Below, piece by piece: positions 1-64,000 of a stretch of 64,000 bases of DNA. A program made the position numbers and the translations under genes. How positions within the stretch are numbered: the first letter of the stretch is position 1; every line of letters begins with the position of its first letter. This DNA comes from Anaerolineales bacterium (GTDB taxonomy: Bacteria > Chloroflexota > Anaerolineae > Anaerolineales > Villigracilaceae), in assembly GCA_020847435.1 (NCBI GenBank), contig JADLBX010000009.1:1-64000 (forward strand), written 5' to 3'. Under the pieces are notes generated by a model that was not told the origin of the DNA, ran no database searches, and saw only the letters and a list, made by a program, of their open reading frames with translations.

Positions 1-209
1 ATGCCTTGATCAGAAACCTACAACTCTTTGTCTATTGTTACAACCAGCGTCAACTGATGAAACGTCTTTATCCGAAATACTCCTTTCATCTGGTCGACTT
101 TGTATCATTTCATGTTTAGTCACTCCCGTGATGTGCGTTTTCGCGCAGATGATAGTTTTGCGACCTGCCATTATACCAACCGGGTTCACAATGAAATTAA
201 AATGTTGCA
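1..209. other. Leader region with no supported gene
   Basis: About 0.2 kb, visibly more AT-rich than the rest of the window. Short open frames run through it on both strands, but none has a recognisable domain, a good ribosome-binding site or codon use like the neighbours. It may carry the end of an upstream intergenic region; I see no RNA gene. Confidence 0.4.
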
Positions 210-218
210 TGTTATACT
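210..218 (+). promoter_or_regulatory. Possible extended -10 promoter of the ECF sigma gene
   Basis: TGTTATACT matches an extended -10 (TGnTATAAT). No good -35 box lies 16-18 bp upstream, which is usual for extended -10 promoters. Transcription would begin near 225, giving a leader of about 55 nt before the TTG start at 280. Confidence 0.35.
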
Positions 219-236
219 CCCTGCAACTTCTAAAAC

Positions 237-267
237 CCGGCGGGGTTATTATGTTCAACTCCGCCGG
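237..267 (+). promoter_or_regulatory. Leader hairpin upstream of the ECF sigma gene
   Basis: CCGGCGGGGTT (237-247) pairs with AACTCCGCCGG (257-267) through an 11-bp stem with one G-U pair and a 9-nt loop. It ends just before the AGGA ribosome-binding sequence and the TTG start. It could affect translation of the sigma factor; there is no T-run, so it does not look like a terminator. Confidence 0.35.
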
Positions 268-279
268 TAGGAAACCTCC

Positions 280-852
280 TTGGCGGATTTGGATTTTAGC
301 GAAGATGACGTTCTAACCCGCGCGTCGCTGGGCGACCGGGACGCGTTCGGTCAACTCTACGAGCATTATGTTGACCGCATCTTCAATTATGTGTTTTATC
401 GGACCGGCAATCTCCACGATGCTGAGGATTTGACTGCCCGCGTATTCCAGCGGGCGATGAATCATATCAAGAACTATCGAGATCGCGGCGTTCCGTTTTC
501 GGCTTGGTTGTACCGCATCGCCCACAATTTGGTCGCCAACTGGCACCGCGACCGCAGCCGCCGACAGGAAATACCGCTGGATGAACTGCCGGTCCTGCCG
601 ACCAAAGGCGACCATCCCGAACGGAACCTCGTCCGCTCGCAGGAGCAAGGCGCATTATTGAAACTGATTCGCCGTCTGCCGCCGGAGCGGCAGACCCTGC
701 TCATTCTGAAGTTCGTTGAAAACCTTTCCAACGCGGAAATCGGACAGATCATGGACAGGAGCGAAGGCGCCGTGAAAAGTCTGTACCATCGAACCTTGCT
801 GGCGTTACGCGACCAGTTGGGAGATCAAAATATCAATCTGGAAGGAGAGTGA
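280..852 (+). CDS. RNA polymerase sigma factor, ECF / sigma-70 family
   Basis: A 190-residue two-domain sigma factor. Region 2 lies near residues 14-80 (DAFGQLYEHYVDRIFNY, then a DAEDLTARVF segment), and region 4 near 125-180 (RLPPERQTLLILKF, then the helix-turn-helix NAEIGQIMDRSEGAVKSLYH). Length and layout fit ECF factors, which redirect RNA polymerase to stress or envelope promoters. The start is TTG, with AGGA about 8 nt upstream; no better start exists. A degV gene follows after 3 bp and then a small membrane protein, so the three look co-transcribed. No classical anti-sigma factor (zinc-finger or cytoplasmic-domain type) is adjacent; the small membrane protein at 1714 is the only candidate partner. 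Confidence 0.9.
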   Translation: MADLDFSEDDVLTRASLGDRDAFGQLYEHYVDRIFNYVFYRTGNLHDAEDLTARVFQRAMNHIKNYRDRGVPFSAWLYRIAHNLVANWHRDRSRRQEIPLDELPVLPTKGDHPERNLVRSQEQGALLKLIRRLPPERQTLLILKFVENLSNAEIGQIMDRSEGAVKSLYHRTLLALRDQLGDQNINLEGE

Positions 853-855
853 ACC

Positions 856-1698
856 ATGTTACGCATCGTGACCGATGGCGCAGGCGATATCCTCCCTGAA
901 TGGGGCAAGGAATACGGCATAGACATGATTCCCGTGAACATCCTGTTCGGGGAAAAATCGTATCTGCAAGGGGTGGATATTGACAACGAAGGGTTCTATA
1001 AGATGGTCGAGGAGCACCGCAAGATTCCGAAGACCTCCCAGCCCTCGCCGCACCAATTTGTCGAGTTTTATCGAAAGATCGCTCAAAAAGGGGATACGAT
1101 CCTATCCATTCACATTACCGCCAAACTTTCCGGCACCTACGCCTCGGCTATTGCCGCCGCGCAGGATGTGAAGGATGAATTCAAGGTCTTACCGATCGAT
1201 TCTATGCTCGGTTCTTTGGGAATCGGTTTACTGTGCCGCGAAGCGCGTAAGTTGGAACGCGCCGGCAAAAGTGTGGAGGAGATCGTCAAATACGTCGAGG
1301 AGATCAAGACCAGAGCCCGCGTCATCCTGACCCTCGATACGCTGGAATATGCCAAAATGTCCGGGCGTGTGAAGACCCTGCAAGCCGCGCTGGCTTCGGT
1401 GTTAAACGTCAAGCCGATCGCCGTCCTGCGCGACGGCGACCTTTCGATGAAGGAACGCGTGCGGACGCGTAAAGCCGCGCTCGACCGCGTCATCGAGATG
1501 GCAAAAGAGGAATTTGGCGACCAACCGGTGATCCTTGCCGCAGTCCACGCGCGGGATCTTAAATCCGGCGAGGCTTTGCTGGAGCAAGCCAAGAAAAGTT
1601 TCAATTACAAGGAGACGATGATCAGCGATCTCGCGATTTCGATCGCGGCAAACCTCGGACCCGGCACCGTCGGCTTGATCGTCTATCCCGTTGAATAA
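856..1698 (+). CDS. DegV family fatty-acid-binding protein
   Basis: 280 residues, the usual DegV length. The N-terminus has IVTDGAGDILPEW and the lipid-pocket motifs TSQPSPHQFVEFY and SIHITAKLSGTY, characteristic of the family. DegV/FakB proteins bind a single fatty acid and, in Firmicutes, present it to the FakA kinase; no fakA-like gene is seen in this window, so the partner is unknown. It is cytoplasmic, with no signal peptide. It starts 3 bp after the sigma factor stop, preceded by AAGGAGAG, a good ribosome-binding site. Confidence 0.9.
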   Translation: MLRIVTDGAGDILPEWGKEYGIDMIPVNILFGEKSYLQGVDIDNEGFYKMVEEHRKIPKTSQPSPHQFVEFYRKIAQKGDTILSIHITAKLSGTYASAIAAAQDVKDEFKVLPIDSMLGSLGIGLLCREARKLERAGKSVEEIVKYVEEIKTRARVILTLDTLEYAKMSGRVKTLQAALASVLNVKPIAVLRDGDLSMKERVRTRKAALDRVIEMAKEEFGDQPVILAAVHARDLKSGEALLEQAKKSFNYKETMISDLAISIAANLGPGTVGLIVYPVE

Positions 1699-1713
1699 GA
1701 TGTGTGAGAACGA

Positions 1714-1980
1714 ATGGAATACCGCACGCCCATGGACCCTCAAAACGATTTGAACGCTCTCGAAGCGCATCTCGCGGGGGCGTTGAAACCGGTCGCTCCT
1801 CCGGGCGACCTGATCCAACGCCTGCGCGAGCGCGTCCGTTTGCCGGCGCGCGAGGAAATCGTCCTGCGGCTACAAGATTGGCGCAAACTCTTCCTAATCT
1901 TCGGCGGCGTCATGTCTGGGTTGTTGTTACTGATCACTGTCGCGCGCGCGTTCTTTCATCTGGCTCGGAAACAAATTTGA
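1714..1980 (+). CDS. Small single-pass membrane protein, unknown function
   Basis: 88 residues: a charged cytoplasmic N-terminal half (about residues 1-55, with EAHLAGALKPVAPPGDLIQRL) followed by one hydrophobic segment near 60-80 (LFLIFGGVMSGLLLLITVA) and a short basic tail. The DLIQRLRERV segment before a membrane helix recalls the short post-motif part of membrane anti-sigma factors or of small Chloroflexota proteins that follow degV, but no known domain is recognisable. It follows degV by 15 bp and ends before a strong terminator, so it is the last gene of the sigma-degV unit. An alternative start lies at 1729. Confidence 0.6.
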   Translation: MEYRTPMDPQNDLNALEAHLAGALKPVAPPGDLIQRLRERVRLPAREEIVLRLQDWRKLFLIFGGVMSGLLLLITVARAFFHLARKQI

Positions 1981-2002
1981 ACAGCGGTTCGAATCACAAA
2001 TG

Positions 2003-2033
2003 AGACCCTGAAGGATATCCGCCTTCAGGGTCT
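2003..2033. terminator. Bidirectional intrinsic terminator
   Basis: AGACCCTGAAGG (2003-2014) and CCTTCAGGGTCT (2022-2033) form a perfect 12-bp stem with a 7-nt loop, followed on the plus strand by TTT. It ends the plus-strand sigma-degV unit and overlaps the last codons of the convergent minus-strand gene. Confidence 0.8.
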
Positions 2034-2351
2034 TTGATTCAGCAAAGTGTTGCAAAGGATTCGCGCTTCTGCGATCAAGTCAATTTCTGCGGGGAGTTTG
2101 AATTCCTTGGTCACGGTCAAAGTCAGGTGACTGGCGATCCGCTTCAAGTCGGGAGAAAGATGCGGATCGTCCATGAGCAAGTTGAGCAGGTCCATCGCGC
2201 TCGCGCTGGGCGGACGAATCCCCCGCTGGGTGAGAAACTCCCGCGCCGCGAGCCCAGCCGCCCGTCGCGCGCAGACGCGGGCTCGTCCCTCGTTTCCCTG
2301 TGCGCGGGCTTGCTCCGCTTTTTCCAATTCTGAAGCGATCGTTGGATTCAT
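2025..2351 (-). CDS. Small helical protein, unknown function
   Basis: 108 residues, predicted mostly helical, beginning MNPTIASELEKAEQARAQGN and rich in Ala and Arg (RARVCARRAAGLAAREFL). No signal peptide or membrane segment. The pattern of a helical bundle with GNEGRARVCARRAAG is reminiscent of HEPN-like proteins, but the HEPN RNase motif (R-x4-6-H) is not visible, so no function is assigned. It lies 13 bp downstream of a glycosyltransferase gene on the same strand and probably shares its transcript. Confidence 0.6.
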   Translation of the reverse strand: MNPTIASELEKAEQARAQGNEGRARVCARRAAGLAAREFLTQRGIRPPSASAMDLLNLLMDDPHLSPDLKRIASHLTLTVTKEFKLPAEIDLIAEARILCNTLLNQRP

Positions 2352-2364
2352 AAAGCCGAAAACG

Positions 2365-3048
2365 CTAATCCATAACCCGATAGCGAAGCAATGCCCAGAC
2401 CGCCTCGAACGCGTCCCGCAGACCGATCTTCTTGCCTTCGGAATAATCGCGCGGGTTGAACGAGATCGGCGCTTCGTAAATCCGATACTTGCGCTTCAAG
2501 ATTTTGGCGGTGAACTCCGGCTCGAAGTTGAACCGCTGGGAACGGATCTGCAGCCCCTCGATCACTTCGCGGCGAAAAACCTTGTAGCCCGTTTCCATGT
2601 CTGTCAGGATTGTGTCGTATAAAATATTCGTCATTAACGTCAGCAGTTGGTTTGCCACTTGATGCCAAAACATTGTCACCCGATGTGTTCCTCCAAGAAA
2701 GCGCGAGCCGTAAACAACATCGGCGCGCCCCTCGTGGATTGGTTTAAGTAATGTCGGGTAATCACGCGGGTCGTACTCCAGGTCGGCATCCTGGATGAGC
2801 AGGATATCCCCTTGCGCGGCATTCATGCCGGTCACCACCGCCGCGCCCTTCCCCTTGTTCTGCTCGTGCAGAAGTACTCGGACTTTCCGTTTTCCGTTCA
2901 ATTTGGCAAGCGTCTCGCGCGTTCCGTCGGTTGAAGCGTCGTCAACGACGATGATCTCTTTTGCGAGTTTGGTCGCTTGCACTCTGGCAAGAATCTCGCG
3001 GATATGGTTGACTTCGTTGTACACCGGGATAATGACGGAAAGATCCAT
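2365..3048 (-). CDS. Family 2 glycosyltransferase (dolichol-phosphate mannosyltransferase type)
   Basis: 227 residues. The GT-A fold is clear: MDLSVIIPVYNEVNHIREIL at the N-terminus, VVDDASTDGT near residue 37, NKGKGAAVVTGMNAAQGD, the nucleotide-sugar/metal motif QDADLEYDP near 86-94, and YGSRFLGG downstream. There are no C-terminal membrane helices, as in the short soluble DPM1-like branch, which moves a sugar from a nucleotide donor to polyprenyl phosphate at the inner face of the membrane. The acceptor is inferred from the family. It is the first gene of a two-gene minus-strand unit. Confidence 0.85.
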   Translation of the reverse strand: MDLSVIIPVYNEVNHIREILARVQATKLAKEIIVVDDASTDGTRETLAKLNGKRKVRVLLHEQNKGKGAAVVTGMNAAQGDILLIQDADLEYDPRDYPTLLKPIHEGRADVVYGSRFLGGTHRVTMFWHQVANQLLTLMTNILYDTILTDMETGYKVFRREVIEGLQIRSQRFNFEPEFTAKILKRKYRIYEAPISFNPRDYSEGKKIGLRDAFEAVWALLRYRVMD

Positions 3049-3093
3049 AGTTCGATTATATATGAAAAGTCAACCTGCCTTTGCCTCTTCCAC

Positions 3094-3245
3094 ATGGCTT
3101 TCTCAAGAACCGAAAGGGGGGATTTTCGGTACACGGATTTCACGGATCAAACGGAGTTTTTTGCGTTGCTTACGGAAGAAACCGTATACTCCGTATGTTC
3201 CGTGTACAAAAGAGAGATTCCGTCAACCTTTCTTGAGAAAACCAT
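3094..3245. repeat. Long imperfect snap-back palindrome
   Basis: The 315-bp gap 3049-3363 holds no gene but contains a roughly 150-bp imperfect palindrome. Outer arms ATGGCTTTCTCAAGAA (3094-3109) and TTCTTGAGAAAACCAT (3230-3245) match in 15 of 16 positions; inner arms GTACACGGA (3129-3137) and TCCGTGTAC (3199-3207) are perfect, with further ACGGAGT/ACTCCGT pairing inside. It looks like a small non-coding repeat or MITE-like element without an open frame. A TATAAT box at 3307-3312 may belong to the next gene. Confidence 0.55.
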
Positions 3246-3363
3246 ACCTCTTCCATTTTTAATGTAGATGCAACCTTGCTGTCTCAGCGGAACATCCATT
3301 CGGCAGTATAATCCAGCGCATGTTGAGGAAATTATTTGAAAAACATTTCGCGTGTGAGGTAGC

Positions 3364-4701
3364 ATGACCAACCCCCTTGTAAAATCCGCGCTGGGAACGG
3401 GATTATTCTCACCCCCGCCGATCAACACGATTGAAGACACCGGTCTCCCCGCCTTATGGCTGCAAGACCTTACCCTCAAGATTCTCTATGCCCAAGGTTA
3501 CCTGAGCGGTTTCAAGGTCGCCGAGTCGATCGCATTGCCTTTTGCCGGCGTGACGGACAACATCCTTGAATCGTTGAAGCGCGAAAAGTTGATCGAGGTC
3601 AAATCGTCGCAAGGCGGCTTGGGCGAGGGCGCATACACCTACGGGATCACCCAGGCGGGCGTGGTGCGGGCGCGTGAGGCGTTGGAACGCAGTCAATACG
3701 CGGGTCCCGCGCCGGTGCCGTTCGAAGTCTACAACGAAGCCATCCGCCGGCAGCGCGGCGGGCGCGTCACCGTGACCTCGCGCACGATGCGGCAAGTCCT
3801 CTCCCAATTGGTCATCTCGGAAAAAACCTTCCAAAAACTCGGACCTGCGCTCAATTCTGGAACCTCGATTTTTATGTATGGACCGCCCGGCAACGGCAAG
3901 ACCAGCGTTGCCCGCGCCTTCGGCAACCTGGCGTTGAGCCAGACCCTCTACATCCCTCACGCGCTGTATTTGGATGGACAGGTCATTAAAGTCTACGACC
4001 AGGTGAGTCATCGCCTCGTTCCCGAAGGGGAGGCTGGTTCGTCCTCGGGAGGCGGCACGACGGGCAACCTCCGCACCAGCCAGCGACGCGACCCGCGCTG
4101 GTTGAAGATTCGCCGTCCTTTCGTTGTGGTCGGCGGCGAGTTGACCCTCGAAGGCTTAGACCTCGTTTACGACGATGTGCACAAATTTTACGAAGCGCCC
4201 TTTCAAGTGAAAGCCAACGGAGGCATTCTGTTGATTGACGATTTCGGTCGCCAACAAGTCCGTCCGCGCGATCTGCTCAACCGTTGGATCGTGCCGCTTG
4301 AAAACCGCGTGGACTTCCTCACCCTGCACACCGGCTTGAAGATCGAAGTGCCGTTCGACGTGTTAATCGTCTTCTCGACCAACCTGCCGCCGAAAGACCT
4401 CGTAGACGAAGCCTTCCTGCGCCGCTTGCGCCATAAGATCGAGATCGGCGATCCTTCCTACGAGGAATACCGCGAAATCTTCAAACGCGTCGCCGCCGAC
4501 AAGCGCGTGGAATACAGCGACCAGGGACTCGCGTACCTGCTTCAAGATTGGTACATCAAACGCAATCGCAAGCTACGCGCCTCCCATCCGCGTGATCTCT
4601 GCGACCAGATCATTGACATTTCCTCCTACCTTGGAACTCCGCCCGCCATGACGCGCGACTTGCTCGACCGCGCCGCCAGCGCATATTTTGTAGACTTGTA
4701 A
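3364..4701 (+). CDS. AAA family ATPase with N-terminal winged-helix-like domain
   Basis: 445 residues. The first ~110 residues look like a small winged-helix module (LSGFKVAESIALPF, ILESLKREKLIEV, then YGITQAGVVRAREAL). The ATPase core has Walker A GPPGNGKT near 174-181, Walker B ILLIDDFG near 289-296, a sensor-1-like VFSTNL near 340 and an arginine-finger-like AFLRRLRHKIEI. A Ser/Gly-rich loop near 222-240 (EAGSSSGGGTTG) interrupts the core. The layout resembles uncharacterised AAA proteins of Chloroflexota; the substrate is unknown. It is preceded by a repeat-filled gap and followed by an unrelated phosphodiesterase, so context gives no further hint. Confidence 0.8.
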   Translation: MTNPLVKSALGTGLFSPPPINTIEDTGLPALWLQDLTLKILYAQGYLSGFKVAESIALPFAGVTDNILESLKREKLIEVKSSQGGLGEGAYTYGITQAGVVRAREALERSQYAGPAPVPFEVYNEAIRRQRGGRVTVTSRTMRQVLSQLVISEKTFQKLGPALNSGTSIFMYGPPGNGKTSVARAFGNLALSQTLYIPHALYLDGQVIKVYDQVSHRLVPEGEAGSSSGGGTTGNLRTSQRRDPRWLKIRRPFVVVGGELTLEGLDLVYDDVHKFYEAPFQVKANGGILLIDDFGRQQVRPRDLLNRWIVPLENRVDFLTLHTGLKIEVPFDVLIVFSTNLPPKDLVDEAFLRRLRHKIEIGDPSYEEYREIFKRVAADKRVEYSDQGLAYLLQDWYIKRNRKLRASHPRDLCDQIIDISSYLGTPPAMTRDLLDRAASAYFVDL

Positions 4702-4723
4702 GCGAAATTCATTCCCCAGTTGA

Positions 4724-4764
4724 TTACGGATTACGCTTCATAGTATCATCGGCGTAATCCGTAA
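4724..4764. repeat. Perfect 13-bp inverted repeat (TTACGGATTACGC)
   Basis: TTACGGATTACGC (4724-4736) and GCGTAATCCGTAA (4752-4764) form a perfect stem with a 15-nt loop in the 70-bp gap between the AAA ATPase and the phosphodiesterase gene. There is no T-run, so terminator function is weak; it fits the general class of short intergenic inverted repeats in this window. Confidence 0.6.
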
Positions 4765-4771
4765 ATTTTGT

Positions 4772-5527
4772 ATGATGCTTGAATCCCTCCCTCGCCCCGC
4801 CATCTTTGCCCACCGCGGCGCCTCCGCGCACGCGCCTGAAAACACCCTTGCCGCGTTTGCCCTCGCCCTTGAACAGGGCGCGGACGCCATCGAATTGGAC
4901 GCCAAACTATCGGCGGACGGACACGTGATCGTGATCCACGACCTGACCGTAGACCGCACCACCGGCGCGCAAGGCAAAGTGCAGGAAATGTCGCTCGCCA
5001 AACTGCGCGCGCTGGACGCGGGGAGTTCGTTCGCGCCGAAATTTCGCGGCGAGAAAATCCCCCTGCTTGAAGAAGTCTTCGAAGCGTTTGGAAACCGCAC
5101 TTTTATCAATGTGGAATTGTCGAACCATCATACGCCCAACGACCAGCTGGTTGAAACGGTGTGCATGCTGGTTAAAAAATTCAACCTGCAAAAACGCGTC
5201 CTGTTCTCGTCGTTTCATCCGCGCAGTTTGGCGAAGGCGCAGGGCTTGCTTCCGGAAGCGCCGCGCGGCTTGCTTGCTAACGACGGGTTTCGCGCCCTGC
5301 TGGTGCGTTCGTTCATTTTTTATTTCGGGAATTTTCAAGCGCTACACCCTAACATTTGGACCACCTCGCCGCAACAGATTCGGCGGGTGCATCGGCTCGG
5401 GCGCCGCGCGTATATCTTCACCGTCAACAAGGAAGAGCAGATGCGTAAGTTATTCCGTTGGGGCGCGGACGGAATTTTTACCGACGACCCTCCACTGGCG
5501 TTGCGCGTGCGCGGTGAAACAAAATGA
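4772..5527 (+). CDS. Glycerophosphodiester phosphodiesterase (GlpQ/UgpQ family)
   Basis: 251 residues. The family signature is present: AHRGASAHAPENTLAAF near residues 10-26, then EQGADAIELDAKLSADG and VIVIHDLTVDRTTG, with the catalytic His pair (AHRG and IHD) and metal-binding Glu/Asp (IELDAK). It cleaves glycerophosphodiesters to glycerol 3-phosphate and an alcohol. No signal peptide, so it is probably cytoplasmic like UgpQ. The stop overlaps an ATG of the next frame (ATGA), and the following gene's preferred start is 45 bp downstream, so the two may be co-transcribed. Confidence 0.9.
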   Translation: MMLESLPRPAIFAHRGASAHAPENTLAAFALALEQGADAIELDAKLSADGHVIVIHDLTVDRTTGAQGKVQEMSLAKLRALDAGSSFAPKFRGEKIPLLEEVFEAFGNRTFINVELSNHHTPNDQLVETVCMLVKKFNLQKRVLFSSFHPRSLAKAQGLLPEAPRGLLANDGFRALLVRSFIFYFGNFQALHPNIWTTSPQQIRRVHRLGRRAYIFTVNKEEQMRKLFRWGADGIFTDDPPLALRVRGETK

Positions 5528-5571
5528 ACGGGTCGCGTGGGCATCCGCAGGCGGAACAACTGCAAGGGGGA

Positions 5572-8349
5572 ATGAAGCGAAATTCCAAAACGAGGAAAAT
5601 GATCCACTGGCTGATCCTGTTGACGCTCGGCGCGTCTCTGTTCGGACCTCTGCCGGCCGCGCAGGCGCAGGCTGACTCGCCGCTTGCGAACGCGCAGGCG
5701 GCGTTGGCTGAGATGTCGCCGCAGGAACGCGTGGGGCAGTTGTTCCTGGTGACTTTTCGCGGCGTCAACACCGGCGCAGATTCTCAAATTTATGACCTGA
5801 TCGTTAATCGGCGTGTGGGCGGGGTGGTGTTGACGGCGGGGAACGATAATTTTCTCGACGCGCCGGAGACAGTTTCGGCGGCGCGGCAATTGATCGTGAA
5901 TCTTCAATCGCTGGAGGCGACTCCGACGGGGACCGGCACGGCGACGCCCAGCCCACAGAGGTATGTGCCGCTGTTCATCGGCATTTCACAGATCGGCGAC
6001 GGCGCGCCGTACGATCAACTGCGGAATGGGCTGACGCCTCTGCCCTCGCAGATGGCGATCGGCGCCACGTGGGATCGGCAGGCGGCTGAGCAGGTGGGGC
6101 GGGTGTTGGGACAGGAACTGTCCGCGATCGGTTTCAATTTGTTGCTGGGTCCAGCGTTGGATGTGGTCGAATTGCCCAACCCGTCTGCCAATACGGATTT
6201 GGGGACGCGGGTTTTTGGCGGCGATCCATTTTGGGTGGGCGAACTGGGGCGTTCCTTTATCGCGGGGTTGCACAATGGAAGCGCCGAACGCCTGCTCGTG
6301 ATCGCCAAACATTTTCCCGGGCGCGGCGATTCGGACCGTCAACCCGATGTGGAAGTCGCCACGGTCCGCAAGTCGTTGGAACAACTCAAGCAGGTTGAGC
6401 TAGCCCCGTTTTTTGCCGTCACCGATTCGACGGAGGAGTCCGGGCTGGCAGACGGTTTGCTGGTCTCGCACATCCGGTATCAAGGGTTTCAGGGAAATAT
6501 TCGCGCCACCACGCGCCCGGTGAGTTTCGATGCCAGCGCGCTGGCGGCGATTTTGGCGCTGCCGGAGTTCGGGATGTGGCGCGCGAACGGTGGGTTGATC
6601 GTCAGCGATACGTTGGGCAGTAATGCTGTGCGCAGTTTCTACTCGCAGGGCGGCGAGAATTTCTCGGTGCGCTCGGTGGCGCGCGATGCGTTTCAGGCGG
6701 GCAACGATTTGCTGTATTTGGGTAACATTACCTCGGGTAAAGAAGCGGGCGACACCTATGCCGCCACGCTGGAGATCCTCGATTTTTTCGTCCAGGAATA
6801 TCAAAACGACCGCGCCTTTGCCGAACGGGTGGATGCGGCGGCGACCAGAATCCTCGCGAAAAAATTCAGCATGTACGGCGAGTTCACTCTGGCAAAGGTT
6901 TTGCCTCCTGAAACTGCGTTGGAGGCGGTCGGCAGATCGCAAGCGGTGGTATTCGATGTGGCGAGCAAATCAGCCACGCTCATCAGCCCGGACGCGCAGG
7001 AACTTAACGCGCTCCTGCCTGCGCCGCCCGGTTTGAGCGACCGCATTGTCTTCCTGACGGACGTCCCTTCGTTTCAGCAGTGCAGCGCCTGCGCGACGCG
7101 TGAACTGTTTGCGGTTGATGCACTGCAAAAAACGGTGGACCGCCTGTATGGTCCGCAGGGAAGCGGGCAGGTTTTTACAAGCCGGCTGAGTTCGTTTCCG
7201 TTGCGCGAAGTCGAATTGATGTTGAACGGCGAAAGCACAACGAACGCCGAAAGCGCGCTCGAACGCGCCACGTGGATTGTCATTTCGCTTGCCGATGTGA
7301 ACAATGGGCAGTTGCCATTGTTGCGGCGGCTTTTTTCCGAACGCCCGAACCTGATCCGTAATAAAAATGTGATCCTGTTTTCGTTTACCGCGCCATATTA
7401 TCTGGACGCCACCGATATTTCCAAATTAACCGCCTATTACACACTATACAGCCGCCAACCGCCTTTCATCGAAGTCGCGGCGCGTTTACTCTTCCAGCAG
7501 GCGACTCTGCAGGGCGCGTCGCCGGTCTCTGTGCCGGCGGTTGGCTATGATTTGTTGAAAGCCACCGCGCCCAACGAAACACAGGTGATTCCGCTCACGC
7601 TCGAAGGTTCCGAGCCGCCAACCACGCCGTTGCCCGAAGACGTCACAGCCGAGCCGACGATCATCCCTTCGTATCAAATTGGGGATTTGATCAACGTCCG
7701 CGCGGGACCGATCCTCGATCACAACAACCGCAACGTACCGGACGGGACGATTGCCCGCTTTACCATGACAACCCGCGATGAAGGCGGCGGCATTTTACAG
7801 CAATTCGACGCGCCCACTCTCGACGGCGTGGCGCGCGCTTCGTTCATTATTGACAAACCGGGTAATGTGGAAATCCGCGTGGTCAGCGAGCCGGCGTTGA
7901 TCTCGCAAGCCCTGCAATTCGACGCCTCTGACGCCGGTGTGGCGGTGACGGTCGTTGTGCCGGAAGTCAGCGCCACGCCACAGCCTGCAACTCCGACACC
8001 TACCGCGCCACCGGTCAACGATCTGGTCTCGCCGGAAGGGTATCCGCGACTTGGGGCATGGATGCTTGCTTTGCTTGCCCTGGCGGGCGGGGCGTGGCTC
8101 GTCTTTTGGGCGATCGGAAATTTTGTCACCAGTCGTTGGGCGTTGCGGTTCGCCATGTGCGCGTTCATCGGCGGGCTCGCGGCGTACAACTACCTCGCGC
8201 TCGGTTTCCCCGGCGCGGCAGGTTGGATCGTCTCCGGCGCAGGCGCGTTTGGAATTTTGATTCTGACGATCGGCGGTGAAGTGGTGGGGATTGTCGCCGC
8301 GTGGGCTTGGATGAAGTGGTTCAGCGGGCGAGGGTCGCAAGCAAACTGA
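5572..8349 (+). CDS. Membrane-anchored GH3-like protein (NagZ-type N-domain, acid/base motif altered)
   Basis: About 925 residues. The start at 5572 (MKRNSKTRK) is preferred over 5524 because it gives a proper signal peptide (IHWLILLTLGASLF, cleavage after AQAQA) and has AAGGGGGA just upstream. Residues ~35-400 are a glycoside hydrolase family 3 N-domain: MSPQERVGQLFLVTF, IGATWDR, then KHFPGRGDSDRQPDVEVATV and nucleophile motif GGLIVSDTLGS. In classical NagZ the loop reads KHFPGHG...DSH, whose His is the acid/base; here the equivalents are PGRG and PDV, so activity may differ or be lost. The C-terminal part has Thr/Pro-rich linkers, Ig-like segments and 3-4 membrane helices (8055-8330). It overlaps the convergent kinase gene by 29 bp. 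Confidence 0.8.
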   Translation: MKRNSKTRKMIHWLILLTLGASLFGPLPAAQAQADSPLANAQAALAEMSPQERVGQLFLVTFRGVNTGADSQIYDLIVNRRVGGVVLTAGNDNFLDAPETVSAARQLIVNLQSLEATPTGTGTATPSPQRYVPLFIGISQIGDGAPYDQLRNGLTPLPSQMAIGATWDRQAAEQVGRVLGQELSAIGFNLLLGPALDVVELPNPSANTDLGTRVFGGDPFWVGELGRSFIAGLHNGSAERLLVIAKHFPGRGDSDRQPDVEVATVRKSLEQLKQVELAPFFAVTDSTEESGLADGLLVSHIRYQGFQGNIRATTRPVSFDASALAAILALPEFGMWRANGGLIVSDTLGSNAVRSFYSQGGENFSVRSVARDAFQAGNDLLYLGNITSGKEAGDTYAATLEILDFFVQEYQNDRAFAERVDAAATRILAKKFSMYGEFTLAKVLPPETALEAVGRSQAVVFDVASKSATLISPDAQELNALLPAPPGLSDRIVFLTDVPSFQQCSACATRELFAVDALQKTVDRLYGPQGSGQVFTSRLSSFPLREVELMLNGESTTNAESALERATWIVISLADVNNGQLPLLRRLFSERPNLIRNKNVILFSFTAPYYLDATDISKLTAYYTLYSRQPPFIEVAARLLFQQATLQGASPVSVPAVGYDLLKATAPNETQVIPLTLEGSEPPTTPLPEDVTAEPTIIPSYQIGDLINVRAGPILDHNNRNVPDGTIARFTMTTRDEGGGILQQFDAPTLDGVARASFIIDKPGNVEIRVVSEPALISQALQFDASDAGVAVTVVVPEVSATPQPATPTPTAPPVNDLVSPEGYPRLGAWMLALLALAGGAWLVFWAIGNFVTSRWALRFAMCAFIGGLAAYNYLALGFPGAAGWIVSGAGAFGILILTIGGEVVGIVAAWAWMKWFSGRGSQAN

Positions 8350-9361
8350 CCAGCAACAGAACTGCGGCGCTCCATGCCAGTGTAGTTTCGGTTGGATGGT
8401 TGAAATAATCCAGAACCGATTCCGGGCGTGTGCGGCGGGCAGGCAGTGGCAGGGTGGGGGAATCGCTATATCCGAGCAGGGCATTCCGAAATTCAGCGAT
8501 CGTTGGCGGGCGCTCATCGGGGTGCAGCGACATTGCCCACAGCACGGCTCTTTCGGTACGTTGCGAAACGGCGGGATTAATTTCCCGGATGGAAATCAGG
8601 CTTTCGGGGGCGAGGAAGCGTTTGCGCGCATCCGCAGGCGATTCGTTTGTCAACAAGTGATAGAGCGTCGCGCCGAACGCGTAAATATCCGAGCGGATGT
8701 CGGTATGCACATCACTGCCGCCGTATTGTTCGAGCGGCGTGTAGAGCGCGGTGCCTTGTCCCTGAATGATCGTGATCGTCACTTCTTCAGGCGCGAGAAT
8801 CTTTACCAAACCGAAGTCCACCAGTTTGATCAACCCATACGGCATGAGTTTCAAGTTGCTGGGTTTGAGGTCGCGGTGAACGATAGACGGCTCCTGGCTG
8901 TGCAAATAGGTGAGCGCACTGGCGATCTGTTCCGCCCAGGCAAGCACCTCCTTCTCCGGGAGGAACGTGTGTTTACGCTTGGCTTCGAGCATCATATGCC
9001 GCAGGTCGCTGCCGGGCACGTAATCCATCACCAGATAATCGCGCGGACCGTTCGAAAAAAAGTCCGACACCTTCGGCAGGTTGGGGTGATCGAGGCGCGC
9101 AAGCACAGTCGCCTCGCGTAAAAATTGCTCGCGGGCTTCCTCGCGGATCTTCTCCGGGAGCGCGCGGTCGTATTCGACCTCCTTCAACGCGCACTCGCGC
9201 CCTTTCAGGCGTGTGTCATCGGCAAGGTAGATCGAGCCCATGCCGCCCTGCCCGATTTGTTCACGGATGCGATAGCGGCTGCGCAAGACCTCCCCGCTCT
9301 TGAGGGGTGGCAGCACGGTCCTCCTGTTGTGTGTTTCGCGTGTGCGTTCGTGCAAAATCAT
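8321..9361 (-). CDS. Membrane-anchored serine/threonine protein kinase (Hanks type)
   Basis: 346 residues. All kinase landmarks are intact: glycine loop GQGGMGSIY (37-45), the conserved Lys in ECALKEV (60), catalytic HRDLKPSN (162-169), DFG (182-184), and IRSDIYAFGATLYHLLT. One hydrophobic segment near the C-terminus (AWSAAVLLLVSLLATLA) puts the kinase in the cytoplasm with essentially no external sensor domain. It is transcribed away from an FHA-winged-helix gene, which is a plausible phospho-threonine partner. The 3' end overlaps the convergent GH3-like gene by 29 bp. Confidence 0.9.
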   Translation of the reverse strand: MILHERTRETHNRRTVLPPLKSGEVLRSRYRIREQIGQGGMGSIYLADDTRLKGRECALKEVEYDRALPEKIREEAREQFLREATVLARLDHPNLPKVSDFFSNGPRDYLVMDYVPGSDLRHMMLEAKRKHTFLPEKEVLAWAEQIASALTYLHSQEPSIVHRDLKPSNLKLMPYGLIKLVDFGLVKILAPEEVTITIIQGQGTALYTPLEQYGGSDVHTDIRSDIYAFGATLYHLLTNESPADARKRFLAPESLISIREINPAVSQRTERAVLWAMSLHPDERPPTIAEFRNALLGYSDSPTLPLPARRTRPESVLDYFNHPTETTLAWSAAVLLLVSLLATLAR

Positions 9362-9398
9362 TTCGGCGTAGGTTCTGCACAGAAACGCGGGTTTATGC

Positions 9399-9404
9399 TA
9401 TATT
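9399..9404 (+). promoter_or_regulatory. Possible extended -10 box upstream of the FHA-winged-helix gene
   Basis: TATATT preceded by TG one base upstream (TGCTATATT) matches an extended -10. The nearest -35-like sequence, TTCTGC at 9373-9378, is too far (20 bp). Downstream, TCATCCAAC (9413-9421) and GTTGGATGA (9442-9450) form a 9-bp inverted repeat in the leader. Confidence 0.35.
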
Positions 9405-9468
9405 ACAAGTCGTCATCCAACGCGCACAATGTACTTCGTCGGTTGGATGAATATTATAAACTTGATTC

Positions 9469-9483
9469 AATGACCTTGTCATT
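9469..9483. promoter_or_regulatory. Operator-like palindrome AATGAC-CTT-GTCATT
   Basis: A perfect 6-bp inverted repeat with a 3-nt centre, 20 bp upstream of the FHA-winged-helix start. The size suits a dimeric DNA-binding protein; autoregulation by the adjacent winged-helix protein is a guess. Confidence 0.35.
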
Positions 9484-9503
9484 CGCTTTTCATTAAGATT
9501 TCC

Positions 9504-10154
9504 ATGAAGAAACCCAACCAGGAATATCCGTTGTTGATCGCTGAGGAGGGTCCGCTCAAAGGTCAACGCTGGCAGTTAAGCGAGACGATCGTGCTGGGGC
9601 GCGAGTCCACTTGCAATGTGGTGGTCAGCGACCGGCAGATCTCGCGCTTCCACGCGCGCCTCACGCCGACGCCCGAAGGAATCATGCTCGAAGATTTGGG
9701 GAGCAAGAACGGCACGTATCATAACGGTGTGTCGCTGACCGCGCCGGTGGTCTTGCAGGACGGCGATCGCATCGCGGTGGGGATCGCGCAGGAATTTCAA
9801 TACCTCACTTCCGACGCGACCATGCCATTACTCGACGGCGGCAAACCCGGCCGTTTGATGATGGATAAAAAGTCGCGCCGCGTGTGGGTGCGCCAGCAGG
9901 AACTCGACCCGCCGCTCTCTGCCCAGCAATTTAAATTACTGTGGCTATTGTATGACCGCCCGGGACAAGTCGTCAGCCGCCTCGATCTGGTTGCGGAAGT
10001 GTGGGGCGACGATCAATCGGCGGGTGTGTCTGACCAGGCGTTGGACGCGTTGATCCGCCGCCTGCGCGAACGCCTCGCGACGCTCGACTCGTCGCACCAA
10101 TTCATTGACACTGTGCGCGGACACGGCGTCCGCTTGGACAACCCGCCGGCTTGA
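9504..10154 (+). CDS. FHA domain fused to an OmpR-type winged-helix DNA-binding domain
   Basis: 216 residues. Residues ~12-100 are an FHA domain with its phosphothreonine-binding residues: GRESTCNVVV, ISRFHARL and GSKNGTYHNG. Residues ~115-212 are an OmpR/PhoB C-terminal winged helix (LSAQQFKLLWLLYDRPGQ, VVSRLDLVAEVWG, then ALDALIRRLRERL and IDTVRGHGVRL). There is no receiver domain, so control would come through phosphothreonine recognition rather than aspartyl phosphorylation. The adjacent divergent Hanks kinase supports that idea. ATG start; AAGATTTCC upstream is a weak ribosome-binding site. Confidence 0.88.
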   Translation: MKKPNQEYPLLIAEEGPLKGQRWQLSETIVLGRESTCNVVVSDRQISRFHARLTPTPEGIMLEDLGSKNGTYHNGVSLTAPVVLQDGDRIAVGIAQEFQYLTSDATMPLLDGGKPGRLMMDKKSRRVWVRQQELDPPLSAQQFKLLWLLYDRPGQVVSRLDLVAEVWGDDQSAGVSDQALDALIRRLRERLATLDSSHQFIDTVRGHGVRLDNPPA

Positions 10155-10198
10155 ATTGATTCGATCATCTTTTATCAATATTCTTGTAGGAGCGCTGC

Positions 10199-12724
10199 AT
10201 GACAGAAAAAAGTTTTTATCTCGGACGCCAATACGACCCAAAGAAACAAGCGGTTTCAAAAACCGATGTGCTGTACGATCCCGCCGACCTCACCACCCAC
10301 GCGGTTGTGACCGGCATGACCGGCTCGGGCAAGACTGGTTTGTGTGTCGCGCTGCTTGAAGAAGCCGCGTTACAAAATATCCCTGCCATCATCATTGACC
10401 CGAAGGGCGACCTCACCAATCTCGTCTTGCACTTCCCCGAACTTGCGCCGCAAGATTTTCAACCGTGGATTGACTCCGACCTCGCGCGCCGTTCCGGCAA
10501 AACCCTTGAACAGGTCGCAACCGACGCGTCCACTTCGTGGCGCAATGGATTGAAAGAGTGGGGGATGGATCAGGCGCGGATTCTCGCGTTGAAGAACGCC
10601 GTGCAGTTTGCCGTTTTCACGCCCGGCTCCAATGCGGGGATTTCGGTGAGCATCCTTGCCTCGCTCGCCGCGCCGGAGATTCCGTGGGAAGCGAATCGTG
10701 AAATCCTGCGTGAACGCATCTCGAGCACGGTCACCGCGTTGCTTGGGTTGGTCGGCTTCAACGATCTCGACCCGCTTCGCTCGCGCGAACACATCCTGCT
10801 CTCGAATATTTTCGAGAACGCCTGGAGTCAAGGCAAGGATGTGGACCTCACCGAACTCATCCTGCAAACCCAATCGCCGCCGTTCGACAAACTCGGCGCC
10901 TTCCCGGTGGATACGTTCTTCCCCGCCAAAGATCGCATGGACTTGGCGATGGTGTTGAACAACATTCTCGCCGCGCCCGCGTTCGAAACGTGGCGCGAGG
11001 GTCAGCCGCTCGACGTGAAATCGTTGCTCTACACTCCCGAAGGCAAACCGCGTCACAGCATTTTTTATCTCGCGCATCTTTCCGATGCAGAGCGCATGTT
11101 CTTCGTCACACTGCTATTCTCCGCTGTTGAAACGTGGATGCGCACGCAAAGCGGCGCAACCTCCCTGCGCGCGCTCCTCTACATGGACGAAATTTTCGGC
11201 TATCTTCCGCCCTCCAGCAATCCGCCCTCGAAAGAGCCTTTGCTTCGCATGTTGAAACAAGCGCGCGCCTTCGGCTTGGGCTTATTGCTCGCCACACAAA
11301 ACCCCGTAGACGTGGATTACAAAGGCTTGTCGAACGCGGGCACATGGTTCATCGGCAAACTGCAAACCGAACAAGATAAAAACCGATTGCTCGACGGACT
11401 CGAAAGCGCGGCGGGCGGCGTCTCACGCGGCGTCTTCGACAAATTGATCTCCTCCATTGGCAAGCGCGTGTTCATCATGCACAACGTCCATTCCAAAGCG
11501 CCAGAGTTGCTCCAAACGCGCTGGGTGATGAACTTCCTCGCGGGACCTCTCACGCGGACGCAGATTCCCGCTTTGAATCAACTCGCCAATGCGACACAAC
11601 CGAGTCTTTCCGGATCCACGCCTACCGCGCCAGCGTCGAGCGTTGTCGCGCCCCAGCCTTCGTTCATGGCGTCCGCGCCTGCGCGGCAGACTCCGGTCTC
11701 CAATCTCCAATCCTCTAATTCTCAATTCTCTTCCACCAAACCTCCTGTTCCATCCAACATTCGCGAATACTTCCTGCCGCAAAATCTTTCATTGCCCGAA
11801 GCGTTCAAAGCCGCGAATCAACCCACTCCCTCCGACGCGATGATCGAAAGCGTGGTCTACAAGCCCGCCTTGCTCGCCTCCGCGCAGATTCGCATCCTCG
11901 ACCGCAAACTCGGCGTGGATAGCGAAATCGCGCGCGCGGCTGTCGTCGCCTCGCTCGATAAACGCGGCATGGTGCGCTGGGAGGATCACGTCGCAACCGG
12001 CAGATCGCTCGATAACGTGGACACATCTCCCGCACCCTCTGCCAAATTCGGCACGATAGACGCGCCGTTGAACGATTCGAAATTGATGGCGGCAATGCAA
12101 AAGGACTTCACCGATTGGGTGTTCCGCAATTCCTCTGTCACCGCGCGGGCGAACAAGACCTTGAAAGTCTTCGCCGGTCCTGATGTGACGCAAGCCGAGT
12201 TCATGACCGCTGTTTCCAACGCGGCGCGCGATGCCCGCGACGCCGAGATCGCCAAGAAAACTGCGACGATAGATCGGCAACTCAAAACGCTCGAAGATAG
12301 ATTGATGCGCGAAGAGCGCGAACTGCAACAGGATCAGGAAGATCTGCGCAATCGAAATCTCGAAGCCGGCATCAATGGCGTGGAAGCAGTAGCTGGGCTG
12401 TTCGGGTTTGGGCGCAAGAAGAGCCTTTCCACGCCGGTTTCCAAAATGCGCATGGCTCGCACCGCGAAAGAAGATGTGCGCGAATCCGAAAACGCGATTG
12501 AACAATACAAGAACGATATCGCCGACTTGCAACGACAGCGTGAAGAGGTCATCAACGAGATTCAGGCGCGTTGGGGCAGTGTGGCGAGCGAGACCGAGGA
12601 AGTTGTGGTCAACCCGAAGAAGACCGATGTGTACGTCAACCTCTTCGGCGTGGGATGGATGCCCTATTACGTGGTGAACACGAGCGGCGGCGTGCTGGAA
12701 CTGCCCGCGTTCGGAGGTGGATGA
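10199..12724 (+). CDS. HerA-like ATP-binding protein (DUF87/DUF853 helicase type)
   Basis: 841 residues. Walker A GMTGSGKT lies near residues 38-45 inside the typical HerA/FtsK opening (THAVVTGMTGSGKTGL), followed by IIDPKGDLTNLVLHFPE; the second acidic motif is LLYMDEIFGYLPP near 328, and LLATQNPVDVDYKGL follows. This is a hexameric translocase-type motor; in archaea HerA works with NurA, but no nuclease gene is adjacent here. The C-terminal part has a long charged coiled coil (residues ~685-790). A low-complexity linker near 495-520 is encoded by the TCTCCAAT-type repeat (11697-11745). Overlaps nothing; GGAGCGCTGC precedes the ATG. Confidence 0.85.
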   Translation: MTEKSFYLGRQYDPKKQAVSKTDVLYDPADLTTHAVVTGMTGSGKTGLCVALLEEAALQNIPAIIIDPKGDLTNLVLHFPELAPQDFQPWIDSDLARRSGKTLEQVATDASTSWRNGLKEWGMDQARILALKNAVQFAVFTPGSNAGISVSILASLAAPEIPWEANREILRERISSTVTALLGLVGFNDLDPLRSREHILLSNIFENAWSQGKDVDLTELILQTQSPPFDKLGAFPVDTFFPAKDRMDLAMVLNNILAAPAFETWREGQPLDVKSLLYTPEGKPRHSIFYLAHLSDAERMFFVTLLFSAVETWMRTQSGATSLRALLYMDEIFGYLPPSSNPPSKEPLLRMLKQARAFGLGLLLATQNPVDVDYKGLSNAGTWFIGKLQTEQDKNRLLDGLESAAGGVSRGVFDKLISSIGKRVFIMHNVHSKAPELLQTRWVMNFLAGPLTRTQIPALNQLANATQPSLSGSTPTAPASSVVAPQPSFMASAPARQTPVSNLQSSNSQFSSTKPPVPSNIREYFLPQNLSLPEAFKAANQPTPSDAMIESVVYKPALLASAQIRILDRKLGVDSEIARAAVVASLDKRGMVRWEDHVATGRSLDNVDTSPAPSAKFGTIDAPLNDSKLMAAMQKDFTDWVFRNSSVTARANKTLKVFAGPDVTQAEFMTAVSNAARDARDAEIAKKTATIDRQLKTLEDRLMREERELQQDQEDLRNRNLEAGINGVEAVAGLFGFGRKKSLSTPVSKMRMARTAKEDVRESENAIEQYKNDIADLQRQREEVINEIQARWGSVASETEEVVVNPKKTDVYVNLFGVGWMPYYVVNTSGGVLELPAFGGG
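11697..11745 (+). repeat. In-frame CTCCAAT/CTAATTCT low-complexity repeat in the HerA-like gene
   Basis: A pyrimidine-rich run with TCTCCAATCTCCAATCC followed by TCTAATTCTCAATTCTC matches the intergenic runs at 28626-28706 and 34276-34366 and the in-gene run at 38001-38055. Here it codes for a Ser/Asn/Gln-rich linker between the ATPase core and the C-terminal domain. Confidence 0.6.
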
Positions 12725-12749
12725 TTGATGGCGGTCAGTCCATCCGTAC

Positions 12750-12767
12750 CGCAAAGTTCACTTTGCG
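12750..12767. repeat. Post-stop palindrome, copy 1 (CGCAAAGT-TC-ACTTTGCG)
   Basis: An 8-bp perfect inverted repeat, 25 bp after the HerA-like stop. It resembles the palindromes at 51447-51467, 52834-52854 and 60872-60890, all of the form GCAA..TTGC just after a stop codon. Confidence 0.55.
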
Positions 12768-12840
12768 AATGATGCTATAAAAAATAATCGAAAAGCAAGA
12801 TGTTGTAAGTTACACCGAACAATCCTGGCGCTTGCTTCTG

Positions 12841-12907
12841 AGCCACTGAGATGCGAAGACACTGAGAAAACATCAGAAAAACCTCTGTGCCCCCGTGTCT
12901 CTGTGGC
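12841..12907. repeat. CCACAGAG-type intergenic inverted repeat, copy 1
   Basis: The 25-nt arms starting AGCCACTGAG and ending CTCTGTGGC can pair at about 18 of 25 positions. It fills the 292-bp gene-free gap 12725-13016, together with the palindrome at 12750; nothing else was recognised there. Confidence 0.55.
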
Positions 12908-13016
12908 AAAACTTTGGAAAAGCGCAAAACCTTGCTTCACTGCGTCAATGGGAACAAAGACCTCCCGCGCTCCGTTCTATGTCCGTTGACGATTACAATT
13001 GGTCCTGAAATCTCGA

Positions 13017-14903
13017 ATGACATCTATTTCCCATCCCTATCAAAAACTACCCCTCTTTCCGCAATTTGTCGCCGCGCTCATGAGCGGCGCGGCATTGTTC
13101 CTGGCGCTCCTCCTCGCGTGGACGTTGGGCTACCAACTGGTTTACGCCGGGCGGATCTTCCCCGGCGTTTCTGTGGCGGGCGTCGACCTCTCCGGGTTGA
13201 CGCGTGACGAAGCCGCTCTGAAATTAAACCAGACCTTGTCGTATCCGCTCACGGGGAAGGTCCTTTTCCGCGATGGCGAAAAGGCGTGGGTGGCGAGCCC
13301 GGCGGAATTAGGCATGGTGTTCGATCCCTCTTCCACAGCCGCGACAGCCTTCCAGTTGGGGCGAAGCGGCGGTCTGTTCGTGTCGCTCTCCGGTCAAGCC
13401 CGTGCGCTCGGAGGCGGAATCGATATCCCGCCGGTCATCCTGTTCGATCAGCGTGTGGCGTATCAATATTTGAGTCAGATCGCCGCGCAGGTGGATCAGC
13501 CGGTGACCGAAGCCAGCCTGCACCTCGAAGGCGCGAACGTGGTGGCAAGCCCGGGACAGGTGGGGCGCGAATTGAAAATCGACGCGACGCTGATCTATCT
13601 CGGCGCGCAGTTGCAGAGTTTCACCGACGGCGAAGTTTCGTTGGTGATTCAAGAAGTCCAGCCGCAGATCCTCGATGTGAGCGCGCAAGCGGATACCGCG
13701 CGCCAAGTGTTGAGCCAGCCGCTGACGGTGACGATTCCCAACTCGGGCGAAGGCGACCCGGGTCCGTACGTGTACGATACGCAAGTGTTGGCGGGCTTGC
13801 TCGGCGTCCAGCGCGTGCAAAACGGGAGCCAAACCCAAGTGCAAGTGGCGCTCAACGCAGAAGGTCTGCGTAGTCTGTTGTCGCCGATCAAAACACAACT
13901 TGACCGCCCCGCCTCGAACGCGAAGTTCATCTTCAACGATGAAACGAAGCAGTTGGATTTGATGGAAGATTCCAAGATTGGGCGCGTGATGGACCTCGAC
14001 GCCAGCATCGCCGCGATCAACGACGCGTTGCTGCGCGGCGAACATTCCGTGCCGCTCGTCATTGTCGAAGACCAGCCCAAAGTCTCCGGTTCAGCCACCG
14101 GGCAAGAGTTGGGAATCACGGAATTGATCTCCTCCGAAACGTCGTATTTTTATGGCTCCAGCGAAGAACGGATTCAAAATATCCAAGCCGCGGCGGCGCG
14201 CTTCCACGGCATCATGGTCGCGCCGGGCGAAACTTTCTCGATGGGTGAAGCGATGGGCGACGTGAGCCTCGAAAACGGATTCGCCGAAGCGCTCATCATT
14301 TTCGGCGGGCGGACGATCAAGGGCGTGGGCGGCGGAGTCTGCCAGGTCAGCACCACGCTGTTCCGCACCGTGTTCAACGCCGGCTTCCCGGTTGTGGAGC
14401 GCTATTCGCACGCCTATCGCGTGTCGTATTACGAAATGACCGCCAGCGGCGCGGTGGACAATCGCCTCGCGGGGTTGGACGCGACAGTTTACTTCCCGCT
14501 CGTGGATTTCAAATTCAAAAACGATTCGCCGTATTGGATTCTGATGGAAACCTACGTCAATGCGCCCGGGCGTTCGCTCACGTGGAAGTTTTACTCCACC
14601 AACGATGGGCGCAGTGTTTCGTGGGATACGACGGGACCGATTAATATCGTTCCCGCTCCGCCTCCGTTGTTTGAAGAAAACCCTGATCTCAAGAAAAATG
14701 AGATGAAGCCGGTAGACTATGCCGCGAACGGCGCGGATGTAACCGTCACGCGCACGGTCTACCAAAACGGCGCGGTTCTTTTTCAAGACCAATTCATCAC
14801 ACATTACGAACCGTGGCAGGCGATCTGCCAATATGGACCCGACTCAAAGAAGCCGGAAAAACTTGCCGCCGAGAAAAACCTGTGCCGCTCGCCGTCTACG
14901 TGA
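13017..14903 (+). CDS. VanW family protein with N-terminal membrane helix
   Basis: About 628 residues from the ATG at 13017; a TTG at 12999 would add six residues with no better ribosome-binding site. One membrane helix (LMSGAALFLALLLAWTLGY) is followed by two putative peptidoglycan-binding-type 'PG_binding_4' regions (IFPGVSVAGVDLSGLTRDEA near 50-70 and a second near 240-340), then the VanW domain (VAPGETFSMGEAMGDVS, GGGVCQVSTTLFRTVFNAGF, SHAYRVSYY). VanW proteins accompany vancomycin-resistance clusters but their reaction is not established. First gene of an envelope operon with an LCP ligase. Confidence 0.88.
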   Translation: MTSISHPYQKLPLFPQFVAALMSGAALFLALLLAWTLGYQLVYAGRIFPGVSVAGVDLSGLTRDEAALKLNQTLSYPLTGKVLFRDGEKAWVASPAELGMVFDPSSTAATAFQLGRSGGLFVSLSGQARALGGGIDIPPVILFDQRVAYQYLSQIAAQVDQPVTEASLHLEGANVVASPGQVGRELKIDATLIYLGAQLQSFTDGEVSLVIQEVQPQILDVSAQADTARQVLSQPLTVTIPNSGEGDPGPYVYDTQVLAGLLGVQRVQNGSQTQVQVALNAEGLRSLLSPIKTQLDRPASNAKFIFNDETKQLDLMEDSKIGRVMDLDASIAAINDALLRGEHSVPLVIVEDQPKVSGSATGQELGITELISSETSYFYGSSEERIQNIQAAAARFHGIMVAPGETFSMGEAMGDVSLENGFAEALIIFGGRTIKGVGGGVCQVSTTLFRTVFNAGFPVVERYSHAYRVSYYEMTASGAVDNRLAGLDATVYFPLVDFKFKNDSPYWILMETYVNAPGRSLTWKFYSTNDGRSVSWDTTGPINIVPAPPPLFEENPDLKKNEMKPVDYAANGADVTVTRTVYQNGAVLFQDQFITHYEPWQAICQYGPDSKKPEKLAAEKNLCRSPST

Positions 14904-14942
14904 GCAATGGTACAATTCGCCGCTGTTCAGAAAAGAGGCGCC

Positions 14943-15161
14943 ATGATTGATGCTGTGTTGAAGGAAGTTTTACGTTGCCCGAATTGCGTCCGCGCCACTG
15001 GCGGAGAACTCACGCTTCACCGCGAGGCGTGGTTCATTTGCAAAGATTGCAATCGCAAATATCCCATCGTGGACAACATCCCCGTGATGTTGATCGAAGA
15101 AGGCGACAAATGGATCGGGACTGCCGAAGCCGCGCTGCCCGTTCCGCCTCCCGCCAAATAG
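14943..15161 (+). CDS. Trm112-like zinc-ribbon protein
   Basis: 72 residues from the ATG at 14943, chosen over 14907 because AGAGGCG lies 6 nt upstream and the protein then begins MIDAVLKEVLRCP, the family's normal start. Two CxxC pairs (CPNC near 11-14 and CKDC near 31-34) form a zinc ribbon, followed by RKYPIVDNIPVML, the Trm112/YcaR signature. Trm112 proteins activate methyltransferases in eukaryotes and archaea; bacterial short forms are poorly understood. It lies between the VanW and HEAT genes, 1 bp before the latter. Confidence 0.85.
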   Translation: MIDAVLKEVLRCPNCVRATGGELTLHREAWFICKDCNRKYPIVDNIPVMLIEEGDKWIGTAEAALPVPPPAK

Positions 15162-15162
15162 C

Positions 15163-15738
15163 GTGGACAAACTGCAAAGCCTGCTGGCTGACCTGACGAG
15201 CGGAGACGAAGCGCGCGCGGAACGATCGGTTGCGGCGTTGCTCGAATTGGGCGCAGAAGCGCTTCCCGCCTTGTTGGATTTGAGCCAGTCTCCCGATGCG
15301 GATTCCCGCTGGTGGGCGTTGCGCGTGATCGCCCAATCGCCTCATTCTTCGACGGGACAACTGATTCGGTTCCTCGACGATCCCGCCCCCGAAGTGCGCC
15401 AGTGCGCCGCGCTGGGGCTGGCGCAAAAACCCGACGCAGCCGCAACCCAGCCGCTCGTCCGCGCGTTGAGCGACGGCGATTCGCTGGTCTGCGCGCTGGC
15501 GGCGAACGCGTTGGTCGCCATTGGCAAACCAGCCGTCCCGTCGTTGATCGAAGCGGTCAAGTCCGAATCGCATTCGTCGAGACTCCACGCGTTGCGCGCG
15601 CTCGCCGAAATCCGCGATCCGCGCGCCATCCCCGTCTTGATGCAAGCAGTCGAAGAAGATTCGGCGCTGGTGGTGCATTGGGCAAAAGAAGGTTTGGAAC
15701 GACTTGGTTTGGATATGGTGTATTTGAAACCGGAATAG
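15163..15738 (+). CDS. HEAT-repeat protein (PBS-lyase HEAT type)
   Basis: 191 residues, GTG start one base after the Trm112-like stop, so probably translationally coupled. Five to six ~30-residue helical repeats are visible (for example AERSVAALLELGAEALPALL, APEVRQCAALGLAQKPDA, DSLVCALAANALVAIGKPA, SSRLHALRALAEIRDPRAI). HEAT arrays are protein-binding scaffolds; there is no enzymatic motif. Its place between VanW-Trm112 and LCP genes suggests a helper role in the same envelope process, but that is inference only. Confidence 0.85.
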   Translation: MDKLQSLLADLTSGDEARAERSVAALLELGAEALPALLDLSQSPDADSRWWALRVIAQSPHSSTGQLIRFLDDPAPEVRQCAALGLAQKPDAAATQPLVRALSDGDSLVCALAANALVAIGKPAVPSLIEAVKSESHSSRLHALRALAEIRDPRAIPVLMQAVEEDSALVVHWAKEGLERLGLDMVYLKPE

Positions 15739-15742
15739 AAAA

Positions 15743-17191
15743 ATGGATTTTCTCAAAAAAATAAAACTTGGACGTTCCTCGATTGGAACAGCGATCTTTT
15801 GGGTTGTAGCGATCGGTGTGGCGCTCGGCGCGTATGTCTTTGCGCGCAACCTCACCACGTGTTGGGTTATCACGCCTTTGCCCGGTTCGCCGCCCGCCAC
15901 GTGTGGGACCGTCAGTTCGGGTGTCAACGGTCCGACCATTACCGACAGCCAGGGCACGCCTGTGCCGGGACCGGAGAACCTGCCTCCGCCGGTGGTAATT
16001 CCCGAAAGTAATTTGCCGCCCGCCTGGGACGGCGCCAGCCGCATCACCATCCTGATCATCGGCTTGGACGCGCGCGATACCGATACCAGCGCGCCGCGCT
16101 CCGATACGATGATCCTGTTAACGATTGACCCGTTGACGAAAACGGCGGGCATGTTGTCCGTTCCGCGCGATATGTGGGTGAATATACCGGGCTTCGGCTA
16201 TAGCCGCATCAACACGGCGTATTCTTCCGGCGAGGGCAATAAACTGCCCGGCGGCGGACCGGAACTGGCGCGCAAAACGGTCGAGCAGTTCATCGGCGTG
16301 CCGATCCAGTATTACGCGCAGGTTGATTTCAACACGTTTGTGCAGTTCATTGACCGCCTCGGCGGCATTGACATTTACAACGACGAAGACTTGCGCTTGG
16401 ACCCGGTCGGCGGCGGCACCGACAAGATCCGCCTGACGTGCTGCGGCGTCCGTCATTTGAACGGCGTCACCACGTTGGCGTATGTCCGCTACCGTAAATC
16501 GGGCGAGGGCGATTTCACCCGCGCCCAACGCCAGCAGAAGGTGATCCTCGCCATCCGGGATAAAGCCCTCGACCCCGCGAATTTTGGCACGCTGATCTCG
16601 CAAGCCAACGACCTGTACAACGAATTCTCATCGGGGATTCGCACGAATATGTCGTTCGATGTTGCCCTGCAATTGGCGGTCTTGGTGAAAGACATTCCGG
16701 TTGAAAGCATCGAACAGGGAGCCATTGATCCCAGCATGGTCGCCTTCGATAACGTGATTCTGGGCGGGCAGGATGCGAGCGTGATGAAGCCGCTGCCGGA
16801 TAAGATCCGCGTCCTGCGCGACGAGATCTTCACCTCCGCCGGCGCGGTGAGCCCGCTTGCGGCGCCGAACGACCTCACCGCGTTGATGCAAGCCGATGGC
16901 GCGCGCGTGCGCTTGCTGAACGGCGCTTTTTCGCCCAACCTCGAAGTGAACACCGGCAATTATTTCATCGCGCAAGGCATGGCGGTGACCGAGGTCGGTC
17001 CCGCAGACCGCGCCTACGACCGCACGGTGATCGTCCTCCATTCGCCGAAACTCTACACCTTGAAATATTTACAATCGGTGTTTGGCATCTCATCCAACAC
17101 GCAGATATTAATCCAACCCGACCCCGCCGCCTCGGTGGACGTGGAGGTCTTCCTCGGGAACGACTGGGCAACCAACAACCCGATGCCGTAA
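15743..17191 (+). CDS. LytR-CpsA-Psr (LCP) family cell-wall polymer ligase
   Basis: 482 residues. A short cytoplasmic start and one membrane helix (GTAIFWVVAIGVALGAYVFA) are followed by the LCP catalytic domain: RSDTMILLTIDPLTK, MLSVPRDMWVNIPG, RINTAYSSG, VDFNTFVQFIDRLGGIDI and LAYVRYRKSGEGDFTRAQRQ. The Arg and Asp residues that bind the polyprenyl pyrophosphate are all present. A LytR_C domain forms the tail (ARVRLLNGAFSPNL). LCP enzymes attach anionic or other glycopolymers to peptidoglycan outside the membrane, so this supports a peptidoglycan-bearing envelope. Last gene of its operon; a strong terminator follows. Confidence 0.92.
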   Translation: MDFLKKIKLGRSSIGTAIFWVVAIGVALGAYVFARNLTTCWVITPLPGSPPATCGTVSSGVNGPTITDSQGTPVPGPENLPPPVVIPESNLPPAWDGASRITILIIGLDARDTDTSAPRSDTMILLTIDPLTKTAGMLSVPRDMWVNIPGFGYSRINTAYSSGEGNKLPGGGPELARKTVEQFIGVPIQYYAQVDFNTFVQFIDRLGGIDIYNDEDLRLDPVGGGTDKIRLTCCGVRHLNGVTTLAYVRYRKSGEGDFTRAQRQQKVILAIRDKALDPANFGTLISQANDLYNEFSSGIRTNMSFDVALQLAVLVKDIPVESIEQGAIDPSMVAFDNVILGGQDASVMKPLPDKIRVLRDEIFTSAGAVSPLAAPNDLTALMQADGARVRLLNGAFSPNLEVNTGNYFIAQGMAVTEVGPADRAYDRTVIVLHSPKLYTLKYLQSVFGISSNTQILIQPDPAASVDVEVFLGNDWATNNPMP

Positions 17192-17195
17192 TGCC

Positions 17196-17221
17196 AAGTC
17201 CCTCTCAGCCGAGAGGGACTT
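17196..17221 (+). terminator. Intrinsic terminator after the LCP gene
   Basis: AAGTCCCTCTC and GAGAGGGACTT form a perfect 11-bp stem with loop AGCC, followed by TTTTG. It closes the VanW-Trm112-HEAT-LCP operon. Confidence 0.9.
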
Positions 17222-17321
17222 TTTGTTTAGGAAGAGACTGAATCATCACTGCTGATGTATTAACCGCGAAGCGCGCCGATAAAAAAGATTTGACGGCGAT
17301 GTTTCGGAGAAGTTCATCAAA

Positions 17322-17351
17322 AGCCACAGTTCATCCGTGTTCATCTGTGGT
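17322..17351. repeat. CCACAGAG-type intergenic inverted repeat, copy 2 (short)
   Basis: AGCCACAG (17322-17329) and CTGTGGT (17345-17351) pair through a short stem around TTCATCCGTGTTCAT. It lies in the gap between the convergent LCP and minus-strand genes. Confidence 0.45.
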
Positions 17352-17377
17352 GAATTCGTGATTTTCAAAACACTTTC

Positions 17378-18229
17378 TCAGGGTTGTTGAAACGTGAGCT
17401 TGAACCCGCCGCTGAAGGGTCCGTTCGGCGATTCGCACGTCGGCGCGGTCAAACCGGTGGCGATCTCGCTCCCCAGCGCCAGTTGGACGGTGTAGGTCAC
17501 ATTCGGCGCCAGGATGAAATCCGCGTACCCGTTCCCCAGTTCGGGCTTCAAGCCGGTAAAAAATTGATCCTCGCCGTTATCCCACGTGATGCGAATTTCC
17601 ATGCCGGGCAACTGCCTGCGGTTCGCGTTCAACACCAGAACTTGCAGCAACCCGTCCGGCAGGTTTGAATTGCAAACACTTTCCTGTCCGGTCAACGTGA
17701 AGGGCGTGCCCAGTGTGGGGAGCGGGGGGCGTGTGGGGCGCGGCGTGGCTTCCAGGATGACCGGCTGTGTCGCGGCAACTTCGGAGGTGGCGGTGGAAAT
17801 TTCCTCCGGTGTGGAGGTGGGGATCGCGTCATTCCCAGGGGAGGTTGTGTTTGCCGTAGGAGGCGGCTCCACACTTGGAGAGGGCGGCAGGACGACCGCA
17901 ACGCCTTGCGCCAGAGCGGAGGCGAGCGCGGCAACCTGGTCCGCTTGTTGGATTTCTCCGCTGGCGATCATGCGTTGGGCTTGCGCGTTCAACGCCTCGA
18001 CGGAGTCCGCGTCGCCTACCAGTTCGAGGCGGGCGCGGGCGCGTTCGAGGTTGCCGGTGGCGGCGAAGGCCGCGGCGATTACCGAGCGATATTGATCTTT
18101 GAAATCCGCGCGTAACGCGACGGGCGCCGCGTCGACGACGCGGAGGGGCGAGAAAACCCACGCATAGAGCAGGCCGATTCCCAGTCCGGAGAGAAGCGCA
18201 AAGAAGACGCCCCAGCCGATCCGCTTCAT
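17378..18229 (-). CDS. Membrane-anchored protein, paralogue of the gene at 18226; unknown function
   Basis: 283 residues. An N-terminal membrane helix carries the motif SGLGIGLLYAWVFSP, then VALRADFKDQYRSVIAAAFAATGN and a helical region with a TPR-like LERARARLELVGDADSVEAL. A Pro/Thr/Ser-rich linker (residues ~120-175) leads to a small beta-rich C-terminal domain (ITWDNGEDQFFTGLKPELGN, TVQLALGSEIATG). The N-terminal 90 residues clearly match the upstream gene (GIGAGLAYGWVVDP, LRADYKADYVLMVAEAF), so the pair arose by tandem duplication. Starts overlap (ATGA), indicating one transcript. Function not recognised; probably exposed outside the membrane. Confidence 0.75.
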   Translation of the reverse strand: MKRIGWGVFFALLSGLGIGLLYAWVFSPLRVVDAAPVALRADFKDQYRSVIAAAFAATGNLERARARLELVGDADSVEALNAQAQRMIASGEIQQADQVAALASALAQGVAVVLPPSPSVEPPPTANTTSPGNDAIPTSTPEEISTATSEVAATQPVILEATPRPTRPPLPTLGTPFTLTGQESVCNSNLPDGLLQVLVLNANRRQLPGMEIRITWDNGEDQFFTGLKPELGNGYADFILAPNVTYTVQLALGSEIATGLTAPTCESPNGPFSGGFKLTFQQP

Positions 18230-18573
18230 GGGAGTCCGCTCCAGGCTTGCAAGGCTGTGACGAGTTCCTGAATCAAGGTGATATCGGTGGCGTCGAAACC
18301 GTTGGCGCGGGCGAAGTCCAACCCTTGCGCGGCGATGGCGGTGGGCGACTGCGAACCGAAGACGGCTAACTGTCGCGCCGCCAGCCCGGGGTCGCGCTGT
18401 GCGTTGAACGCTTCCGCGACCATCAGCACGTAATCGGCTTTGTAATCGGCGCGCAGGGTATCGGGGGTGAGGTCGAAGTAGTCAACCGGGTCAACGACCC
18501 AACCGTATGCGAGACCCGCGCCGATGCCCGCGAGCGCCGCGATGACGATGAATATCCAGCGGTTTGATCTCAT
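18226..18573 (-). CDS. Membrane protein, short paralogue of the downstream gene; unknown function
   Basis: 115 residues: one membrane helix (FIVIAALAGIGAGLAYGWVV), the PVDYFDLTPDTLRADYKADY motif shared with its neighbour, then about 60 helical residues. It lacks the linker and beta-domain of its paralogue. It overlaps the next gene by 4 bp and is preceded by a good sigma70 promoter at 18691-18719, with a ~110-nt leader. No family function is known to me. Confidence 0.75.
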   Translation of the reverse strand: MRSNRWIFIVIAALAGIGAGLAYGWVVDPVDYFDLTPDTLRADYKADYVLMVAEAFNAQRDPGLAARQLAVFGSQSPTAIAAQGLDFARANGFDATDITLIQELVTALQAWSGLP

Positions 18574-18651
18574 AAAAAATATCCGAGCAGGTGACCGGCG
18601 GCGCCCAGAGACTCTTCCTTACCGTTGCTGTCTTTCGACCCTGGCGGGGTT

Positions 18652-18682
18652 CGGCAGGCTCTGCCGCGCCGGGCCTGCCCGG
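18652..18682 (-). promoter_or_regulatory. Double GC-rich hairpin in a ~110-nt leader
   Basis: CGGCAG-gct-CTGCCG and CCGGGC-ct-GCCCGG sit side by side just downstream of the predicted minus-strand start site and ~75 bp before the 18573 start codon. They could be attenuator-like leader hairpins or a short intergenic repeat. Confidence 0.4.
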
Positions 18683-18690
18683 ACGTGCGA

Positions 18691-18719
18691 AGCATACTCG
18701 AAGTGAGAAGGGAAGTCAA
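18691..18719 (-). promoter_or_regulatory. Sigma70-type promoter for the paralogous membrane-protein pair
   Basis: On the minus strand, TTGACT (18714-18719) and TATGCT (18691-18696) are separated by exactly 17 bp. Predicted start near 18684, giving a leader of about 110 nt that begins with the double hairpin at 18652-18682. Confidence 0.65.
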
Positions 18720-18769
18720 TTATCTTTGTTTTTGGGGAGTGGCGAAAAGGGTGTGTAATATCTTTCTTT

Positions 18770-18829
18770 GCCACGGAGATCACAGAGTTCTTTGAGAGAA
18801 AACTCAAAATCGCGGTGAACTTAGCGGCC
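18770..18829. repeat. CCACAGAG-type intergenic inverted repeat, copy 3
   Basis: Begins GCCACGGAGATCACAGAG and ends GGTGAACTTAGCGGCC. Its reverse complement lines up over its whole length with the unit at 59381-59444 (shared AAGTTCACCG, GAGTTTT and CTCTGTG blocks), so the two are copies in opposite orientation. The surrounding gap 18574-18914 also holds the promoter above and a small palindrome, CGTTGAAA-CGC-TTTCAACG (18880-18898), but no gene. Confidence 0.6.
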
Positions 18830-18914
18830 AAGTCCACGAGATGAGCTGCTCTCTGTTTTTGGGAGGGCGGCTGTCTCAACGTTGAAACGCTTTCAACGCG
18901 TATGCCGCGCATAA

Positions 18915-20303
18915 CTACTTGGCAGATGAATCGGAGTCGATCAGTTTCAGGAATACATCCACGATCTGCGGATCGAACAGCCTGCCTGCTTCATCGCGTA
19001 GGTAGCGCATCACTTCTTCCGGCGGCAGGCGTTTGCGATAGGGGCGGTCGCTGGTGAGCGCGTCCCACACATCCACCACCGAGAACAAACGCGCGAACAG
19101 CGGTATCGCTTCGCCTTTCAAGCCGTGAGGGTAGCCACTGCCATCCCAGCGTTCGTGGTGGTAGTAGGGGATGATCAACGCGTCGCTGAGATAGCCGATA
19201 CGCGCGAGCATCTGCTGTGCGTATTGCGGATGCCGCCGCATCACGGACCATTCCTCTTCGGTGAGCGTCCCCTGTTTGTGCAGAATCTCATCCGGGATGC
19301 CGATCTTGCCCATATCGTGCAGGAGCGCGCCGCGATGGATTTGCACGATCTCTTCGTCATTGCAACCGAGTTCCATTGCCAGTCGCACGGTGAGTTCGGT
19401 CACGCGCTTCGTATGTCCTTCCGTTTCTTTGTCGCGCAGGTCGAGCGCCACCACCCAGCCCTCGATCGTTTTGTCGTAGGCGTCGCGGATCTCTGCCAGA
19501 GCGCGTTGGAGCGCCAGTTGCGCCTCGCGGCGTTCAGTGATATCGCGCGAGGAGGCTTGAAACTCCACCAGGATTCCATCCGCGTTGTAGATCGGACGGG
19601 CAGTTGTTTCAAGCCAGATATAGCGCCCGTCCTTGTGGAGCGCGCGATACGCGGTGGGGCGCGGGCTTCCCTCCGTCTCCGAGTTGGATAACCGGGCGAG
19701 GATCGTGTCTGTATCGTCCGGATGGATGAACTGGAGGATGGGAATGCCGATCATTTCTTCCGGTTCGTAGCCGAGGATGGCGCGGCACGCCGGGGAGACG
19801 TAGATCATGCTCAGGTCCGGCTGGTGCCGCGAGATCATATCCGAAGAATTTTCAGCGAGCAGTCTAAACTGCGCTTCGCTTTCCGCCAGCGCTTGTTGCA
19901 TCCGTTTTTGTTCGAGAATGGCTTGCCATTGCTTGATGGCGCGCTCTGCCAGATGGGGCATATCCGCCATGGATTCGGAGGATTTGACGATGTAATCCAA
20001 CGCGCCGGCTTTGATCGCCTCGACGGCGTGACGCTCGCTCCCGTAACTGGTCATGATGATCACCGGGGGAGTCGGCGCGCTGGATTCGGCAGAGAGCAGT
20101 TCGTGGCTGTCGCCATCCGGCAGGCGCCAGTCGGCGATGATGAGCGTGGGGTCAAATTCTTGAATCGCCGCGCGTGCATGCGCGAGGGTTTCCGCCACCC
20201 GGAGGCGCGCCGTATCCCAGCGTTCTTCGAAGGAACGCCGGATCAATTCCGCATGAGCGGGATCGTCCTCCAGCAACAGGATTCGGATTGGATCATCCAG
20301 CAT
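18915..20303 (-). CDS. Response regulator: receiver-PAS-HD-GYP phosphodiesterase
   Basis: 462 residues from the ATG at 20303; a longer frame from 20423 adds sequence unlike any receiver domain. Receiver: residues 5-125, phospho-acceptor Asp58 in LIIADWRLPDG. PAS: ~145-270 (FRLLAENSSDMISRHQPDLS, DITERREAQLAL). HD-GYP: ~285-455 with HTKRV, HDMGKIGIPDEIL, MRRHPQYAQQML and HHERWDGSGYPHGL, all metal- and GYP-motif residues intact. HD-GYP proteins usually hydrolyse cyclic di-GMP, so this likely links a phosphorelay to c-di-GMP levels. Its start is 41 bp downstream of a CheY-like gene on the same strand. Confidence 0.92.
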   Translation of the reverse strand: MLDDPIRILLLEDDPAHAELIRRSFEERWDTARLRVAETLAHARAAIQEFDPTLIIADWRLPDGDSHELLSAESSAPTPPVIIMTSYGSERHAVEAIKAGALDYIVKSSESMADMPHLAERAIKQWQAILEQKRMQQALAESEAQFRLLAENSSDMISRHQPDLSMIYVSPACRAILGYEPEEMIGIPILQFIHPDDTDTILARLSNSETEGSPRPTAYRALHKDGRYIWLETTARPIYNADGILVEFQASSRDITERREAQLALQRALAEIRDAYDKTIEGWVVALDLRDKETEGHTKRVTELTVRLAMELGCNDEEIVQIHRGALLHDMGKIGIPDEILHKQGTLTEEEWSVMRRHPQYAQQMLARIGYLSDALIIPYYHHERWDGSGYPHGLKGEAIPLFARLFSVVDVWDALTSDRPYRKRLPPEEVMRYLRDEAGRLFDPQIVDVFLKLIDSDSSAK

Positions 20304-20343
20304 GTAAATTGTTGTAGAGCCTGACGTATGAGGTTGGATAAGG

Positions 20344-20793
20344 TTATTCTTTGAGGTGTGGGTGAGTGTTCCAGCCCAGCCAGTAAAAGCCGAGATCGTC
20401 CATGAGCTTTTTGAACTCTTCAAACCCCACCGGCTTGACGAGGTAACTGTTGGCGTGGTTGTAATAGGCTTTCGCCACGTCCTTTTCCGCTTCGGAGGTG
20501 GTTAAGATAACCACTGGGATGGATTTAAGTTCGTCGTCTTCCTTGATGGCGCGCAACACGTCTATGCCGTCTACGCGGGGAAGCCGCAGGTCGAGGAGAA
20601 TGACGTGCGGCGGCGGCGCGGACGCGGCGTCTATAAATTCGCCGCGATGGAAGAGATAATCCAGCGCGGATTGTCCATCCAGAAAATGGCGCACTCGATT
20701 TGCGATGCGATGTTCCTCGAGAGTGCGGATGACTAATTCTGCATGGTCTTCGTTATCTTCCACGAGCATAACGAGGATGGGTTCGCCGATCAT
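20344..20793 (-). CDS. CheY-like response regulator, Rcp1 subfamily
   Basis: 149 residues, a lone receiver domain. Acidic triad VEDNEDH near residues 11-13 and phospho-acceptor Asp68 in VILLDLRLPRVDG, with VILTTSEAEKDVAKAYYNHA and the Lys in YLVKPVGFEEF. This is the hallmark layout of Rcp1-type regulators, which receive phosphate from phytochrome-like or PAS/GAF histidine kinases. It lies between the HD-GYP regulator and a large histidine kinase, all on the minus strand, suggesting a phosphorelay. Confidence 0.92.
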   Translation of the reverse strand: MIGEPILVMLVEDNEDHAELVIRTLEEHRIANRVRHFLDGQSALDYLFHRGEFIDAASAPPPHVILLDLRLPRVDGIDVLRAIKEDDELKSIPVVILTTSEAEKDVAKAYYNHANSYLVKPVGFEEFKKLMDDLGFYWLGWNTHPHLKE

Positions 20794-20875
20794 GTTGGAC
20801 TCCTTGTCGCTTATGGTTGCGAATTCTAACCTGAAATTTACAATTCATGTATGACGATTACCGATTTGCCACGCT

Positions 20876-23104
20876 TCAATTTGCGGCTTCTGCTGAAGCG
20901 GAGGCGCTGACCGGCAGGGTGAAGTAGAACGCGCTGCCCGCGCTGGGTCTTGATTCCACCCAAACCTTGCCGCCATGTACTTCCACGATGCGGCGCACCA
21001 ACGTCAGACCGACGCCGGTGCCTTCGATGTTGGGGTTGAGGCGGTTGAATAATCCGAACACCTTTTCATGGAATTGCGGTTCGATCCCGATCCCGTTGTC
21101 GCGTACAAAGAGAGTTGCCATGCCGTTTGAATCTTGCCCGGTGCAACCAATTTCGATACGCGGTTCGGCTTGAGCGCCCATAAATTTGATGGCATTGCTC
21201 AGCAGGTTTTGCATAACTTCCACAAGGCGGATGCGATCCCCGCGCACGACAGGCAGGTTGTCCTTGACCGCGACTTGGATGTCGCTTTGGTGGAACGACC
21301 CGGCGAGTAAATCTCTGGCTTCCTGAACGATTTGTTCGAAAGGCAGATCGCGCGGCGGGTTGGTGATGCGTCCCACGCGTGAGAGTTCCAGTAAATCGTT
21401 CAACAATGCCTGCATCCGATCTGCCGCGTTGGCGATCTTGGATAAATCGGCATCGAACTGCTTCATATCTCTCTTTTTGGCGTCCTCGCGGATGAAGCCG
21501 AGGAAACCGCGAATCGTTACCAGAGGCGACTTCAGATCGTGCGAGACGGTGTAGGTGAACCGCTCCAGTTCCGCGTTCCTGCCTTCGAGTTCGTTGATCA
21601 ATTGGGTCCGCTCGGTGAACAACTGCGCGTTCGCGATCGCATTGGCGATCTGGTCCGCCATCGTTTGCAGCGCCGTGACGTCGGCGTTTGAAAATGCGGA
21701 GGCGAGTTCGGATTGAATGGTCATCGCGCCGATGATCGCATCGCGCGAAATCAGCGGGAGCGCGATCTCGGAGCGCGTCAATGGCAGGCGCGGGTTTTTG
21801 AAATGGACGGCATCCTCGCCCACGTCGAGGGCGATGCGTGCCTTTCTGTGTGTGAGGCACCATCCGACCATCGAAGACTCGCCCACGTCGAGTTTTTGTT
21901 CTTCGGCGATCAACATCCTTCCCGCTTCGCCGGTGGCGGCTTTCAGCAGGGCGTGAGTCCCGGGTTCATTGAGCAGGAAGATGCCGATGTAGTAATAATT
22001 AAAATGACTGCGGATGAGTTCGACGACCGTCGCGAGCAGTGGTTCCAGGTCCAGTGTGGAAGATGCCGCGTGCGAAACCTCCGCCGCCGTTTGCAGTTGG
22101 ATGGCGCGCCGCGTCAAGGCGCTGATCAGGCTTGCCTGCTGTTCATCGGATTGTTTCTGTTCGGTGATGTCCATCCAGGCGCCGAGCCAGTGAGTCGCAG
22201 CGCCATCGTCTGCTGTAATGAGTTTAGCCTTATCCCGGATCCAGACCGTATTTCCATCCTGGGTTAGAAAGCGATATTCCATATCGAACGTCGTGTCGCT
22301 TTGATCGGTGGCTTCACTTTCGGACAGCGTTCGTTCGCGGTCTTCCGGGTGCAGGAGTTTTTTCCACAGCCCCGGGTCTTTCATAAAATCATCCCGTGAA
22401 TAGCCGAGCAGTTCCTCGATTTGGGGGCTGACATACCGGATGACAGGTTCGTTTCCCAACCCGATAATATAGGTGATGACCGGGATATTCTCGAGCAGGG
22501 CGCGGTATTGCACTTCGTTGGTGGGCGCGCGTTTGAACGTCTCACGCGCCGTCCACGCGGAGAGGAACTGCACCACATTGATGATCAAATAGAAAATGGA
22601 TGAGGTCAGCCAAACCGTCTGGCTTGGATTCGGCGCGACGCCCACAAACCGTTGTCCCGACGATTCGAGATATGCGAACCAGCCGCCGGTGAGGATCGTC
22701 AACAACGATATGGCAAGCGATCCTTTTCCGCCGAGGAGCGCTCCTGCGATAACGATCACCGTTGCGTGTCCCAGAATGAATCCCGTGCCGCGCACTCCAA
22801 ATCTAGCGAACGCCATTACCGTAAAGAGCAGCCAGAAGAAGCCTACGAGAAAGATCGCCGCAGTCCTCAGATATCCTTTTCGAGTAAGGATGAAAATCAG
22901 GCTCGCAATGAACTCGCTGACAATGGACTGCGCCAATGCGCGCTCGATCTGCTCCGGCGATTGGAAATAGATGACGGCTGAATAACAAACCGGCGCGATC
23001 AACGCAGTCAGCAGGATGTAATGCAGGATGAACGCCTGGCGCGTTTTGGTCTCATCGTTATTGAAGAGGGGAGGAGTGAGCCAGTTGCGTAGGAACGATT
23101 TCAT
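20876..23104 (-). CDS. Membrane histidine kinase with PAS and GAF domains
   Basis: 742 residues. Five or six membrane helices occupy residues ~25-190, then PAS (~200-320: YRALLENIPVITYIIG, MDITEQK), GAF (~345-495) and a kinase core: HisKA with YTVSHDLKSPLVTIRG (His near 527) and HATPase with NLLSNAIKF, DNGIGIEP and GTGVGLTLVRRI. The His-Asp-Leu-Lys-Ser motif matches kinases paired with Rcp1-like receivers, consistent with its neighbour. The ligand of the membrane and GAF parts is unknown. Start ATG at 23104. Confidence 0.92.
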   Translation of the reverse strand: MKSFLRNWLTPPLFNNDETKTRQAFILHYILLTALIAPVCYSAVIYFQSPEQIERALAQSIVSEFIASLIFILTRKGYLRTAAIFLVGFFWLLFTVMAFARFGVRGTGFILGHATVIVIAGALLGGKGSLAISLLTILTGGWFAYLESSGQRFVGVAPNPSQTVWLTSSIFYLIINVVQFLSAWTARETFKRAPTNEVQYRALLENIPVITYIIGLGNEPVIRYVSPQIEELLGYSRDDFMKDPGLWKKLLHPEDRERTLSESEATDQSDTTFDMEYRFLTQDGNTVWIRDKAKLITADDGAATHWLGAWMDITEQKQSDEQQASLISALTRRAIQLQTAAEVSHAASSTLDLEPLLATVVELIRSHFNYYYIGIFLLNEPGTHALLKAATGEAGRMLIAEEQKLDVGESSMVGWCLTHRKARIALDVGEDAVHFKNPRLPLTRSEIALPLISRDAIIGAMTIQSELASAFSNADVTALQTMADQIANAIANAQLFTERTQLINELEGRNAELERFTYTVSHDLKSPLVTIRGFLGFIREDAKKRDMKQFDADLSKIANAADRMQALLNDLLELSRVGRITNPPRDLPFEQIVQEARDLLAGSFHQSDIQVAVKDNLPVVRGDRIRLVEVMQNLLSNAIKFMGAQAEPRIEIGCTGQDSNGMATLFVRDNGIGIEPQFHEKVFGLFNRLNPNIEGTGVGLTLVRRIVEVHGGKVWVESRPSAGSAFYFTLPVSASASAEAAN

Positions 23105-23240
23105 CGCCAGGTAAGGTCGTGTGGGTTAACGAGAGATGAGTTTTCCTTTCGCCCAAGTATAGCACGCAGGATTTATTCGTCTCCATTCTCGTGATATAAT
23201 TTTGCCAGTTAGCGCTCAATTTCAACCCGGAGGATGTGTC

Positions 23241-23576
23241 ATGGAAATCACGCATCAGGAATTCAAGCATTGCGAATTGATCAAGATCAAGGGTCGGGTG
23301 GATAGCGCCACGGCGTCCCACCTCGCGCAGACATTTGAAAAGACCGACAAGGACGGCAAATATAAATTAGTTTTAGACATGAGCGAATTGGAATACATGT
23401 CCAGCGCCGGCTTCCGCGCCTTGCTCGCCGCCCAGCGCAACTCCAAGAAATACAATCGCGGCGAGGTCGTGCTGGTGTCTGTGCCGGAGCGCATCCGCGA
23501 GGCGCTCGAACTGGCGGGCTTTACCGAACTCTTCAAAACATTCGACGACCCGTTGAACGCGGTCGGTTATTTCTAA
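23241..23576 (+). CDS. STAS-domain anti-sigma factor antagonist (RsbV/SpoIIAA-like)
   Basis: 111 residues from the ATG at 23241, preceded by CGGAGGATG, a strong ribosome-binding site; the earlier start at 23202 lacks one. The STAS signature is LVLDMSELEYMSSAGFRALL, with a Ser at the position phosphorylated in RsbV (YMSSAG). It is the first gene of a partner-switching set: the next genes encode an anti-sigma kinase and a SpoIIE phosphatase. Dephosphorylated antagonist would bind the kinase and free a regulator. Confidence 0.9.
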   Translation: MEITHQEFKHCELIKIKGRVDSATASHLAQTFEKTDKDGKYKLVLDMSELEYMSSAGFRALLAAQRNSKKYNRGEVVLVSVPERIREALELAGFTELFKTFDDPLNAVGYF

Positions 23577-23662
23577 GGCGCGACGGGGTCGGAGCCGACA
23601 AATCATGCAGAAGGAAGCCGCTTTCGGCCATGTTTGGCTGAGGCGGCTTTAATTATTTTCCG

Positions 23663-24073
23663 ATGCGCACAGTTCAATTTCCGGCAAAGTTTGAGCAACT
23701 CGACGAGATCCGCGAATATGTGGGGACCATTGCGTGGCAGAATGGCTTTGGCGATAAAGACGTTTACAACATCCAACTCGCCACCGATGAAGCCGCGTCG
23801 AACATCATTGAACACGCCTACGCCAGCGAACCGGACGGAGCGCTTGAATTAACCTGCGGTATGCAAGGAGACCGGTTGGTGATCGTTCTGGTGGACCATG
23901 GCGCGCCGTTCGACCCAGCCGATGTGCCTCTGCCCGACTTGCAAGCCGACCTGGCTGACCGGAAAATCGGGGGGTTGGGAATTTTCCTCATGCGAAAACT
24001 CATGGATGAAGTGCATTACCAATCCAACGCCGACATGAGCAACGTCCTCACGATGATCAAGCGAAAGGGTTAG
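23663..24073 (+). CDS. Anti-sigma regulatory kinase (RsbW-like HATPase)
   Basis: 136 residues, a GHKL ATPase without a HisKA domain. N-box DEAASNIIEHAY near residues 34-45, then LVDHGAPFDPADVP and the G-box KIGGLGIFLMRKLMDEVHY. This is the RsbW/SpoIIAB fold, which phosphorylates the STAS antagonist and holds a sigma factor or other target. The target is not encoded here; the ECF factor at 280 is far away. The 4-bp spacing to the phosphatase gene suggests co-translation. Confidence 0.9.
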   Translation: MRTVQFPAKFEQLDEIREYVGTIAWQNGFGDKDVYNIQLATDEAASNIIEHAYASEPDGALELTCGMQGDRLVIVLVDHGAPFDPADVPLPDLQADLADRKIGGLGIFLMRKLMDEVHYQSNADMSNVLTMIKRKG

Positions 24074-24077
24074 ACGC

Positions 24078-27000
24078 ATGAAAGCGGCGTCCTCGTCCGA
24101 TTGGCGCGAACTTGCCAGATTGGGCGAACAACTCATCGGCAGTCCATCGTTATCCGCTCAACGCGACCAGATCGCGTCCGTCGTTGCGCGCCTGCTCAAA
24201 GCCGACGTGGACTTATGGCTGGATGAGAACCTGTTCCGCCTGCCCGACGCCACAGGCGAACTGGTCTTTTCGTCGCATCCCGATTCACAGGCGTTGACGC
24301 GCATTTTGAAATCACGCGGGCTTTTACTGAGCAATCAAAAAGGGAGGAAGAACAACGCTTCGCGCGGGATGTGGGCAGGGATGCCGCTGAGGAATCGCGC
24401 AACCACCCTGGGGGCGATTCAGGTCGCCCGTCCGCGCGGACCCGCCTTCAAAAAAGATGAACTCGATCTGTTGGCGGGTTTGGCGGGCATCGTTGGCGTG
24501 AGTTTGGTGGCGTCTCACCGCGTGGCTGTCGAAAGTTTCAGGCTCAACCAACTCAACCTCGTCAGTCAAGTCAGCTCGCAGATTGCCAACGTGCTGGACT
24601 TGAACGAACTCGCCGAACGCGTCACAAAACTGATTCAACAAACATTCCATTATTACTACGTCGCCATCTTCACCCTGCGTGAACGCTCGAGCGTAATGCG
24701 CTTCCGCTCCAGCGCCATGGCAGACCGCGAGGGGAAACGCCGCGCCAAGGTCGCGCTGGAGGTGAAGGTGGGACAGGGCTTGATCGGCGAAGCGGCGGAA
24801 AAAGGCGAGCGCATCCTGGTCCCCGATGTGCGGAAGGATACGCGTTACCGGTTCATTAACGCTCTGCCCGAAACCCGCTCCGAAGTGGTGATCCCGTTGA
24901 AGATCGAAGGGCGCGTGCTAGGCGTGCTGGATGTGCAAAGCGATTCGGTGAAGGCGTTCCATCCGAACGACCTGCTCGTCCTCAACGCGCTGGCTGATTC
25001 GATCGCGCGCGCCGTTGAAGGGGCGCGCTTGTATTACGACTTGCGGCGGCATTCCGACCATTTGACCTTGATCGCCGATGTCGGGAAAAGCGTCAGCGCC
25101 TCGTTGGAAATCAACACGTTGATGCAGAACGTCTCAGACCTGATCCATCACCGCTTCAATTACGCGCACGTGAACCTGTTCACCGCGCATCCCAGCCGGC
25201 GGATGATCGAATACCGGGCGGGGAGCGGCGAACGCAGTCCGCGGTCGGTCGGGTTCACCATTCCGTTGGACGATCCGCAGGGCATCATCCCGTGGGTGGC
25301 GCGGGAAGGCAAGACCGTCGTGGCAAACGACGTGCGCAAGGATAAACGGTATATCCCTTCGCCGCTTCCGCCGCATAATACAAAATCCGAGATCTGCGTG
25401 CCGTTGCTGTACGACGGCGAAGTGGTCGGCTTGCTCGATATTCAATCGGACCGCTACAATGCCTTCGCCACGGAAGACCGGGTTATGTTCGAAGCCGTGG
25501 CGGACCACATTGCCATTGCGATTCATAACGCGGCGTTGTATCGCTCGGAACAATGGCGGCGGCAGGTTGCCGACAGTCTGCGCGAAGTGGCGGGCTTAAT
25601 CTCGGCGGATGAAGATGTGGACGACGTACTCGAGGTGATTTTGCTGGAGTTGGAGAAGAATCTGCCGGTTGAGATCTCCTCCATCTGGTTGCTCGAAGAT
25701 GATGAGTTATATCTGGCGGCGAGTCATAACATTGACGAAGCGTTATTGGAAAATACCTTGTTCAACACGCCCGAAGCCTACGCCGCCATGATGCGCGTGA
25801 TCGAAACGGAGGGCGCCGAAGTCCGCAAGCCGACGGATGTGTTGGGCGCGACCGGGATCGCCGCCGGATTCAACCAGGATTATTCCGCGTTGGCGGTGCC
25901 TCTGCGCGTGGGCGACCAACCCTTCGGCGTGATCACGTTGGCGCATCCTTCGCCCGGACGATACGGCAACGAGGCGCGCACGGTGGCGACGACCTTTGCC
26001 AGTTACGCCGCGGTTGCCATCGAAAACACGCGCCTGTACGACATCGCGCAGGAACAGGCGTATGCCTCTGCCGCGTTGTTGCAGGTGGCGCAAGCGATCG
26101 TCAGCCTGAACGACCTCGATGAGATCCTCGATACCATCATCCGCATTATGCCGATTCTGGTGGGCGTGGGGCGCGCGGCGTTGTATCAATTCAATTCGGT
26201 GACGGAGAAATTCCTGCCTTCGCAACAGTACGGCTTGAGCGAGGAGGAAGAGACGCGCTTTTGGGAACATTCCTTCGCGGCGGGCGAGTTCAAGTTTTTG
26301 GACGTGTGCCGCAGTGTGAACGGCATGCGGGCTTGCGCGCTGGGAGCGGCGCGGGGACTTGACGCCTGGGTGTCCGCCGACCCGTCGTATGAAGCGAACT
26401 TCGCCCACCCGGACGCGCTCCTATTTGCCGTCCCTATCGCGGTGAAGGATACGCTGTACGGCGTCATGTTGATCGAAGAAGCCGAGGGCGGGTTGCGTTT
26501 TCGGGCGCGGCGCCTGGAGATCATCAACGGGATCGCGCAACAAGCCGCGCTGGCGATCCAGAACGATTTACTGCAACGCGAGATGGTGGTGCGCGAACGC
26601 CTCGAAACGGAAGTGCAGTTGGCGCGCCAAATTCAGCAGACTTTCATCCCCGACTCTCTGCCGCAGGTGGAGGGGTGGGAGTTTGCCGCGCGCTGGCGGA
26701 CGGCGCGACAGGTGGGCGGCGATTTTTACGATGTGTTCGACCTGCCCAACCGGAAGATCGGTTTGTTCATCGCCGATGTCGCGGATAAGGGCGTGCCCGC
26801 GGCGTTGTTCATGGCGCTTACGCGGACGCTGGTGCGCGCCGCCGTGCTGGAGACCGACTCGCCTGCCGAGGCGTTGCGCCGCGTGAATGAACTGCTGATC
26901 CCGGATACCAAACAGGGCATGTTCGTCACGGCGGTCTATGCTGTCCTTGACCTGGAAAAAAATGAATTGACCTACGTCAACGCGGGACACAACCCGCCGC

Positions 27001-27323
27001 TCTGGGTGAAGGGCGACGGCGCGATCGAAAAATTGACGCGTTCCGGCATCGCGCTTGGCGCGGCGGAGGAGGCGCGCTACGAACAGCGGATGATTCAACT
27101 GGCGAACGCCGACAGCCTCCTGTTCTACACCGATGGATTAACTGAATCGTTCAATAACGACGGGGATTTCTATGGCGATGCGCGGCTTGCTGAAGCGATC
27201 GTTGCCAACCATTGTTCCTCGGCTTCGCAACTGATGGACGTGGTGGAAAAATCCCTGCTCGATTTTGTGCAAGACATGCCGCCCGCCGACGACCTGACAA
27301 TGCTGGCAGTGAGGCGGGTGTAA
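24078..27323 (+). CDS. Multi-GAF SpoIIE/PP2C-type phosphatase (RsbU-like)
   Basis: 1081 residues. Four or five GAF-type sensor domains fill residues ~15-820, including the repeated VPLLYDGEVVGLLDIQSD and VIPLKIEGRVLGVLDVQSD modules, and a C-terminal SpoIIE phosphatase spans ~830-1080: LARQIQQTFIPDSLPQVEGW, VGGDFYDVFDLPN, ADVADKGVPAALFMAL and LFYTDGLTESFN, with the metal-binding Asp residues intact. It would dephosphorylate the STAS protein in response to signals sensed by the GAF domains. Third gene of the module; no signal peptide, so cytoplasmic. Confidence 0.92.
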   Translation: MKAASSSDWRELARLGEQLIGSPSLSAQRDQIASVVARLLKADVDLWLDENLFRLPDATGELVFSSHPDSQALTRILKSRGLLLSNQKGRKNNASRGMWAGMPLRNRATTLGAIQVARPRGPAFKKDELDLLAGLAGIVGVSLVASHRVAVESFRLNQLNLVSQVSSQIANVLDLNELAERVTKLIQQTFHYYYVAIFTLRERSSVMRFRSSAMADREGKRRAKVALEVKVGQGLIGEAAEKGERILVPDVRKDTRYRFINALPETRSEVVIPLKIEGRVLGVLDVQSDSVKAFHPNDLLVLNALADSIARAVEGARLYYDLRRHSDHLTLIADVGKSVSASLEINTLMQNVSDLIHHRFNYAHVNLFTAHPSRRMIEYRAGSGERSPRSVGFTIPLDDPQGIIPWVAREGKTVVANDVRKDKRYIPSPLPPHNTKSEICVPLLYDGEVVGLLDIQSDRYNAFATEDRVMFEAVADHIAIAIHNAALYRSEQWRRQVADSLREVAGLISADEDVDDVLEVILLELEKNLPVEISSIWLLEDDELYLAASHNIDEALLENTLFNTPEAYAAMMRVIETEGAEVRKPTDVLGATGIAAGFNQDYSALAVPLRVGDQPFGVITLAHPSPGRYGNEARTVATTFASYAAVAIENTRLYDIAQEQAYASAALLQVAQAIVSLNDLDEILDTIIRIMPILVGVGRAALYQFNSVTEKFLPSQQYGLSEEEETRFWEHSFAAGEFKFLDVCRSVNGMRACALGAARGLDAWVSADPSYEANFAHPDALLFAVPIAVKDTLYGVMLIEEAEGGLRFRARRLEIINGIAQQAALAIQNDLLQREMVVRERLETEVQLARQIQQTFIPDSLPQVEGWEFAARWRTARQVGGDFYDVFDLPNRKIGLFIADVADKGVPAALFMALTRTLVRAAVLETDSPAEALRRVNELLIPDTKQGMFVTAVYAVLDLEKNELTYVNAGHNPPLWVKGDGAIEKLTRSGIALGAAEEARYEQRMIQLANADSLLFYTDGLTESFNNDGDFYGDARLAEAIVANHCSSASQLMDVVEKSLLDFVQDMPPADDLTMLAVRRV

Positions 27324-27412
27324 GTTTTACAAAGAATTTACATCCTTGCCATACCTTCATAATCCCCAACTCCTACAATCATCGGCGTAACCTTGAAAGG
27401 AGGTTTACGACG

Positions 27413-27946
27413 ATGAAAATTATATTCAAGAGAACGGCGCTGGTGGCGTTGGTCGCGGCGCTTGGGCTGGCGAGTCTGTCGGTGTTCGGCGTATCTGCGG
27501 CAGAGGCGGAAGAACCGACTACGCCGCCGACCGGTGAAATGACGAACGAGCGGCTCGAGAAACTCTGGGCGCGCGAAGTGCGCGCCTACGAGAAATTGGG
27601 CAAGACTGAGACATTTATCAGCAAAACTCAGCAGTTGATTGACCGCGCCGCCGAGCACGGCATGGATGTGTCTGCGGTACAAGCCGCGCTGGATGCGTTT
27701 GGCGATGCCGTGGACAACGCGAAGCCGATCTACGAAAGCGCGCATGAGATTGTCAATTTGCACGCCGGGTTCGACGCAGACGGCAAAGTGACCGATGCCG
27801 AGCAGGCGCGGGCGACCGTCCGTGCGTTAGGCGAGAAGTTGAAGGAGATGAAGGAGGCGATGGGCGGCACGGGTCAAGCCTTGCGCGACGCGCTCCATGC
27901 CTTCCGTGAAGCCAATCCACGCCCGGAAAAGACGCCTGAGCCGTAA
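27413..27946 (+). CDS. Secreted helical protein, unknown function
   Basis: 177 residues from the ATG at 27413, chosen because AAAGGAGGT lies 8-10 nt upstream, a near-perfect ribosome-binding site. A clear signal peptide (ALVALVAALGLASLSVFGVSA) ends near residue 27. The mature part is almost all helical and charged, with LEKLWAREVRAYEKLGKTET, VSAVQAALDAFGDAV and a KMLKEMKEAMG-like tail; it is likely a periplasmic or extracellular helical bundle. No recognised domain. It is separated by ~90 bp from the phosphatase gene and may have its own promoter. Confidence 0.75.
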   Translation: MKIIFKRTALVALVAALGLASLSVFGVSAAEAEEPTTPPTGEMTNERLEKLWAREVRAYEKLGKTETFISKTQQLIDRAAEHGMDVSAVQAALDAFGDAVDNAKPIYESAHEIVNLHAGFDADGKVTDAEQARATVRALGEKLKEMKEAMGGTGQALRDALHAFREANPRPEKTPEP

Positions 27947-27957
27947 GAGTCCATTAG

Positions 27958-28004
27958 CCACAGAGCGCACAGAGATTCTGAGATTTTCTCTGAGCGCTCT
28001 GTGG
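27958..28004. repeat. CCACAGAG-type intergenic inverted repeat, copy 4
   Basis: Arms CCACAGAGCGCACAGAG (27958-27974) and CTCTGAGCGCTCTGTGG (27988-28004) pair at 16 of 17 positions around a 13-nt loop. This is the cleanest copy of the family, 9 bp after the secreted protein's stop. Confidence 0.7.
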
Positions 28005-28059
28005 TAGGTCAATCGCATTAGAAAATTCCGGTCTGAAAAGCCCGTCTTTTTGGTTGAGA

Positions 28060-28111
28060 ATCCACTAATCTTTTCAGGATAATTCGCGCAGATTGGCGTA
28101 GATTAGCGGAT
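28060..28111. repeat. Inverted repeat ATCCACTAATC / GATTAGCGGAT
   Basis: 11-nt arms at 28060-28070 and 28101-28111 pair at 10 of 11 positions. With copy 4 of the CCACAGAG family it fills most of the gap 27947-28153, which has no gene. Confidence 0.5.
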
Positions 28112-28153
28112 AAAAAACCTACGTGCGATAATCCTATCTCTGTGGCTGAGTCG

Positions 28154-28183
28154 TTTACACATTCCCGCAATCGGCAGTACAAT
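28154..28183 (+). promoter_or_regulatory. Promoter of the RidA gene
   Basis: TTTACA (28154-28159) and TACAAT (28178-28183) with 18-bp spacing, about 32 bp before the RidA ATG. Confidence 0.5.
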
Positions 28184-28184
28184 C

Positions 28185-28211
28185 GCCTCACAAAATAAAA
28201 ACTTGTGAGGC
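28185..28211 (+). promoter_or_regulatory. Palindrome across the RidA start site and ribosome-binding site
   Basis: GCCTCACAA (28185-28193) and TTGTGAGGC (28203-28211) are perfect 9-bp arms around a 9-nt loop. The right arm contains the TGAGG ribosome-binding sequence 5 nt before ATG at 28216. Because the predicted start site (~28190) falls inside the left arm, a DNA operator is as likely as an RNA hairpin. Confidence 0.4.
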
Positions 28212-28215
28212 AAAC

Positions 28216-28626
28216 ATGTACACATCCGAAGGAAAGAAAATCGTTATAACCGACAAAGCCCCGAAGGCGATCGGTCCGTATTCGCAAGCCATCCGCACTG
28301 AAAGCCTGGTCTTTACTGCCGGGCAGATCGGGCTCGACCCCGCCACGATGGAAATCGTCAAAGGCGGGATCGAAGCGGAGGCGCGGCAGGTGTTGACCAA
28401 CCTCAAGCATGTGCTCGAATCGGCGGACTCGGGGTTGAATTTCGTGGTCAAGACCCTCGTCTTCCTGCAAGACATGAACGATTTTGCCAAGATGAACGCG
28501 GTCTATGCCGAATTTTTCCCGGAGAACCCGCCCGCGCGCAGTACGGTGCAGGCGGCGGGCTTGCCCAAAGGCGCGCTGGTTGAGATCGAATGCGTCGCGT
28601 TGCTTTCTCCAGCTCGTGGCGACTAA
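28216..28626 (+). CDS. RidA family enamine/imine deaminase
   Basis: 136 residues, normal RidA (YjgF/YER057c/UK114) length. Signature GPYSQAIRTESLVFTAGQIG near 21-40 and PARSTVQAAGLPKGALVEIECVA near the C-terminus; the latter contains the Arg that grips the substrate carboxylate in active RidA. It hydrolyses reactive enamines such as 2-aminoacrylate made by PLP enzymes, fitting the presence of a PLP-dependent cysteine desulfhydrase-like enzyme at 38624. TGAGG lies 6 nt upstream of the ATG. Confidence 0.92.
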   Translation: MYTSEGKKIVITDKAPKAIGPYSQAIRTESLVFTAGQIGLDPATMEIVKGGIEAEARQVLTNLKHVLESADSGLNFVVKTLVFLQDMNDFAKMNAVYAEFFPENPPARSTVQAAGLPKGALVEIECVALLSPARGD

Positions 28627-28706
28627 TCTCCAGCCTCTAATCTCCAATTCTCTTTTCTGAAACGCGCCGCGCGCCCAGCGTCAATTACCATTTACCAATT
28701 ACCGCT
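28626..28706 (+). repeat. CTCCAAT / ATTACCA low-complexity intergenic run
   Basis: Between RidA and the response regulator the sequence reads as CTCTAATCTCCAATTCTC and then TTACCATTTACCAATTACC around a short GC-rich block. It belongs to the same family as 11697-11745, 34276-34366 and 38001-38055. No gene is present. Confidence 0.55.
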
Positions 28707-29393
28707 TTGAACGAACTTCTCCTCCTCGTAGACGACGAACCGTCCATCATCAAACTTGCGCGCCTGTACCTCGAGCGTGAAGGGTTCCGCATCCTTGCGG
28801 CGCGGGATGGCGAAGCCGCGCTCGATCTGGCGAACCGCGAGAAACCCGCGCTGATCGTTTTGGATGTGATGCTCCCGAAACTCGACGGTTTCGAAGTGTG
28901 CCGCCGCTTGCGCGCGGCACAGCATCCCGCCGCGATCCTCATGCTCACCGCGCGCGACGAGGACATTGACAAGATCCTCGGTCTCGAACTGGGCGCGGAC
29001 GATTACCTGACGAAGCCGTTCAACCCGCGCGAACTGGTGGCGCGCGTCAAGGCGATTCTGAGGCGCGGGGAACGCGTCGGCGAACCGCAGACAGCCTCCC
29101 CGGTGCGACTCGGCAACCTGACGGTTGACCCAGCCCGAAGGGAGGCGCGCATCGGTACTTCCAATTTGAGCCTGCGGACCCAGGAATTCGACCTGCTCCT
29201 CACCTTCCTCGAACACCGCGGACTCGTCCTCAGCCGCGAGCAGATCCTGCAAAAAGCCTGGGGCTTTGACTTTTACGGCCAGACCCGCACGGTGGACGTC
29301 CACGTGGCGCACTTGCGGAAGAAACTTGAAGCCAGCGACGTGAAAATCGAAACGGTGACGGGCATTGGCTACAAATTGGTCGTCGGGCTGTGA
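28707..29393 (+). CDS. OmpR/PhoB family response regulator
   Basis: 228 residues, start TTG (NELLLLVDDEP follows). Receiver ~1-115 with Asp9-Asp10, phospho-acceptor Asp53 in LIVLDVMLPKLDG and the conserved Lys in YLTKPFNPREL; winged-helix DNA-binding domain ~130-225 (LSLRTQEFDLLLTFLEHRG, TVDVHVAHLRKKLE, VTGIGYKLV). The likely cognate histidine kinase is the gene at 30398, but an unknown gene lies between them. No good ribosome-binding site precedes the TTG; the leader is a low-complexity repeat. Confidence 0.9.
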   Translation: MNELLLLVDDEPSIIKLARLYLEREGFRILAARDGEAALDLANREKPALIVLDVMLPKLDGFEVCRRLRAAQHPAAILMLTARDEDIDKILGLELGADDYLTKPFNPRELVARVKAILRRGERVGEPQTASPVRLGNLTVDPARREARIGTSNLSLRTQEFDLLLTFLEHRGLVLSREQILQKAWGFDFYGQTRTVDVHVAHLRKKLEASDVKIETVTGIGYKLVVGL

Positions 29394-29448
29394 CGAATCA
29401 TCATGCCATTGCAAGTTTATTCAACGTACCGTGCTGTACACTTGCCGT

Positions 29449-30360
29449 ATGGCAGAGTCTCACCCGTTAACCAAATTTTGGAAGACGATCTATTCCATTA
29501 TTCAGGAATTCTGGATGCTCACTGAGCCGGCGATCGAAGAAGCCGCCATCCGCAACGACATCCCGGTCGAGTTGTATTATTACGGCGAACTGGGGCTGGA
29601 CACATTTTCGCTGGAAAACTTCAAAAAGCGCGATCCGTTCTCGAACCCCGAACAATTCGAAAAATTATTCGCCCGGCTGGACGTCAAAGGCTGGATCGAA
29701 CCCAAGCGCGAGGCAGGTTATACCGTGACCGAGATGGCGCGGGCGGGCGTGAAATATATCCTCATGTCGGGCGACGCGAAGTTGCCCCCCGACGAGGCGT
29801 TGTTCGGAATTGACCTGGAACGGCTCAAATCGCTGGTCAAACGGATCGTGCTCGCGAACGACAAGGCGCCTGAGCCGCCTGAAAAATGGGCGATCCGTAA
29901 ACGCTTCCGCGTGGCGGATAAAAACAGCCCAACGCTGGTGAAGCTCCGCGAGTATTTGATGGATCTGTTCGCCTATCGCGACGATTCGCATCTTGCCGCG
30001 GCGCGTCCGTATTTCAACGACGCGGGGATCGTCTGGCTGGCGCTGGGCGCGGCGTGGGAGGCGGACACGGTCGCCGCCGAGCGGCTCGCCCAAGCGCTGA
30101 CCTTCCGCGGCTACGAAGTCGGCGATTATGAGATCGCCCTCCAAGCCGGGCGGGAGATCGGCTGGTTGGAAGCGGCCGACGCGCCGGACGAGTTTCGCAT
30201 CACCCCGGCGGGAAAAGAGTTGCGCGAAAAAGTGGAAGCCCAGACCGATGATTATTTTTACGCGACGTGGTCCGCGCTGACGCACGAGGAACTCGACGAG
30301 TTGTCCGATCTGCTGACTGCACTGCGCGAAGGTTTACGGGAAATCCGAAAGAAAAGCTAG
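29449..30360 (+). CDS. Winged-helix-containing protein, unknown function (SCO6745-like)
   Basis: 303 residues from the ATG at 29449; a longer frame from 29365 overlaps the regulator gene and is less likely. Two similar halves are visible, each ending in a winged-helix-like segment (WIEPKREAGYTVTEMARAG near 75-95, and IGWLEAADAPDEFRITPAG near 230-250). The SCO6745/HTH-duplicated family binds unknown ligands in actinobacteria and Chloroflexota. It sits between a response regulator and its probable kinase, all on one strand, and may be part of the same operon. Confidence 0.7.
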   Translation: MAESHPLTKFWKTIYSIIQEFWMLTEPAIEEAAIRNDIPVELYYYGELGLDTFSLENFKKRDPFSNPEQFEKLFARLDVKGWIEPKREAGYTVTEMARAGVKYILMSGDAKLPPDEALFGIDLERLKSLVKRIVLANDKAPEPPEKWAIRKRFRVADKNSPTLVKLREYLMDLFAYRDDSHLAAARPYFNDAGIVWLALGAAWEADTVAAERLAQALTFRGYEVGDYEIALQAGREIGWLEAADAPDEFRITPAGKELREKVEAQTDDYFYATWSALTHEELDELSDLLTALREGLREIRKKS

Positions 30361-30397
30361 CGGCGGAACTCAACCCTGCCCCCTGCATTCAAAGCGT

Positions 30398-31768
30398 ATG
30401 TTTACCTCCCTCCGTTCCCGTTTGTGGCTGAGTTATGTCGCGGTGATCACAATTGCGCTCGGCGTTGTCATCGTCGTTTTATTTATTTTCCTGATCCGCA
30501 ACCCCGTTCTCTATCGTGAAACGATCCAGCGCCTGCGTTACGCGCAAACCCAGATCGCCGAAAAGACGCGCAACCCGCTTTCAGAATCCGCAACCCTTCA
30601 GCGGATCGCAGAGGCGAACAATGCGCGGATTTTGATCTTCGATTCTGCGCGCGAGTTGACGTTTGACTCTAACCCTGAACAGCCTCTCATCCCGTTCCCG
30701 CGGAAGACGGCGTTGGACCGAACGTCGCAGTTTGCCACCGACGCGGCAGGGGGAGTGTGGTTGCAAGCCATCACGCGCCAGCCAAACGGGAACGTGGTGG
30801 TCGTTGCCGCGCCGCGCCCGTCGGTGCGGCTGTTGAACGTCTTTGCCGACGAATTGCTGTCTCCGATTCTTCAAGGAGGTTTGATCGCTTTTTTGCTTTC
30901 GCTGATTCTGGCGTTCCTCATTTCGCGTTGGGTGGCGGACCCGTTGCAAAATGTGATCGTTGCCGCGCGAAATTTTCCTGCGGATGCGGAACCCGTCCCG
31001 CCGCAGGGTCCGCGCGAAGTGCAGGAGTTGACCAGCGCGTTCAATTCGATGGTTCAGCGGGTGGATAACAGCCAGAGATCACAGCGCGATTTCGTGGCGA
31101 ACGTGTCGCACGAGTTGAAGACGCCGCTCACGTCAATCCAAGGGTTTGCCCAAGCCCTGCTCGATTCGACCGCCGATACGCCCGAGGCGCGCAAACAAGC
31201 CGCGCAAATTATTTATGATGAAGCGGGGCGGATGCACCGGCTGGCGCTCGACCTGCTCGATCTCGCGAAATTGGAAGGCGGCTCTGCCGACCTGCACATG
31301 GCGTTTGTGGATGTGCGCGCGCTGTTGCAAACTGTGGTTGAGAAATTTTCCTTGCGGGCGCAACAGGCAAATATCGCGTTGCAGGCGCAGATCCCCGAGC
31401 ATTTGCCTGTATTGCGCGGCGACGGCGACAGGCTGGCGCAGGTGTTTATCAATTTGGTGGATAACGCGTTGAAGTTCACGCCCGCGCCTGGGCAGGTTGC
31501 CTTGTCCGCAAGGTTGGCTGGGGGGTGGGTGGAGGTCGAGGTGACCGATTCAGGCGTCGGTGTCGGAAGCGAAGCGTTGCCGCGTCTGTTCGATCGCTTT
31601 TATCAGGTGGATCCAGCGCGGGCGCGGGACGAACATCAAGGATCGGGTTTGGGGCTGGCGATTGCGCAGGAGATCGTCCATGCTCACGGTGGTAAAATTG
31701 GCGTCCAAAGTTCGGTGGGGCATGGGACGACGTTTACCGTTCGCTTGCCGGTTGCGCGAACCGCGTAG
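30398..31768 (+). CDS. Sensor histidine kinase (EnvZ/PhoR type)
   Basis: 456 residues. Membrane helices near 10-33 and 160-185 flank an extracytoplasmic sensor region. HAMP follows (WVADPLQNVIVAARNF), then HisKA with phospho-acceptor His238 in VANVSHELKTPLTSIQG, and HATPase with NLVDNALKFTP, VTDSGVGV and QGSGLGLAIAQEI. It probably phosphorylates the OmpR-type regulator at 28707. No C-terminal receiver is present. The ligand of the sensor is unknown. Confidence 0.92.
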   Translation: MFTSLRSRLWLSYVAVITIALGVVIVVLFIFLIRNPVLYRETIQRLRYAQTQIAEKTRNPLSESATLQRIAEANNARILIFDSARELTFDSNPEQPLIPFPRKTALDRTSQFATDAAGGVWLQAITRQPNGNVVVVAAPRPSVRLLNVFADELLSPILQGGLIAFLLSLILAFLISRWVADPLQNVIVAARNFPADAEPVPPQGPREVQELTSAFNSMVQRVDNSQRSQRDFVANVSHELKTPLTSIQGFAQALLDSTADTPEARKQAAQIIYDEAGRMHRLALDLLDLAKLEGGSADLHMAFVDVRALLQTVVEKFSLRAQQANIALQAQIPEHLPVLRGDGDRLAQVFINLVDNALKFTPAPGQVALSARLAGGWVEVEVTDSGVGVGSEALPRLFDRFYQVDPARARDEHQGSGLGLAIAQEIVHAHGGKIGVQSSVGHGTTFTVRLPVARTA

Positions 31769-31806
31769 CCGTTGCCTCCGCGCCCAAGTTTAACCGTGCG
31801 GTGAAT

Positions 31807-32808
31807 ATGATCAAAGTTTCTGTGATCGTCCCTTGTTATAACGAAGAACCGACCATTCGGCTGTTGCTGGAGGCATTGTGGGGGCAGACCTTTCCGCGCG
31901 CCGAGATGGAAGTTGTGATTTCGGATGGGATGTCTACAGACGGTACGCGGGCTGAGATTGCCGAGTTTCAGAAGAAACATCGCGGCCTGAAAGTGACAGT
32001 GGTGGACAACATGCGGCAGACCATCCCTTCGGCAGTGAACCGCGCGATTGAAGCCGCGCGTGGCAAAATCATCGTGCGGCTCGACGCGCATTCGAAGCCG
32101 TATCCCGAGTATGTGGAAAACTGTGTGAAGGCGCTCGAGGCGCGGCACGGCGATAACGTGGGCGGCGTGTGGGAAATTCAGGCGGGCGCGAAAACGTGGA
32201 TCGCCGAATCGATCGCGGTGGCCGCGGCGCATCCGCTTGGCGTGGGCGACGCGTTGTATCGTCACGCGAAGCAAGCCGCGGAGGTGGACACAGTCCCATT
32301 CGGCGCGTTCAAGCGGACATTGATCAACCAGGTGGGACCGTTCGACGAATCATTGCTGACGAACGAAGACTATGAGTTCAACGCGCGGGTGCGGAAGGCG
32401 GGTGGTAGAATCTGGCTCGACCCGTCCATTCGTTCAATTTATTTTGCGCGCGCCACTTTGTTGGAACTGGCGCGCCAATATTGGCGTTATGGATATTGGA
32501 AGTGGCGCATGTTACGCAGATATCCGAATACTCTTCGCTGGAGGCAGGCTCTGCCGCCGTTGTTTGTCTTGAGTTTGGTGGGGCTGTTTCTGGGTTCGCT
32601 GGTCTTCCCATTTACAAAATTCATCCTGCTCTTTGAATTGCTGGTCTATTTTTTTGTATGTCTTGTGGCGGGCATTCACGCCCGCTTTCGATTCAACAGG
32701 TCTCTTGTGAGTCTGGGTTTACCGCTGGCAATCCCGGTGATGCACATTGCGTGGGGGAGCGGCTTCTTATGGAGCCTGTTGACTTCCGGTTATCGTAAGC
32801 ATGGCTGA
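31807..32808 (+). CDS. Family 2 glycosyltransferase, membrane-anchored
   Basis: 333 residues from ATG 31807; a GTG six bases upstream is an alternative. GT-A motifs: VSVIVPCYNEEPTIRLLLEA at the start, VISDGMSTDGT, the sugar-binding loop KIIVRLDAHSKPYPEYVE with DAH in place of a strict DxD, and a GPFDESLLTNEDYEF segment near 185. Three C-terminal membrane helices follow. It overlaps the next gene by 8 bp and opens a surface-polysaccharide block, so it probably extends a lipid-linked glycan at the inner membrane face. Confidence 0.85.
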   Translation: MIKVSVIVPCYNEEPTIRLLLEALWGQTFPRAEMEVVISDGMSTDGTRAEIAEFQKKHRGLKVTVVDNMRQTIPSAVNRAIEAARGKIIVRLDAHSKPYPEYVENCVKALEARHGDNVGGVWEIQAGAKTWIAESIAVAAAHPLGVGDALYRHAKQAAEVDTVPFGAFKRTLINQVGPFDESLLTNEDYEFNARVRKAGGRIWLDPSIRSIYFARATLLELARQYWRYGYWKWRMLRRYPNTLRWRQALPPLFVLSLVGLFLGSLVFPFTKFILLFELLVYFFVCLVAGIHARFRFNRSLVSLGLPLAIPVMHIAWGSGFLWSLLTSGYRKHG

Positions 32809-34270
32809 GAATATCCGCACTACGCCTCTGCGTTTGCGGCCCAGCGAGCATCGCAGTCTCCTGTTTATCGGCGATCTCGCGCTGTCGCTGGCATCTGTGT
32901 TTGCCGCGTTGTATACATGGCGCGAATACAACTTCACAGTGCAGTTGGCGGCGTTGATCGCAGACGGTATCCCGCCGACGCGGGCGGAGTTGATCGTGCA
33001 AAACCAAGTGCGGATCGTGGTGCCGCTGTGGTTCTATTTATTGCCGATCCTGTGGATGCTGTTGCTGGTTGAGTTGTACGAGCCGTACATCGCAGGTAGT
33101 GGAAGACGGACGACGCGCGGGGTGGCGGTCGCCGCGTTCATCGGCTTGGCGTTGTACTCGTTCATTTTCGTCTTTACCCAGGACCCGACCAACCTGCCGC
33201 GCGTCGGCGTCGGCGCGTTCCTGCTGTTCGCTTCGCTCCTGACGTTGGGCTGGCGCATGATCTTCATCCGCATCTACAAGCGGACGGGGCAACTGCGCCG
33301 CGTGCTGGTCATCGGCGCGGGGAAAGCGGGGCAGACGCTGGCTGAACTATACGGATCGTTGGCGGCGCGCTCCTTCAATTTTGTCGGTTTTGTGGACGAT
33401 GATAAGCAGAAACTCAAAAAGACCTATCACGGTTTCAAGGTCCTCGGCACAAGCGACCGATTGCTCGCGTTGATTGACGAACACCGCGTCACCGACCTGG
33501 TGGTGGCGATCAACGGCGAGATCGAAGGCGCGACGTTCCAAACCATTTTGGACGCGCAGGAAAAAGGCGTCGAAGTGACGCGGATGCCGATTCTCTACGA
33601 AGAGATGACGGGCAGACTTCCCATCCATCACCTCGAATCGGATTGGATCATCCGCTCGTTCGTGGACGAGGTGCGCGTGAGCGGGTTTTATGAACTCGCC
33701 AAACGGACGCTCGATTTCTTCGGCGGTTTGATCGGCATGATCGTGTTGGTCTTGTTATCTCCGTTGATATCGCTCGTCATCCTGCTCGATAGCGGACTGC
33801 CGATCCTGTATACGCAGACGCGGCTCGGCAAAGGCGGCAGGAAGTTTGTCATTTATAAATTCCGCACGATGAAGCAAAACGCCGAACAGGACGGCGAAGC
33901 AAGATTAGCCGAGAAGAACGATCCGCGCGTGACGCGGGTCGGCGATTTTTTGCGAAAGACACGGCTCGACGAATTCCCACAATTCTGGAACGTCTTGCGC
34001 GGCGACATGAGTCTCGTCGGTCCACGCGCCGAGCGACCCGAACTCGTCGCCGCGTTTCAAAAGCAAGTTCCGTTTTATCGAGCGCGTTTGCTTGTCAAGC
34101 CTGGCGTTTCGGGTTGGGCGCAAATTAACTACGGTTACTATGCCAGCATAACGGAAATGGCTGTCAAACTCGAATACGACCTGTACTACATCAAACATCG
34201 CACCCTCGCCATGGACTTTCAAATCATCCTCCGTACCATCGGCACCATGCTCCGCCGCACGGGAAGATAA
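32801..34270 (+). CDS. Polyprenyl-phosphate sugar-1-phosphate transferase (WbaP/WcaJ type)
   Basis: 489 residues. Four N-terminal membrane helices and a CoA-binding-like Rossmann insert (VLVIGAGKAGQTLAELYG near 168-185) are followed by the catalytic bacterial sugar-transferase domain: TRLGKGGRKFVIYKFRTMKQ, RVGDFLRKTRLDEFPQFWNV, LRGDMSLVGPRAERPELV and KPGVSGWAQINYG. It transfers a sugar phosphate to undecaprenyl phosphate to start exopolysaccharide repeat-unit synthesis. It is the second gene of the polysaccharide block and probably the committing step. Confidence 0.92.
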   Translation: MAENIRTTPLRLRPSEHRSLLFIGDLALSLASVFAALYTWREYNFTVQLAALIADGIPPTRAELIVQNQVRIVVPLWFYLLPILWMLLLVELYEPYIAGSGRRTTRGVAVAAFIGLALYSFIFVFTQDPTNLPRVGVGAFLLFASLLTLGWRMIFIRIYKRTGQLRRVLVIGAGKAGQTLAELYGSLAARSFNFVGFVDDDKQKLKKTYHGFKVLGTSDRLLALIDEHRVTDLVVAINGEIEGATFQTILDAQEKGVEVTRMPILYEEMTGRLPIHHLESDWIIRSFVDEVRVSGFYELAKRTLDFFGGLIGMIVLVLLSPLISLVILLDSGLPILYTQTRLGKGGRKFVIYKFRTMKQNAEQDGEARLAEKNDPRVTRVGDFLRKTRLDEFPQFWNVLRGDMSLVGPRAERPELVAAFQKQVPFYRARLLVKPGVSGWAQINYGYYASITEMAVKLEYDLYYIKHRTLAMDFQIILRTIGTMLRRTGR

Positions 34271-34275
34271 CTCCT

Positions 34276-34366
34276 AAATCTCCAATCTCCAATCTCCAAT
34301 CTCCAATTCTCCAATTTTCCAATTCTCTCTCTTTCACCAATTACTACTTACTAATTACTCACTCCC
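34276..34366 (+). repeat. Tandem TCTCCAAT run with ATTACT tail
   Basis: Four or five near-identical TCTCCAAT units follow the sugar-transferase stop, then variants and a CACCAATTACTACTTACTA segment, all pyrimidine-rich. It fills the 99-bp gap before the dehydratase gene and is the clearest intergenic member of the family also found in two genes (11697, 38001). Confidence 0.7.
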
Positions 34367-34369
34367 CCC

Positions 34370-36259
34370 ATGCGTCCCCGTTCCCACATCCGCAACCGCT
34401 TCGTCCTCATCGGCGACATTGCCCTCACAATCGTTTCCGTGCTGGGAAGTTTTGCTTTGCGGCTGAATGTGGAAGAGTTGCCGTTTTATTTCCCCGCCGT
34501 TGTGTTGATGTGCGCGGTCGCGCTTGCGATCAAGATCCCCACGTATTTTTTCTTCGGCTTATATCGCCGCCTGTGGATTTACGCCAGCACAGGCGAGTTG
34601 CGTTTGATCACCGTCGCGGTCACGTCCGCGTCCGTGTTAGTTTCTGGCGTGATGCTTTTGCTCATCAGCGCGGGACGTGTCGTGCCAGGAATGCCGCGCT
34701 CCGCTTTAGGCATTGACTGGCTCCTCTCGCTCGTCCTCATCGGCGGCTCGCGCTTCGCCTTGCGGATTCTCGCCGAGCAGACGATGTCCACGCGCACGGA
34801 TGGTAAAGCCAAGCGCGCCCTCATCATCGGCGCAGGCGACTCGGGCGCGCTCGTCGTGCGTGAATTGCAGAAATCATCCCAGTTGAATCTCGTGCCTGTC
34901 GGCTTCCTCGACGACGACCCCGCCAAGCAAAAACATTCCATCCACGGTGTGACGGTAATCGGCTCAGTCGCCGACCTATCTTCCGCAATTGACTTGCACA
35001 AGATTGACGAAGTCATCATTGCGATTCCCTCCGCGCCAGGTCAACTCGTGCGGACGATTAACGATGTCTGCCGAGTCAAGGGAATTGTTTCGCGCACCAT
35101 GCCAGGCATCTACGAACTCATCGGCGGTAAGGTCAGCGTCAACCGCTTGCGTGAAGTGGACATCACCGACCTGCTCCGCCGTGAACCCGTCCGCGTCAAC
35201 GATGAAGCCGTCGGCGCGGCGCTTGAAGGCAAGCGCGTACTCGTCACGGGCGCGGGCGGCTCGATCGGACGTGAACTCTGCCGCCAAATTGCGCGGCGCA
35301 ATCCGCGTGAACTCGTTTTGCTCGGGCACGGCGAGAACAGCATCTTTGAAATCCTGCTCGAACTGAATCAAGATTATCCCAACCTCACGTTATCGCCCGT
35401 CATCGCAGATGTCCGCAACGCGGAGCGTCTCGATCAAATTTTCAAACAACATCAACCGCAAGTTGTCTTTCACGCGGCGGCGCACAAACATGTGCCGTTG
35501 ATGGAAGTCAACATCGTCGAAGCTGTCACGAACAACGTCATCGGCACGCGCAACGTCGTCCAAGCCGCGCTCAGCCAAAACGTCGAACGATTCGTGCTCA
35601 TCTCCACCGACAAAGCCGTCCGCCCGTCGTCCATCTACGGCGCGACCAAACGTCTCGCTGAAATGATCGTCCTCACCGCCTCACGATCGACGCCTCACGC
35701 GTACTCGGTCGTTCGCTTCGGCAACGTGCTCGGCAGTCGCGGCTCCATCATTCCGATTTTTAAAAATCAAATCGCAAGCGGCGGACCCGTCACCATCACG
35801 CATCCCGATATGTTTCGTTTTTTTATGACGATTCCCGAAGCCGTTTATCTCGTGCTTCAAGCCGCGTCGATGGAATCGGGCGGCGAAACTTTTGTGCTCA
35901 ACATGGGCGAGCCTGTCCGCATCCTCGACCTCGCTGAAGATTTAATTCGACTCTCTGGACTCGAACCGCATCGCGACATCGAAATTTCATACACGGGCAT
36001 TCGTGCGGGCGAAAAATTAACGGAAGAACTTTGGGATGAAGGCGCTCCTCTCGCGCCGACTCGCCACCCCGACATCTTCCGCCTGGACGCAGACGCTTCA
36101 TCCTCCGATTTGAATTTGCCTCAAGCCATCGACTCTCTCTCCCGCCTCAGCCGCGCCGACGACACCGAAGCCATCATCAAACTTTTGGATGAGCTGATTC
36201 CCAACTCTTCGATGTCGCAAGTCAAAAGCCAAAAATCCCTCCTGACCTTCGACCTTTGA
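34370..36259 (+). CDS. CapD/FlaA1-like nucleotide-sugar 4,6-dehydratase, membrane-bound
   Basis: 629 residues. Four membrane helices (residues ~10-130) precede a first Rossmann segment (RALIIGAGDSGALVVRELQK near 143) and the main SDR domain: RVLVTGAGGSIGRELCRQI near 285, FHAAAHKHVPLMEVNIVEAV near 365 and the catalytic YGATKRLAEM near 423. This is the WbpM/CapD long form, which makes UDP-4-keto-6-deoxy-HexNAc for O-antigen or glycoprotein sugars. It stands between the sugar transferase and two FemAB genes. Its TGA stop overlaps a TTG at the front of the next gene. Confidence 0.92.
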   Translation: MRPRSHIRNRFVLIGDIALTIVSVLGSFALRLNVEELPFYFPAVVLMCAVALAIKIPTYFFFGLYRRLWIYASTGELRLITVAVTSASVLVSGVMLLLISAGRVVPGMPRSALGIDWLLSLVLIGGSRFALRILAEQTMSTRTDGKAKRALIIGAGDSGALVVRELQKSSQLNLVPVGFLDDDPAKQKHSIHGVTVIGSVADLSSAIDLHKIDEVIIAIPSAPGQLVRTINDVCRVKGIVSRTMPGIYELIGGKVSVNRLREVDITDLLRREPVRVNDEAVGAALEGKRVLVTGAGGSIGRELCRQIARRNPRELVLLGHGENSIFEILLELNQDYPNLTLSPVIADVRNAERLDQIFKQHQPQVVFHAAAHKHVPLMEVNIVEAVTNNVIGTRNVVQAALSQNVERFVLISTDKAVRPSSIYGATKRLAEMIVLTASRSTPHAYSVVRFGNVLGSRGSIIPIFKNQIASGGPVTITHPDMFRFFMTIPEAVYLVLQAASMESGGETFVLNMGEPVRILDLAEDLIRLSGLEPHRDIEISYTGIRAGEKLTEELWDEGAPLAPTRHPDIFRLDADASSSDLNLPQAIDSLSRLSRADDTEAIIKLLDELIPNSSMSQVKSQKSLLTFDL

Positions 36260-36270
36260 CCTTCAACCCA

Positions 36271-37269
36271 ATGATCGTTTCCCTCACCGATTGGAATCAA
36301 TACCTCTCCCAACATCCCAACGCCCACCTCCTGCAAACAGGGGAGTGGGGCGAGTTGAAGTCTGCGTTTGGCTGGAAACCAGTGCGGATCGTTGCTGGCG
36401 CTCACGGAGCACAAATTTTGTTTAGGAAGATGCCTCTGGGCATTACTGTTGGTTATATTCCTAAAGGTCCAGTGTTTGAGCCGCTCGATTCTGGTATTAA
36501 TGATTTGTTGTGGGATGAAATTGATGTGGAGTGCAAAAAGTACAAAGCTATTTTTTGTAAACTTGAAACAGATACTTGGGGTAACGAAGATTGGATTTTG
36601 GGAGCATCTAAAGTCCAATGGATTAAATCGAAACATAATATTCAACCACCCAGAACCCTGATAGTTGAAATAAAAAATACTGAAGAAGAAATTCTCGCCC
36701 GAATGAAACAGAAGACCCGCTACAACATCCGCCTTGCCGAGAAAAAAGGCGTGACCGTCCGTCCGTGGGACGATATCGAATCCTTCCACAAGATGATGCT
36801 CATCACTGGCGGGCGCGACGGGTTCGGAGTCCACTCGTTGGAGTATTATCGCCGCGCCTACGAATTATTCCACCCAAAAGGCATGTGTGAAATCTTGGTT
36901 GCAGAATTCGAGGGCAAACCTCTCGCCGCGTTGTTCGTCGCTTGCAATGGCAATCGAGCCTACTACCTCTACGGCGCCTCCACCGACGAAGAGCGCAACC
37001 GAATGCCGACCTACCTCCTGCAATGGGAAGCGATGAAATGGGCAAAGTCACGCGGCTGTGACGAATACGACCTCTGGGGCGTCCCCGACGAAGATGAAGC
37101 GACTCTCGAATCCAATTTCGAGTCACGACACGATGGTTTGTGGGGCGTCTATCGTTTCAAGCGCGGCTTCGGCGGCGAACTCAAACGCGCCGCGCAAGCG
37201 TTGGATCGAGTGTACAATCCGCTTTTGTATTGGGCGTATTTGAAGCTTGTTGGTAGAAGAGATTTGTAA
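36271..37269 (+). CDS. FemAB-family peptidoglycan bridge aminoacyltransferase, copy 1
   Basis: About 332 residues; the ATG at 36271 is preferred to the TTG at 36256. GNAT-like FemABX fold: LLQTGEWGELKSAFGW near 21-36, GITVGYIPKGPVFEPL, RMKQKTRYNIRLAEKKGV near 143-160, and MPTYLLQWEAMKWAKSRGCD near 250. Such enzymes add amino acids from aminoacyl-tRNA to lipid II. The next gene is a paralogue and the pair follows a polysaccharide block, as in many Chloroflexota. The substrate is inferred from the family. Confidence 0.85.
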   Translation: MIVSLTDWNQYLSQHPNAHLLQTGEWGELKSAFGWKPVRIVAGAHGAQILFRKMPLGITVGYIPKGPVFEPLDSGINDLLWDEIDVECKKYKAIFCKLETDTWGNEDWILGASKVQWIKSKHNIQPPRTLIVEIKNTEEEILARMKQKTRYNIRLAEKKGVTVRPWDDIESFHKMMLITGGRDGFGVHSLEYYRRAYELFHPKGMCEILVAEFEGKPLAALFVACNGNRAYYLYGASTDEERNRMPTYLLQWEAMKWAKSRGCDEYDLWGVPDEDEATLESNFESRHDGLWGVYRFKRGFGGELKRAAQALDRVYNPLLYWAYLKLVGRRDL

Positions 37270-38463
37270 ATGGTAAATAGTAATTGGAACGAGCTGATTT
37301 CCAAACTTCCGAACCCTCACTTCCTCCAAACTTACGAGTGGGGGCAGGTGAAGGCGAAATATGGGTGGGAGCCGCTGTACGCGGTGTGGGATTCGGATGG
37401 AAAGTGGAAAGTCGAAAATGATCCGAATCTACTTTCCACTTTCCACTCGCCAGTTGCCGCCGCGCTCATTTTGAAGAGAACGATAATTAGAAACGGATTC
37501 GCCGCGCGACTATCAATCCTTTATTCGCCGAAAGGACCTCTCCTCGATTGGACGAACGAATCCCTGCGAAGCCGCGTGCTGGACGATTTGCAATCCTTCG
37601 CGAAGCGACAAGGAGCAATCTTCCTCAAATGCGATCCCGATGTGGTGTTGGGAAGGGGAGTCCCTGCAAGCGCCGAAGATGTCGAAGAGAAAAGCGGATC
37701 AGCCGTCACGTCCGAGTTGAAGCGGAGGGGATGGGGATACTCGTCGGATCAAATTCAGTTCAGGAACACGGTCGTCATTGATATAAATCCGAGTGAAGAT
37801 GAAATCCTGATGCGGATGAAACAGAAGACGCGCTACAACATCCGCCTCGCCGAGAAGAAAGGCGTTTCCGTGCGCGTAGGCACGCTGGAAGATTTGGGGA
37901 TGCTTTACAAAATGTACGCGGAAACATCCGTGCGTGATGGCTTCGTGATTCGTGACGAAGATTATTACAAAACCGTCTGGCAACTGTTCATGTCGAATGT
38001 CCAATCTCCAGTCTCCAGTCCCCAATTCTCCAATTCTCCAATTCTCGAATTGCCTCACGCCGAACCCCTAATCGCCGAAGTCAACACAGACCCCGTCGCC
38101 GCGATCTTTGTTTTCTATTTCGCTGGTCGCGCGTATTACGTTTATGGCATGTCGCGCGAGGCACATCGTGAAAAAATGCCGACGTACCTTTTGCAATGGG
38201 AAGCAATCAAGCGCGCCAAAGCGCGTGGATGCGCGGTCTACGATCTTTGGGGCGCGCCCGAAGTCTTCGACGAATCGGATTCGGTGTGGGGTGTCTACCG
38301 CTTCAAGGAAGGGCTGGGCGGTGAAGTTGTCCGCACGCTCGGCGCATGGGATTATGCGCCCAGTCCGTTGTGGTACAAACTTTATTCCGACGTGATGCCG
38401 CGAGTGTTGGATGTGATGCGCGCGCGGGGAAGGTCGAAGACGAAGCAGAGTTTAGGGGCGTGA
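37270..38463 (+). CDS. FemAB-family aminoacyltransferase, copy 2, with repeat-encoded insertions
   Basis: 397 residues, abutting copy 1. It shares LQTYEWGQVKAKYGW, RMKQKTRYNIRLAEKKGV and MPTYLLQWEAIKRAKARGC with copy 1 but has two in-frame insertions absent from it. The first (residues ~43-60, KWKVENDP...) is encoded by a perfect 14-bp inverted repeat at 37399-37444; the second (~245-265, SNVQSPVSSPQFSNSP) by a TCTCCAAT-type run at 38001-38055. The start codon itself lies in an ATTACCA-type repeat remnant (37271-37287). The catalytic core appears intact. Confidence 0.85.
   Translation: MVNSNWNELISKLPNPHFLQTYEWGQVKAKYGWEPLYAVWDSDGKWKVENDPNLLSTFHSPVAAALILKRTIIRNGFAARLSILYSPKGPLLDWTNESLRSRVLDDLQSFAKRQGAIFLKCDPDVVLGRGVPASAEDVEEKSGSAVTSELKRRGWGYSSDQIQFRNTVVIDINPSEDEILMRMKQKTRYNIRLAEKKGVSVRVGTLEDLGMLYKMYAETSVRDGFVIRDEDYYKTVWQLFMSNVQSPVSSPQFSNSPILELPHAEPLIAEVNTDPVAAIFVFYFAGRAYYVYGMSREAHREKMPTYLLQWEAIKRAKARGCAVYDLWGAPEVFDESDSVWGVYRFKEGLGGEVVRTLGAWDYAPSPLWYKLYSDVMPRVLDVMRARGRSKTKQSLGA
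37399..37444 (+). repeat. In-frame perfect inverted repeat inside FemAB copy 2
   Basis: GGAAAGTGGAAAGT (37399-37412) and ACTTTCCACTTTCC (37431-37444) are perfect reverse complements around an 18-nt loop. They encode an insertion missing from copy 1. Confidence 0.75.
38001..38055 (+). repeat. In-frame TCTCCAAT-type run inside FemAB copy 2
   Basis: TCCAATCTCCAGTCTCCAGT followed by AATTCTCCAATTCTCCAATT, the same sequence type as 34276-34366. It encodes a Ser/Pro/Asn-rich stretch that is an insertion relative to copy 1. Confidence 0.7.
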
Positions 38464-38471
38464 AATAATCT

Positions 38472-38609
38472 GTTGGTCGAGTAGCGAGCGTTTGTTGCGA
38501 GCGTATCGAGACCAACTGGTATTCAAGTAAAATTTTGTAACAAGTATTGCTTTACTGCGCGGTGGTCTCGATACGCCCCTCGAAGAGCGCTCGGGGCTAC
38601 TCGACCACC
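38472..38609. repeat. REP-like inverted pair (GGTCTCGATACG / CTACTCGACC)
   Basis: Unit 1 (38472-38516) begins GTTGGTCGAGTAGCGAGCG and ends ATCGAGACCAAC. Unit 2 (38561-38609) begins GGTGGTCTCGATACGCCCC and ends GGGGCTACTCGACCACC, the same element inverted, and a 44-bp spacer lies between. Each unit is itself a palindrome. The GGTCTCGATACG...CTACTCGACC form is widespread in bacterial intergenic DNA. The pair fills the 160-bp gap before the PLP-enzyme gene. Confidence 0.75.
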
Positions 38610-38623
38610 GAATAGGATTGAAA

Positions 38624-39616
38624 ATGAAAAACATTCCCCGCCTCCACTTCGCCCACCTTCCGACTCCCATCGAAGAACTGCCGCGTCTTTCCGCTCATTT
38701 GGGCGGACCGCGCCTCCTCGTCAAGCGCGACGACCAGACGGGACTCGCCTTCGGCGGCAACAAGACTCGCAAGTTGGAGTTCCTCGTCGCGGAAGCGTTG
38801 GAACAAGGCGCAAAGACGTTGATCTCGGGCGGCGCGTTGCAATCGAATCATTGTCGCCAAACTGCGGCTGCCGCCGCGCGATTTGGTTTGGATTGCATTC
38901 TCGTGCTGAACGGTGAAATGCCAGACAAGCCATCCGCAAATTTATTGCTCGATCAATTATTCGGCGCGCAGATTATCGCCATCCCAGACCGAAACGAGCG
39001 CGACCGCGTGTTGCAAGAAACTTTCGATAAAGCCGTTGCCGATGGTCGCAAGCCGTATCTTGTTCCCTATGGCGGATCGAGTCCGACGGGCGCGTTGGGG
39101 TACGCGTTCGCTGTGGAGGAGTTGATGGGGCAGATGAAAGACCTCCGAGTTCTTAAAGAACTCGGAGGTCTGGATTACATTGTCTTCGGCACATCCTCAG
39201 GCGGGACACACGCGGGGCTGGTGTTGGGTCAACGCGTGTTTGGCTTCAAAGGCAAGGTTTTGGGAATCAGCATTGACGAATCGGAAGAGTGGTTGAAGAG
39301 CCGCGTGTCCCAACTTGCATCGGAGGCGAGTGAAAAGTTGGGGGAGCGGATTCGGTTTGCTCCCGCCGACGTGGCCGCGAATGCCGACTACTGCGCGGCA
39401 GGCTACGGGGTCCTGACCGACGCGGAGCGCGAAGCGGTCACATTGTTTGCAAAGTACGAAGGTCTCTTGCTCGATCCCGTCTACACGGGGCGCGCCGCGG
39501 CGGGGATGATTGACCTGATCCGAAAAGGCTATTTCACGAAGGAGGAGACTGTGCTATTCTGGCACACGGGCGGACAGCCTGCATTGTTTGCGGAGAAGTA
39601 TGCGAATAAGATATAG
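38624..39616 (+). CDS. PLP-dependent D-cysteine desulfhydrase / ACC deaminase family enzyme
   Basis: 330 residues from ATG 38624; a TTG six bases upstream is an alternative. Fold-type II PLP enzyme: VKRDDQTGLAFGGNKTRKLE with the PLP Lys near 47, SGGALQSNHCRQTAAAAARF, LVPYGGSSPTGALGYAFA and FGTSSGGTHAGLVLG. It should degrade D-cysteine to pyruvate, ammonia and sulfide, or cleave ACC; the DcyD branch looks closer, but this needs phylogeny. Residues ~172-183 (KDLRVLKELGGL) are encoded by a perfect 33-bp palindrome, apparently an insertion. The last 23 codons have a diverged second copy at 40870-40938. Confidence 0.85.
   Translation: MKNIPRLHFAHLPTPIEELPRLSAHLGGPRLLVKRDDQTGLAFGGNKTRKLEFLVAEALEQGAKTLISGGALQSNHCRQTAAAAARFGLDCILVLNGEMPDKPSANLLLDQLFGAQIIAIPDRNERDRVLQETFDKAVADGRKPYLVPYGGSSPTGALGYAFAVEELMGQMKDLRVLKELGGLDYIVFGTSSGGTHAGLVLGQRVFGFKGKVLGISIDESEEWLKSRVSQLASEASEKLGERIRFAPADVAANADYCAAGYGVLTDAEREAVTLFAKYEGLLLDPVYTGRAAAGMIDLIRKGYFTKEETVLFWHTGGQPALFAEKYANKI
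39139..39171 (+). repeat. 33-bp palindrome inside the PLP-enzyme gene
   Basis: AGACCTCCGAGTTCTT and AAGAACTCGGAGGTCT are perfect 16-bp arms around a single A. The unit at 57801-57833 has the same size, the same AGACCT...AGGTCT ends and a single-base centre. The reading frame is kept. Confidence 0.8.
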
Positions 39617-39639
39617 CGCATGTGGAAAGCGAAGTGAAT

Positions 39640-40806
39640 ATGAGACCAACAATCAGGTTCGTTGCATTGTTTATCATGGTCATCCCGATTGTGTCCGCCT
39701 GTAGTTCTGCCGTGCCAATCGCAACTGTTGCGGCGATATCATCACAAGCGCCAGCCGTATCTCCAACGGAAACGACCGTGCCGACGGAGACGGTCACTCC
39801 TGAACCTTCGCTCACGCCAACACCGACGATCCTCGATCTGGAGATCCTGGAATGGTTGGAGTGGCCCTACGCCAACCTGGTAGACCCTTCGAATAAAGAT
39901 ACTCATGTAGAAGCGCTCATCCATAATCCAAATAATTTCCCTGTGAAGGTGGGCAATGGAAACGATGAATTGCGATTCGTGAATGCAGCTGGCGAGGTTG
40001 TGTATGTAAATCCCAACCCGGTCTTTTACATCTGGCAGGGCGAATGGATGCTGCCGGGCGAAACTGCGGCGCTCTCTGCCTGCGTGTGTTTCCAGACACA
40101 GGGATTGGAAAGGCAGGCTTGGGAAACTCTTGAATTAGTGGCGCCGCTTGAGATCGCCACTGATCTTGCCTACACTCCTGACGTGGATGTGACGGCAGAA
40201 TTTGTTCTCCTTGAGGAGGTTACTCATGGCTTTACGGGACCTGGCGTAGCCACGACCATGACGAATACCAGCGACCAGGTATTGGAAAGCGTCGCATATC
40301 GCGTACTGGCGCGCGATGACAACGGCCGCTATGTTGGCGTTGCGGCTTCTGGAAATGCAGTAGCCAGCTTCTTTGAAAAAATAGGCATACAACCTGGCGA
40401 CACAGCCAGCGGGCTTTCAGTTAGCGATATCAATTATGTTGGTAATGAACGGCTCACCTACGAGGTCGCCGCCATTGGCATCCCTTATCAGGAGGAGGTT
40501 GTGCCAGCCATCACCCTGCCTGTGGGAACCCCACTAGCGGAATGGGAAGATTTCCCGATCATGCCGGGCGCCATCAGCGGTGAAGCTGTGGGCAATTCCT
40601 ATCAATTTACCACTCAGGCAGATATTGATTCGATCGTGGCTTTCTACCAAACCGAACTTTCCGCTCTGGGTTTTGAATACGAGTTAACGGTCAATGAAAG
40701 CGCAGGATTCACGGCGTTGTATTTTGTTGGAAACAATATTACTGGCGCGGTTGTGGTCACAGCCGTTGGCGGAGTCAACGCGGTTCTTATCACCACCGGA
40801 TCGTAA
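39640..40806 (+). CDS. Lipoprotein, unknown function
   Basis: 388 residues from the ATG at 39640 (an upstream GTG at 39622 is less likely). A lipoprotein signal peptide ends in the lipobox VSAC, so the mature protein starts with the lipid-bearing Cys. A Thr/Pro-rich linker (residues ~30-65) leads to two beta-rich regions without a family I recognise: one with VEALIHNPNNFPVKVGNGND near 95-115 and one with VTHGFTGPGVATTMTNTSDQ near 200. The C-terminal ~60 residues (IDSIVAFYQTELSALGFEYE) look like a short alpha-beta module. The gene is flanked by the 3' end of the PLP-enzyme gene and a second, partial copy of that end. Confidence 0.75.
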   Translation: MRPTIRFVALFIMVIPIVSACSSAVPIATVAAISSQAPAVSPTETTVPTETVTPEPSLTPTPTILDLEILEWLEWPYANLVDPSNKDTHVEALIHNPNNFPVKVGNGNDELRFVNAAGEVVYVNPNPVFYIWQGEWMLPGETAALSACVCFQTQGLERQAWETLELVAPLEIATDLAYTPDVDVTAEFVLLEEVTHGFTGPGVATTMTNTSDQVLESVAYRVLARDDNGRYVGVAASGNAVASFFEKIGIQPGDTASGLSVSDINYVGNERLTYEVAAIGIPYQEEVVPAITLPVGTPLAEWEDFPIMPGAISGEAVGNSYQFTTQADIDSIVAFYQTELSALGFEYELTVNESAGFTALYFVGNNITGAVVVTAVGGVNAVLITTGS

Positions 40807-40869
40807 AAATTAACCTCTGCCGTCTGAATAGCTTTTCTCACAACAGGGATGAGCGAGCTCTGCTTATAC

Positions 40870-40938
40870 GAGGAACTATTCTGGCACACAGGCGGACAGC
40901 CCGCGCTGTTTGCGGAGAGATATGCGAACAAGATTTGA
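40870..40938 (+). pseudogene. Partial second copy of the PLP-enzyme 3' end
   Basis: The reading E-E-L-F-W-H-T-G-G-Q-P-A-L-F-A-E-R-Y-A-N-K-I-stop repeats the C-terminus of the enzyme at 38624 (ETVLFWHTGGQPALFAEKYA) with about one base in five changed. No matching upstream part is present and no start codon applies, so it is a remnant. Together with the true gene end it brackets the lipoprotein gene. Confidence 0.75.
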
Positions 40939-40971
40939 CCGCGTCCCAAGCGCTTTTGAAATTGCCGACTG

Positions 40972-41817
40972 TTACGCGTGGACTTTCGATTCTGCGATTT
41001 CGCGGGCGTACGACTTGCTGATCTGAATCACCCAATCGTCAATCTCGGCGTCGGGTAAGATGGCGTCGGGGTTATATAAAATTCTCTCTTTGCGATCCGC
41101 CATGCTTTCAATGCCGCGACCGATGATGTTCTTTTGGAACATTTCATCGTACGCAACCAGCACGGGGATGACTACCGCCTTCTCTTTTTTCTCCAAGACG
41201 GCATTGATCGCTTTGACCGTCTCTTCGGGGTTGTAATGCACCAGATGTCCGCACCATCCGTACGTGTGCTCGCTGATCCCGATATTTTGTTTTACGTGAT
41301 CGGCTACTTTGTTGAAAAGTTCTTTCCACTCAGTATCGTACGCTTGGTCGCCGTAGCCGATCAAGACGAGACCTTCTTTATCGGGTTGCTTGGAAAGCTC
41401 GCGGCTCCGTCTTAATACATTTTTGGGCAGGACGTTTGAAAAATCGAGCAGGGGCGTGATGTGCGTTTTGGCTTGCGCTTTGTAACATTCGATCTTTTCC
41501 TCGGCGAGACTCGCTACCAATTGCGGGTCCTCTTTTTGCCCGATGATGGTCGGAATATCGTCGAACGAGTGCGAGCTAATGGTCAGGAAGATCGGCACAA
41601 TGATGACATCGCTGAAACCTTCGTTATCGAACGCCTTCATCTGTGTGGCGATGGACGGTTCGGTATATTCCATGTGGGCGGTCTTGACGCCTTCGATGGT
41701 TCCGCTGGCAAGAATGGAGTCGCGCACTCTCGCCTCAAGGTCCAACAAGGCTTGTCTCCAAGTCGCCGAATGTGAGCCGTGATTTACGAGGAGTACGCCG
41801 ATTTTCTGATGGGTCAT
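40972..41817 (-). CDS. CbiX/SirB-like sirohydrochlorin chelatase family protein
   Basis: 281 residues in two similar halves, as in long CbiX proteins. The first has VLLVNHGSHSATWRQALLD and VIIVPIFLTISSHSFDDIPT, carrying the conserved His residues of type II chelatases; the second has LVLIGYGDQAYDTEWKELF and VVIPVLVAYDEMFQKNIIGR, in which the metal His is less clear. These proteins insert Co2+ or Fe2+ into sirohydrochlorin for cobalamin or siroheme. No cobalamin or siroheme genes adjoin it, so its metal is uncertain. It is transcribed convergently with the lipoprotein gene. Confidence 0.75.
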   Translation of the reverse strand: MTHQKIGVLLVNHGSHSATWRQALLDLEARVRDSILASGTIEGVKTAHMEYTEPSIATQMKAFDNEGFSDVIIVPIFLTISSHSFDDIPTIIGQKEDPQLVASLAEEKIECYKAQAKTHITPLLDFSNVLPKNVLRRSRELSKQPDKEGLVLIGYGDQAYDTEWKELFNKVADHVKQNIGISEHTYGWCGHLVHYNPEETVKAINAVLEKKEKAVVIPVLVAYDEMFQKNIIGRGIESMADRKERILYNPDAILPDAEIDDWVIQISKSYAREIAESKVHA

Positions 41818-41922
41818 AATGGTTTGCTTTCATCTCCTTTGAATTTATTGACGCCACGCGTGGCGGTCAATTGCGCCAATTCTACCCCATGCTAGCCATG
41901 ATTACTTTGCTTGGCTTGCTTG

Positions 41923-41966
41923 CAAGAAACAAGCCGACCAGAGGATACTGATCGGCTTGTTTCTTG
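41923..41966. terminator. Possible hairpin terminator downstream of the Gre-type gene
   Basis: CAAGAAACAAGCCGA (41923-41937) and TCGGCTTGTTTCTTG (41952-41966) form a perfect 15-bp stem with a 14-nt loop, 20 bp after the minus-strand stop at 41986. A T-tract follows neither strand closely, so termination is likely but not certain. Confidence 0.5.
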
Positions 41967-41985
41967 TTCCCGTTATTTTGGAGCT

Positions 41986-42402
41986 CTAAAGTTCAAAGTT
42001 GCCCGAAGCCTCGGGTTGGTAAATTATTTTCTTGACCAGTAAGCGTCTTTTCCCTGCAGGGACTTCCCACTCGAAGATATCCCCGACCTTGTAGCCAAGC
42101 ATGGCGGTCCCGATCGGCGCCAGCACGGATAATTTTCCCTGCTTGAGGTCGGAGTCTTCGGGGAAGACCAGTGTGTACGCTTCTTCCTCTTTTGTATCTT
42201 CGTCCTCGAGCGAGACCGTCGAGTTCATGGTGATCACGTCGCTGGGAATGTCGCGCGGAGACACAACCTTGGCGCGGGAAATCTCTTCTTGCAGTTTCTC
42301 CAGATATTCGCTTTTGCGATATTCGGTAGATTTCGCGTCAATAAGAAGTTTTTTCAAGCGTTCGAGATCGTGTTCAGTGATGTAGATTGGTTTATTGTCC
42401 AT
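41986..42402 (-). CDS. GreA/Rnk-like transcription elongation factor
   Basis: 138 residues. A short N-terminal helical part (LERLKKLLIDAKSTEYRKSE) precedes a GreA/GreB C-terminal FKBP-like domain (YTLVFPEDSDLKQGKLSVLA, PIGTAMLGYKVGDIFEWEVP, GKRRLLVKKIIYQPE). The coiled-coil is shorter than in true GreA, more like Rnk/nucleoside-diphosphate-kinase regulators. It probably binds the RNA polymerase secondary channel. It follows enolase by 20 bp on the same strand. Confidence 0.85.
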   Translation of the reverse strand: MDNKPIYITEHDLERLKKLLIDAKSTEYRKSEYLEKLQEEISRAKVVSPRDIPSDVITMNSTVSLEDEDTKEEEAYTLVFPEDSDLKQGKLSVLAPIGTAMLGYKVGDIFEWEVPAGKRRLLVKKIIYQPEASGNFEL

Positions 42403-42422
42403 GAATTATCCTCGCTTTCCAT

Positions 42423-43751
<1,329 letters not shown>

Positions 43752-43757
43752 TTATGG

Positions 43758-43788
43758 GATCTCGACGTAGTTCAACTGCGTCGAGATC
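43758..43788 (-). promoter_or_regulatory. 31-bp palindrome in the enolase leader
   Basis: GATCTCGACGTAGTT and AACTGCGTCGAGATC pair with one mismatch around a single C, 31 bp upstream of the enolase ATG. Just beyond it on the minus strand are TATACT/TACAAT -10-like boxes (about 43793-43805), so the palindrome would form right after the 5' end of the transcript or serve as an operator. The gap 43740-43932 holds no gene. Confidence 0.45.
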
Positions 43789-43932
43789 GTATTGTAAGTA
43801 TAATCCAACTTTCATCGGCTGTTTTCACGCAGGCGTTGTTGCCGCAAATAGGAAGAAGGTAGGGTAGGTCAGCGCGGGAACATTTACGCATGGATGAACA
43901 TCTACTCGGTACACAAAAGAATGGAGCCTACA

Positions 43933-44682
43933 ATGAAACACAGAAAATTTATTTACCTTTTTGTCCTTGTGGCAGTTTTGCTGACTGCCTTTGCATCCAC
44001 CAGTTCCGCGTTTGCGGCATGGTGCGGGTCAAGCGTCACCGTCGCGCAAGGAGATACCCTCCGCAAGATCGCCGAACGCTGTGGGACGACCGTCTCCGCA
44101 TTACAGCGCGCGAATCCTCAGATCGGCTCTGGAAATTTGATCTACCCAGGTCAAGTTTTGCAACTGCCCGGTACGATTCTCGGCAGTGACGGCGGCTACT
44201 TCATCTACATCGTGGCGCGCGGCGATACTCTGAAAGGATTGGCGACCCGCTTCGGCACGACAATAGACGCTTTGCTCCGCGACAACCCCGAGATCACAAA
44301 CGTCAATGTGATCTATGAAGGACAGTGGGTCAAAGTGACTGTGGCGCCAAGCACGCCTCCGCCTGCCACGCCGCCTCCTTCGAGCGGACAAGTGTATTAT
44401 GTCCAACTTGGCGACACCCTGCGCAACATCGCTTCTCGCTGGAGCGCCACCGTTGACGAGATTCTCAAAGTCAACCCGCAGATCACGAACCCCAATGTGA
44501 TCTATGTTGGGCAAGCGATTAACATTCCGCTCGGCGCTTCTTCGTACATCGTGCAAAAAGGGGACACGCTTCGCATCATCGCAGGGAAATTTGGCACAAC
44601 GGTGGACGCGTTACTCGCCCTTAACCCGAACATCTCGAACGCCAACCTGATCTACGCGGGGCAGGTGATCAACATTCGATAG
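43933..44682 (+). CDS. Secreted LysM-repeat peptidoglycan-binding protein
   Basis: 249 residues from the ATG at 43933, with GGAG 8 nt upstream. A signal peptide (YLFVLVAVLLTAFASTSSAFA) is followed by four LysM domains (about residues 35-80, 90-135, 160-205, 208-249), each with a GDTLR/KxIA core and an NP..x..NxxxIYxGQ end, e.g. NPQIGSGNLIYPGQ. A Pro/Ser-rich linker lies after the second. No enzymatic domain is attached, so it is a cell-wall-binding protein. It stands alone and ends in a strong terminator. Confidence 0.9.
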   Translation: MKHRKFIYLFVLVAVLLTAFASTSSAFAAWCGSSVTVAQGDTLRKIAERCGTTVSALQRANPQIGSGNLIYPGQVLQLPGTILGSDGGYFIYIVARGDTLKGLATRFGTTIDALLRDNPEITNVNVIYEGQWVKVTVAPSTPPPATPPPSSGQVYYVQLGDTLRNIASRWSATVDEILKVNPQITNPNVIYVGQAINIPLGASSYIVQKGDTLRIIAGKFGTTVDALLALNPNISNANLIYAGQVINIR

Positions 44683-44709
44683 CGCTGGTTTATCAATGCG
44701 CCAAAGACG

Positions 44710-44742
44710 ACTCACCCCGGAGTTTTTCTGCCCGGGGTGAGT
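44710..44742 (+). terminator. Intrinsic terminator after the LysM gene
   Basis: ACTCACCCCGG (44710-44720) and CCGGGGTGAGT (44732-44742) form a perfect 11-bp stem followed by TTCTTTTTG. It may also stop the convergent acyl-CoA dehydrogenase transcript. Confidence 0.9.
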
Positions 44743-44780
44743 TTCTTTTTGTCAATTCACCTATTTCTGCTTGCGCCCAG

Positions 44781-45932
44781 CTATTCCTTCGACAGCACAT
44801 GCCTGGCGATGATCAGCCTTTGAATCTCGCTCGTTCCCTCGCCGATGGTCATCAAGCGCGCGTCGCGGTAGATTCTTTCTACGGGATATTCGCTCGAGTA
44901 GCCGTAGCCGCCATGAATTTGGATCGCATTGCGGCAGACGCGTTCCGCCATTTCGGTGGCAAACATCTTTGCCATGGCGGCTTCTTTGTTGTAGTTTCTT
45001 CCCTGTTCTTTCAACCATGCGGCTTTATAGAGCATCGTGCGCGCTAGTTCGATCTCGGTTGCCGCGTCTGCCAGCATCCATTGGATGGCTTGCTGTTCGG
45101 CGATGGGCTTGCCAAACGCGTTCCGCTCGCGCGCGTAATTGACCGCGTACTCGAACGCGGCTTGCGCCAAGCCGATCGAGATTGCCCCGATTCCGATTCG
45201 TCCGCCGTCGAGGACGGCGAGAGTTTGTTGCAAGCCTTTCCCTTCCTCGCCGACCAAGTTTTCGAGCGGCACGCGTACATTTTGATATGTGACTGCGTGG
45301 GTGGGCGAGCCGTGCAAACCCATCTTTTTCTCGGCGGGACCGATCGTGAGTCCCGGCGTGTCGGTCGGCACGAGAATTTGGCTCAGCGACCGCGAACCGC
45401 CTGCCGCGTCGGTGCGGACGAGCGTGACGATATACTCGGCGATGGAAGCGTTCGTGCACCACATCTTCGCGCCGTTGATCACCCATTCGTCTCCGTCTTT
45501 GACCGCTTTGGTGACCACGCCTCCCTGTAGATCGGAGCCTGCGCCCGGCTCGGTGAGCGCGAGCGCGGCAAGTTTGTTCTTTCCGTTTAATATGCGCGGG
45601 AGCCATTTGGATTTTAAAGATTCGCTTCCGAAAACCACCAGGGGAGTTGCGCCAAGCCCGTTGTGCGCGGCAATCGCCAGCGCGGTTGACCCGCATCCCC
45701 AGCCGAGTTCCTCCAGCGCGATCGCCGCGCTGACCGCGTCCACGTTTGCGCCGCCGTAGGCTTCGGGGATGTTGAGTCCCAGCAATCCAAGCGGACCCAT
45801 CTTGCGCGTTGCCTCCCAGTTGAATTCACTGGTCACGTCCACTTCATGGGCTTTGGGCTGTACTTCTTTTGCAATAAACTCATGGACGGTCTTTTGCCAG
45901 AGTCTTTGATCGCCGGTCAGGTCGAAGTTCAT
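44781..45932 (-). CDS. Acyl-CoA dehydrogenase
   Basis: 383 residues, the normal length. Family motifs: LALTEPGAGSDLQGG (FAD-binding signature), WVINGAKMWCTNASIAEYI, RNAFGKPIAEQQAIQWMLAD and the catalytic-loop region QIHGGYGYSSEYPVERIYRD near the C-terminus; GEGTSEIQRLIIARHVL ends it. It oxidises acyl-CoA thioesters to 2-enoyl-CoA with FAD, passing electrons to ETF. No ETF or other beta-oxidation genes adjoin, so chain length is unknown. Its start overlaps the upstream gene's stop by 4 bp (ATGA). Confidence 0.93.
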   Translation of the reverse strand: MNFDLTGDQRLWQKTVHEFIAKEVQPKAHEVDVTSEFNWEATRKMGPLGLLGLNIPEAYGGANVDAVSAAIALEELGWGCGSTALAIAAHNGLGATPLVVFGSESLKSKWLPRILNGKNKLAALALTEPGAGSDLQGGVVTKAVKDGDEWVINGAKMWCTNASIAEYIVTLVRTDAAGGSRSLSQILVPTDTPGLTIGPAEKKMGLHGSPTHAVTYQNVRVPLENLVGEEGKGLQQTLAVLDGGRIGIGAISIGLAQAAFEYAVNYARERNAFGKPIAEQQAIQWMLADAATEIELARTMLYKAAWLKEQGRNYNKEAAMAKMFATEMAERVCRNAIQIHGGYGYSSEYPVERIYRDARLMTIGEGTSEIQRLIIARHVLSKE

Positions 45933-46171
45933 TGATTCTCCGTTGTGTCGAAATATTCCTTCATTAATTTGTCTGCCAGTTCAGCCTGTTCTTTGGGCAC
46001 AAAGATTTGGACGAGTCCGAAGGCGTCCAAGTTGGTCGGGATGAGTTGACCGATCGCTTCTTGAAAGAGTTCGGAATCGATGCCCCGGTCGGCGAGATAG
46101 GCTTTGATGATGTCTGCCTCCCAACGTCCCTGCACTTCGGTGAGCAGTTCCCATTTCAGTTCGTCGTTCAT
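45929..46171 (-). CDS. DUF2007-like putative signal-transducing protein
   Basis: 80 residues from the ATG at 46171, which overlaps the upstream stop. One small alpha-beta domain: WELLTEVQGRWEADIIKAYL, GIDSELFQEAIGQL and VQIFVPKEQAELADKLMKEY. Such proteins are annotated only as putative signal-transducing proteins. It is coupled by 4-bp overlaps on both sides (YwiC-like upstream, acyl-CoA dehydrogenase downstream), so the three are one operon. Confidence 0.8.
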   Translation of the reverse strand: MNDELKWELLTEVQGRWEADIIKAYLADRGIDSELFQEAIGQLIPTNLDAFGLVQIFVPKEQAELADKLMKEYFDTTENQ

Positions 46172-47001
46172 ATCGTCCTCCAGGTTGCGATAAATAGAAC
46201 CGTCCATAGGATGCTGACGATCAATTGGCGGACGCCGATGCGGGTGGGTTTCCAGCCGACCGCGGGGTGGAATACGCCCCACACGGTTTCAGCCCATTGC
46301 AGGAGGTAGGGGAGGAAGAGCCAGGCCGGAAGAAAGGTGAGCAGGCTCAAGGTCAGGGTTGAAGCGAGGTTGAAGGCGGCGTAGAGCGCGGCATGGAAGC
46401 CCATCTGCCATTGTTCGCGGCGCGCGGGCGGCGCAGTCAAGGTCCGTTGAGCGAGTCGCAAGTACGCGTAGATGATGCTCGCCGCGGATTGCATCCAAAC
46501 GAGAATCCACAAGAGCCAGCCGATGGGGTCGTAGCGCCCGATGCCGATCCAATAGGCGGCGGCGGCGGAGAGCGATAGTATGCCTGTGGCGATGATCTCG
46601 ACCCCGGCTTGTTTTCGTTCGTCGCGTTTGCTCACCAGCCACAAATGCCAGCCAAAGACGAGCGCGCCCGGGAGGACGAGGTATAAAATGTATCCGAAAC
46701 CTTCGAGGATGAGCGCGATGATTGCCAGCGCTGCGGCGCTTGCGTATGCCGCGATCCAAAACCGTGCGGCGGGGAGGTCGCTCTTCGGGCGGCGCCCCGC
46801 ATGGATCTTCACCAGCGTGGTAACCGGCTGGCGGAGCATGAATGCCGACATGGCGGCAACGGTCAAATTGAACGAAGCGTAATTGAAGGTTTTTCCTGCG
46901 CAGATGCCGATGATTAACGGGCTGAGGATGAAGACCCATGACCCGTGGTCTTGTGGAATGGCGATGTGTTTTTTGAAGAGTTGGCTTTGCATGTCTGCCA
47001 T
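46168..47001 (-). CDS. YwiC-like integral membrane protein
   Basis: 277 residues, seven to eight hydrophobic helices. N-terminal HIAIPQDHGSWVFILSPLI and FNYASFNLTVAAMSAFMLRQ match the YwiC-like family, whose role is unknown. Pro/His/Gly in PQDHGSW is the conserved signature. First gene of a three-gene minus-strand operon with the DUF2007-like and acyl-CoA dehydrogenase genes. Confidence 0.85.
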   Translation of the reverse strand: MADMQSQLFKKHIAIPQDHGSWVFILSPLIIGICAGKTFNYASFNLTVAAMSAFMLRQPVTTLVKIHAGRRPKSDLPAARFWIAAYASAAALAIIALILEGFGYILYLVLPGALVFGWHLWLVSKRDERKQAGVEIIATGILSLSAAAAYWIGIGRYDPIGWLLWILVWMQSAASIIYAYLRLAQRTLTAPPARREQWQMGFHAALYAAFNLASTLTLSLLTFLPAWLFLPYLLQWAETVWGVFHPAVGWKPTRIGVRQLIVSILWTVLFIATWRTI

Positions 47002-47174
47002 TATATCCGGTTGCAGGTGTGCTAGAATCGGCGGCGTTATGGAATTGTGAGACCGGTTGCGCGTAGAACTGGCGGAAACTCGACACGTTGCATGATGAGT
47101 TCCGTTTCCGTTAAATTATGGGAAAGGTAAAATTGTTTTGCGAATATCAGGCAGAATCAAAGGAGAAATCAGGC

Positions 47175-47927
47175 ATGGCAAACAAGAAGAAGATCGAAGA
47201 GCGATTGGAGGTATTGCAGGCACAGAGGACCGAACGGCGGGTCAGGATGGTTGGCTTGGGCATCATCGTGGTTGTAGCGTTGTTGCTGGGGTTTATGTTC
47301 CTCAGGAATGAGAGTTCGAGCGTTGCCGAACCTGCTCTTCCGACACTGCCGCCTCTCGCCGAAGTGACGAAGGAAGTTCCCACGCAGGCGGCGGCTGTCC
47401 CTGCAGATTCAAAGCAATACGCCGAATACCCCCCGATGACGCTCGACGCGGATATGAATTATTTCGCCACCGTGAAATTGGCGAAGGGCGGTGAATTTAC
47501 CCTCGAGCTATTCGCGGATCGGGCGCCGTTGGCGGTGAACAACTTTGTGTTTCTGGCGCGTGATGGTTTTTATAACGGCGTGACCTTCCATCGCGTCATT
47601 GACGGGTTCATGGCGCAGGGCGGCGACCCGACCGGTAGCGGTTCCGGCGGACCGGGTTATTCCTTTGCCGATGAGTTCGAGAGCGGTTTGAAGTTCGACA
47701 AACCGGGACTGCTTGCCATGGCGAACGCGGGTCCCAACACCAACGGCAGTCAGTTCTTTATCACTTTCGATCAGACACCCTGGCTGGACGGTCTGCACAC
47801 GATCTTTGGGCAGGTGGTCGAGGGTATGGATGTGGTGAATGAGATCGCCCGCCGCGAGCCCGGGTCCGCCACGCCGGGCGATATAATCGAAACGATAACC
47901 ATCACTGAGGAGCCCAAGGCGAAATAA
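47175..47927 (+). CDS. Membrane-anchored cyclophilin-type peptidyl-prolyl isomerase
   Basis: 250 residues from the ATG at 47175, with AAAGGAG about 10 nt upstream; an earlier frame from 47118 is unlikely. One membrane helix (MVGLGIIVVVALLLGFMFL) and a Pro/Ala linker are followed by a bacterial cyclophilin domain (~105-245): FTLELFADRAPLAVNNFVFL, FYNGVTFHRVIDGFMAQGGD with the catalytic Arg, and ANAGPNTNGSQFFITFDQTP. It isomerises prolyl bonds of proteins outside the membrane. Stands alone, ended by a strong terminator. Confidence 0.93.
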   Translation: MANKKKIEERLEVLQAQRTERRVRMVGLGIIVVVALLLGFMFLRNESSSVAEPALPTLPPLAEVTKEVPTQAAAVPADSKQYAEYPPMTLDADMNYFATVKLAKGGEFTLELFADRAPLAVNNFVFLARDGFYNGVTFHRVIDGFMAQGGDPTGSGSGGPGYSFADEFESGLKFDKPGLLAMANAGPNTNGSQFFITFDQTPWLDGLHTIFGQVVEGMDVVNEIARREPGSATPGDIIETITITEEPKAK

Positions 47928-47960
47928 CGCCGCGTCGTTTTAGCATCGGTTCAAATAAAA

Positions 47961-47991
47961 AAAAGACCCGGACCATTCGTCCGGGTCTTTT
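47961..47991 (+). terminator. Intrinsic terminator after the cyclophilin gene
   Basis: AAAAGACCCGGAC and GTCCGGGTCTTTT form a perfect 13-bp stem with loop CATTC. The A/T ends make it usable in both directions. Confidence 0.92.
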
Positions 47992-48077
47992 CAAAATTCC
48001 CGCCCCCTGTGCAAAGCCCCTCTGCACCCCGCAGGGAATCTCCCCATAAATCAACACTGTCAATTGTAGGAATTTCT

Positions 48078-48107
48078 TGGACAAAGTCCAGCAAATGGAT
48101 TTACAAT
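48078..48107 (+). promoter_or_regulatory. Possible promoter and palindrome upstream of the XRE gene
   Basis: TTGGAC (48077-48082) and TACAAT (48102-48107) are 19 bp apart, longer than ideal. Between them TGGACAAAGTCCA (48078-48090) is a palindrome that could be an operator for the adjacent regulator. Confidence 0.35.
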
Positions 48108-48148
48108 CCACTCAAAGATTTTTTTGAGTCGTCGGGAGGCATAGTTCC

Positions 48149-49042
48149 ATGCATCGAATGGATTTTGGTCAGCTCGTGGCAGCGCTCAGGCAGGATTTGG
48201 GCTGGACGCAGTTCAAACTTGCCGAAGCCGCCGAGATTGATGAAGCGGTCGTCAGCCAGGTCGAACGAGGCGTAAAGCGGTTCCTCCCCCCGGACCTGTT
48301 GTTTAGTCTCGCCAATGCCCTGCAATTGACCACCCTCGAGCGGCGCGAATTTTTTCTTGCCGCAAGCGGGCTGGATCAAAAAGAGATCGTCCGCCAGGCT
48401 TTGGTGGCGACTACCACCGACGTTTTCAACGCCCGCAAAACGCTGGATAAAATGCTGGAGCTGGTGGCGCACGCCCGCCTGCCCACTTTCCTCACCGATG
48501 CCTACAGCGATGTGATTAGCGCCAATCAGATCGCGGTCGCGTTCTTCCACCCATCCCCCAGTGTGTTCGAGGGTATAGAAAAGATTCCCGGAGGATACAA
48601 CACCACGCGCTTTAATTTTGGAAAAGACTTGCAGGCGCGTGAGATGATCGAAGGGAATTGGGAAGCCTACGCCTTGAACTCGATGCGCTCTTTCCGGGTG
48701 AACAGCCTGCGGTATCGAGCCACGCCATACTTTAAATATCTAATGCAGGCATTTCGAAACCCGGCGAATTATCCGTTTTTCGACCGTTTCTGGAAGATGG
48801 TCTCTTCGGTTGAACAGGATCAGGATGTGAATACCGATTACTTCGCCATCCGCCATCGCGACCTTGGAGAGATCAAATACGGCTCCTCGGGAACCGTTTC
48901 GATCACCGCCTTTGGCGAACTGAATCTGGTCCACTACATCCCCTTCGATGAGCAGACCAGCCGCGCCTTTGAACAACTGGCGCAAGAGACCGGGCAGGGG
49001 GCGGTCAATTTCTCGCCCTGGCCCCAGAAGAACATGCCGTAA
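48149..49042 (+). CDS. XRE-type regulator with MltR-like ligand-binding domain
   Basis: 297 residues. Helix-turn-helix near 6-62 (LVAALRQDLGWTQFKLAEAA, IDEAVVSQVERGVKRFLP), then a C-terminal domain resembling the MmyB/MltR PAS-like ligand-binding fold (residues ~95-285: LPTFLTDAYSDVISANQIAV, DYFAIRHRDLGEIKYG, LVHYIPFDEQTSRAFEQLA). In actinobacteria such proteins sense fatty-acid-like ligands. Its target genes are unknown; a palindrome at 48078 is a candidate self-operator. Confidence 0.85.
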   Translation: MHRMDFGQLVAALRQDLGWTQFKLAEAAEIDEAVVSQVERGVKRFLPPDLLFSLANALQLTTLERREFFLAASGLDQKEIVRQALVATTTDVFNARKTLDKMLELVAHARLPTFLTDAYSDVISANQIAVAFFHPSPSVFEGIEKIPGGYNTTRFNFGKDLQAREMIEGNWEAYALNSMRSFRVNSLRYRATPYFKYLMQAFRNPANYPFFDRFWKMVSSVEQDQDVNTDYFAIRHRDLGEIKYGSSGTVSITAFGELNLVHYIPFDEQTSRAFEQLAQETGQGAVNFSPWPQKNMP

Positions 49043-49139
49043 AGTTACGGGCAGGGAATTAACCTGTGATAAAATACGCCGCCGGACGTAGTACCCTTCG
49101 TCCGAGAAAATATCTACAGAAAGAAGGGCTTGAACGAAC

Positions 49140-49664
49140 ATGAAAGTCATGCTGGTTAAAGACGTATACAAATTGGGGCGCGCGGGAGATATCAAAAAAG
49201 TAGCCGATGGCTATGGACGCAACTTCCTCCTCCCGCAAGGGCTCGCGGCGCTCGCCACGGCCGGGGCAGTCAAACAAGCGGAAAAGATCCGCGCGCAAGC
49301 GGAAGTCAAGCGCGCAGAATTGAACAGCGAGTTGAAGGACCTGGCGACCCAGATCGGCGCGGTGGTGCTTAACTTCTCGACCAAAGCCGGCGAGACCGGG
49401 AAACTCTACGGCTCGATCACCACGCAGGATGTGGCGACCGCCATTCAGGAACAGACGCGCTACGAAGTCAAGAAACAGCAGATCGACATGCAACCGATCC
49501 GCAACCTCGGCGAGTTCAAAGCGCGCGTCCGCCTGACGATGGACCTCGTCCCCGAAGTAAAGGTCATCGTCTATCGCGAAGGCGAAGCGCACGAAGATGA
49601 GACCGCTGAAACGGCTGAAGCCGAAGCGCCTGCCGCAGAAGGCGCTGAAGCGCCTGCGTCGTAG
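49140..49664 (+). CDS. rplI: 50S ribosomal protein L9
   Basis: 174 residues; the first ~148 are standard L9: MKVMLVKDVYKLGRAGDIKK, VADGYGRNFLLPQGLAALAT, then the C-terminal lobe with KLYGSITTQDVATAI. An acidic Ala/Glu-rich tail (residues ~150-174) is an extension beyond most homologues. L9 binds 23S rRNA in the large subunit. The leader contains CGGACG...CGTCCG at 49084-49105, perhaps a weak hairpin. Stands alone here rather than with rpsF-ssb-rpsR. Confidence 0.95.
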   Translation: MKVMLVKDVYKLGRAGDIKKVADGYGRNFLLPQGLAALATAGAVKQAEKIRAQAEVKRAELNSELKDLATQIGAVVLNFSTKAGETGKLYGSITTQDVATAIQEQTRYEVKKQQIDMQPIRNLGEFKARVRLTMDLVPEVKVIVYREGEAHEDETAETAEAEAPAAEGAEAPAS

Positions 49665-49681
49665 AGGAAACATTTCCACGC

Positions 49682-49722
49682 AAAACATCACCAGCAGTTT
49701 CCCCTCGCGCTGGTGATGTTTT
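49682..49722 (+). terminator. Intrinsic terminator after rplI
   Basis: AAAACATCACCAGC (49682-49695) and GCTGGTGATGTTTT (49709-49722) form a perfect 14-bp stem with a 13-nt loop, followed by ATTTT. Confidence 0.9.
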
Positions 49723-49727
49723 ATTTT

Positions 49728-49776
49728 CCACAGAGCATATGTGAAGCCCTCGCTCTTTTCTCGTTGAACTCTGTGG
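49728..49776. repeat. CCACAGAG-type intergenic inverted repeat, copy 5
   Basis: CCACAGAG (49728-49735) and CTCTGTGG (49769-49776) are perfect 8-bp arms of the same family, directly after the rplI terminator. Confidence 0.6.
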
Positions 49777-49790
49777 CGGAACGATTGTGA

Positions 49791-51440
49791 ATGCCAACCA
49801 TCGGTCAGAAACTCAAACACGCGCGCGAAGCCCAGCGCCTCACGTTCGAAAAAGTATTCGAGGGCACGCGCATCCGCGTTCAATATTTGCAGGCGCTCGA
49901 AGCCGACGATCTTTCGGCGATGCCCTCGCCGGTACAGGCGCGCGGCTACCTGCGAAATTACGCCGAATACCTTGGCTTGAACTTTGAGCAATTGCTCGAG
50001 GAAATGCGCGCGGAAAAAACGCCGGCGGATGAACTGATCACGCCGATGGATTTAACTCCTGCGCCGGCGCCTCAAACCCCTGAACCGATTCAGCCTCAGG
50101 AAGCGCCGCCTCAACCGACGGGTAAACCTGCTCGCCGCAAAAAAGCGGACTCCAAGCCTGCGAAGGATGCCGCTCCCTCCAAACCCCGGCGCACGCGCAA
50201 GAAGGTCGAGCCTGAACCGGTGCCAGTGGTTGAGCCTCAACCTGAGGTAGTCGAAACAACTCCAATTGCCCAACCCGAGCCTGTTGTTGAACAGCCGTCC
50301 GCGACGCAAGACCACGGACCGGCATCGTCGGACGTCAGCGACGGACTTTGGCAATCGTGGCTGAACCGGTTAAGTTCTGTTATATCGGTACGCGTAAGGC
50401 GTAAAGCAGAATTGCCCGCTACGGATTCCGAGTCTCCACAACAAGGGGAGCCTGAAGTTAAAGTGGCTGAACCTGAATCCCTTCAAACCGACAATTCACA
50501 ACAGTCCGACGAAATCTTCAAAGAGATCGGGCGTGAACTGCGCGAACGCCGCGACCTGCTCAGTTTGCATCTCGATGAAGTGGAACGGAATACCAAGGTC
50601 AAGGCGCATTACCTTGAAGCGCTCGAGAACGGCGCGCTGGAGAACCTGCCTTCCACTGTGCAAACGCGCGGCATGTTATCCAACTACGCGTCCTTCCTCG
50701 ATCTGGATGTGGACGCGCTGCTCCTCCGCTATGCAGACGGGTTGCAAGCGCGGCACCGTGAGCGCAATCCGCAAAAACCTGCCCGTCAGCCGGGTGAGCC
50801 GATCGTTGCGAATATTCCGCCGCTTCGCAGTTTCATTGCCGGCGACCTGATCTTCGGCATCGGCATCGCCGTTTTTCTGGTCGGCTTCCTCATTTGGGGC
50901 ATCAACCGTGTGGTGATGTTGCAAAACCAGGAAGAGATTCAACCCACCGCGCCCTCCATTTCGGATGTACTGCTCGCCACCCCCGATCCCTCGTTGTTCA
51001 CGCCGACCGCCACGCTTGGATTCGTCGAAGAAAATGAGCCGACCGTGACCATCGTTATCCCCACGCAGAATTTAAATGTGAACGTGCAGGTGAATCTGAT
51101 CGCCGTTGAGCGCACCTACATGCGCGTGATCGTGGATGGGGAGGAGGTCTTCAATGGGCGCGTAATGCCGGGGAACGCGTATCCGTTCGAAGCGGAGGAA
51201 CAGGTGGAAGTGTTGGTCGGAAGCGGAGCCGCCATCCGCATCGTGTACAATGGACGCGACCTCGGTTTGCTTGGCGGGTTCGGCGAGGTGATCGGCAATA
51301 TTTACCGCGCGGAAGAGATCGTCACGCCGACCGCGCTGCCGACGCTCTCTCCAACCATTACGCCCACACCAACCGCGACCGTTCCACCGTCGCGCACGCC
51401 GATCCCGTCGAAGACCCCAGGAATCACGGGAACTCCCTAG
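49791..51440 (+). CDS. RodZ-like membrane protein with two N-terminal HTH domains
   Basis: 549 residues. Residues ~1-75 are a RodZ-type HTH_25 domain (IGQKLKHAREAQRLTFEKVF, RVQYLQALEADDL, RGYLRNYAEYLGL). After a Pro/Lys/Glu linker, a second one occupies ~243-325 (IGRELRERRDLLSLHLDEVE, KAHYLEALENGAL, RGMLSNYASFLDL). A membrane helix near 353-375 leads to a DUF4115-like extracytoplasmic domain and a Thr/Pro-rich tail. RodZ couples MreB to the cell-wall machinery; mreB is not in this window. The doubled domain is unusual, the common form having one. Confidence 0.88.
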   Translation: MPTIGQKLKHAREAQRLTFEKVFEGTRIRVQYLQALEADDLSAMPSPVQARGYLRNYAEYLGLNFEQLLEEMRAEKTPADELITPMDLTPAPAPQTPEPIQPQEAPPQPTGKPARRKKADSKPAKDAAPSKPRRTRKKVEPEPVPVVEPQPEVVETTPIAQPEPVVEQPSATQDHGPASSDVSDGLWQSWLNRLSSVISVRVRRKAELPATDSESPQQGEPEVKVAEPESLQTDNSQQSDEIFKEIGRELRERRDLLSLHLDEVERNTKVKAHYLEALENGALENLPSTVQTRGMLSNYASFLDLDVDALLLRYADGLQARHRERNPQKPARQPGEPIVANIPPLRSFIAGDLIFGIGIAVFLVGFLIWGINRVVMLQNQEEIQPTAPSISDVLLATPDPSLFTPTATLGFVEENEPTVTIVIPTQNLNVNVQVNLIAVERTYMRVIVDGEEVFNGRVMPGNAYPFEAEEQVEVLVGSGAAIRIVYNGRDLGLLGGFGEVIGNIYRAEEIVTPTALPTLSPTITPTPTATVPPSRTPIPSKTPGITGTP

Positions 51441-51446
51441 CGCGTA

Positions 51447-51467
51447 GAGCAAAATGCCATTTTGCTC
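51447..51467. repeat. Post-stop palindrome, copy 2 (GAGCAAAATG-C-CATTTTGCTC)
   Basis: Perfect 10-bp arms around one C, starting 6 bp after the RodZ-like stop. Same GCAA..TTGC type as 12750, 52834 and 60872. Confidence 0.7.
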
Positions 51468-51487
51468 AACAACATAGGAATATCTTC

Positions 51488-52834
51488 TTGTCCAAAAATA
51501 CTTTTCATCTTGTCTCCCTCGGTTGCTCAAAGAACACGGTTGATTCCGATTCGATGGCGCAACTGCTTGTCCGCGACGGCTATCATGCGGTGGACAAGCC
51601 CTCGCACGCGAACGTGTTAATCGTGAATACGTGTGGCTTCATCGGTCCCGCCAAACAGGAATCGTTGGACGTTCTGCGCGAACTTGCTGATGGAAAGAAA
51701 AAGAATCAGATCCTGATCGCGGCGGGATGCCTCACCCAACGCTACGGAGCGGAGGTGGCGGAGAAGGTCCCTGGCGTGGACGGCGTGTTGGGCACGCGCC
51801 GCTGGATGGACATCGTGCAAGTTGTGCGCGAACTTCGCAAGAGTCCACACCCTGAACCTCTTTATCATCTGCCTGAAGCGAAAACGGTCGGCACGGATGA
51901 ACGGGACGCGTTGCGCGCGTCGGTGGCGGGCGCGAGCGCGTACGTCAAAATTGCGGATGGATGCCGCCGTCCGTGTGCGTTCTGCGCCATTCCGCTCATC
52001 AAAGGGACTGCGGTCTCGCGCCCAGTGGAGTTGATCCTCGACGAAGCGCGGCGCCTCAGGGATGCGGGGGTGCGCGAGTTGATTCTGATCTCGCAGGATA
52101 CGACCGATTACGGTCACGACTTGGGGATGAAAAACGGGCTGGCGATTTTGCTCGAACAGCTCACCGCGTCTGTGCCGGACATGGACTGGATTCGAATCAT
52201 GTACGCGTTTCCCGGTTACGTGACCGACCGTCTGATTGACGTGATGGCTTCAAGCGGGCAGGTTTTGCCCTACCTCGATATGCCGCTTCAACACGCGCAC
52301 CCAAAGACGTTGTATCGTATGCGCCGCCCGTCGAACATTGATTGGGTGCACCGCACGCTGGGCAAGATGCGCGCCAAGATTCCGAATTTGGCGATCCGCA
52401 CGACATTCATCGTCGGTTATCCGGCCGAGACGGATGAAGAATTTCAGGCGTTGGTTGATTTCGTCAAAGAAAGCCGTTTTGACCGCGTGGGCGCGTTCCA
52501 GTTTTCGTTCGAGCCGGGGACGACGAGCGAACCGCTTGGCGATCCGGTGCCTGCGGAAGTGAAGCAAGCGCGCTACGAACAGTTGATGGAACTGCAACAG
52601 GGAATTTCGATGCAGGTCAATCAATCGTACGTTGGAAAGACGTTGGATGTTTTGGTTGAGGGACGCGATCAAGGAATCGCTATTGGACGCTCGTACCGCG
52701 ACGCGCCGGAGATTGACGGCATGGTCTTCATCGAAGGCGAGGCGCGAGTTGGCGAGATCGTGCCGGTAAGAATCACCGGCGCGCTGGCGTATGATTTGAC
52801 CGGCGTCCCCGCGCCGGAGTTGATTCGGTTGTAG
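51488..52834 (+). CDS. rimO: Ribosomal protein S12 methylthiotransferase
   Basis: 448 residues, TTG start. N-terminal UPF0004 domain (FHLVSLGCSKNTVDSDSMAQ, VLIVNTCGFIGPAKQESL), radical SAM core with the [4Fe-4S] triad CRRPCAFC near 159-166 and IPLIKGTAVSRPVELILDEA, and a C-terminal TRAM domain (YVGKTLDVLVEGRDQG). It adds a methylthio group to an Asp of S12. The four other auxiliary cluster Cys (GCSK, NTCG, GCLT) are present, consistent with an active enzyme and with a need for the Suf machinery further right. Confidence 0.95.
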   Translation: MSKNTFHLVSLGCSKNTVDSDSMAQLLVRDGYHAVDKPSHANVLIVNTCGFIGPAKQESLDVLRELADGKKKNQILIAAGCLTQRYGAEVAEKVPGVDGVLGTRRWMDIVQVVRELRKSPHPEPLYHLPEAKTVGTDERDALRASVAGASAYVKIADGCRRPCAFCAIPLIKGTAVSRPVELILDEARRLRDAGVRELILISQDTTDYGHDLGMKNGLAILLEQLTASVPDMDWIRIMYAFPGYVTDRLIDVMASSGQVLPYLDMPLQHAHPKTLYRMRRPSNIDWVHRTLGKMRAKIPNLAIRTTFIVGYPAETDEEFQALVDFVKESRFDRVGAFQFSFEPGTTSEPLGDPVPAEVKQARYEQLMELQQGISMQVNQSYVGKTLDVLVEGRDQGIAIGRSYRDAPEIDGMVFIEGEARVGEIVPVRITGALAYDLTGVPAPELIRL

Positions 52835-52854
52835 CGCAAGATGGCATCTTGCGC
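52834..52854. repeat. Post-stop palindrome, copy 3 (GCGCAAGATG-G-CATCTTGCGC)
   Basis: Perfect 10-bp arms around one G, starting at the last base of the rimO stop codon. Confidence 0.7.
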
Positions 52855-52889
52855 CGCCTCACGAGTTGAATCGGTCGCAGGAAACTGAG

Positions 52890-52921
52890 TCAGCCCGCCC
52901 CGTGAGAAAGAGGCGGGCTGA
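52890..52921. terminator. Bidirectional intrinsic terminator after rimO
   Basis: TCAGCCCGCC (52890-52899) and GGCGGGCTGA (52912-52921) pair perfectly, followed by TTTT on the plus strand. It lies between the convergent rimO and minus-strand operon ends. Confidence 0.88.
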
Positions 52922-52940
52922 TTTTACGTTATGAGCCGCG

Positions 52941-53450
52941 TTATGAGGCGCGTGCGACGGCGGTCGCGGCGAGGATCAGAATCCCCATAACGAGATTGGC
53001 GTAGAGCAATCTGATCTCGCGGCGCTGGAGGACGGTTATTTGTTCTGCGTTGTTGATCTTTTTCGATTGAATGAGCGCGCGGCGGATGGCGGGGATCACA
53101 TCCCAGGTGTGGATGGCGCTGACCACGATGACGATCATGCCGAGTAAATGTTTGGCGAGGATCGCCAGCGACCATTGAGCGCTGGTCGAAAGGAAGCCGT
53201 CGTAATGCGGGTTGACGCTCATCTGGAACAAGCCGGTGAGGACCAGCAAGCTGAGGCTGAACCAGGTGACCGGTTCGAATCGTTTTTGGATGGCTTCGAT
53301 GAGCGCGAGTTGCGCGGTCGCGTCGAGCGTGCGTTTCATGGCGGGCAGGATCAGGAAAGCGATCGCCGAGAGGCTCCCGACCCACGCGACCGTGGCGAGA
53401 AAATGCAGCCAGTAGATGACCGCGAGCGCCCAGGCGGGAGGAGGCGTCAT
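52941..53450 (-). CDS. CopD-like integral membrane protein
   Basis: 169 residues from the ATG at 53450 (overlaps the upstream stop, ATGA). Four hydrophobic helices: AVIYWLHFLATVAWVGSLSA, WFSLSLLVLTGLFQMS, LAKHLLGMIVIVVSAIHTW and LYANLVMGILILAAT. The WLHFLATVAWVGS and HLLGM pattern fits the CopD/YozB family implicated in copper or heme-related membrane roles. Last gene of the murJ operon; function not certain. Confidence 0.75.
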   Translation of the reverse strand: MTPPPAWALAVIYWLHFLATVAWVGSLSAIAFLILPAMKRTLDATAQLALIEAIQKRFEPVTWFSLSLLVLTGLFQMSVNPHYDGFLSTSAQWSLAILAKHLLGMIVIVVSAIHTWDVIPAIRRALIQSKKINNAEQITVLQRREIRLLYANLVMGILILAATAVARAS

Positions 53451-54445
53451 GGCGTTGGCGTCGGCGTTTCTGTATCGGTTGGTGGGGGACCGAAGGTGGG
53501 CGTTTCGGTGGGGGACGGCGTTTCCGTTGCGGGGTAGCAAATTTGCGAGGCTTCGGTGAATCCCTCTGACGCGGTATTGTCGAGCGCGCCGAGGGTTTGC
53601 GCGCTGGTATATTGAAGGTACGCGCCGCACGCGTCGCCGTCGGCGAGTAACTCGTCGCCGTAACGCATCAACGCGGATTGGTAGCGCGCGCTGGCGGTCA
53701 TCGTGCCGTCCCATAGGTTGCCCCAGTTACGCGCCTGCTCGAAGTAGAACACAGCCTGCTTCCAGTCTAGTTCCCAGAACGACGCGCCGATGAGGTAGAC
53801 GCGCGCGCCTTCGCGCAATCCGTTTGCGTCGCGGTCGAGCGGACCGAATCTCTCCGCCAGGGCGATCTGGTAAATGCCGCCTTCGAGATTCCCCTCATTG
53901 ATGAGTTTTACGCCGTAGTTCCGCAGGGCGAAATAATACATCCCGTCCACAAGCGAGGTGTTGTAGGTTGGGTCGAGTTTACGCATCTCGTCGAGCGCGC
54001 CGATGGCGCCGGGCCAATCCTGTGCGGTGATGAGTTGCTGGGCGCGCGAGAACGCCTCTTCCGCGCCGCTGAAATCGGGCGTCGGCGTCAGTGAGGGAGT
54101 CGGCGTGGGGGTGGGTTGGTTCATCAACACCAGCACGTTGGTCAATTGTTGTTGCGCTTCGGGGAAGGACGGGTCGTTCTGGATGATCCATTCGAGGCGC
54201 TGTTTGGCGTTTTCATAGCGCCCGAATTGGAGGTCTACAAGCGCGTAGGTGAACTGTTCGCTGAGTTGCTGGCTCATCACCGACGATTGGTACGACTGGC
54301 GAACGCCGATGCCCGAGCGGAATCCGCCGAGGATGGCAAGCGCGAGCAGGACGATTATGCCCAGCGCGTTGAGGAGAAATCTCTGCCAGCGTTTGGGTTT
54401 GTTGATTTTGAGATTGGGTTGTGTGCTTCCGAGATCTTGAGACAT
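53447..54445 (-). CDS. TPR-containing membrane-anchored protein, unknown function
   Basis: 332 residues. A membrane helix (FLLNALGIIVLLALAILGGF) near 24-43 precedes an extracytoplasmic part with TPR-like helices (YALVDLQFGRYENAKQRLEW near 68-87; EEAFSRAQQLITAQDWPGAI near 129-148) and Pro/Thr-rich linkers, including a PTPTPSLTPTPD run and a C-terminal TPSPTETPTFG tail. No enzyme motif. Coupled to murJ (25 bp) and to the CopD-like gene (4-bp overlap). Confidence 0.75.
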   Translation of the reverse strand: MSQDLGSTQPNLKINKPKRWQRFLLNALGIIVLLALAILGGFRSGIGVRQSYQSSVMSQQLSEQFTYALVDLQFGRYENAKQRLEWIIQNDPSFPEAQQQLTNVLVLMNQPTPTPTPSLTPTPDFSGAEEAFSRAQQLITAQDWPGAIGALDEMRKLDPTYNTSLVDGMYYFALRNYGVKLINEGNLEGGIYQIALAERFGPLDRDANGLREGARVYLIGASFWELDWKQAVFYFEQARNWGNLWDGTMTASARYQSALMRYGDELLADGDACGAYLQYTSAQTLGALDNTASEGFTEASQICYPATETPSPTETPTFGPPPTDTETPTPTP

Positions 54446-54470
54446 GGGAAAGATTATATCAGCCTTGATT

Positions 54471-55988
54471 TTAAAGTTTTAACAACAATTTAATTTCGGA
54501 CCAAATGATCGGCAGGCAAATGAGTCCGCCGATGACCATACCAATCAACGCGGTGAGCGCCGCGGAACCGGGGATGTACAACGCCAGCAAGTATGCCGTC
54601 ACGCCGCCGATGACTGCGGCAACCAAGCCTTTGCCGACCGCGCTCCACACGACGAGCGGTTCGTGCATCCGCTTGCTCAGCCAACTGAAGAGGAAAATGG
54701 ATTCAACGAGCAACGCGATCTCGGCGAATGCGATGACCGGCGCGCCGATGTGTTTGAAGAGCGTGATTCCAAAATAGCCGACGCTCACGAACACGATCAG
54801 GCGGATGATGACCGCGTAGAGCGGGAATAACGGCTCCTTGCGCGCGTAGAACGAGCGCGCCGCGATCTCTTGAATCGAAAACCCAGTGAGCGTGAGGAGG
54901 TAGGTGCGCGTTGTCCACGTGATGAGCGCGGACGTTTCATCGCCGAAGCCGAACGCGGCGCGCACGAGCGGGTTGATTCCCGCCGCCATCACCGCCGCGA
55001 TGGGAAGCGTGAGGGCGATCAAAACTCGAAGGGCGCGTTCGACCGCTAGACGGAACTCATGCCACCCGTCGCGTGAAGCGAGTTCCGAAAGAGTCGGGAG
55101 CATCGCGGTGGCGATCGCTGTCCCAAGTAGAGTCTCAGGAACTTGCATGATCATCCAACCATACGCTAGCGACGTGACCGCGCCCTCCTGCCCGGTGAGT
55201 GAGGCGAGATAATCGCGCACGATGACGATGGATTGAATCCCGCCCATGGTGAGCAAACGCGGACCGAGCAACTTCAACGCTTCGAGCAAACCCGTGTGAC
55301 GCAGGTCGAGCGCGGGAGTCCATTTGAAGCCGAAACGGAACAGCGCCGGGATTTGCACGCCGAGATGAAGCGCCGCCCCGAGGATCACGCCATACACGAG
55401 ACCTTGAATGCCGAAGATTGGAACGAAGACGAGCGCGCCGAAAATTTGACCGACGTTGTACATCGTCGGCGCGAGCGCGGGCAAAAGGAAATGCTGGTTG
55501 GCTTGCAGGCTTGCCATCACCAAACCGCTGATCGAAAAGATGATCGTGCTGATGAGGTTGAGTCGCATGAGTTCCGCGACCAGCGCGCGCTGTTCCGCCG
55601 TGAAGCCGGGGACAATGACGTTGTCCACCAGATGTTGCGCGAAAATAAAAATGATCACGGCGGCTGAAACGGTGACGAGAAAAGCAAGATTGGCAACGCG
55701 CGAGAACAAATCCCATGCGGCTTCACGGCTCTTCGTCGTGAGATATTCGCTCATCAACGGGATGAACGCCATCGCCAGCGCGCCGCCCGAGATCAGCGCG
55801 AACAACACGTCGGGCACATTGTTAGCGGAGTTGAACACGTCGAGCAAGCCAACTTCGTCCGTGTAGATGCGCGAGATGATGCCCACGCGCACGAAGGCGA
55901 GGACTTTATCCAACCCGAAAAACATCGCGATCAAAATGGACGTGCGCGCTAGAAAAGATATTTTTTTTGTTTCGTCGTTAAGGGACAT
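54471..55988 (-). CDS. murJ: Lipid II flippase
   Basis: 505 residues, the usual MVF-family length, with about 14 membrane helices. Conserved stretches include FGLDKVLAFVRVGIISRIYT, LDVFNSANNVPDVLFALISG and MAFIPLMSEYL, plus the charged cavity residues typical of MurJ. It moves lipid II across the membrane for peptidoglycan synthesis, consistent with the LCP, VanW, RodZ and FemAB genes here. The start overlaps the upstream lipoprotein stop by 11 bp. Confidence 0.92.
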   Translation of the reverse strand: MSLNDETKKISFLARTSILIAMFFGLDKVLAFVRVGIISRIYTDEVGLLDVFNSANNVPDVLFALISGGALAMAFIPLMSEYLTTKSREAAWDLFSRVANLAFLVTVSAAVIIFIFAQHLVDNVIVPGFTAEQRALVAELMRLNLISTIIFSISGLVMASLQANQHFLLPALAPTMYNVGQIFGALVFVPIFGIQGLVYGVILGAALHLGVQIPALFRFGFKWTPALDLRHTGLLEALKLLGPRLLTMGGIQSIVIVRDYLASLTGQEGAVTSLAYGWMIMQVPETLLGTAIATAMLPTLSELASRDGWHEFRLAVERALRVLIALTLPIAAVMAAGINPLVRAAFGFGDETSALITWTTRTYLLTLTGFSIQEIAARSFYARKEPLFPLYAVIIRLIVFVSVGYFGITLFKHIGAPVIAFAEIALLVESIFLFSWLSKRMHEPLVVWSAVGKGLVAAVIGGVTAYLLALYIPGSAALTALIGMVIGGLICLPIIWSEIKLLLKL

Positions 55989-56463
55989 AGGGAGGTAAAT
56001 CCATCACCTTGAATTTTCCGTCGCTGTTGCGCGCCACGCGATATTCAAATTGAGAAACGGGCGGCATCTCGGTTTCGTCTGCGCCACAGCACGGACCCAA
56101 CGCAAACAAACTTCCGTCAGCGTTGCTGAATTCTACCTGAAAGATGTGCGTGTCGCCTTGCGTCGTTTCGGATGTCGCAGTACGAACTTTCAGGCATTGC
56201 AATCCCGCGTTTTCGCAAGACCAACTCCACAACGCGGCATGATCCGTCGGGTCTGCGGACGAGTTGAAGACTTGCAGTTGCTCATACTCGCCGCCGTACA
56301 GCAAATCCGCTTCGGCGTATTGCTTTGCGTTCAACAGGTCGAAAAATCGAATCAAAACTTCTTGCGCTTCGCTGGCTGTTGACGGCAAGGATGTCGACGC
56401 AGGAGTCGCTTGCGGCGCGCAACTTGCAAGAAAGAGCGCCGCGATCAACACAAACTGTTTCAT
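55978..56463 (-). CDS. Small lipoprotein, unknown function
   Basis: 161 residues. Signal peptide with lipobox LASC (FVLIAALFLASC), then a Ser/Thr/Pro linker and a single alpha-beta domain (VLIRFFDLLNAKQYAEADLL, YEQLQVFNSS, IFQVEFSNADGSLFALGPCC, FEYRVARNSDGKFKVMDLPP). The shape recalls NTF2-like lipoproteins. It overlaps the upstream SDR stop (TAATG) and murJ downstream. Confidence 0.78.
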   Translation of the reverse strand: MKQFVLIAALFLASCAPQATPASTSLPSTASEAQEVLIRFFDLLNAKQYAEADLLYGGEYEQLQVFNSSADPTDHAALWSWSCENAGLQCLKVRTATSETTQGDTHIFQVEFSNADGSLFALGPCCGADETEMPPVSQFEYRVARNSDGKFKVMDLPPYVP

Positions 56464-57260
56464 TAAAAAGTTCCCTGAATGATTCCGCCGTCCACATTCA
56501 GCAAAATGCCTGTGATGTACGACGCGGCGGGCGAGACGAGGAAGACGGCGGCGTTGGCAAATTCTTCGGGATGGCCCATTCGCCTCAGCGCGGTGGACTC
56601 GACTTGCTTACGCTTCTCTTCCTCCGGGGAGGTCTGGTTCGCCTGCGCCCGATCGTTCATCAACTCTTCGACGCGCTCGGTCTCCGTCCAGCCCGGCAGA
56701 ATGGAGTTAAAACGGATGCCCTCCTTCCCGAGTTCCAACGCGAGCGATTTGGTGAGTCCCGCCGTCGCCGCGCGGGCGCTGTTCGATATCAGCAAATTTG
56801 GAATCGGCTGTTTGACCGAATACGAAGTGATCGTCAACACGCTCGCTGAATCGGATTTTCGCAAATGCGGCAGCGCGGCTTTGATCAATCGCACGTGACT
56901 CATCAGGCACAAGTCAATTCCTTTTTGCCACGCGGCATCGTCGAGCGAATCAATCGAACCCGATTTCGGTCCGCTCGCGTTGGTGATGAGGATGTCCAGC
57001 CCGCCAAACGCCTCGACGGTTTGCTGAATCAATTTTTCAGGCACATCGGGCAAGGATACATCGCCAGCGAATCCTTCCACCTGTGCGCTTGCGCGTGTTT
57101 CCTTGTTTACCTTCGCCGCTATATCCTTGATCGTCCCCTCATCCCGCCCATTGATCGCCACGCGGCATCCTTCTTTTGCAAGCAAGAGCGCGGCGGCGTA
57201 GCCCAATCCGCGGGAGGAGCTAGTTACCAGCGCGCGTTTGTTTTTAAGGTGTAAATCCAT
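56463..57260 (-). CDS. SDR family oxidoreductase
   Basis: 265 residues from the ATG at 57260, with AGGAGA upstream. Rossmann NAD(P) motif TSSSRGLGYAAALLLAKEG (TGxxxGxG variant), AGDVSLPD, NASG, and the catalytic Ser (TITSYS) although the usual YxxxK Tyr/Lys pair is not in its standard place (SARAATAGLTKSL: the Tyr is replaced). C-terminal GWTETERVEELMND and AAVFLVSPAASYITGILLNV fit the FabG-like branch. Substrate unknown. First gene of the murJ operon. Confidence 0.82.
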   Translation of the reverse strand: MDLHLKNKRALVTSSSRGLGYAAALLLAKEGCRVAINGRDEGTIKDIAAKVNKETRASAQVEGFAGDVSLPDVPEKLIQQTVEAFGGLDILITNASGPKSGSIDSLDDAAWQKGIDLCLMSHVRLIKAALPHLRKSDSASVLTITSYSVKQPIPNLLISNSARAATAGLTKSLALELGKEGIRFNSILPGWTETERVEELMNDRAQANQTSPEEEKRKQVESTALRRMGHPEEFANAAVFLVSPAASYITGILLNVDGGIIQGTF

Positions 57261-57297
57261 GCGGTCTCCTTGGGGTAGGGGACAAGTATACAAGAAA

Positions 57298-57334
57298 ACA
57301 GGTAGACACGTTTTGTGTTTTCGTGTCTACCTGT
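57298..57334. repeat. Palindrome ACAGGTAGACACG / CGTGTCTACCTGT
   Basis: Perfect 13-bp arms around an 11-nt loop (TTTTGTGTTTT) in the 178-bp gap 57261-57438. The unit at 62881-62944 has similar ACAGGTA/TACCTGT ends. No gene lies in the gap. Confidence 0.65.
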
Positions 57335-57438
57335 CTACTTTTATCCTGCTCTCCCATACATCCCCATCCGACAAATTTGCATCCACCCATGTACACATCT
57401 TTCGCTAAACCCGCCTAATTACCCAACCATCCAGCCGC

Positions 57439-57786
57439 CTACGCGTACATCCCCCAATCCAACGCGGATGGGTCTTCCATCATCGAGAAGTCCCACATAT
57501 CCATACCCATCTCGATGGTGACGGGCATATTCAATCCTTCGGTTGCCTTGGCTTTGGTCATTTCGATCATCGCCGGACCGTACGGGCAGAACGGAGTGGT
57601 GAGGATCATCTTCACGTGCGCAACGCCGTCCTCGATCGAAATATCGCGCACCAAACCGAGTTGGATGATGTGCATCCCGATCTCGGGGTCAATTACTTCG
57701 GAAAGTCTCTCCCGGGCGGGAGCGACCATTTCCGGGTGCGTTTGGTGGATTGTCCATTGGATCTCGTTGACGGTCTCTTCGGTCAT
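57439..57786 (-). CDS. DUF59/MIP18-family metal-sulfur cluster assembly factor
   Basis: 115 residues from the ATG at 57786, with GGAGAT 5 nt upstream. DUF59 core LSEVIDPEIGMHIIQLGLVR, ILTTPFCPYGPAM with the conserved Cys, and a Met-rich C-terminus (MDMWDFSMMEDPSALDWGM). SufT/PaaD-like proteins help mature Fe-S proteins, which fits the adjacent suf genes. It is transcribed with, and downstream of, the SufR-like gene, with a 33-bp palindrome between them. Confidence 0.85.
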   Translation of the reverse strand: MTEETVNEIQWTIHQTHPEMVAPARERLSEVIDPEIGMHIIQLGLVRDISIEDGVAHVKMILTTPFCPYGPAMIEMTKAKATEGLNMPVTIEMGMDMWDFSMMEDPSALDWGMYA

Positions 57787-57800
57787 TTTTATCTCCAAAG

Positions 57801-57833
57801 AGACCTGTGAGGTCTTCAAGACCTCACAGGTCT
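57801..57833. repeat. 33-bp palindrome (AGACCTGTGAGGTCTT-C-AAGACCTCACAGGTCT)
   Basis: Perfect 16-bp arms around one C, between the sufR-like and DUF59 genes. The copy inside the PLP-enzyme gene at 39139-39171 has the same size, ends and single-base centre. Confidence 0.8.
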
Positions 57834-57837
57834 GAAT

Positions 57838-58458
57838 TTAGTTTTTCGTTCCGGGATTTACTACATACGTACAGCGCGCGCTTCCATCCAGAATACATTG
57901 AACTTTTTGGGCGGGGAGGGCAAGCATCTTTGAGATCAATGTTTGGTCCACTGTGCAGACCTCCGGGTGCGCGACGCTGATCTGGTAATAAGGACATGCG
58001 AGTTCGTGGATCTGGTACTCCTTATCCTTCTTTTCCCACTCGATTGTGAAGCCCTCCTGCGCGAGCATCTCCTTGACGAAGTTTAGCCGCTCTTCGATGC
58101 TGAGGTCCTTGATCTGGTCGGAATATTGATCCGCCATGTTTTCCGCGATCTGGCTGAATAACTTGTTCACTTCCGGCGCGGGCATGGTCTCTTTCATCTG
58201 AGCCAGCAATTTGGTTGTGAGCCGCAAATATTTCGTTGGGAAGCGTTCCATCCCATCCGGTGTGAGCGAGTAGATGAAGCGCGGGCGCCCCACGCCGTGC
58301 CGTTCTTCATCTGCCTTGATCAGCCCCTCGGCGGTGAGGTTGGTGAGGTGGTGGCGGACAGAAATAGCGTTGATCCCCACGGCTTCGGCAAGTTCGTTGA
58401 TGCTGATTTTCGGCTTGCGGTGTAGTGTATCGAGAATCCGGTCTTTCGTGCTTTTCAT
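57838..58458 (-). CDS. sufR: SufR-like iron-sulfur repressor of the suf genes
   Basis: 206 residues from the ATG at 58458; a longer frame from 58494 would start inside the promoter. Winged helix ~1-75 (STKDRILDTLHRKPKISINE, INAISVRHHLTNLTAEGLIK). The C-terminal half carries four Cys (CPYYQISVAHPEVC, then QCILDGSARC), the pattern expected to bind a [4Fe-4S] cluster in cyanobacterial SufR. It lies back-to-back with sufC and shares a palindromic operator with it, so it probably represses both when clusters are plentiful. Its own mRNA appears leaderless (7 nt from -10 to ATG). Confidence 0.9.
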   Translation of the reverse strand: MKSTKDRILDTLHRKPKISINELAEAVGINAISVRHHLTNLTAEGLIKADEERHGVGRPRFIYSLTPDGMERFPTKYLRLTTKLLAQMKETMPAPEVNKLFSQIAENMADQYSDQIKDLSIEERLNFVKEMLAQEGFTIEWEKKDKEYQIHELACPYYQISVAHPEVCTVDQTLISKMLALPAQKVQCILDGSARCTYVVNPGTKN

Positions 58459-58465
58459 AGTGGGC

Positions 58466-58494
58466 AGTATAACCGTCTGCTTTTGTATTGTCAA
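58466..58494 (-). promoter_or_regulatory. Promoter of sufR, near-consensus
   Basis: On the minus strand TTGACA (58489-58494) and TATACT (58466-58471) are 17 bp apart, and only 7 bp separate the -10 from the ATG at 58458, predicting a leaderless transcript. Confidence 0.8.
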
Positions 58495-58523
58495 TATACT
58501 AGAAAAATATCATAAATATTGAC
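58490..58523. promoter_or_regulatory. Putative SufR operator
   Basis: GTCAATAT (58490-58497) and ATATTGAC (58516-58523) are perfect 8-bp inverted half-sites separated by 18 bp of AT-rich DNA. The left half overlaps the sufR -35 box and the right half the sufC -35 box, so one bound repressor could silence both. Confidence 0.6.
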
Positions 58524-58547
58524 TTTTGCTCTCTGCCCTGCTATAAT
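58519..58547 (+). promoter_or_regulatory. Promoter of the suf operon, near-consensus
   Basis: TTGACT (58519-58524) and TATAAT (58542-58547) with exactly 17 bp between them. Transcription would start near 58554, giving a ~50-nt leader with AAGGAG before the sufC ATG. Confidence 0.85.
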
Positions 58548-58604
58548 GCCGCCGGTTCAAGTATAAACGCCAGTAATGGCTTATCTGTAAGGAGCAAATC
58601 ACGC

Positions 58605-59378
58605 ATGTCGCAACTCGAAATCAAGAATCTGCACGTTAGCATCGGAGATAAGGAAATTCTCAAAGGTCTTTCACTCACTGTAAATCAGGGTGAGATCCAC
58701 GCCATTATGGGACCGAACGGAACGGGGAAGTCCACGCTGGCTTATACATTGATGGGACATCCCAATTACACCGTCACGCAAGGCGAAGTCATTTTCAAAG
58801 GACAAAACGTATTGGAGCTCGAACCCGACGAACGCTCGCGACTTGGCATATTCCTCGCGTTCCAATACCCGGTTGCCATCCCCGGCGTAACGGTCGCCAA
58901 CTTTTTGCGGACCGCCATCAACTCGCGCCGCCGCGTGGAAAACCCAGCCGACAAAGGCATCCCGATCCCTGAGTTCCGTAAATTGCTGATCGAGAAAATG
59001 AAGATGTTGAAAATGGATCAGAACTTTGCCGGGCGTTATCTCAATGACGGATTCTCCGGCGGCGAAAAGAAACGCGCCGAAATTCTGCAGATGGCAACCT
59101 TGAAGCCCGAGATCGCCATTTTGGATGAGACCGATTCAGGCCTGGATATTGACGCGTTGCGCGTCGTGGCAGAGGGCGTCAACGCCTTGAGCGGATCCGA
59201 GCTCGGCGTGCTGGTCATCACGCACTATCAGCGCTTGTTGAACTACATCAAACCGCACTTCGTCCACATCATGCTCGATGGACGCATCGTCGAATCGGGC
59301 GGACCCGATCTCGCGCTGCATCTCGAAGAGCAAGGTTACGAATGGGTGCGCGAGAAGCACGAGGAACTTGCCGCATAA
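58605..59378 (+). CDS. sufC: Fe-S cluster assembly ATPase SufC
   Basis: 257 residues. ABC-ATPase with Walker A GPNGTGKS near 36-43, signature [12 protein letters not shown] near 151, Walker [13 protein letters not shown] near 171 and the SufC-specific Q-loop [19 protein letters not shown]. It powers the SufBCD scaffold that builds [4Fe-4S] clusters. First gene of the operon; order sufC-sufB-sufD as in many Gram-positive and cyanobacterial relatives. Confidence 0.96.
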
Positions 59379-59380
59379 TT

Positions 59381-59444
59381 AGCCACAAAGTTCACCGAGA
59401 AAATGAGTTTTTATCTTCTCGGAATCTCTGTGGTCTCTGTGGCT
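59381..59444. repeat. CCACAGAG-type intergenic inverted repeat, copy 6
   Basis: AGCCACAAAGTTCACCGAG opens it and CTCTGTGGTCTCTGTGGCT closes it; its inner blocks match copy 3 (18770-18829) in reverse complement. It fills the sufC-sufB spacer. Confidence 0.65.
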
Positions 59445-59461
59445 GAACATTTGGAGACACT

Positions 59462-60871
59462 ATGAGTGAAGATGCGCAAATCTTAGAAGATATTGGCGAG
59501 TATAAATACGGTTTTCACGACCGTGACGATTACTACACCTTTAAATCCCGCAAGGGACTCGACCGCGAAGTGGTGGAGCAGATCTCGCACATGAAGGGCG
59601 AGCCGCAGTGGATGCTCGACTTCCGCTTGAAGGCGCTCGACCATTTCACGAAGCGACCGATGCCGAACTGGGGTCCCTCGTTGAAAGAGCTGGACCTCGA
59701 CAACATTTATTACTACGTCAAGCCGACCGAGAAAAGCGAAAAATCATGGGACGACGTTCCCGACGACATCAAGCGCACATTCGATAAACTCGGCGTGCCG
59801 GAAGCGGAACGAAAATTCCTGGCGGGCTTGGGCGCGCAATACGAATCGGAGATGGTGTATCACTCCATTCAAGAACATCTCGAAAAGCAGGGCGTGATCT
59901 TCCTCTCGATTGAAGACGGGCTGCGCCAGCACCCCGACCTGTTCCGTGAATATTTCGGGACGGTCATCCCGATTGAAGATAACAAGTTTGCCGCGTTGAA
60001 CAGCGCGGTTTGGTCGGGCGGATCGTTCGTGTACGTGCCGAAAGGCGTGAAGGTGGATTTGCCCCTGCAGGCATATTTCCGTTTGAACACCGCGAACGTC
60101 GGTCAATTTGAACGGACGCTCATTATCGTGGACGAAGGCGCGTCGGTGCATTACGTCGAAGGTTGTACCGCGCCGCAATACACCACCGATTCGTTCCACT
60201 CCGGTGTGATCGAGATCATCGTCAAAAAAGGCGCGCGCTCGCGTTACTCGACGATTCAAAACTGGTCAACGAACGTCTACAATCTCGTAACCCAACGCGC
60301 CAAAGTATTCGAGAACGGCACGCACGAATGGGTGGACGCCAACCTCGGCTCGAAAGTCACGATGAAATATCCATCATGCTATCTGATGGAACCCGGCGCG
60401 CGCGGTGAGATGCTCTCGATGGCGTTCGCAGGACCCGGTCAGACGCAGGACGCGGGCTCGAAGATGGTGCACTTCGCGCCGAACACGTCGAGCAAGATCA
60501 CCTCGAAATCCATTTCCAAAGCGGGCGGACGCGCGTCCTATCGCGGTTTGCTCAAAGTCCACAAAGGCGCGAAGGGCGTCAAGTCCAACGTTGTGTGCGA
60601 CGCGTTGTTGCTTGATCCGCAATCGCGCTCCGACACGTACCCCTACATCGAAATTGACGAAGACGACGTCACCATTGGTCACGAAGCCTCGGTGAGCAAA
60701 GTGGGTGAGGAGCAACTCTTCTACCTCATGAGCCGCGGTCTCAGCGAAGAAGAAGCCACGACCATGGTCGTCTCCGGTTTCATCGAGCCGCTCGTCAAAG
60801 AATTACCGATGGAATACGCGGTTGAGATGAATCGTTTGATCGCGTTGCAGATGGAAGGAAGTATTGGGTAA
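59462..60871 (+). CDS. sufB: Fe-S cluster assembly scaffold SufB
   Basis: 469 residues, the usual length. SufB motifs: [20 protein letters not shown] near 58-77, [35 protein letters not shown], and the C-terminal [10 protein letters not shown]-type segment ([20 protein letters not shown]) with the conserved tail. The Cys of VEGCTAPQ and the catalytic Glu residues are present. It receives sulfur from SufS and builds the nascent cluster with SufC and SufD. Confidence 0.97.
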
Positions 60872-60890
60872 CGCAAATTGCCAATTTGCG
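60872..60890. repeat. Post-stop palindrome, copy 4 (CGCAAATTG-C-CAATTTGCG)
   Basis: Perfect 9-bp arms around one C, starting immediately after the sufB TAA, inside the sufB-sufD spacer of the operon. Confidence 0.7.
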
Positions 60891-60905
60891 CTACAGGAAA
60901 AAATT

Positions 60906-62246
60906 ATGCAAGAAAAACCAAAAGTAGTAATTTCAAAGACTAGACGCGCGGAATCAGCCGCGAGCGATTTCTCATTCACTGAAGCGGACGTGCGCAAGGG
61001 AGTGGACGCGCTCGCTTCTTACCGGACCTCAGCCTGGTCCGCCTTCGTGAAGAATCGCCTCCCCGACACGTCCCTCGAAGCGTGGCGCCGCACGGACATT
61101 CACGTCTTGCCTGCCGATAAATTTGTCTTTCCAAAACCGGGCGCGTTCAACGATTTGCCTCCGGTGCGCGAAGATTTGTTGCGCCCGCTCGTTGCCGACC
61201 AGCATGGCGGGCAGATCATTCTAACGCCTGGCGGCTCGAAGATCGAACTCGATGAGAAACTCGCGAAGAAAGGCGTCGTCTTCACCGACCTGCTGACCGC
61301 CGAACAAAAATATCCCGAACTGCTCGCAAAGATGATGGGCAAAACCGTCAATGTGGAGGAAGGGAAGTTTTCCGCGCTGGCTGGCGCGTTCGCGCAGAAC
61401 GGCGTGGTGTTGTATGTTCCCAAAGGCGTGACCGTGGACGAGCCGCTTCACTCCGTGTTGTGGGGACCGGGCGCGAACCTGGCTCACGTTTCGCACATCC
61501 TCGTGCTGGTGGACGAGGGCGCGTCGGTGACGTATGTTCACGAAGCCGCGTCGCCCGACGAGGTTGGGGCAAACTCCCTGCACGCGGGAATCGTCGAAAT
61601 CCAAGCGCTGGACGGCGCGGCGTTGAAATTCGTCGAATTGCAATCGTGGGGGCGGCACGTCTGGAATTTCAGCCACGAACGCGCGCGCGTCGAACGCGGC
61701 GGCAATCTCGATTGGATCTTCGGCGCCATCGGTTCGCGTCTCACGAAAAACTTTTCCGAACTCGATCTCGCAGGCGACGGCGCGCAGGGACGTATGTCTG
61801 GTTTTTATTTTACGGACGGCGCCCAACACCTCGACCACGACACGCAACAGAACCATTTTGCGCAACACACGACCAGCGACCTGTTGTTCAAGGGCGCGTT
61901 GAAAGGCAAGAGCCGCTCGGTGTGGCAGGGTATGATCTACGTGGCGCCCGGCGCGCAAAAGACCGACGGGTATCAGGCGAATCGCAACCTCGTGTTGAGC
62001 GACGGCGCGCGCGCCGATTCGATCCCCGGTTTGGAAATCCTTGCCGACGACGTGCGTTGCACGCACGGCGCGACGGTCGGCAAGTTGGAAGCGGAGCCGC
62101 TTTTCTATTTGAAGTCGCGCGGCATCCCGCAAGCGGAAGCGGAGAAGATCATGGTGGAGGGATTCTTCGACCCGATCTTCCAGCGCATCCCGTTCGAGGG
62201 CGTGCGCGAGCGCTTCCAGCAATACATTGCCGATAAAATGGCGTAG
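60906..62246 (+). CDS. sufD: Fe-S cluster assembly protein SufD
   Basis: 446 residues from the ATG at 60906; a TTG at 60864 overlaps sufB and is unlikely. SufD motifs: SLEAWRRTDIHVLPADKFVF near 61-80, LYVPKGVTVDEPLHSVLWGP, DEGASVTYVHEAASPDEVGA, and the C-terminal GATVGKLEAEPLFYLKSRGI and MVEGFFDPIFQRIPFE. SufD pairs with SufB. No Cys ligand is needed here. Confidence 0.95.
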   Translation: MQEKPKVVISKTRRAESAASDFSFTEADVRKGVDALASYRTSAWSAFVKNRLPDTSLEAWRRTDIHVLPADKFVFPKPGAFNDLPPVREDLLRPLVADQHGGQIILTPGGSKIELDEKLAKKGVVFTDLLTAEQKYPELLAKMMGKTVNVEEGKFSALAGAFAQNGVVLYVPKGVTVDEPLHSVLWGPGANLAHVSHILVLVDEGASVTYVHEAASPDEVGANSLHAGIVEIQALDGAALKFVELQSWGRHVWNFSHERARVERGGNLDWIFGAIGSRLTKNFSELDLAGDGAQGRMSGFYFTDGAQHLDHDTQQNHFAQHTTSDLLFKGALKGKSRSVWQGMIYVAPGAQKTDGYQANRNLVLSDGARADSIPGLEILADDVRCTHGATVGKLEAEPLFYLKSRGIPQAEAEKIMVEGFFDPIFQRIPFEGVRERFQQYIADKMA

Positions 62247-62264
62247 CCAGAATCGAGACGTTGA

Positions 62265-62864
62265 ATGGCAACAACAAAATCAAAAAACATGACCAACTCC
62301 AAATCGAAAAAGACCAAGGCAAAACCCGCGCCGCGGAAAACCATGAAAATTGTGAGCCGCTCAAAGCCGGGCGCTTCCGCTCCAAAAGATGAGGCAAAGG
62401 CGGCGGCGAAACAGAAGCCGAAATCCATCGTCCTCGCGCCGCGCAAACCGGAACCGGCGCGCACGCGCCCTGTTGCAACAACCAAAGTCCGCGGGACGAG
62501 CAAGGGATACTCGTCGCGTGTGCTCTCTTCAGCCGACCGTAAAATGCTGAAAGGCTTACGCATCCCGCAATACAATTACATGAAGCCGCCCGGCGCGTTG
62601 CACGATTTTCAAGTGGGCGATGCGGTGGAAGTGTATTGCGACCACGAGAAGAACCGCGACCGTGTGCGCGGCTGGATCCGCGGCACTGTCGTGCAAGTGG
62701 ATAACAAACTCGTCGCGGTGCAGTTCCGTTCCAACGTATACCTCACTGACGGCTGGATGGTGCCGGACCGCATCTTGTGGTACCCGCTGACCTCCGAACA
62801 CATGCGTCCAGCGCCGGGCAAGAAGTCGGCGCGCCGCGAAGAGCGGATGATCCCGGAATATTAG
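62265..62864 (+). CDS. Unknown basic protein with SH3/Tudor-like C-domain, inside the suf operon
   Basis: 199 residues. Residues ~1-80 are Lys/Ala/Pro-rich and probably disordered (SKSKKTKAKPAPRKTMKIVS), then a conserved part starts near 84 (SSRVLSSADRKMLKGLRIPQ). A small beta-rich fold lies at ~105-170 (FQVGDAVEVYCDHEKNRDRV, RGWIRGTVVQVDNKLVAVQF, NVYLTDGWMVPDRILWYPL). The pattern suggests a DNA/RNA- or protein-binding SH3-like domain. It sits 19 bp after sufD and 91 bp before sufS on the same strand, so it is likely co-transcribed, though not a known suf gene. Confidence 0.75.
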   Translation: MATTKSKNMTNSKSKKTKAKPAPRKTMKIVSRSKPGASAPKDEAKAAAKQKPKSIVLAPRKPEPARTRPVATTKVRGTSKGYSSRVLSSADRKMLKGLRIPQYNYMKPPGALHDFQVGDAVEVYCDHEKNRDRVRGWIRGTVVQVDNKLVAVQFRSNVYLTDGWMVPDRILWYPLTSEHMRPAPGKKSARREERMIPEY

Positions 62865-62880
62865 TGGGGCAGGCGGGCGC

Positions 62881-62944
62881 GTAGACAGGTAGGCACGGAT
62901 ACACGTGACGCCTTGTTTACTTGTGTACCTGTTTCCCTGTTTAC
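62881..62944. repeat. Imperfect inverted repeat GTAGACAGGTA / TACCTGT...GTTTAC
   Basis: GTAGACAGGTAGGCACGG opens it and GTACCTGTTTCCCTGTTTAC closes it. It recalls the palindrome at 57298-57334 (ACAGGTAGACACG). It occupies the spacer before sufS. Confidence 0.5.
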
Positions 62945-62955
62945 CATTCTTTCTC

Positions 62956-64000
62956 ATGCTTAACGTCAACGAAATCCGCAAAGACTTTCCAATCCTCCAA
63001 CGCAAGACGCACGACAGCGTTCCGTTGGTGTATTTGGATTCGACCGCCACCTCGCAAAAGCCGACGCCCGTCATCGAGGCGATGGACGCGTACTATCGCC
63101 GCTCGAACGCGAACATCCATCGCGGCGTCCACACGCTCGCCGAGGAAGCGACCGCCATGTATGAAGCGGCGCGCGAGAAGATAGCAAAATTCATCAACTC
63201 GCCTTCCGCGCGGCAAATTGTTTACACGCGCAACACGACCGAGTCGATCAACCTCGTGGCGTACACTTGGGCGCGCGCAAATCTCAAAGCGGGCGACCTC
63301 GTCGTCCTCACCGAGATGGAACATCATTCCAACCTCGTGCCGTGGTTGATGTTGCAATCGGAACGCGGCGTCGAATTGGAATTCATCCCTGTGACGGAAG
63401 ACGGCTTGCTGGATTTGGAAGCCTACAAAACGCTTCTTGCGCGGACCCCGAAACTGGTCGCCTTTACACACATGAGCAACGTCCTCGGCACGATCAACCC
63501 CGCCGCAGACATCATCCGCATGGCGCATGAGGCTGGCGCAGTCACACTCGTTGATGGCGCGCAATCCGTCCCGCACCTCAAAGTGGACATGCAAACCCTC
63601 GACGCGGACTTCTACGCCTTCTCCGCGCACAAAATGTGCGGACCGACAGGCATCGGCGCGTTGTATGGCAAAGCCGAGTTGCTCGAAGCCATGCCTCCGT
63701 TCCTCGGCGGCGGCGACATGATCAAGGAAGTGAAACTCCGCTCGTTCAAGCCGAACACGCTTCCGCACAAATTCGAGGCTGGCACTCCCGCCATCGCGGA
63801 AGCCGTCGGTTTCGGCGCGGCGGTGGATTATCTGACGAAAGTCGGCATGGAGAACATCGCCGCGCACGAACACGCCATCACCGAATACGCGCTCGAACGC
63901 TTGGAGGAAATCCCCGGCGTGAAGTTGTTTGGTCCCTCGGCGGATAAAAAGGGAGGCGTCGCTGCGTTCACCTTCGACGGCGTTCACCCTCACGACGTGG
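62956..64000 (+). CDS. sufS: Cysteine desulfurase SufS (3' end cut by the window)
   Basis: 348 complete codons are visible; the C-terminal ~60 residues, including the active-site Cys, lie outside. Fold-type I PLP enzyme of group II: MLNVNEIRKDFPILQRK, VYLDSTATSQKP (more often DNAATSQKP), VVLTEMEHHSNLVPW, VTLVDGAQSVPHLKVD, and the PLP Lys in FSAHKMCGPTGIGALYG. It removes sulfur from L-cysteine for SufB. A SufE or SufU partner is not seen but could lie to the right. ATG start; TTCTTTCTC upstream is a poor ribosome-binding site. Confidence 0.93.
   Translation, partial: MLNVNEIRKDFPILQRKTHDSVPLVYLDSTATSQKPTPVIEAMDAYYRRSNANIHRGVHTLAEEATAMYEAAREKIAKFINSPSARQIVYTRNTTESINLVAYTWARANLKAGDLVVLTEMEHHSNLVPWLMLQSERGVELEFIPVTEDGLLDLEAYKTLLARTPKLVAFTHMSNVLGTINPAADIIRMAHEAGAVTLVDGAQSVPHLKVDMQTLDADFYAFSAHKMCGPTGIGALYGKAELLEAMPPFLGGGDMIKEVKLRSFKPNTLPHKFEAGTPAIAEAVGFGAAVDYLTKVGMENIAAHEHAITEYALERLEEIPGVKLFGPSADKKGGVAAFTFDGVHPHDV

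Follow-up and report, generated by a model that had tools for sequence, protein, structure and literature searches.

How did a perfect 33-bp palindrome come to lie in frame inside an enzyme gene, with a second palindrome of the same kind between two other genes? The question arose from a 64,000-nucleotide stretch of an Anaerolineales genome (hereafter the window), in which an earlier note, made from the letters alone, had described both palindromes. We found them at exactly 39139-39171 and 57801-57833; in both, a single central nucleotide separates perfect arms of 16 bp. Throughout, G000 denotes the window's own genome (3.05 Mb) and G012 its nearest relative (grouped with G000 at 100/98). The features concerned are the following.

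38624 to 39616, plus strand: gene of a PLP-dependent enzyme (D-cysteine desulfhydrase / ACC deaminase type; PALP, PF00291, E=1.4e-46), host of the in-gene palindrome.
39139 to 39171, no strand assigned: in-frame 33-bp palindrome, 15-bp arms and a 3-nt loop TAA; 19 of 30 orthologues have an empty site.
57439 to 57789, minus strand: FeS_assembly_P gene (iron-sulfur cluster assembly protein; PF01883, E=1.6e-14).
57801 to 57833, no strand assigned: intercistronic 33-bp palindrome of the same family as the 39139-39171 copy; palindromes with differing but matched arms lie there in G013, G014 and G010.
57838 to 58494, minus strand: winged-helix regulator gene (HTH_24, E=4.9e-10), whose end is 4 bp from the second palindrome.

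The host of the first palindrome is probably a D-cysteine-desulfhydrase-like enzyme, an amino-acid enzyme, as judged from its family match and from its best PDB match (7ysk, D-cysteine desulfhydrase, E=9.4e-80); a structure predicted from the single sequence had a mean pLDDT of 38 and was discarded. As the earlier note had claimed, the frame is open across the palindrome and the residues it named are encoded. It had counted 11-12 residues as added; these are indeed encoded, but compared with the empty allele the gene is longer by 9 residues, or 27 nt (33 in, 6 out). Its description of the second palindrome as intergenic also held in part. Both neighbours of the unit are minus-strand genes; the stop of the regulator is 4 bp away, and the start of the FeS_assembly_P gene is 11 bp away when ATG 57789 is taken, which is our choice. 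The TTG start of the open reading frame list (57819) falls inside the palindrome.

A scan of the window for hairpins with arms of at least 14 bp, at most one mismatch and a loop of up to 8 returned four, whereas three 3-mer shuffles averaged 0.33. In an Rfam scan of the window at the gathering score, the sole match was the bacterial small SRP RNA at 18582-18680 on the minus strand, and the palindromes gave no match. Three further repeats were observed. At 41923-41966 there is a 44-bp hairpin that is kept nearly base for base at the equivalent place of G012. At about 38470-38605, between neighbouring genes, lies an inverted repeat, GTCGAGTAGCGAGC...GTATCGAGACC and its complement, which we take to be of a widespread type. 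Finally, the last 59 nt of the PLP-enzyme gene (39554-39612) are repeated (88%) at 40876-40934, 1322 bp downstream and on the far side of a 394-aa open reading frame (ORF; 39622-40806), as if this ORF had arrived with a duplicated gene end.

The two palindromes belong to a larger family. The genome-wide search that the earlier note had proposed found further copies: the pattern AGACCTN{20,22}AGGTCT matched 41 places in G000, against 0 for a reversed-pattern control. This pattern fixed the outer six bases of both arms and left the inner nine pairs unconstrained. Perfect 15-bp arms were present in 32 of the 41 copies and one mismatch in six; the other three, with 3, 4 and 7 arm mismatches, may reflect chance or decay. 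Since 15 bp are kept across copies and the central 3 nt are free (22 forms of the central bases among the 41 copies), 15+3+15 is a better description than 16+1+16. Each arm is itself nearly palindromic, with six bases, three free bases and again six bases (6-3-6). This format is common to several sequence families, for example those with AGACCTCCGAGGTCT, AGACTTCCGAAGTCT, AACCTTGCGAAGGTT and AGGTGACAGTCACCT-like arms. In 400 kb of G012, the sole DNA picked regardless of motif or of synteny to a copy, arms of exactly 15 bp were found in 4 of 11 palindromes with a free 3-nt centre and arms of at least 12 bp, which is a modest peak; among genus stretches selected for their synteny with the window, the two known sites included, this was the case for 8 of 11. 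The 6-3-6 symmetry (at least four of six matches, arms of at least 15) was found in 5 of 7 and 9 of 9 palindromes of these two sets, respectively.

We then analyzed which part of the unit is kept matched, using 32 of the 41 sequences (five duplicates, one 34-mer and the three copies with at least 3 arm mismatches were left out). In the long hairpin, 99.4% of the cells were paired, and 54 two-sided changes were counted, against 18.1 in shuffles. The covariation score was 0.305 (0.093 shuffled), the outer six pairs being fixed by the search pattern; seven of the 15 pairs of the long stem were invariant, six of them pattern-fixed. The alternative fold into two mini-hairpins showed 0 two-sided changes. 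The long stem is therefore the part that is kept matched, and the inner 6-3-6 symmetry looks like a relic of the origin of the unit. The RNA folding energy of three examples was -25.6 to -26.6 kcal/mol. A unit of 33 nt equals 11 codons, and since in the window's copy the arms are free of stops in all frames, the reading frame can be closed by the loop only.

Orthologues of the PLP enzyme were matched in 57 of 61 genomes; 30 loci were fetched and all 30 could be aligned. The 19 orthologues without the palindrome also lack its residues and have a short empty loop, with a spacing of 69 nt between the conserved segments in 19 of 19. G012 is among the empty ones, which answers the search for an empty site in close relatives that the earlier note had suggested. 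Together, the 41 places and the empty homologue sites support its idea of a mobile or copied repeat that can enter coding sequence without killing the gene; neither of the two conditions that it had named as refuting held. No stop codons were reported in the 30 loci examined.

Two classes can be told apart among the 11 filled alleles, since their sequences differ and their junctions are usually offset by 4 nt: AGAC-type (G000, G015, G016, G011, G032 with a longer loop, and G019 with one arm left) and AACCTT-type (G014, G002, G013, G021 and G023). The net gain was 27 nt in seven of them and 9, 30, 42 and 51 nt in the remainder. A gene tree built without the insert zone implied at least seven changes between the filled and empty states, or nine when the classes were counted, and a single clade was rejected for all filled alleles (p 1.6e-86), for the AGAC-type (4.5e-68) and for the AACCTT-type (1e-5). 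The left junction was identical in five of six AGAC-type and four of five AACCTT-type alleles, across genera. Such constancy is unexpected under plain random insertion and speaks against the explanation that we favor below.

When 39 copies of G000 were classified by position (two of the three copies with at least 3 arm mismatches being left out), 29 were intergenic, eight lay inside ORFs and two were unclear. According to Pfam, the copies in LeuRS, PriA and a radical SAM/HemN protein lie within conserved proteins, and for one copy in a 641-aa ORF no Pfam family was found. The copies in two ABC-protein ORFs and one amidohydrolase ORF are close to the ORF ends and may be outside true genes; three of the eight inside copies (L155, L168 and L182), at about 26 residues or fewer from the ORF end, may lie outside the true gene. 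Copies of G000 whose orthologous place was found in the 400 kb of G012 and in the earlier stretches were those of the PLP enzyme and LeuRS only. In named genomes, seven of the 14 ORFs with an inside copy were scanned for families, and these had a UvrD helicase domain, an NB-ARC domain or, in four cases, DNA-methylase matches, one being without a family.

The LeuRS site was covered by 25 alignments, nine of which showed a hairpin with arms of at least 11 bp: two of AGACCT-type, three of CCTTCC-type, two of TGTCCAGCAGT-type and two others, that is, five hairpin types in a single loop across relatives. Two further LeuRS keep one 15-bp arm (by eye), and others are plainly empty. The filled LeuRS of G016 is in two pieces with one stop. 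At a second place of LeuRS, query residues 622-631 (L239-L263), hairpins occur in five relatives, three of them CCCCTCTCCC...GGGAGAGGGG-like. In summary, conserved proteins carry copies in frame, and several types of hairpin share a single loop in the PLP enzyme and likewise in LeuRS.

For PriA, the site was covered in 15 genus members and filled in four of them (G000, G016, G008 and G015), all with one junction and a 4-nt loop, a loop length found in one of the 41 copies of G000; the other 11, G012 included, have an IVExGLP-like loop, and 34 nt went in for about 13 out. Because the junction and the 4-nt loop are common to all four, these alleles appear to go back to a single old insertion, passed on by inheritance or by exchange between species. 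Not every filled allele would then be a separate insertion, which is a further point against the explanation favored below.

To define the range of the family, we used an AGACCT-type covariance model, which matched in 44 of 61 genomes, the window's own included. Counts covered both strands and went from 0 (G009, of the same genus, 80% complete) to at least 109 (G042); 116 candidates were scored, and the top values are lower bounds. A stricter pattern was present in at least 118 stretches of named genomes. Among the matches listed, 119 of 126 named-genome copies had perfect arms, and the palindrome occurred in seven phylum-level groups (names from record titles): Chloroflexota, Cyanobacteria, Desulfobacterales with Desulfuromonadales, Thiotrichaceae with Methylococcaceae, Bacteroidota, KSB1 and Latescibacteria. 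Many of these records are MAGs; that of Desulfonema magnum is a complete genome. A plasmid search returned one record, from Kovacikia minuta, with three places. In Desulfobacterales HSG2 (L129, 3561-6711), 332-aa frames were observed in three successive units of about 1045-1060 bp between 33-bp palindromes of the same format.

The palindrome was also present in nine stretches of viral contigs. The phage contig L322 carries seven copies in 10.9 kb of a structural-gene stretch (portal, head protease, major head, major tail and endolysin), six of which start 4-14 nt past the stop of a sense ORF and one of which is in frame near the end of the portal ORF. The four related phage loci examined (L328-L331, of 66 found) had no 33-mer at the L322 places, in alignments that spanned two junctions only. 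At one of these two junctions, other hairpins were seen by eye in L328 and L329; L329 carries one 33-mer elsewhere, and L328 another hairpin after its capsid gene. GenBank phages did not contain the full pattern; the matches there were 19 bases long and came from two records of the same phage. Because copies are present in phage contigs, phages could be one vehicle between hosts.

Outside genes, we found a moderate excess of copies just past stop codons. The distance to the stop was at most 15 nt for 21 of the 27 intergenic copies of G000 with a flanking stop (14.8 expected; median 7 nt), for 30 of 72 named-genome copies among the matches listed (20.3 expected; median 21 nt) and for 10 of 12 viral-contig copies (4.0 expected; median 8.5), the expectation being random placement in the same gaps with a length-only gene caller, relatives not being independent and the viral set including two contig pairs that resemble one phage each. 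The placement was unclear for 2 of 39 copies in G000, 19 of 126 in named genomes and 0 of 17 in viral contigs. The length-only caller placed five viral copies inside genes; by our reading, the position of four of them (two places, in L318 and L322) is between sense genes. The place at 57801-57833, which counts as one place in four species, keeps matched arms although the arms of G013, G014 and G010 are of other sequence. For comparison, excerpts of PMC3733652, PMC8266576 and PMC12306157 give 446 of 4,072 E. coli REPs within 15 nt of a stop, and REPs at this distance are reported to stall ribosomes in passages of PMC12306157.

The element is thus dispersed, present or absent at orthologous places, common to several phyla and phages, and its arms are matched despite divergence. 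We conclude, with a probability of about 0.68, that the palindrome is a copy of a dispersed, REP-like hairpin element whose size is constant (arms of 15 bp with 6-3-6 symmetry, loop of 3 nt). Such an element would spread as a single-stranded hairpin, moved in trans by some activity. Its arms would be re-copied from each other, either during each move (hairpin-templated synthesis) or in place (quasipalindrome correction), and would thereby stay matched even if the sequence were not under selection; that one arm serves as template for the other appears to be the best explanation for the matching. Outside genes, copies might persist where a hairpin a few nucleotides past a stop is neutral or useful to the mRNA, and in permissive protein loops they might be tolerated, only the loop being able to close the frame. 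A bolder proposal, which we regard as tentative and rather doubtful, is that of a format-defined class of mobile DNA: untagged 33-bp double palindromes that would move as hairpins through several phyla and phages with no Y1 transposase of their own, have one arm rewritten from the other at each move and revisit the same loops in essential proteins.

An ordinary REP, moved by TnpAREP/RAYT (Y1 HUH) and with its GTAG tag lost or unneeded, is an unlikely account. Perfect palindromic REPs with a 3-nt centre do exist beside group 3 TnpAREP, as described in excerpts of PMC8266576, and Y1_Tnp was matched in 57 of 61 genomes, with five matches in G000. Model hits correlated weakly with the Y1 count (rho 0.36, p 0.0045, 61 genomes, uncorrected for phylogeny). 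However, within the genus the correlation fell to rho 0.26 (p 0.30), G042 combines its at least 109 hits with 2 Y1 matches (best E 7.1e-5), and G059 has four hits and no Y1 match. The REPtron arrangement was also missing: a 33-mer was found within 3.5-4 kb at 0 of the four fetched Y1 loci of G000. Neither GTAG nor CGTC was among the 12 commonest stem-adjacent tetranucleotides in the 320 flanks of 160 copies, where AAAA (24) and AATC (9) led. With a correlation that was weak only and no local association at four G000 loci, Y1_Tnp was rejected as the mobiliser. The flanks are biased towards A or C adjoining the element and towards TC/AA dinucleotides. A polarity of TC-flanked copies, seen by eye, leaned on related copies in two lineages and was not used.

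We give a similarly small chance to a process without a dedicated enzyme, in which short hairpin DNA would be captured at replication forks, or through uptake and illegitimate recombination, with a few target bases replaced, and filled alleles would then pass between species by short-tract recombination. SPDIR is the uptake mechanism invoked for such hairpin capture; a search of the open-access literature found nothing on it. Target duplications of lengths 4-8 occurred in 0 of 160 copies, and shorter ones were as in shuffled flanks at length 2 (10 versus 10.2) and numbered 4 versus 2.8 at length 3. Because no target duplication was present in the 160 copies, there is no footprint of classical transposition, which speaks against the element that we favor. 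The lack of duplications fits capture, as does the exchange of 33 nt for 6 in the PLP enzyme and of 34 for about 13 in PriA. Identical junctions in different species and sharing across phyla also fit capture. It leaves unexplained the fixed 15+3+15 format and the range from 0 to at least 109 hits within one genus (the 0-hit genome being 80% complete).

That the hairpins are selected regulatory parts, acting after stops in the mRNA and spread by selection, with in-gene copies affecting translation speed, seems to us distinctly improbable. The excess past stop codons, the five hairpin types in one LeuRS loop, the other hairpins seen by eye at one junction of two related phages and the one behind the L328 capsid gene would agree with it. 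A generic hairpin role, however, needs no sequence identity across phyla, hit numbers differ widely between species of one genus, and many orthologues are empty. A MITE, formed when the terminal inverted repeats of an insertion sequence of the DDE type collapsed together, would account for perfect inverted repeats and dispersion but is very improbable given 160 copies free of 4-8 bp target duplications and open frames between neighbouring copies that vary in length from pair to pair. An autonomous element between two copies was rejected on the same variation, frames being compared by length.

REPs and coding palindromes were known before, and how they spread is largely unsolved. The REP-like element described here offers empty and filled alleles of housekeeping genes, a phage contig with seven copies, a strict format and 0 to at least 109 hits within one genus; the source, the matching of the arms and the cost inside genes can therefore be tested directly. 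There is a caution for annotators as well: where environmental proteins contain peptides like TSEVxxTSEV or DLRxLxxLGGL, these can derive from DNA hairpins.

REPs (GTAG/CGTC families and group 3 REPtrons) are among the closest known systems: excerpts of PMC3733652, PMC8266576 and PMC12306157 describe hairpins of 20-50 nt in many copies, mostly intergenic and some in genes. Our element is likewise a short hairpin in many copies (41 places), mostly intergenic (29 of 39) and at times inside genes. Unlike REPs, it has no GTAG/CGTC tag, has no 33-mer near the four fetched Y1 genes, and combines a free loop and 6-3-6 arms with the same sequence across phyla and phages. The window also holds two 27-bp near-palindromes of GTAG...CTAC type (like GTAGCGCAAATTGnCAATTTGCGCTAC), at 51444-51470 and 60868-60894, with base-variant forms at the equivalent places of G012 and G014, respectively; these do look like tagged REPs.

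With MITEs, the element shares small size, lack of coding and dispersion, but it has no target duplication and no internal region, the entire 33-bp unit being the inverted repeat. The small dispersed repeats (SDR) of Nostoc are very small mobile repeats too, the likeness being one of description. The mitochondrial coding palindromes of Nematomorpha are perfect inverted repeats in genes, with a mean arm of 43 bp and up to 142 bp, and excerpts of PMC6649704 name template switching as a possible cause of arms evolving together; unlike our element, they are mitochondrial and are not described there as one dispersed sequence family. In Candidatus Thiomargarita nelsonii, repeats found by RepeatModeler are called "typically palindromic" and broadly dispersed in excerpts of PMC4853749. 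This bacterium carries the AGACCT-type pattern (L110), and the 33-bp family may be among these repeats, unnamed, the two being likened by description; apart from this, no description of the family was recognised in the open-access literature, supplements being outside its scope.

Rickettsia palindromic elements (RPE), of 105-146 bp, lie between genes and in frame inside conserved genes according to excerpts of PMC2229807. The copies in PLP enzyme, LeuRS and PriA, besides the intergenic ones, resemble them in this respect, but our element misses the unit size of about 100-150 bp and is not limited to one genus. Since it is both REP- and RPE-like, yet fails the REP tag, the REPtron arrangement and the RPE size, we regard it as a variant of REP-like coding palindromes that is new and lacks a tag.
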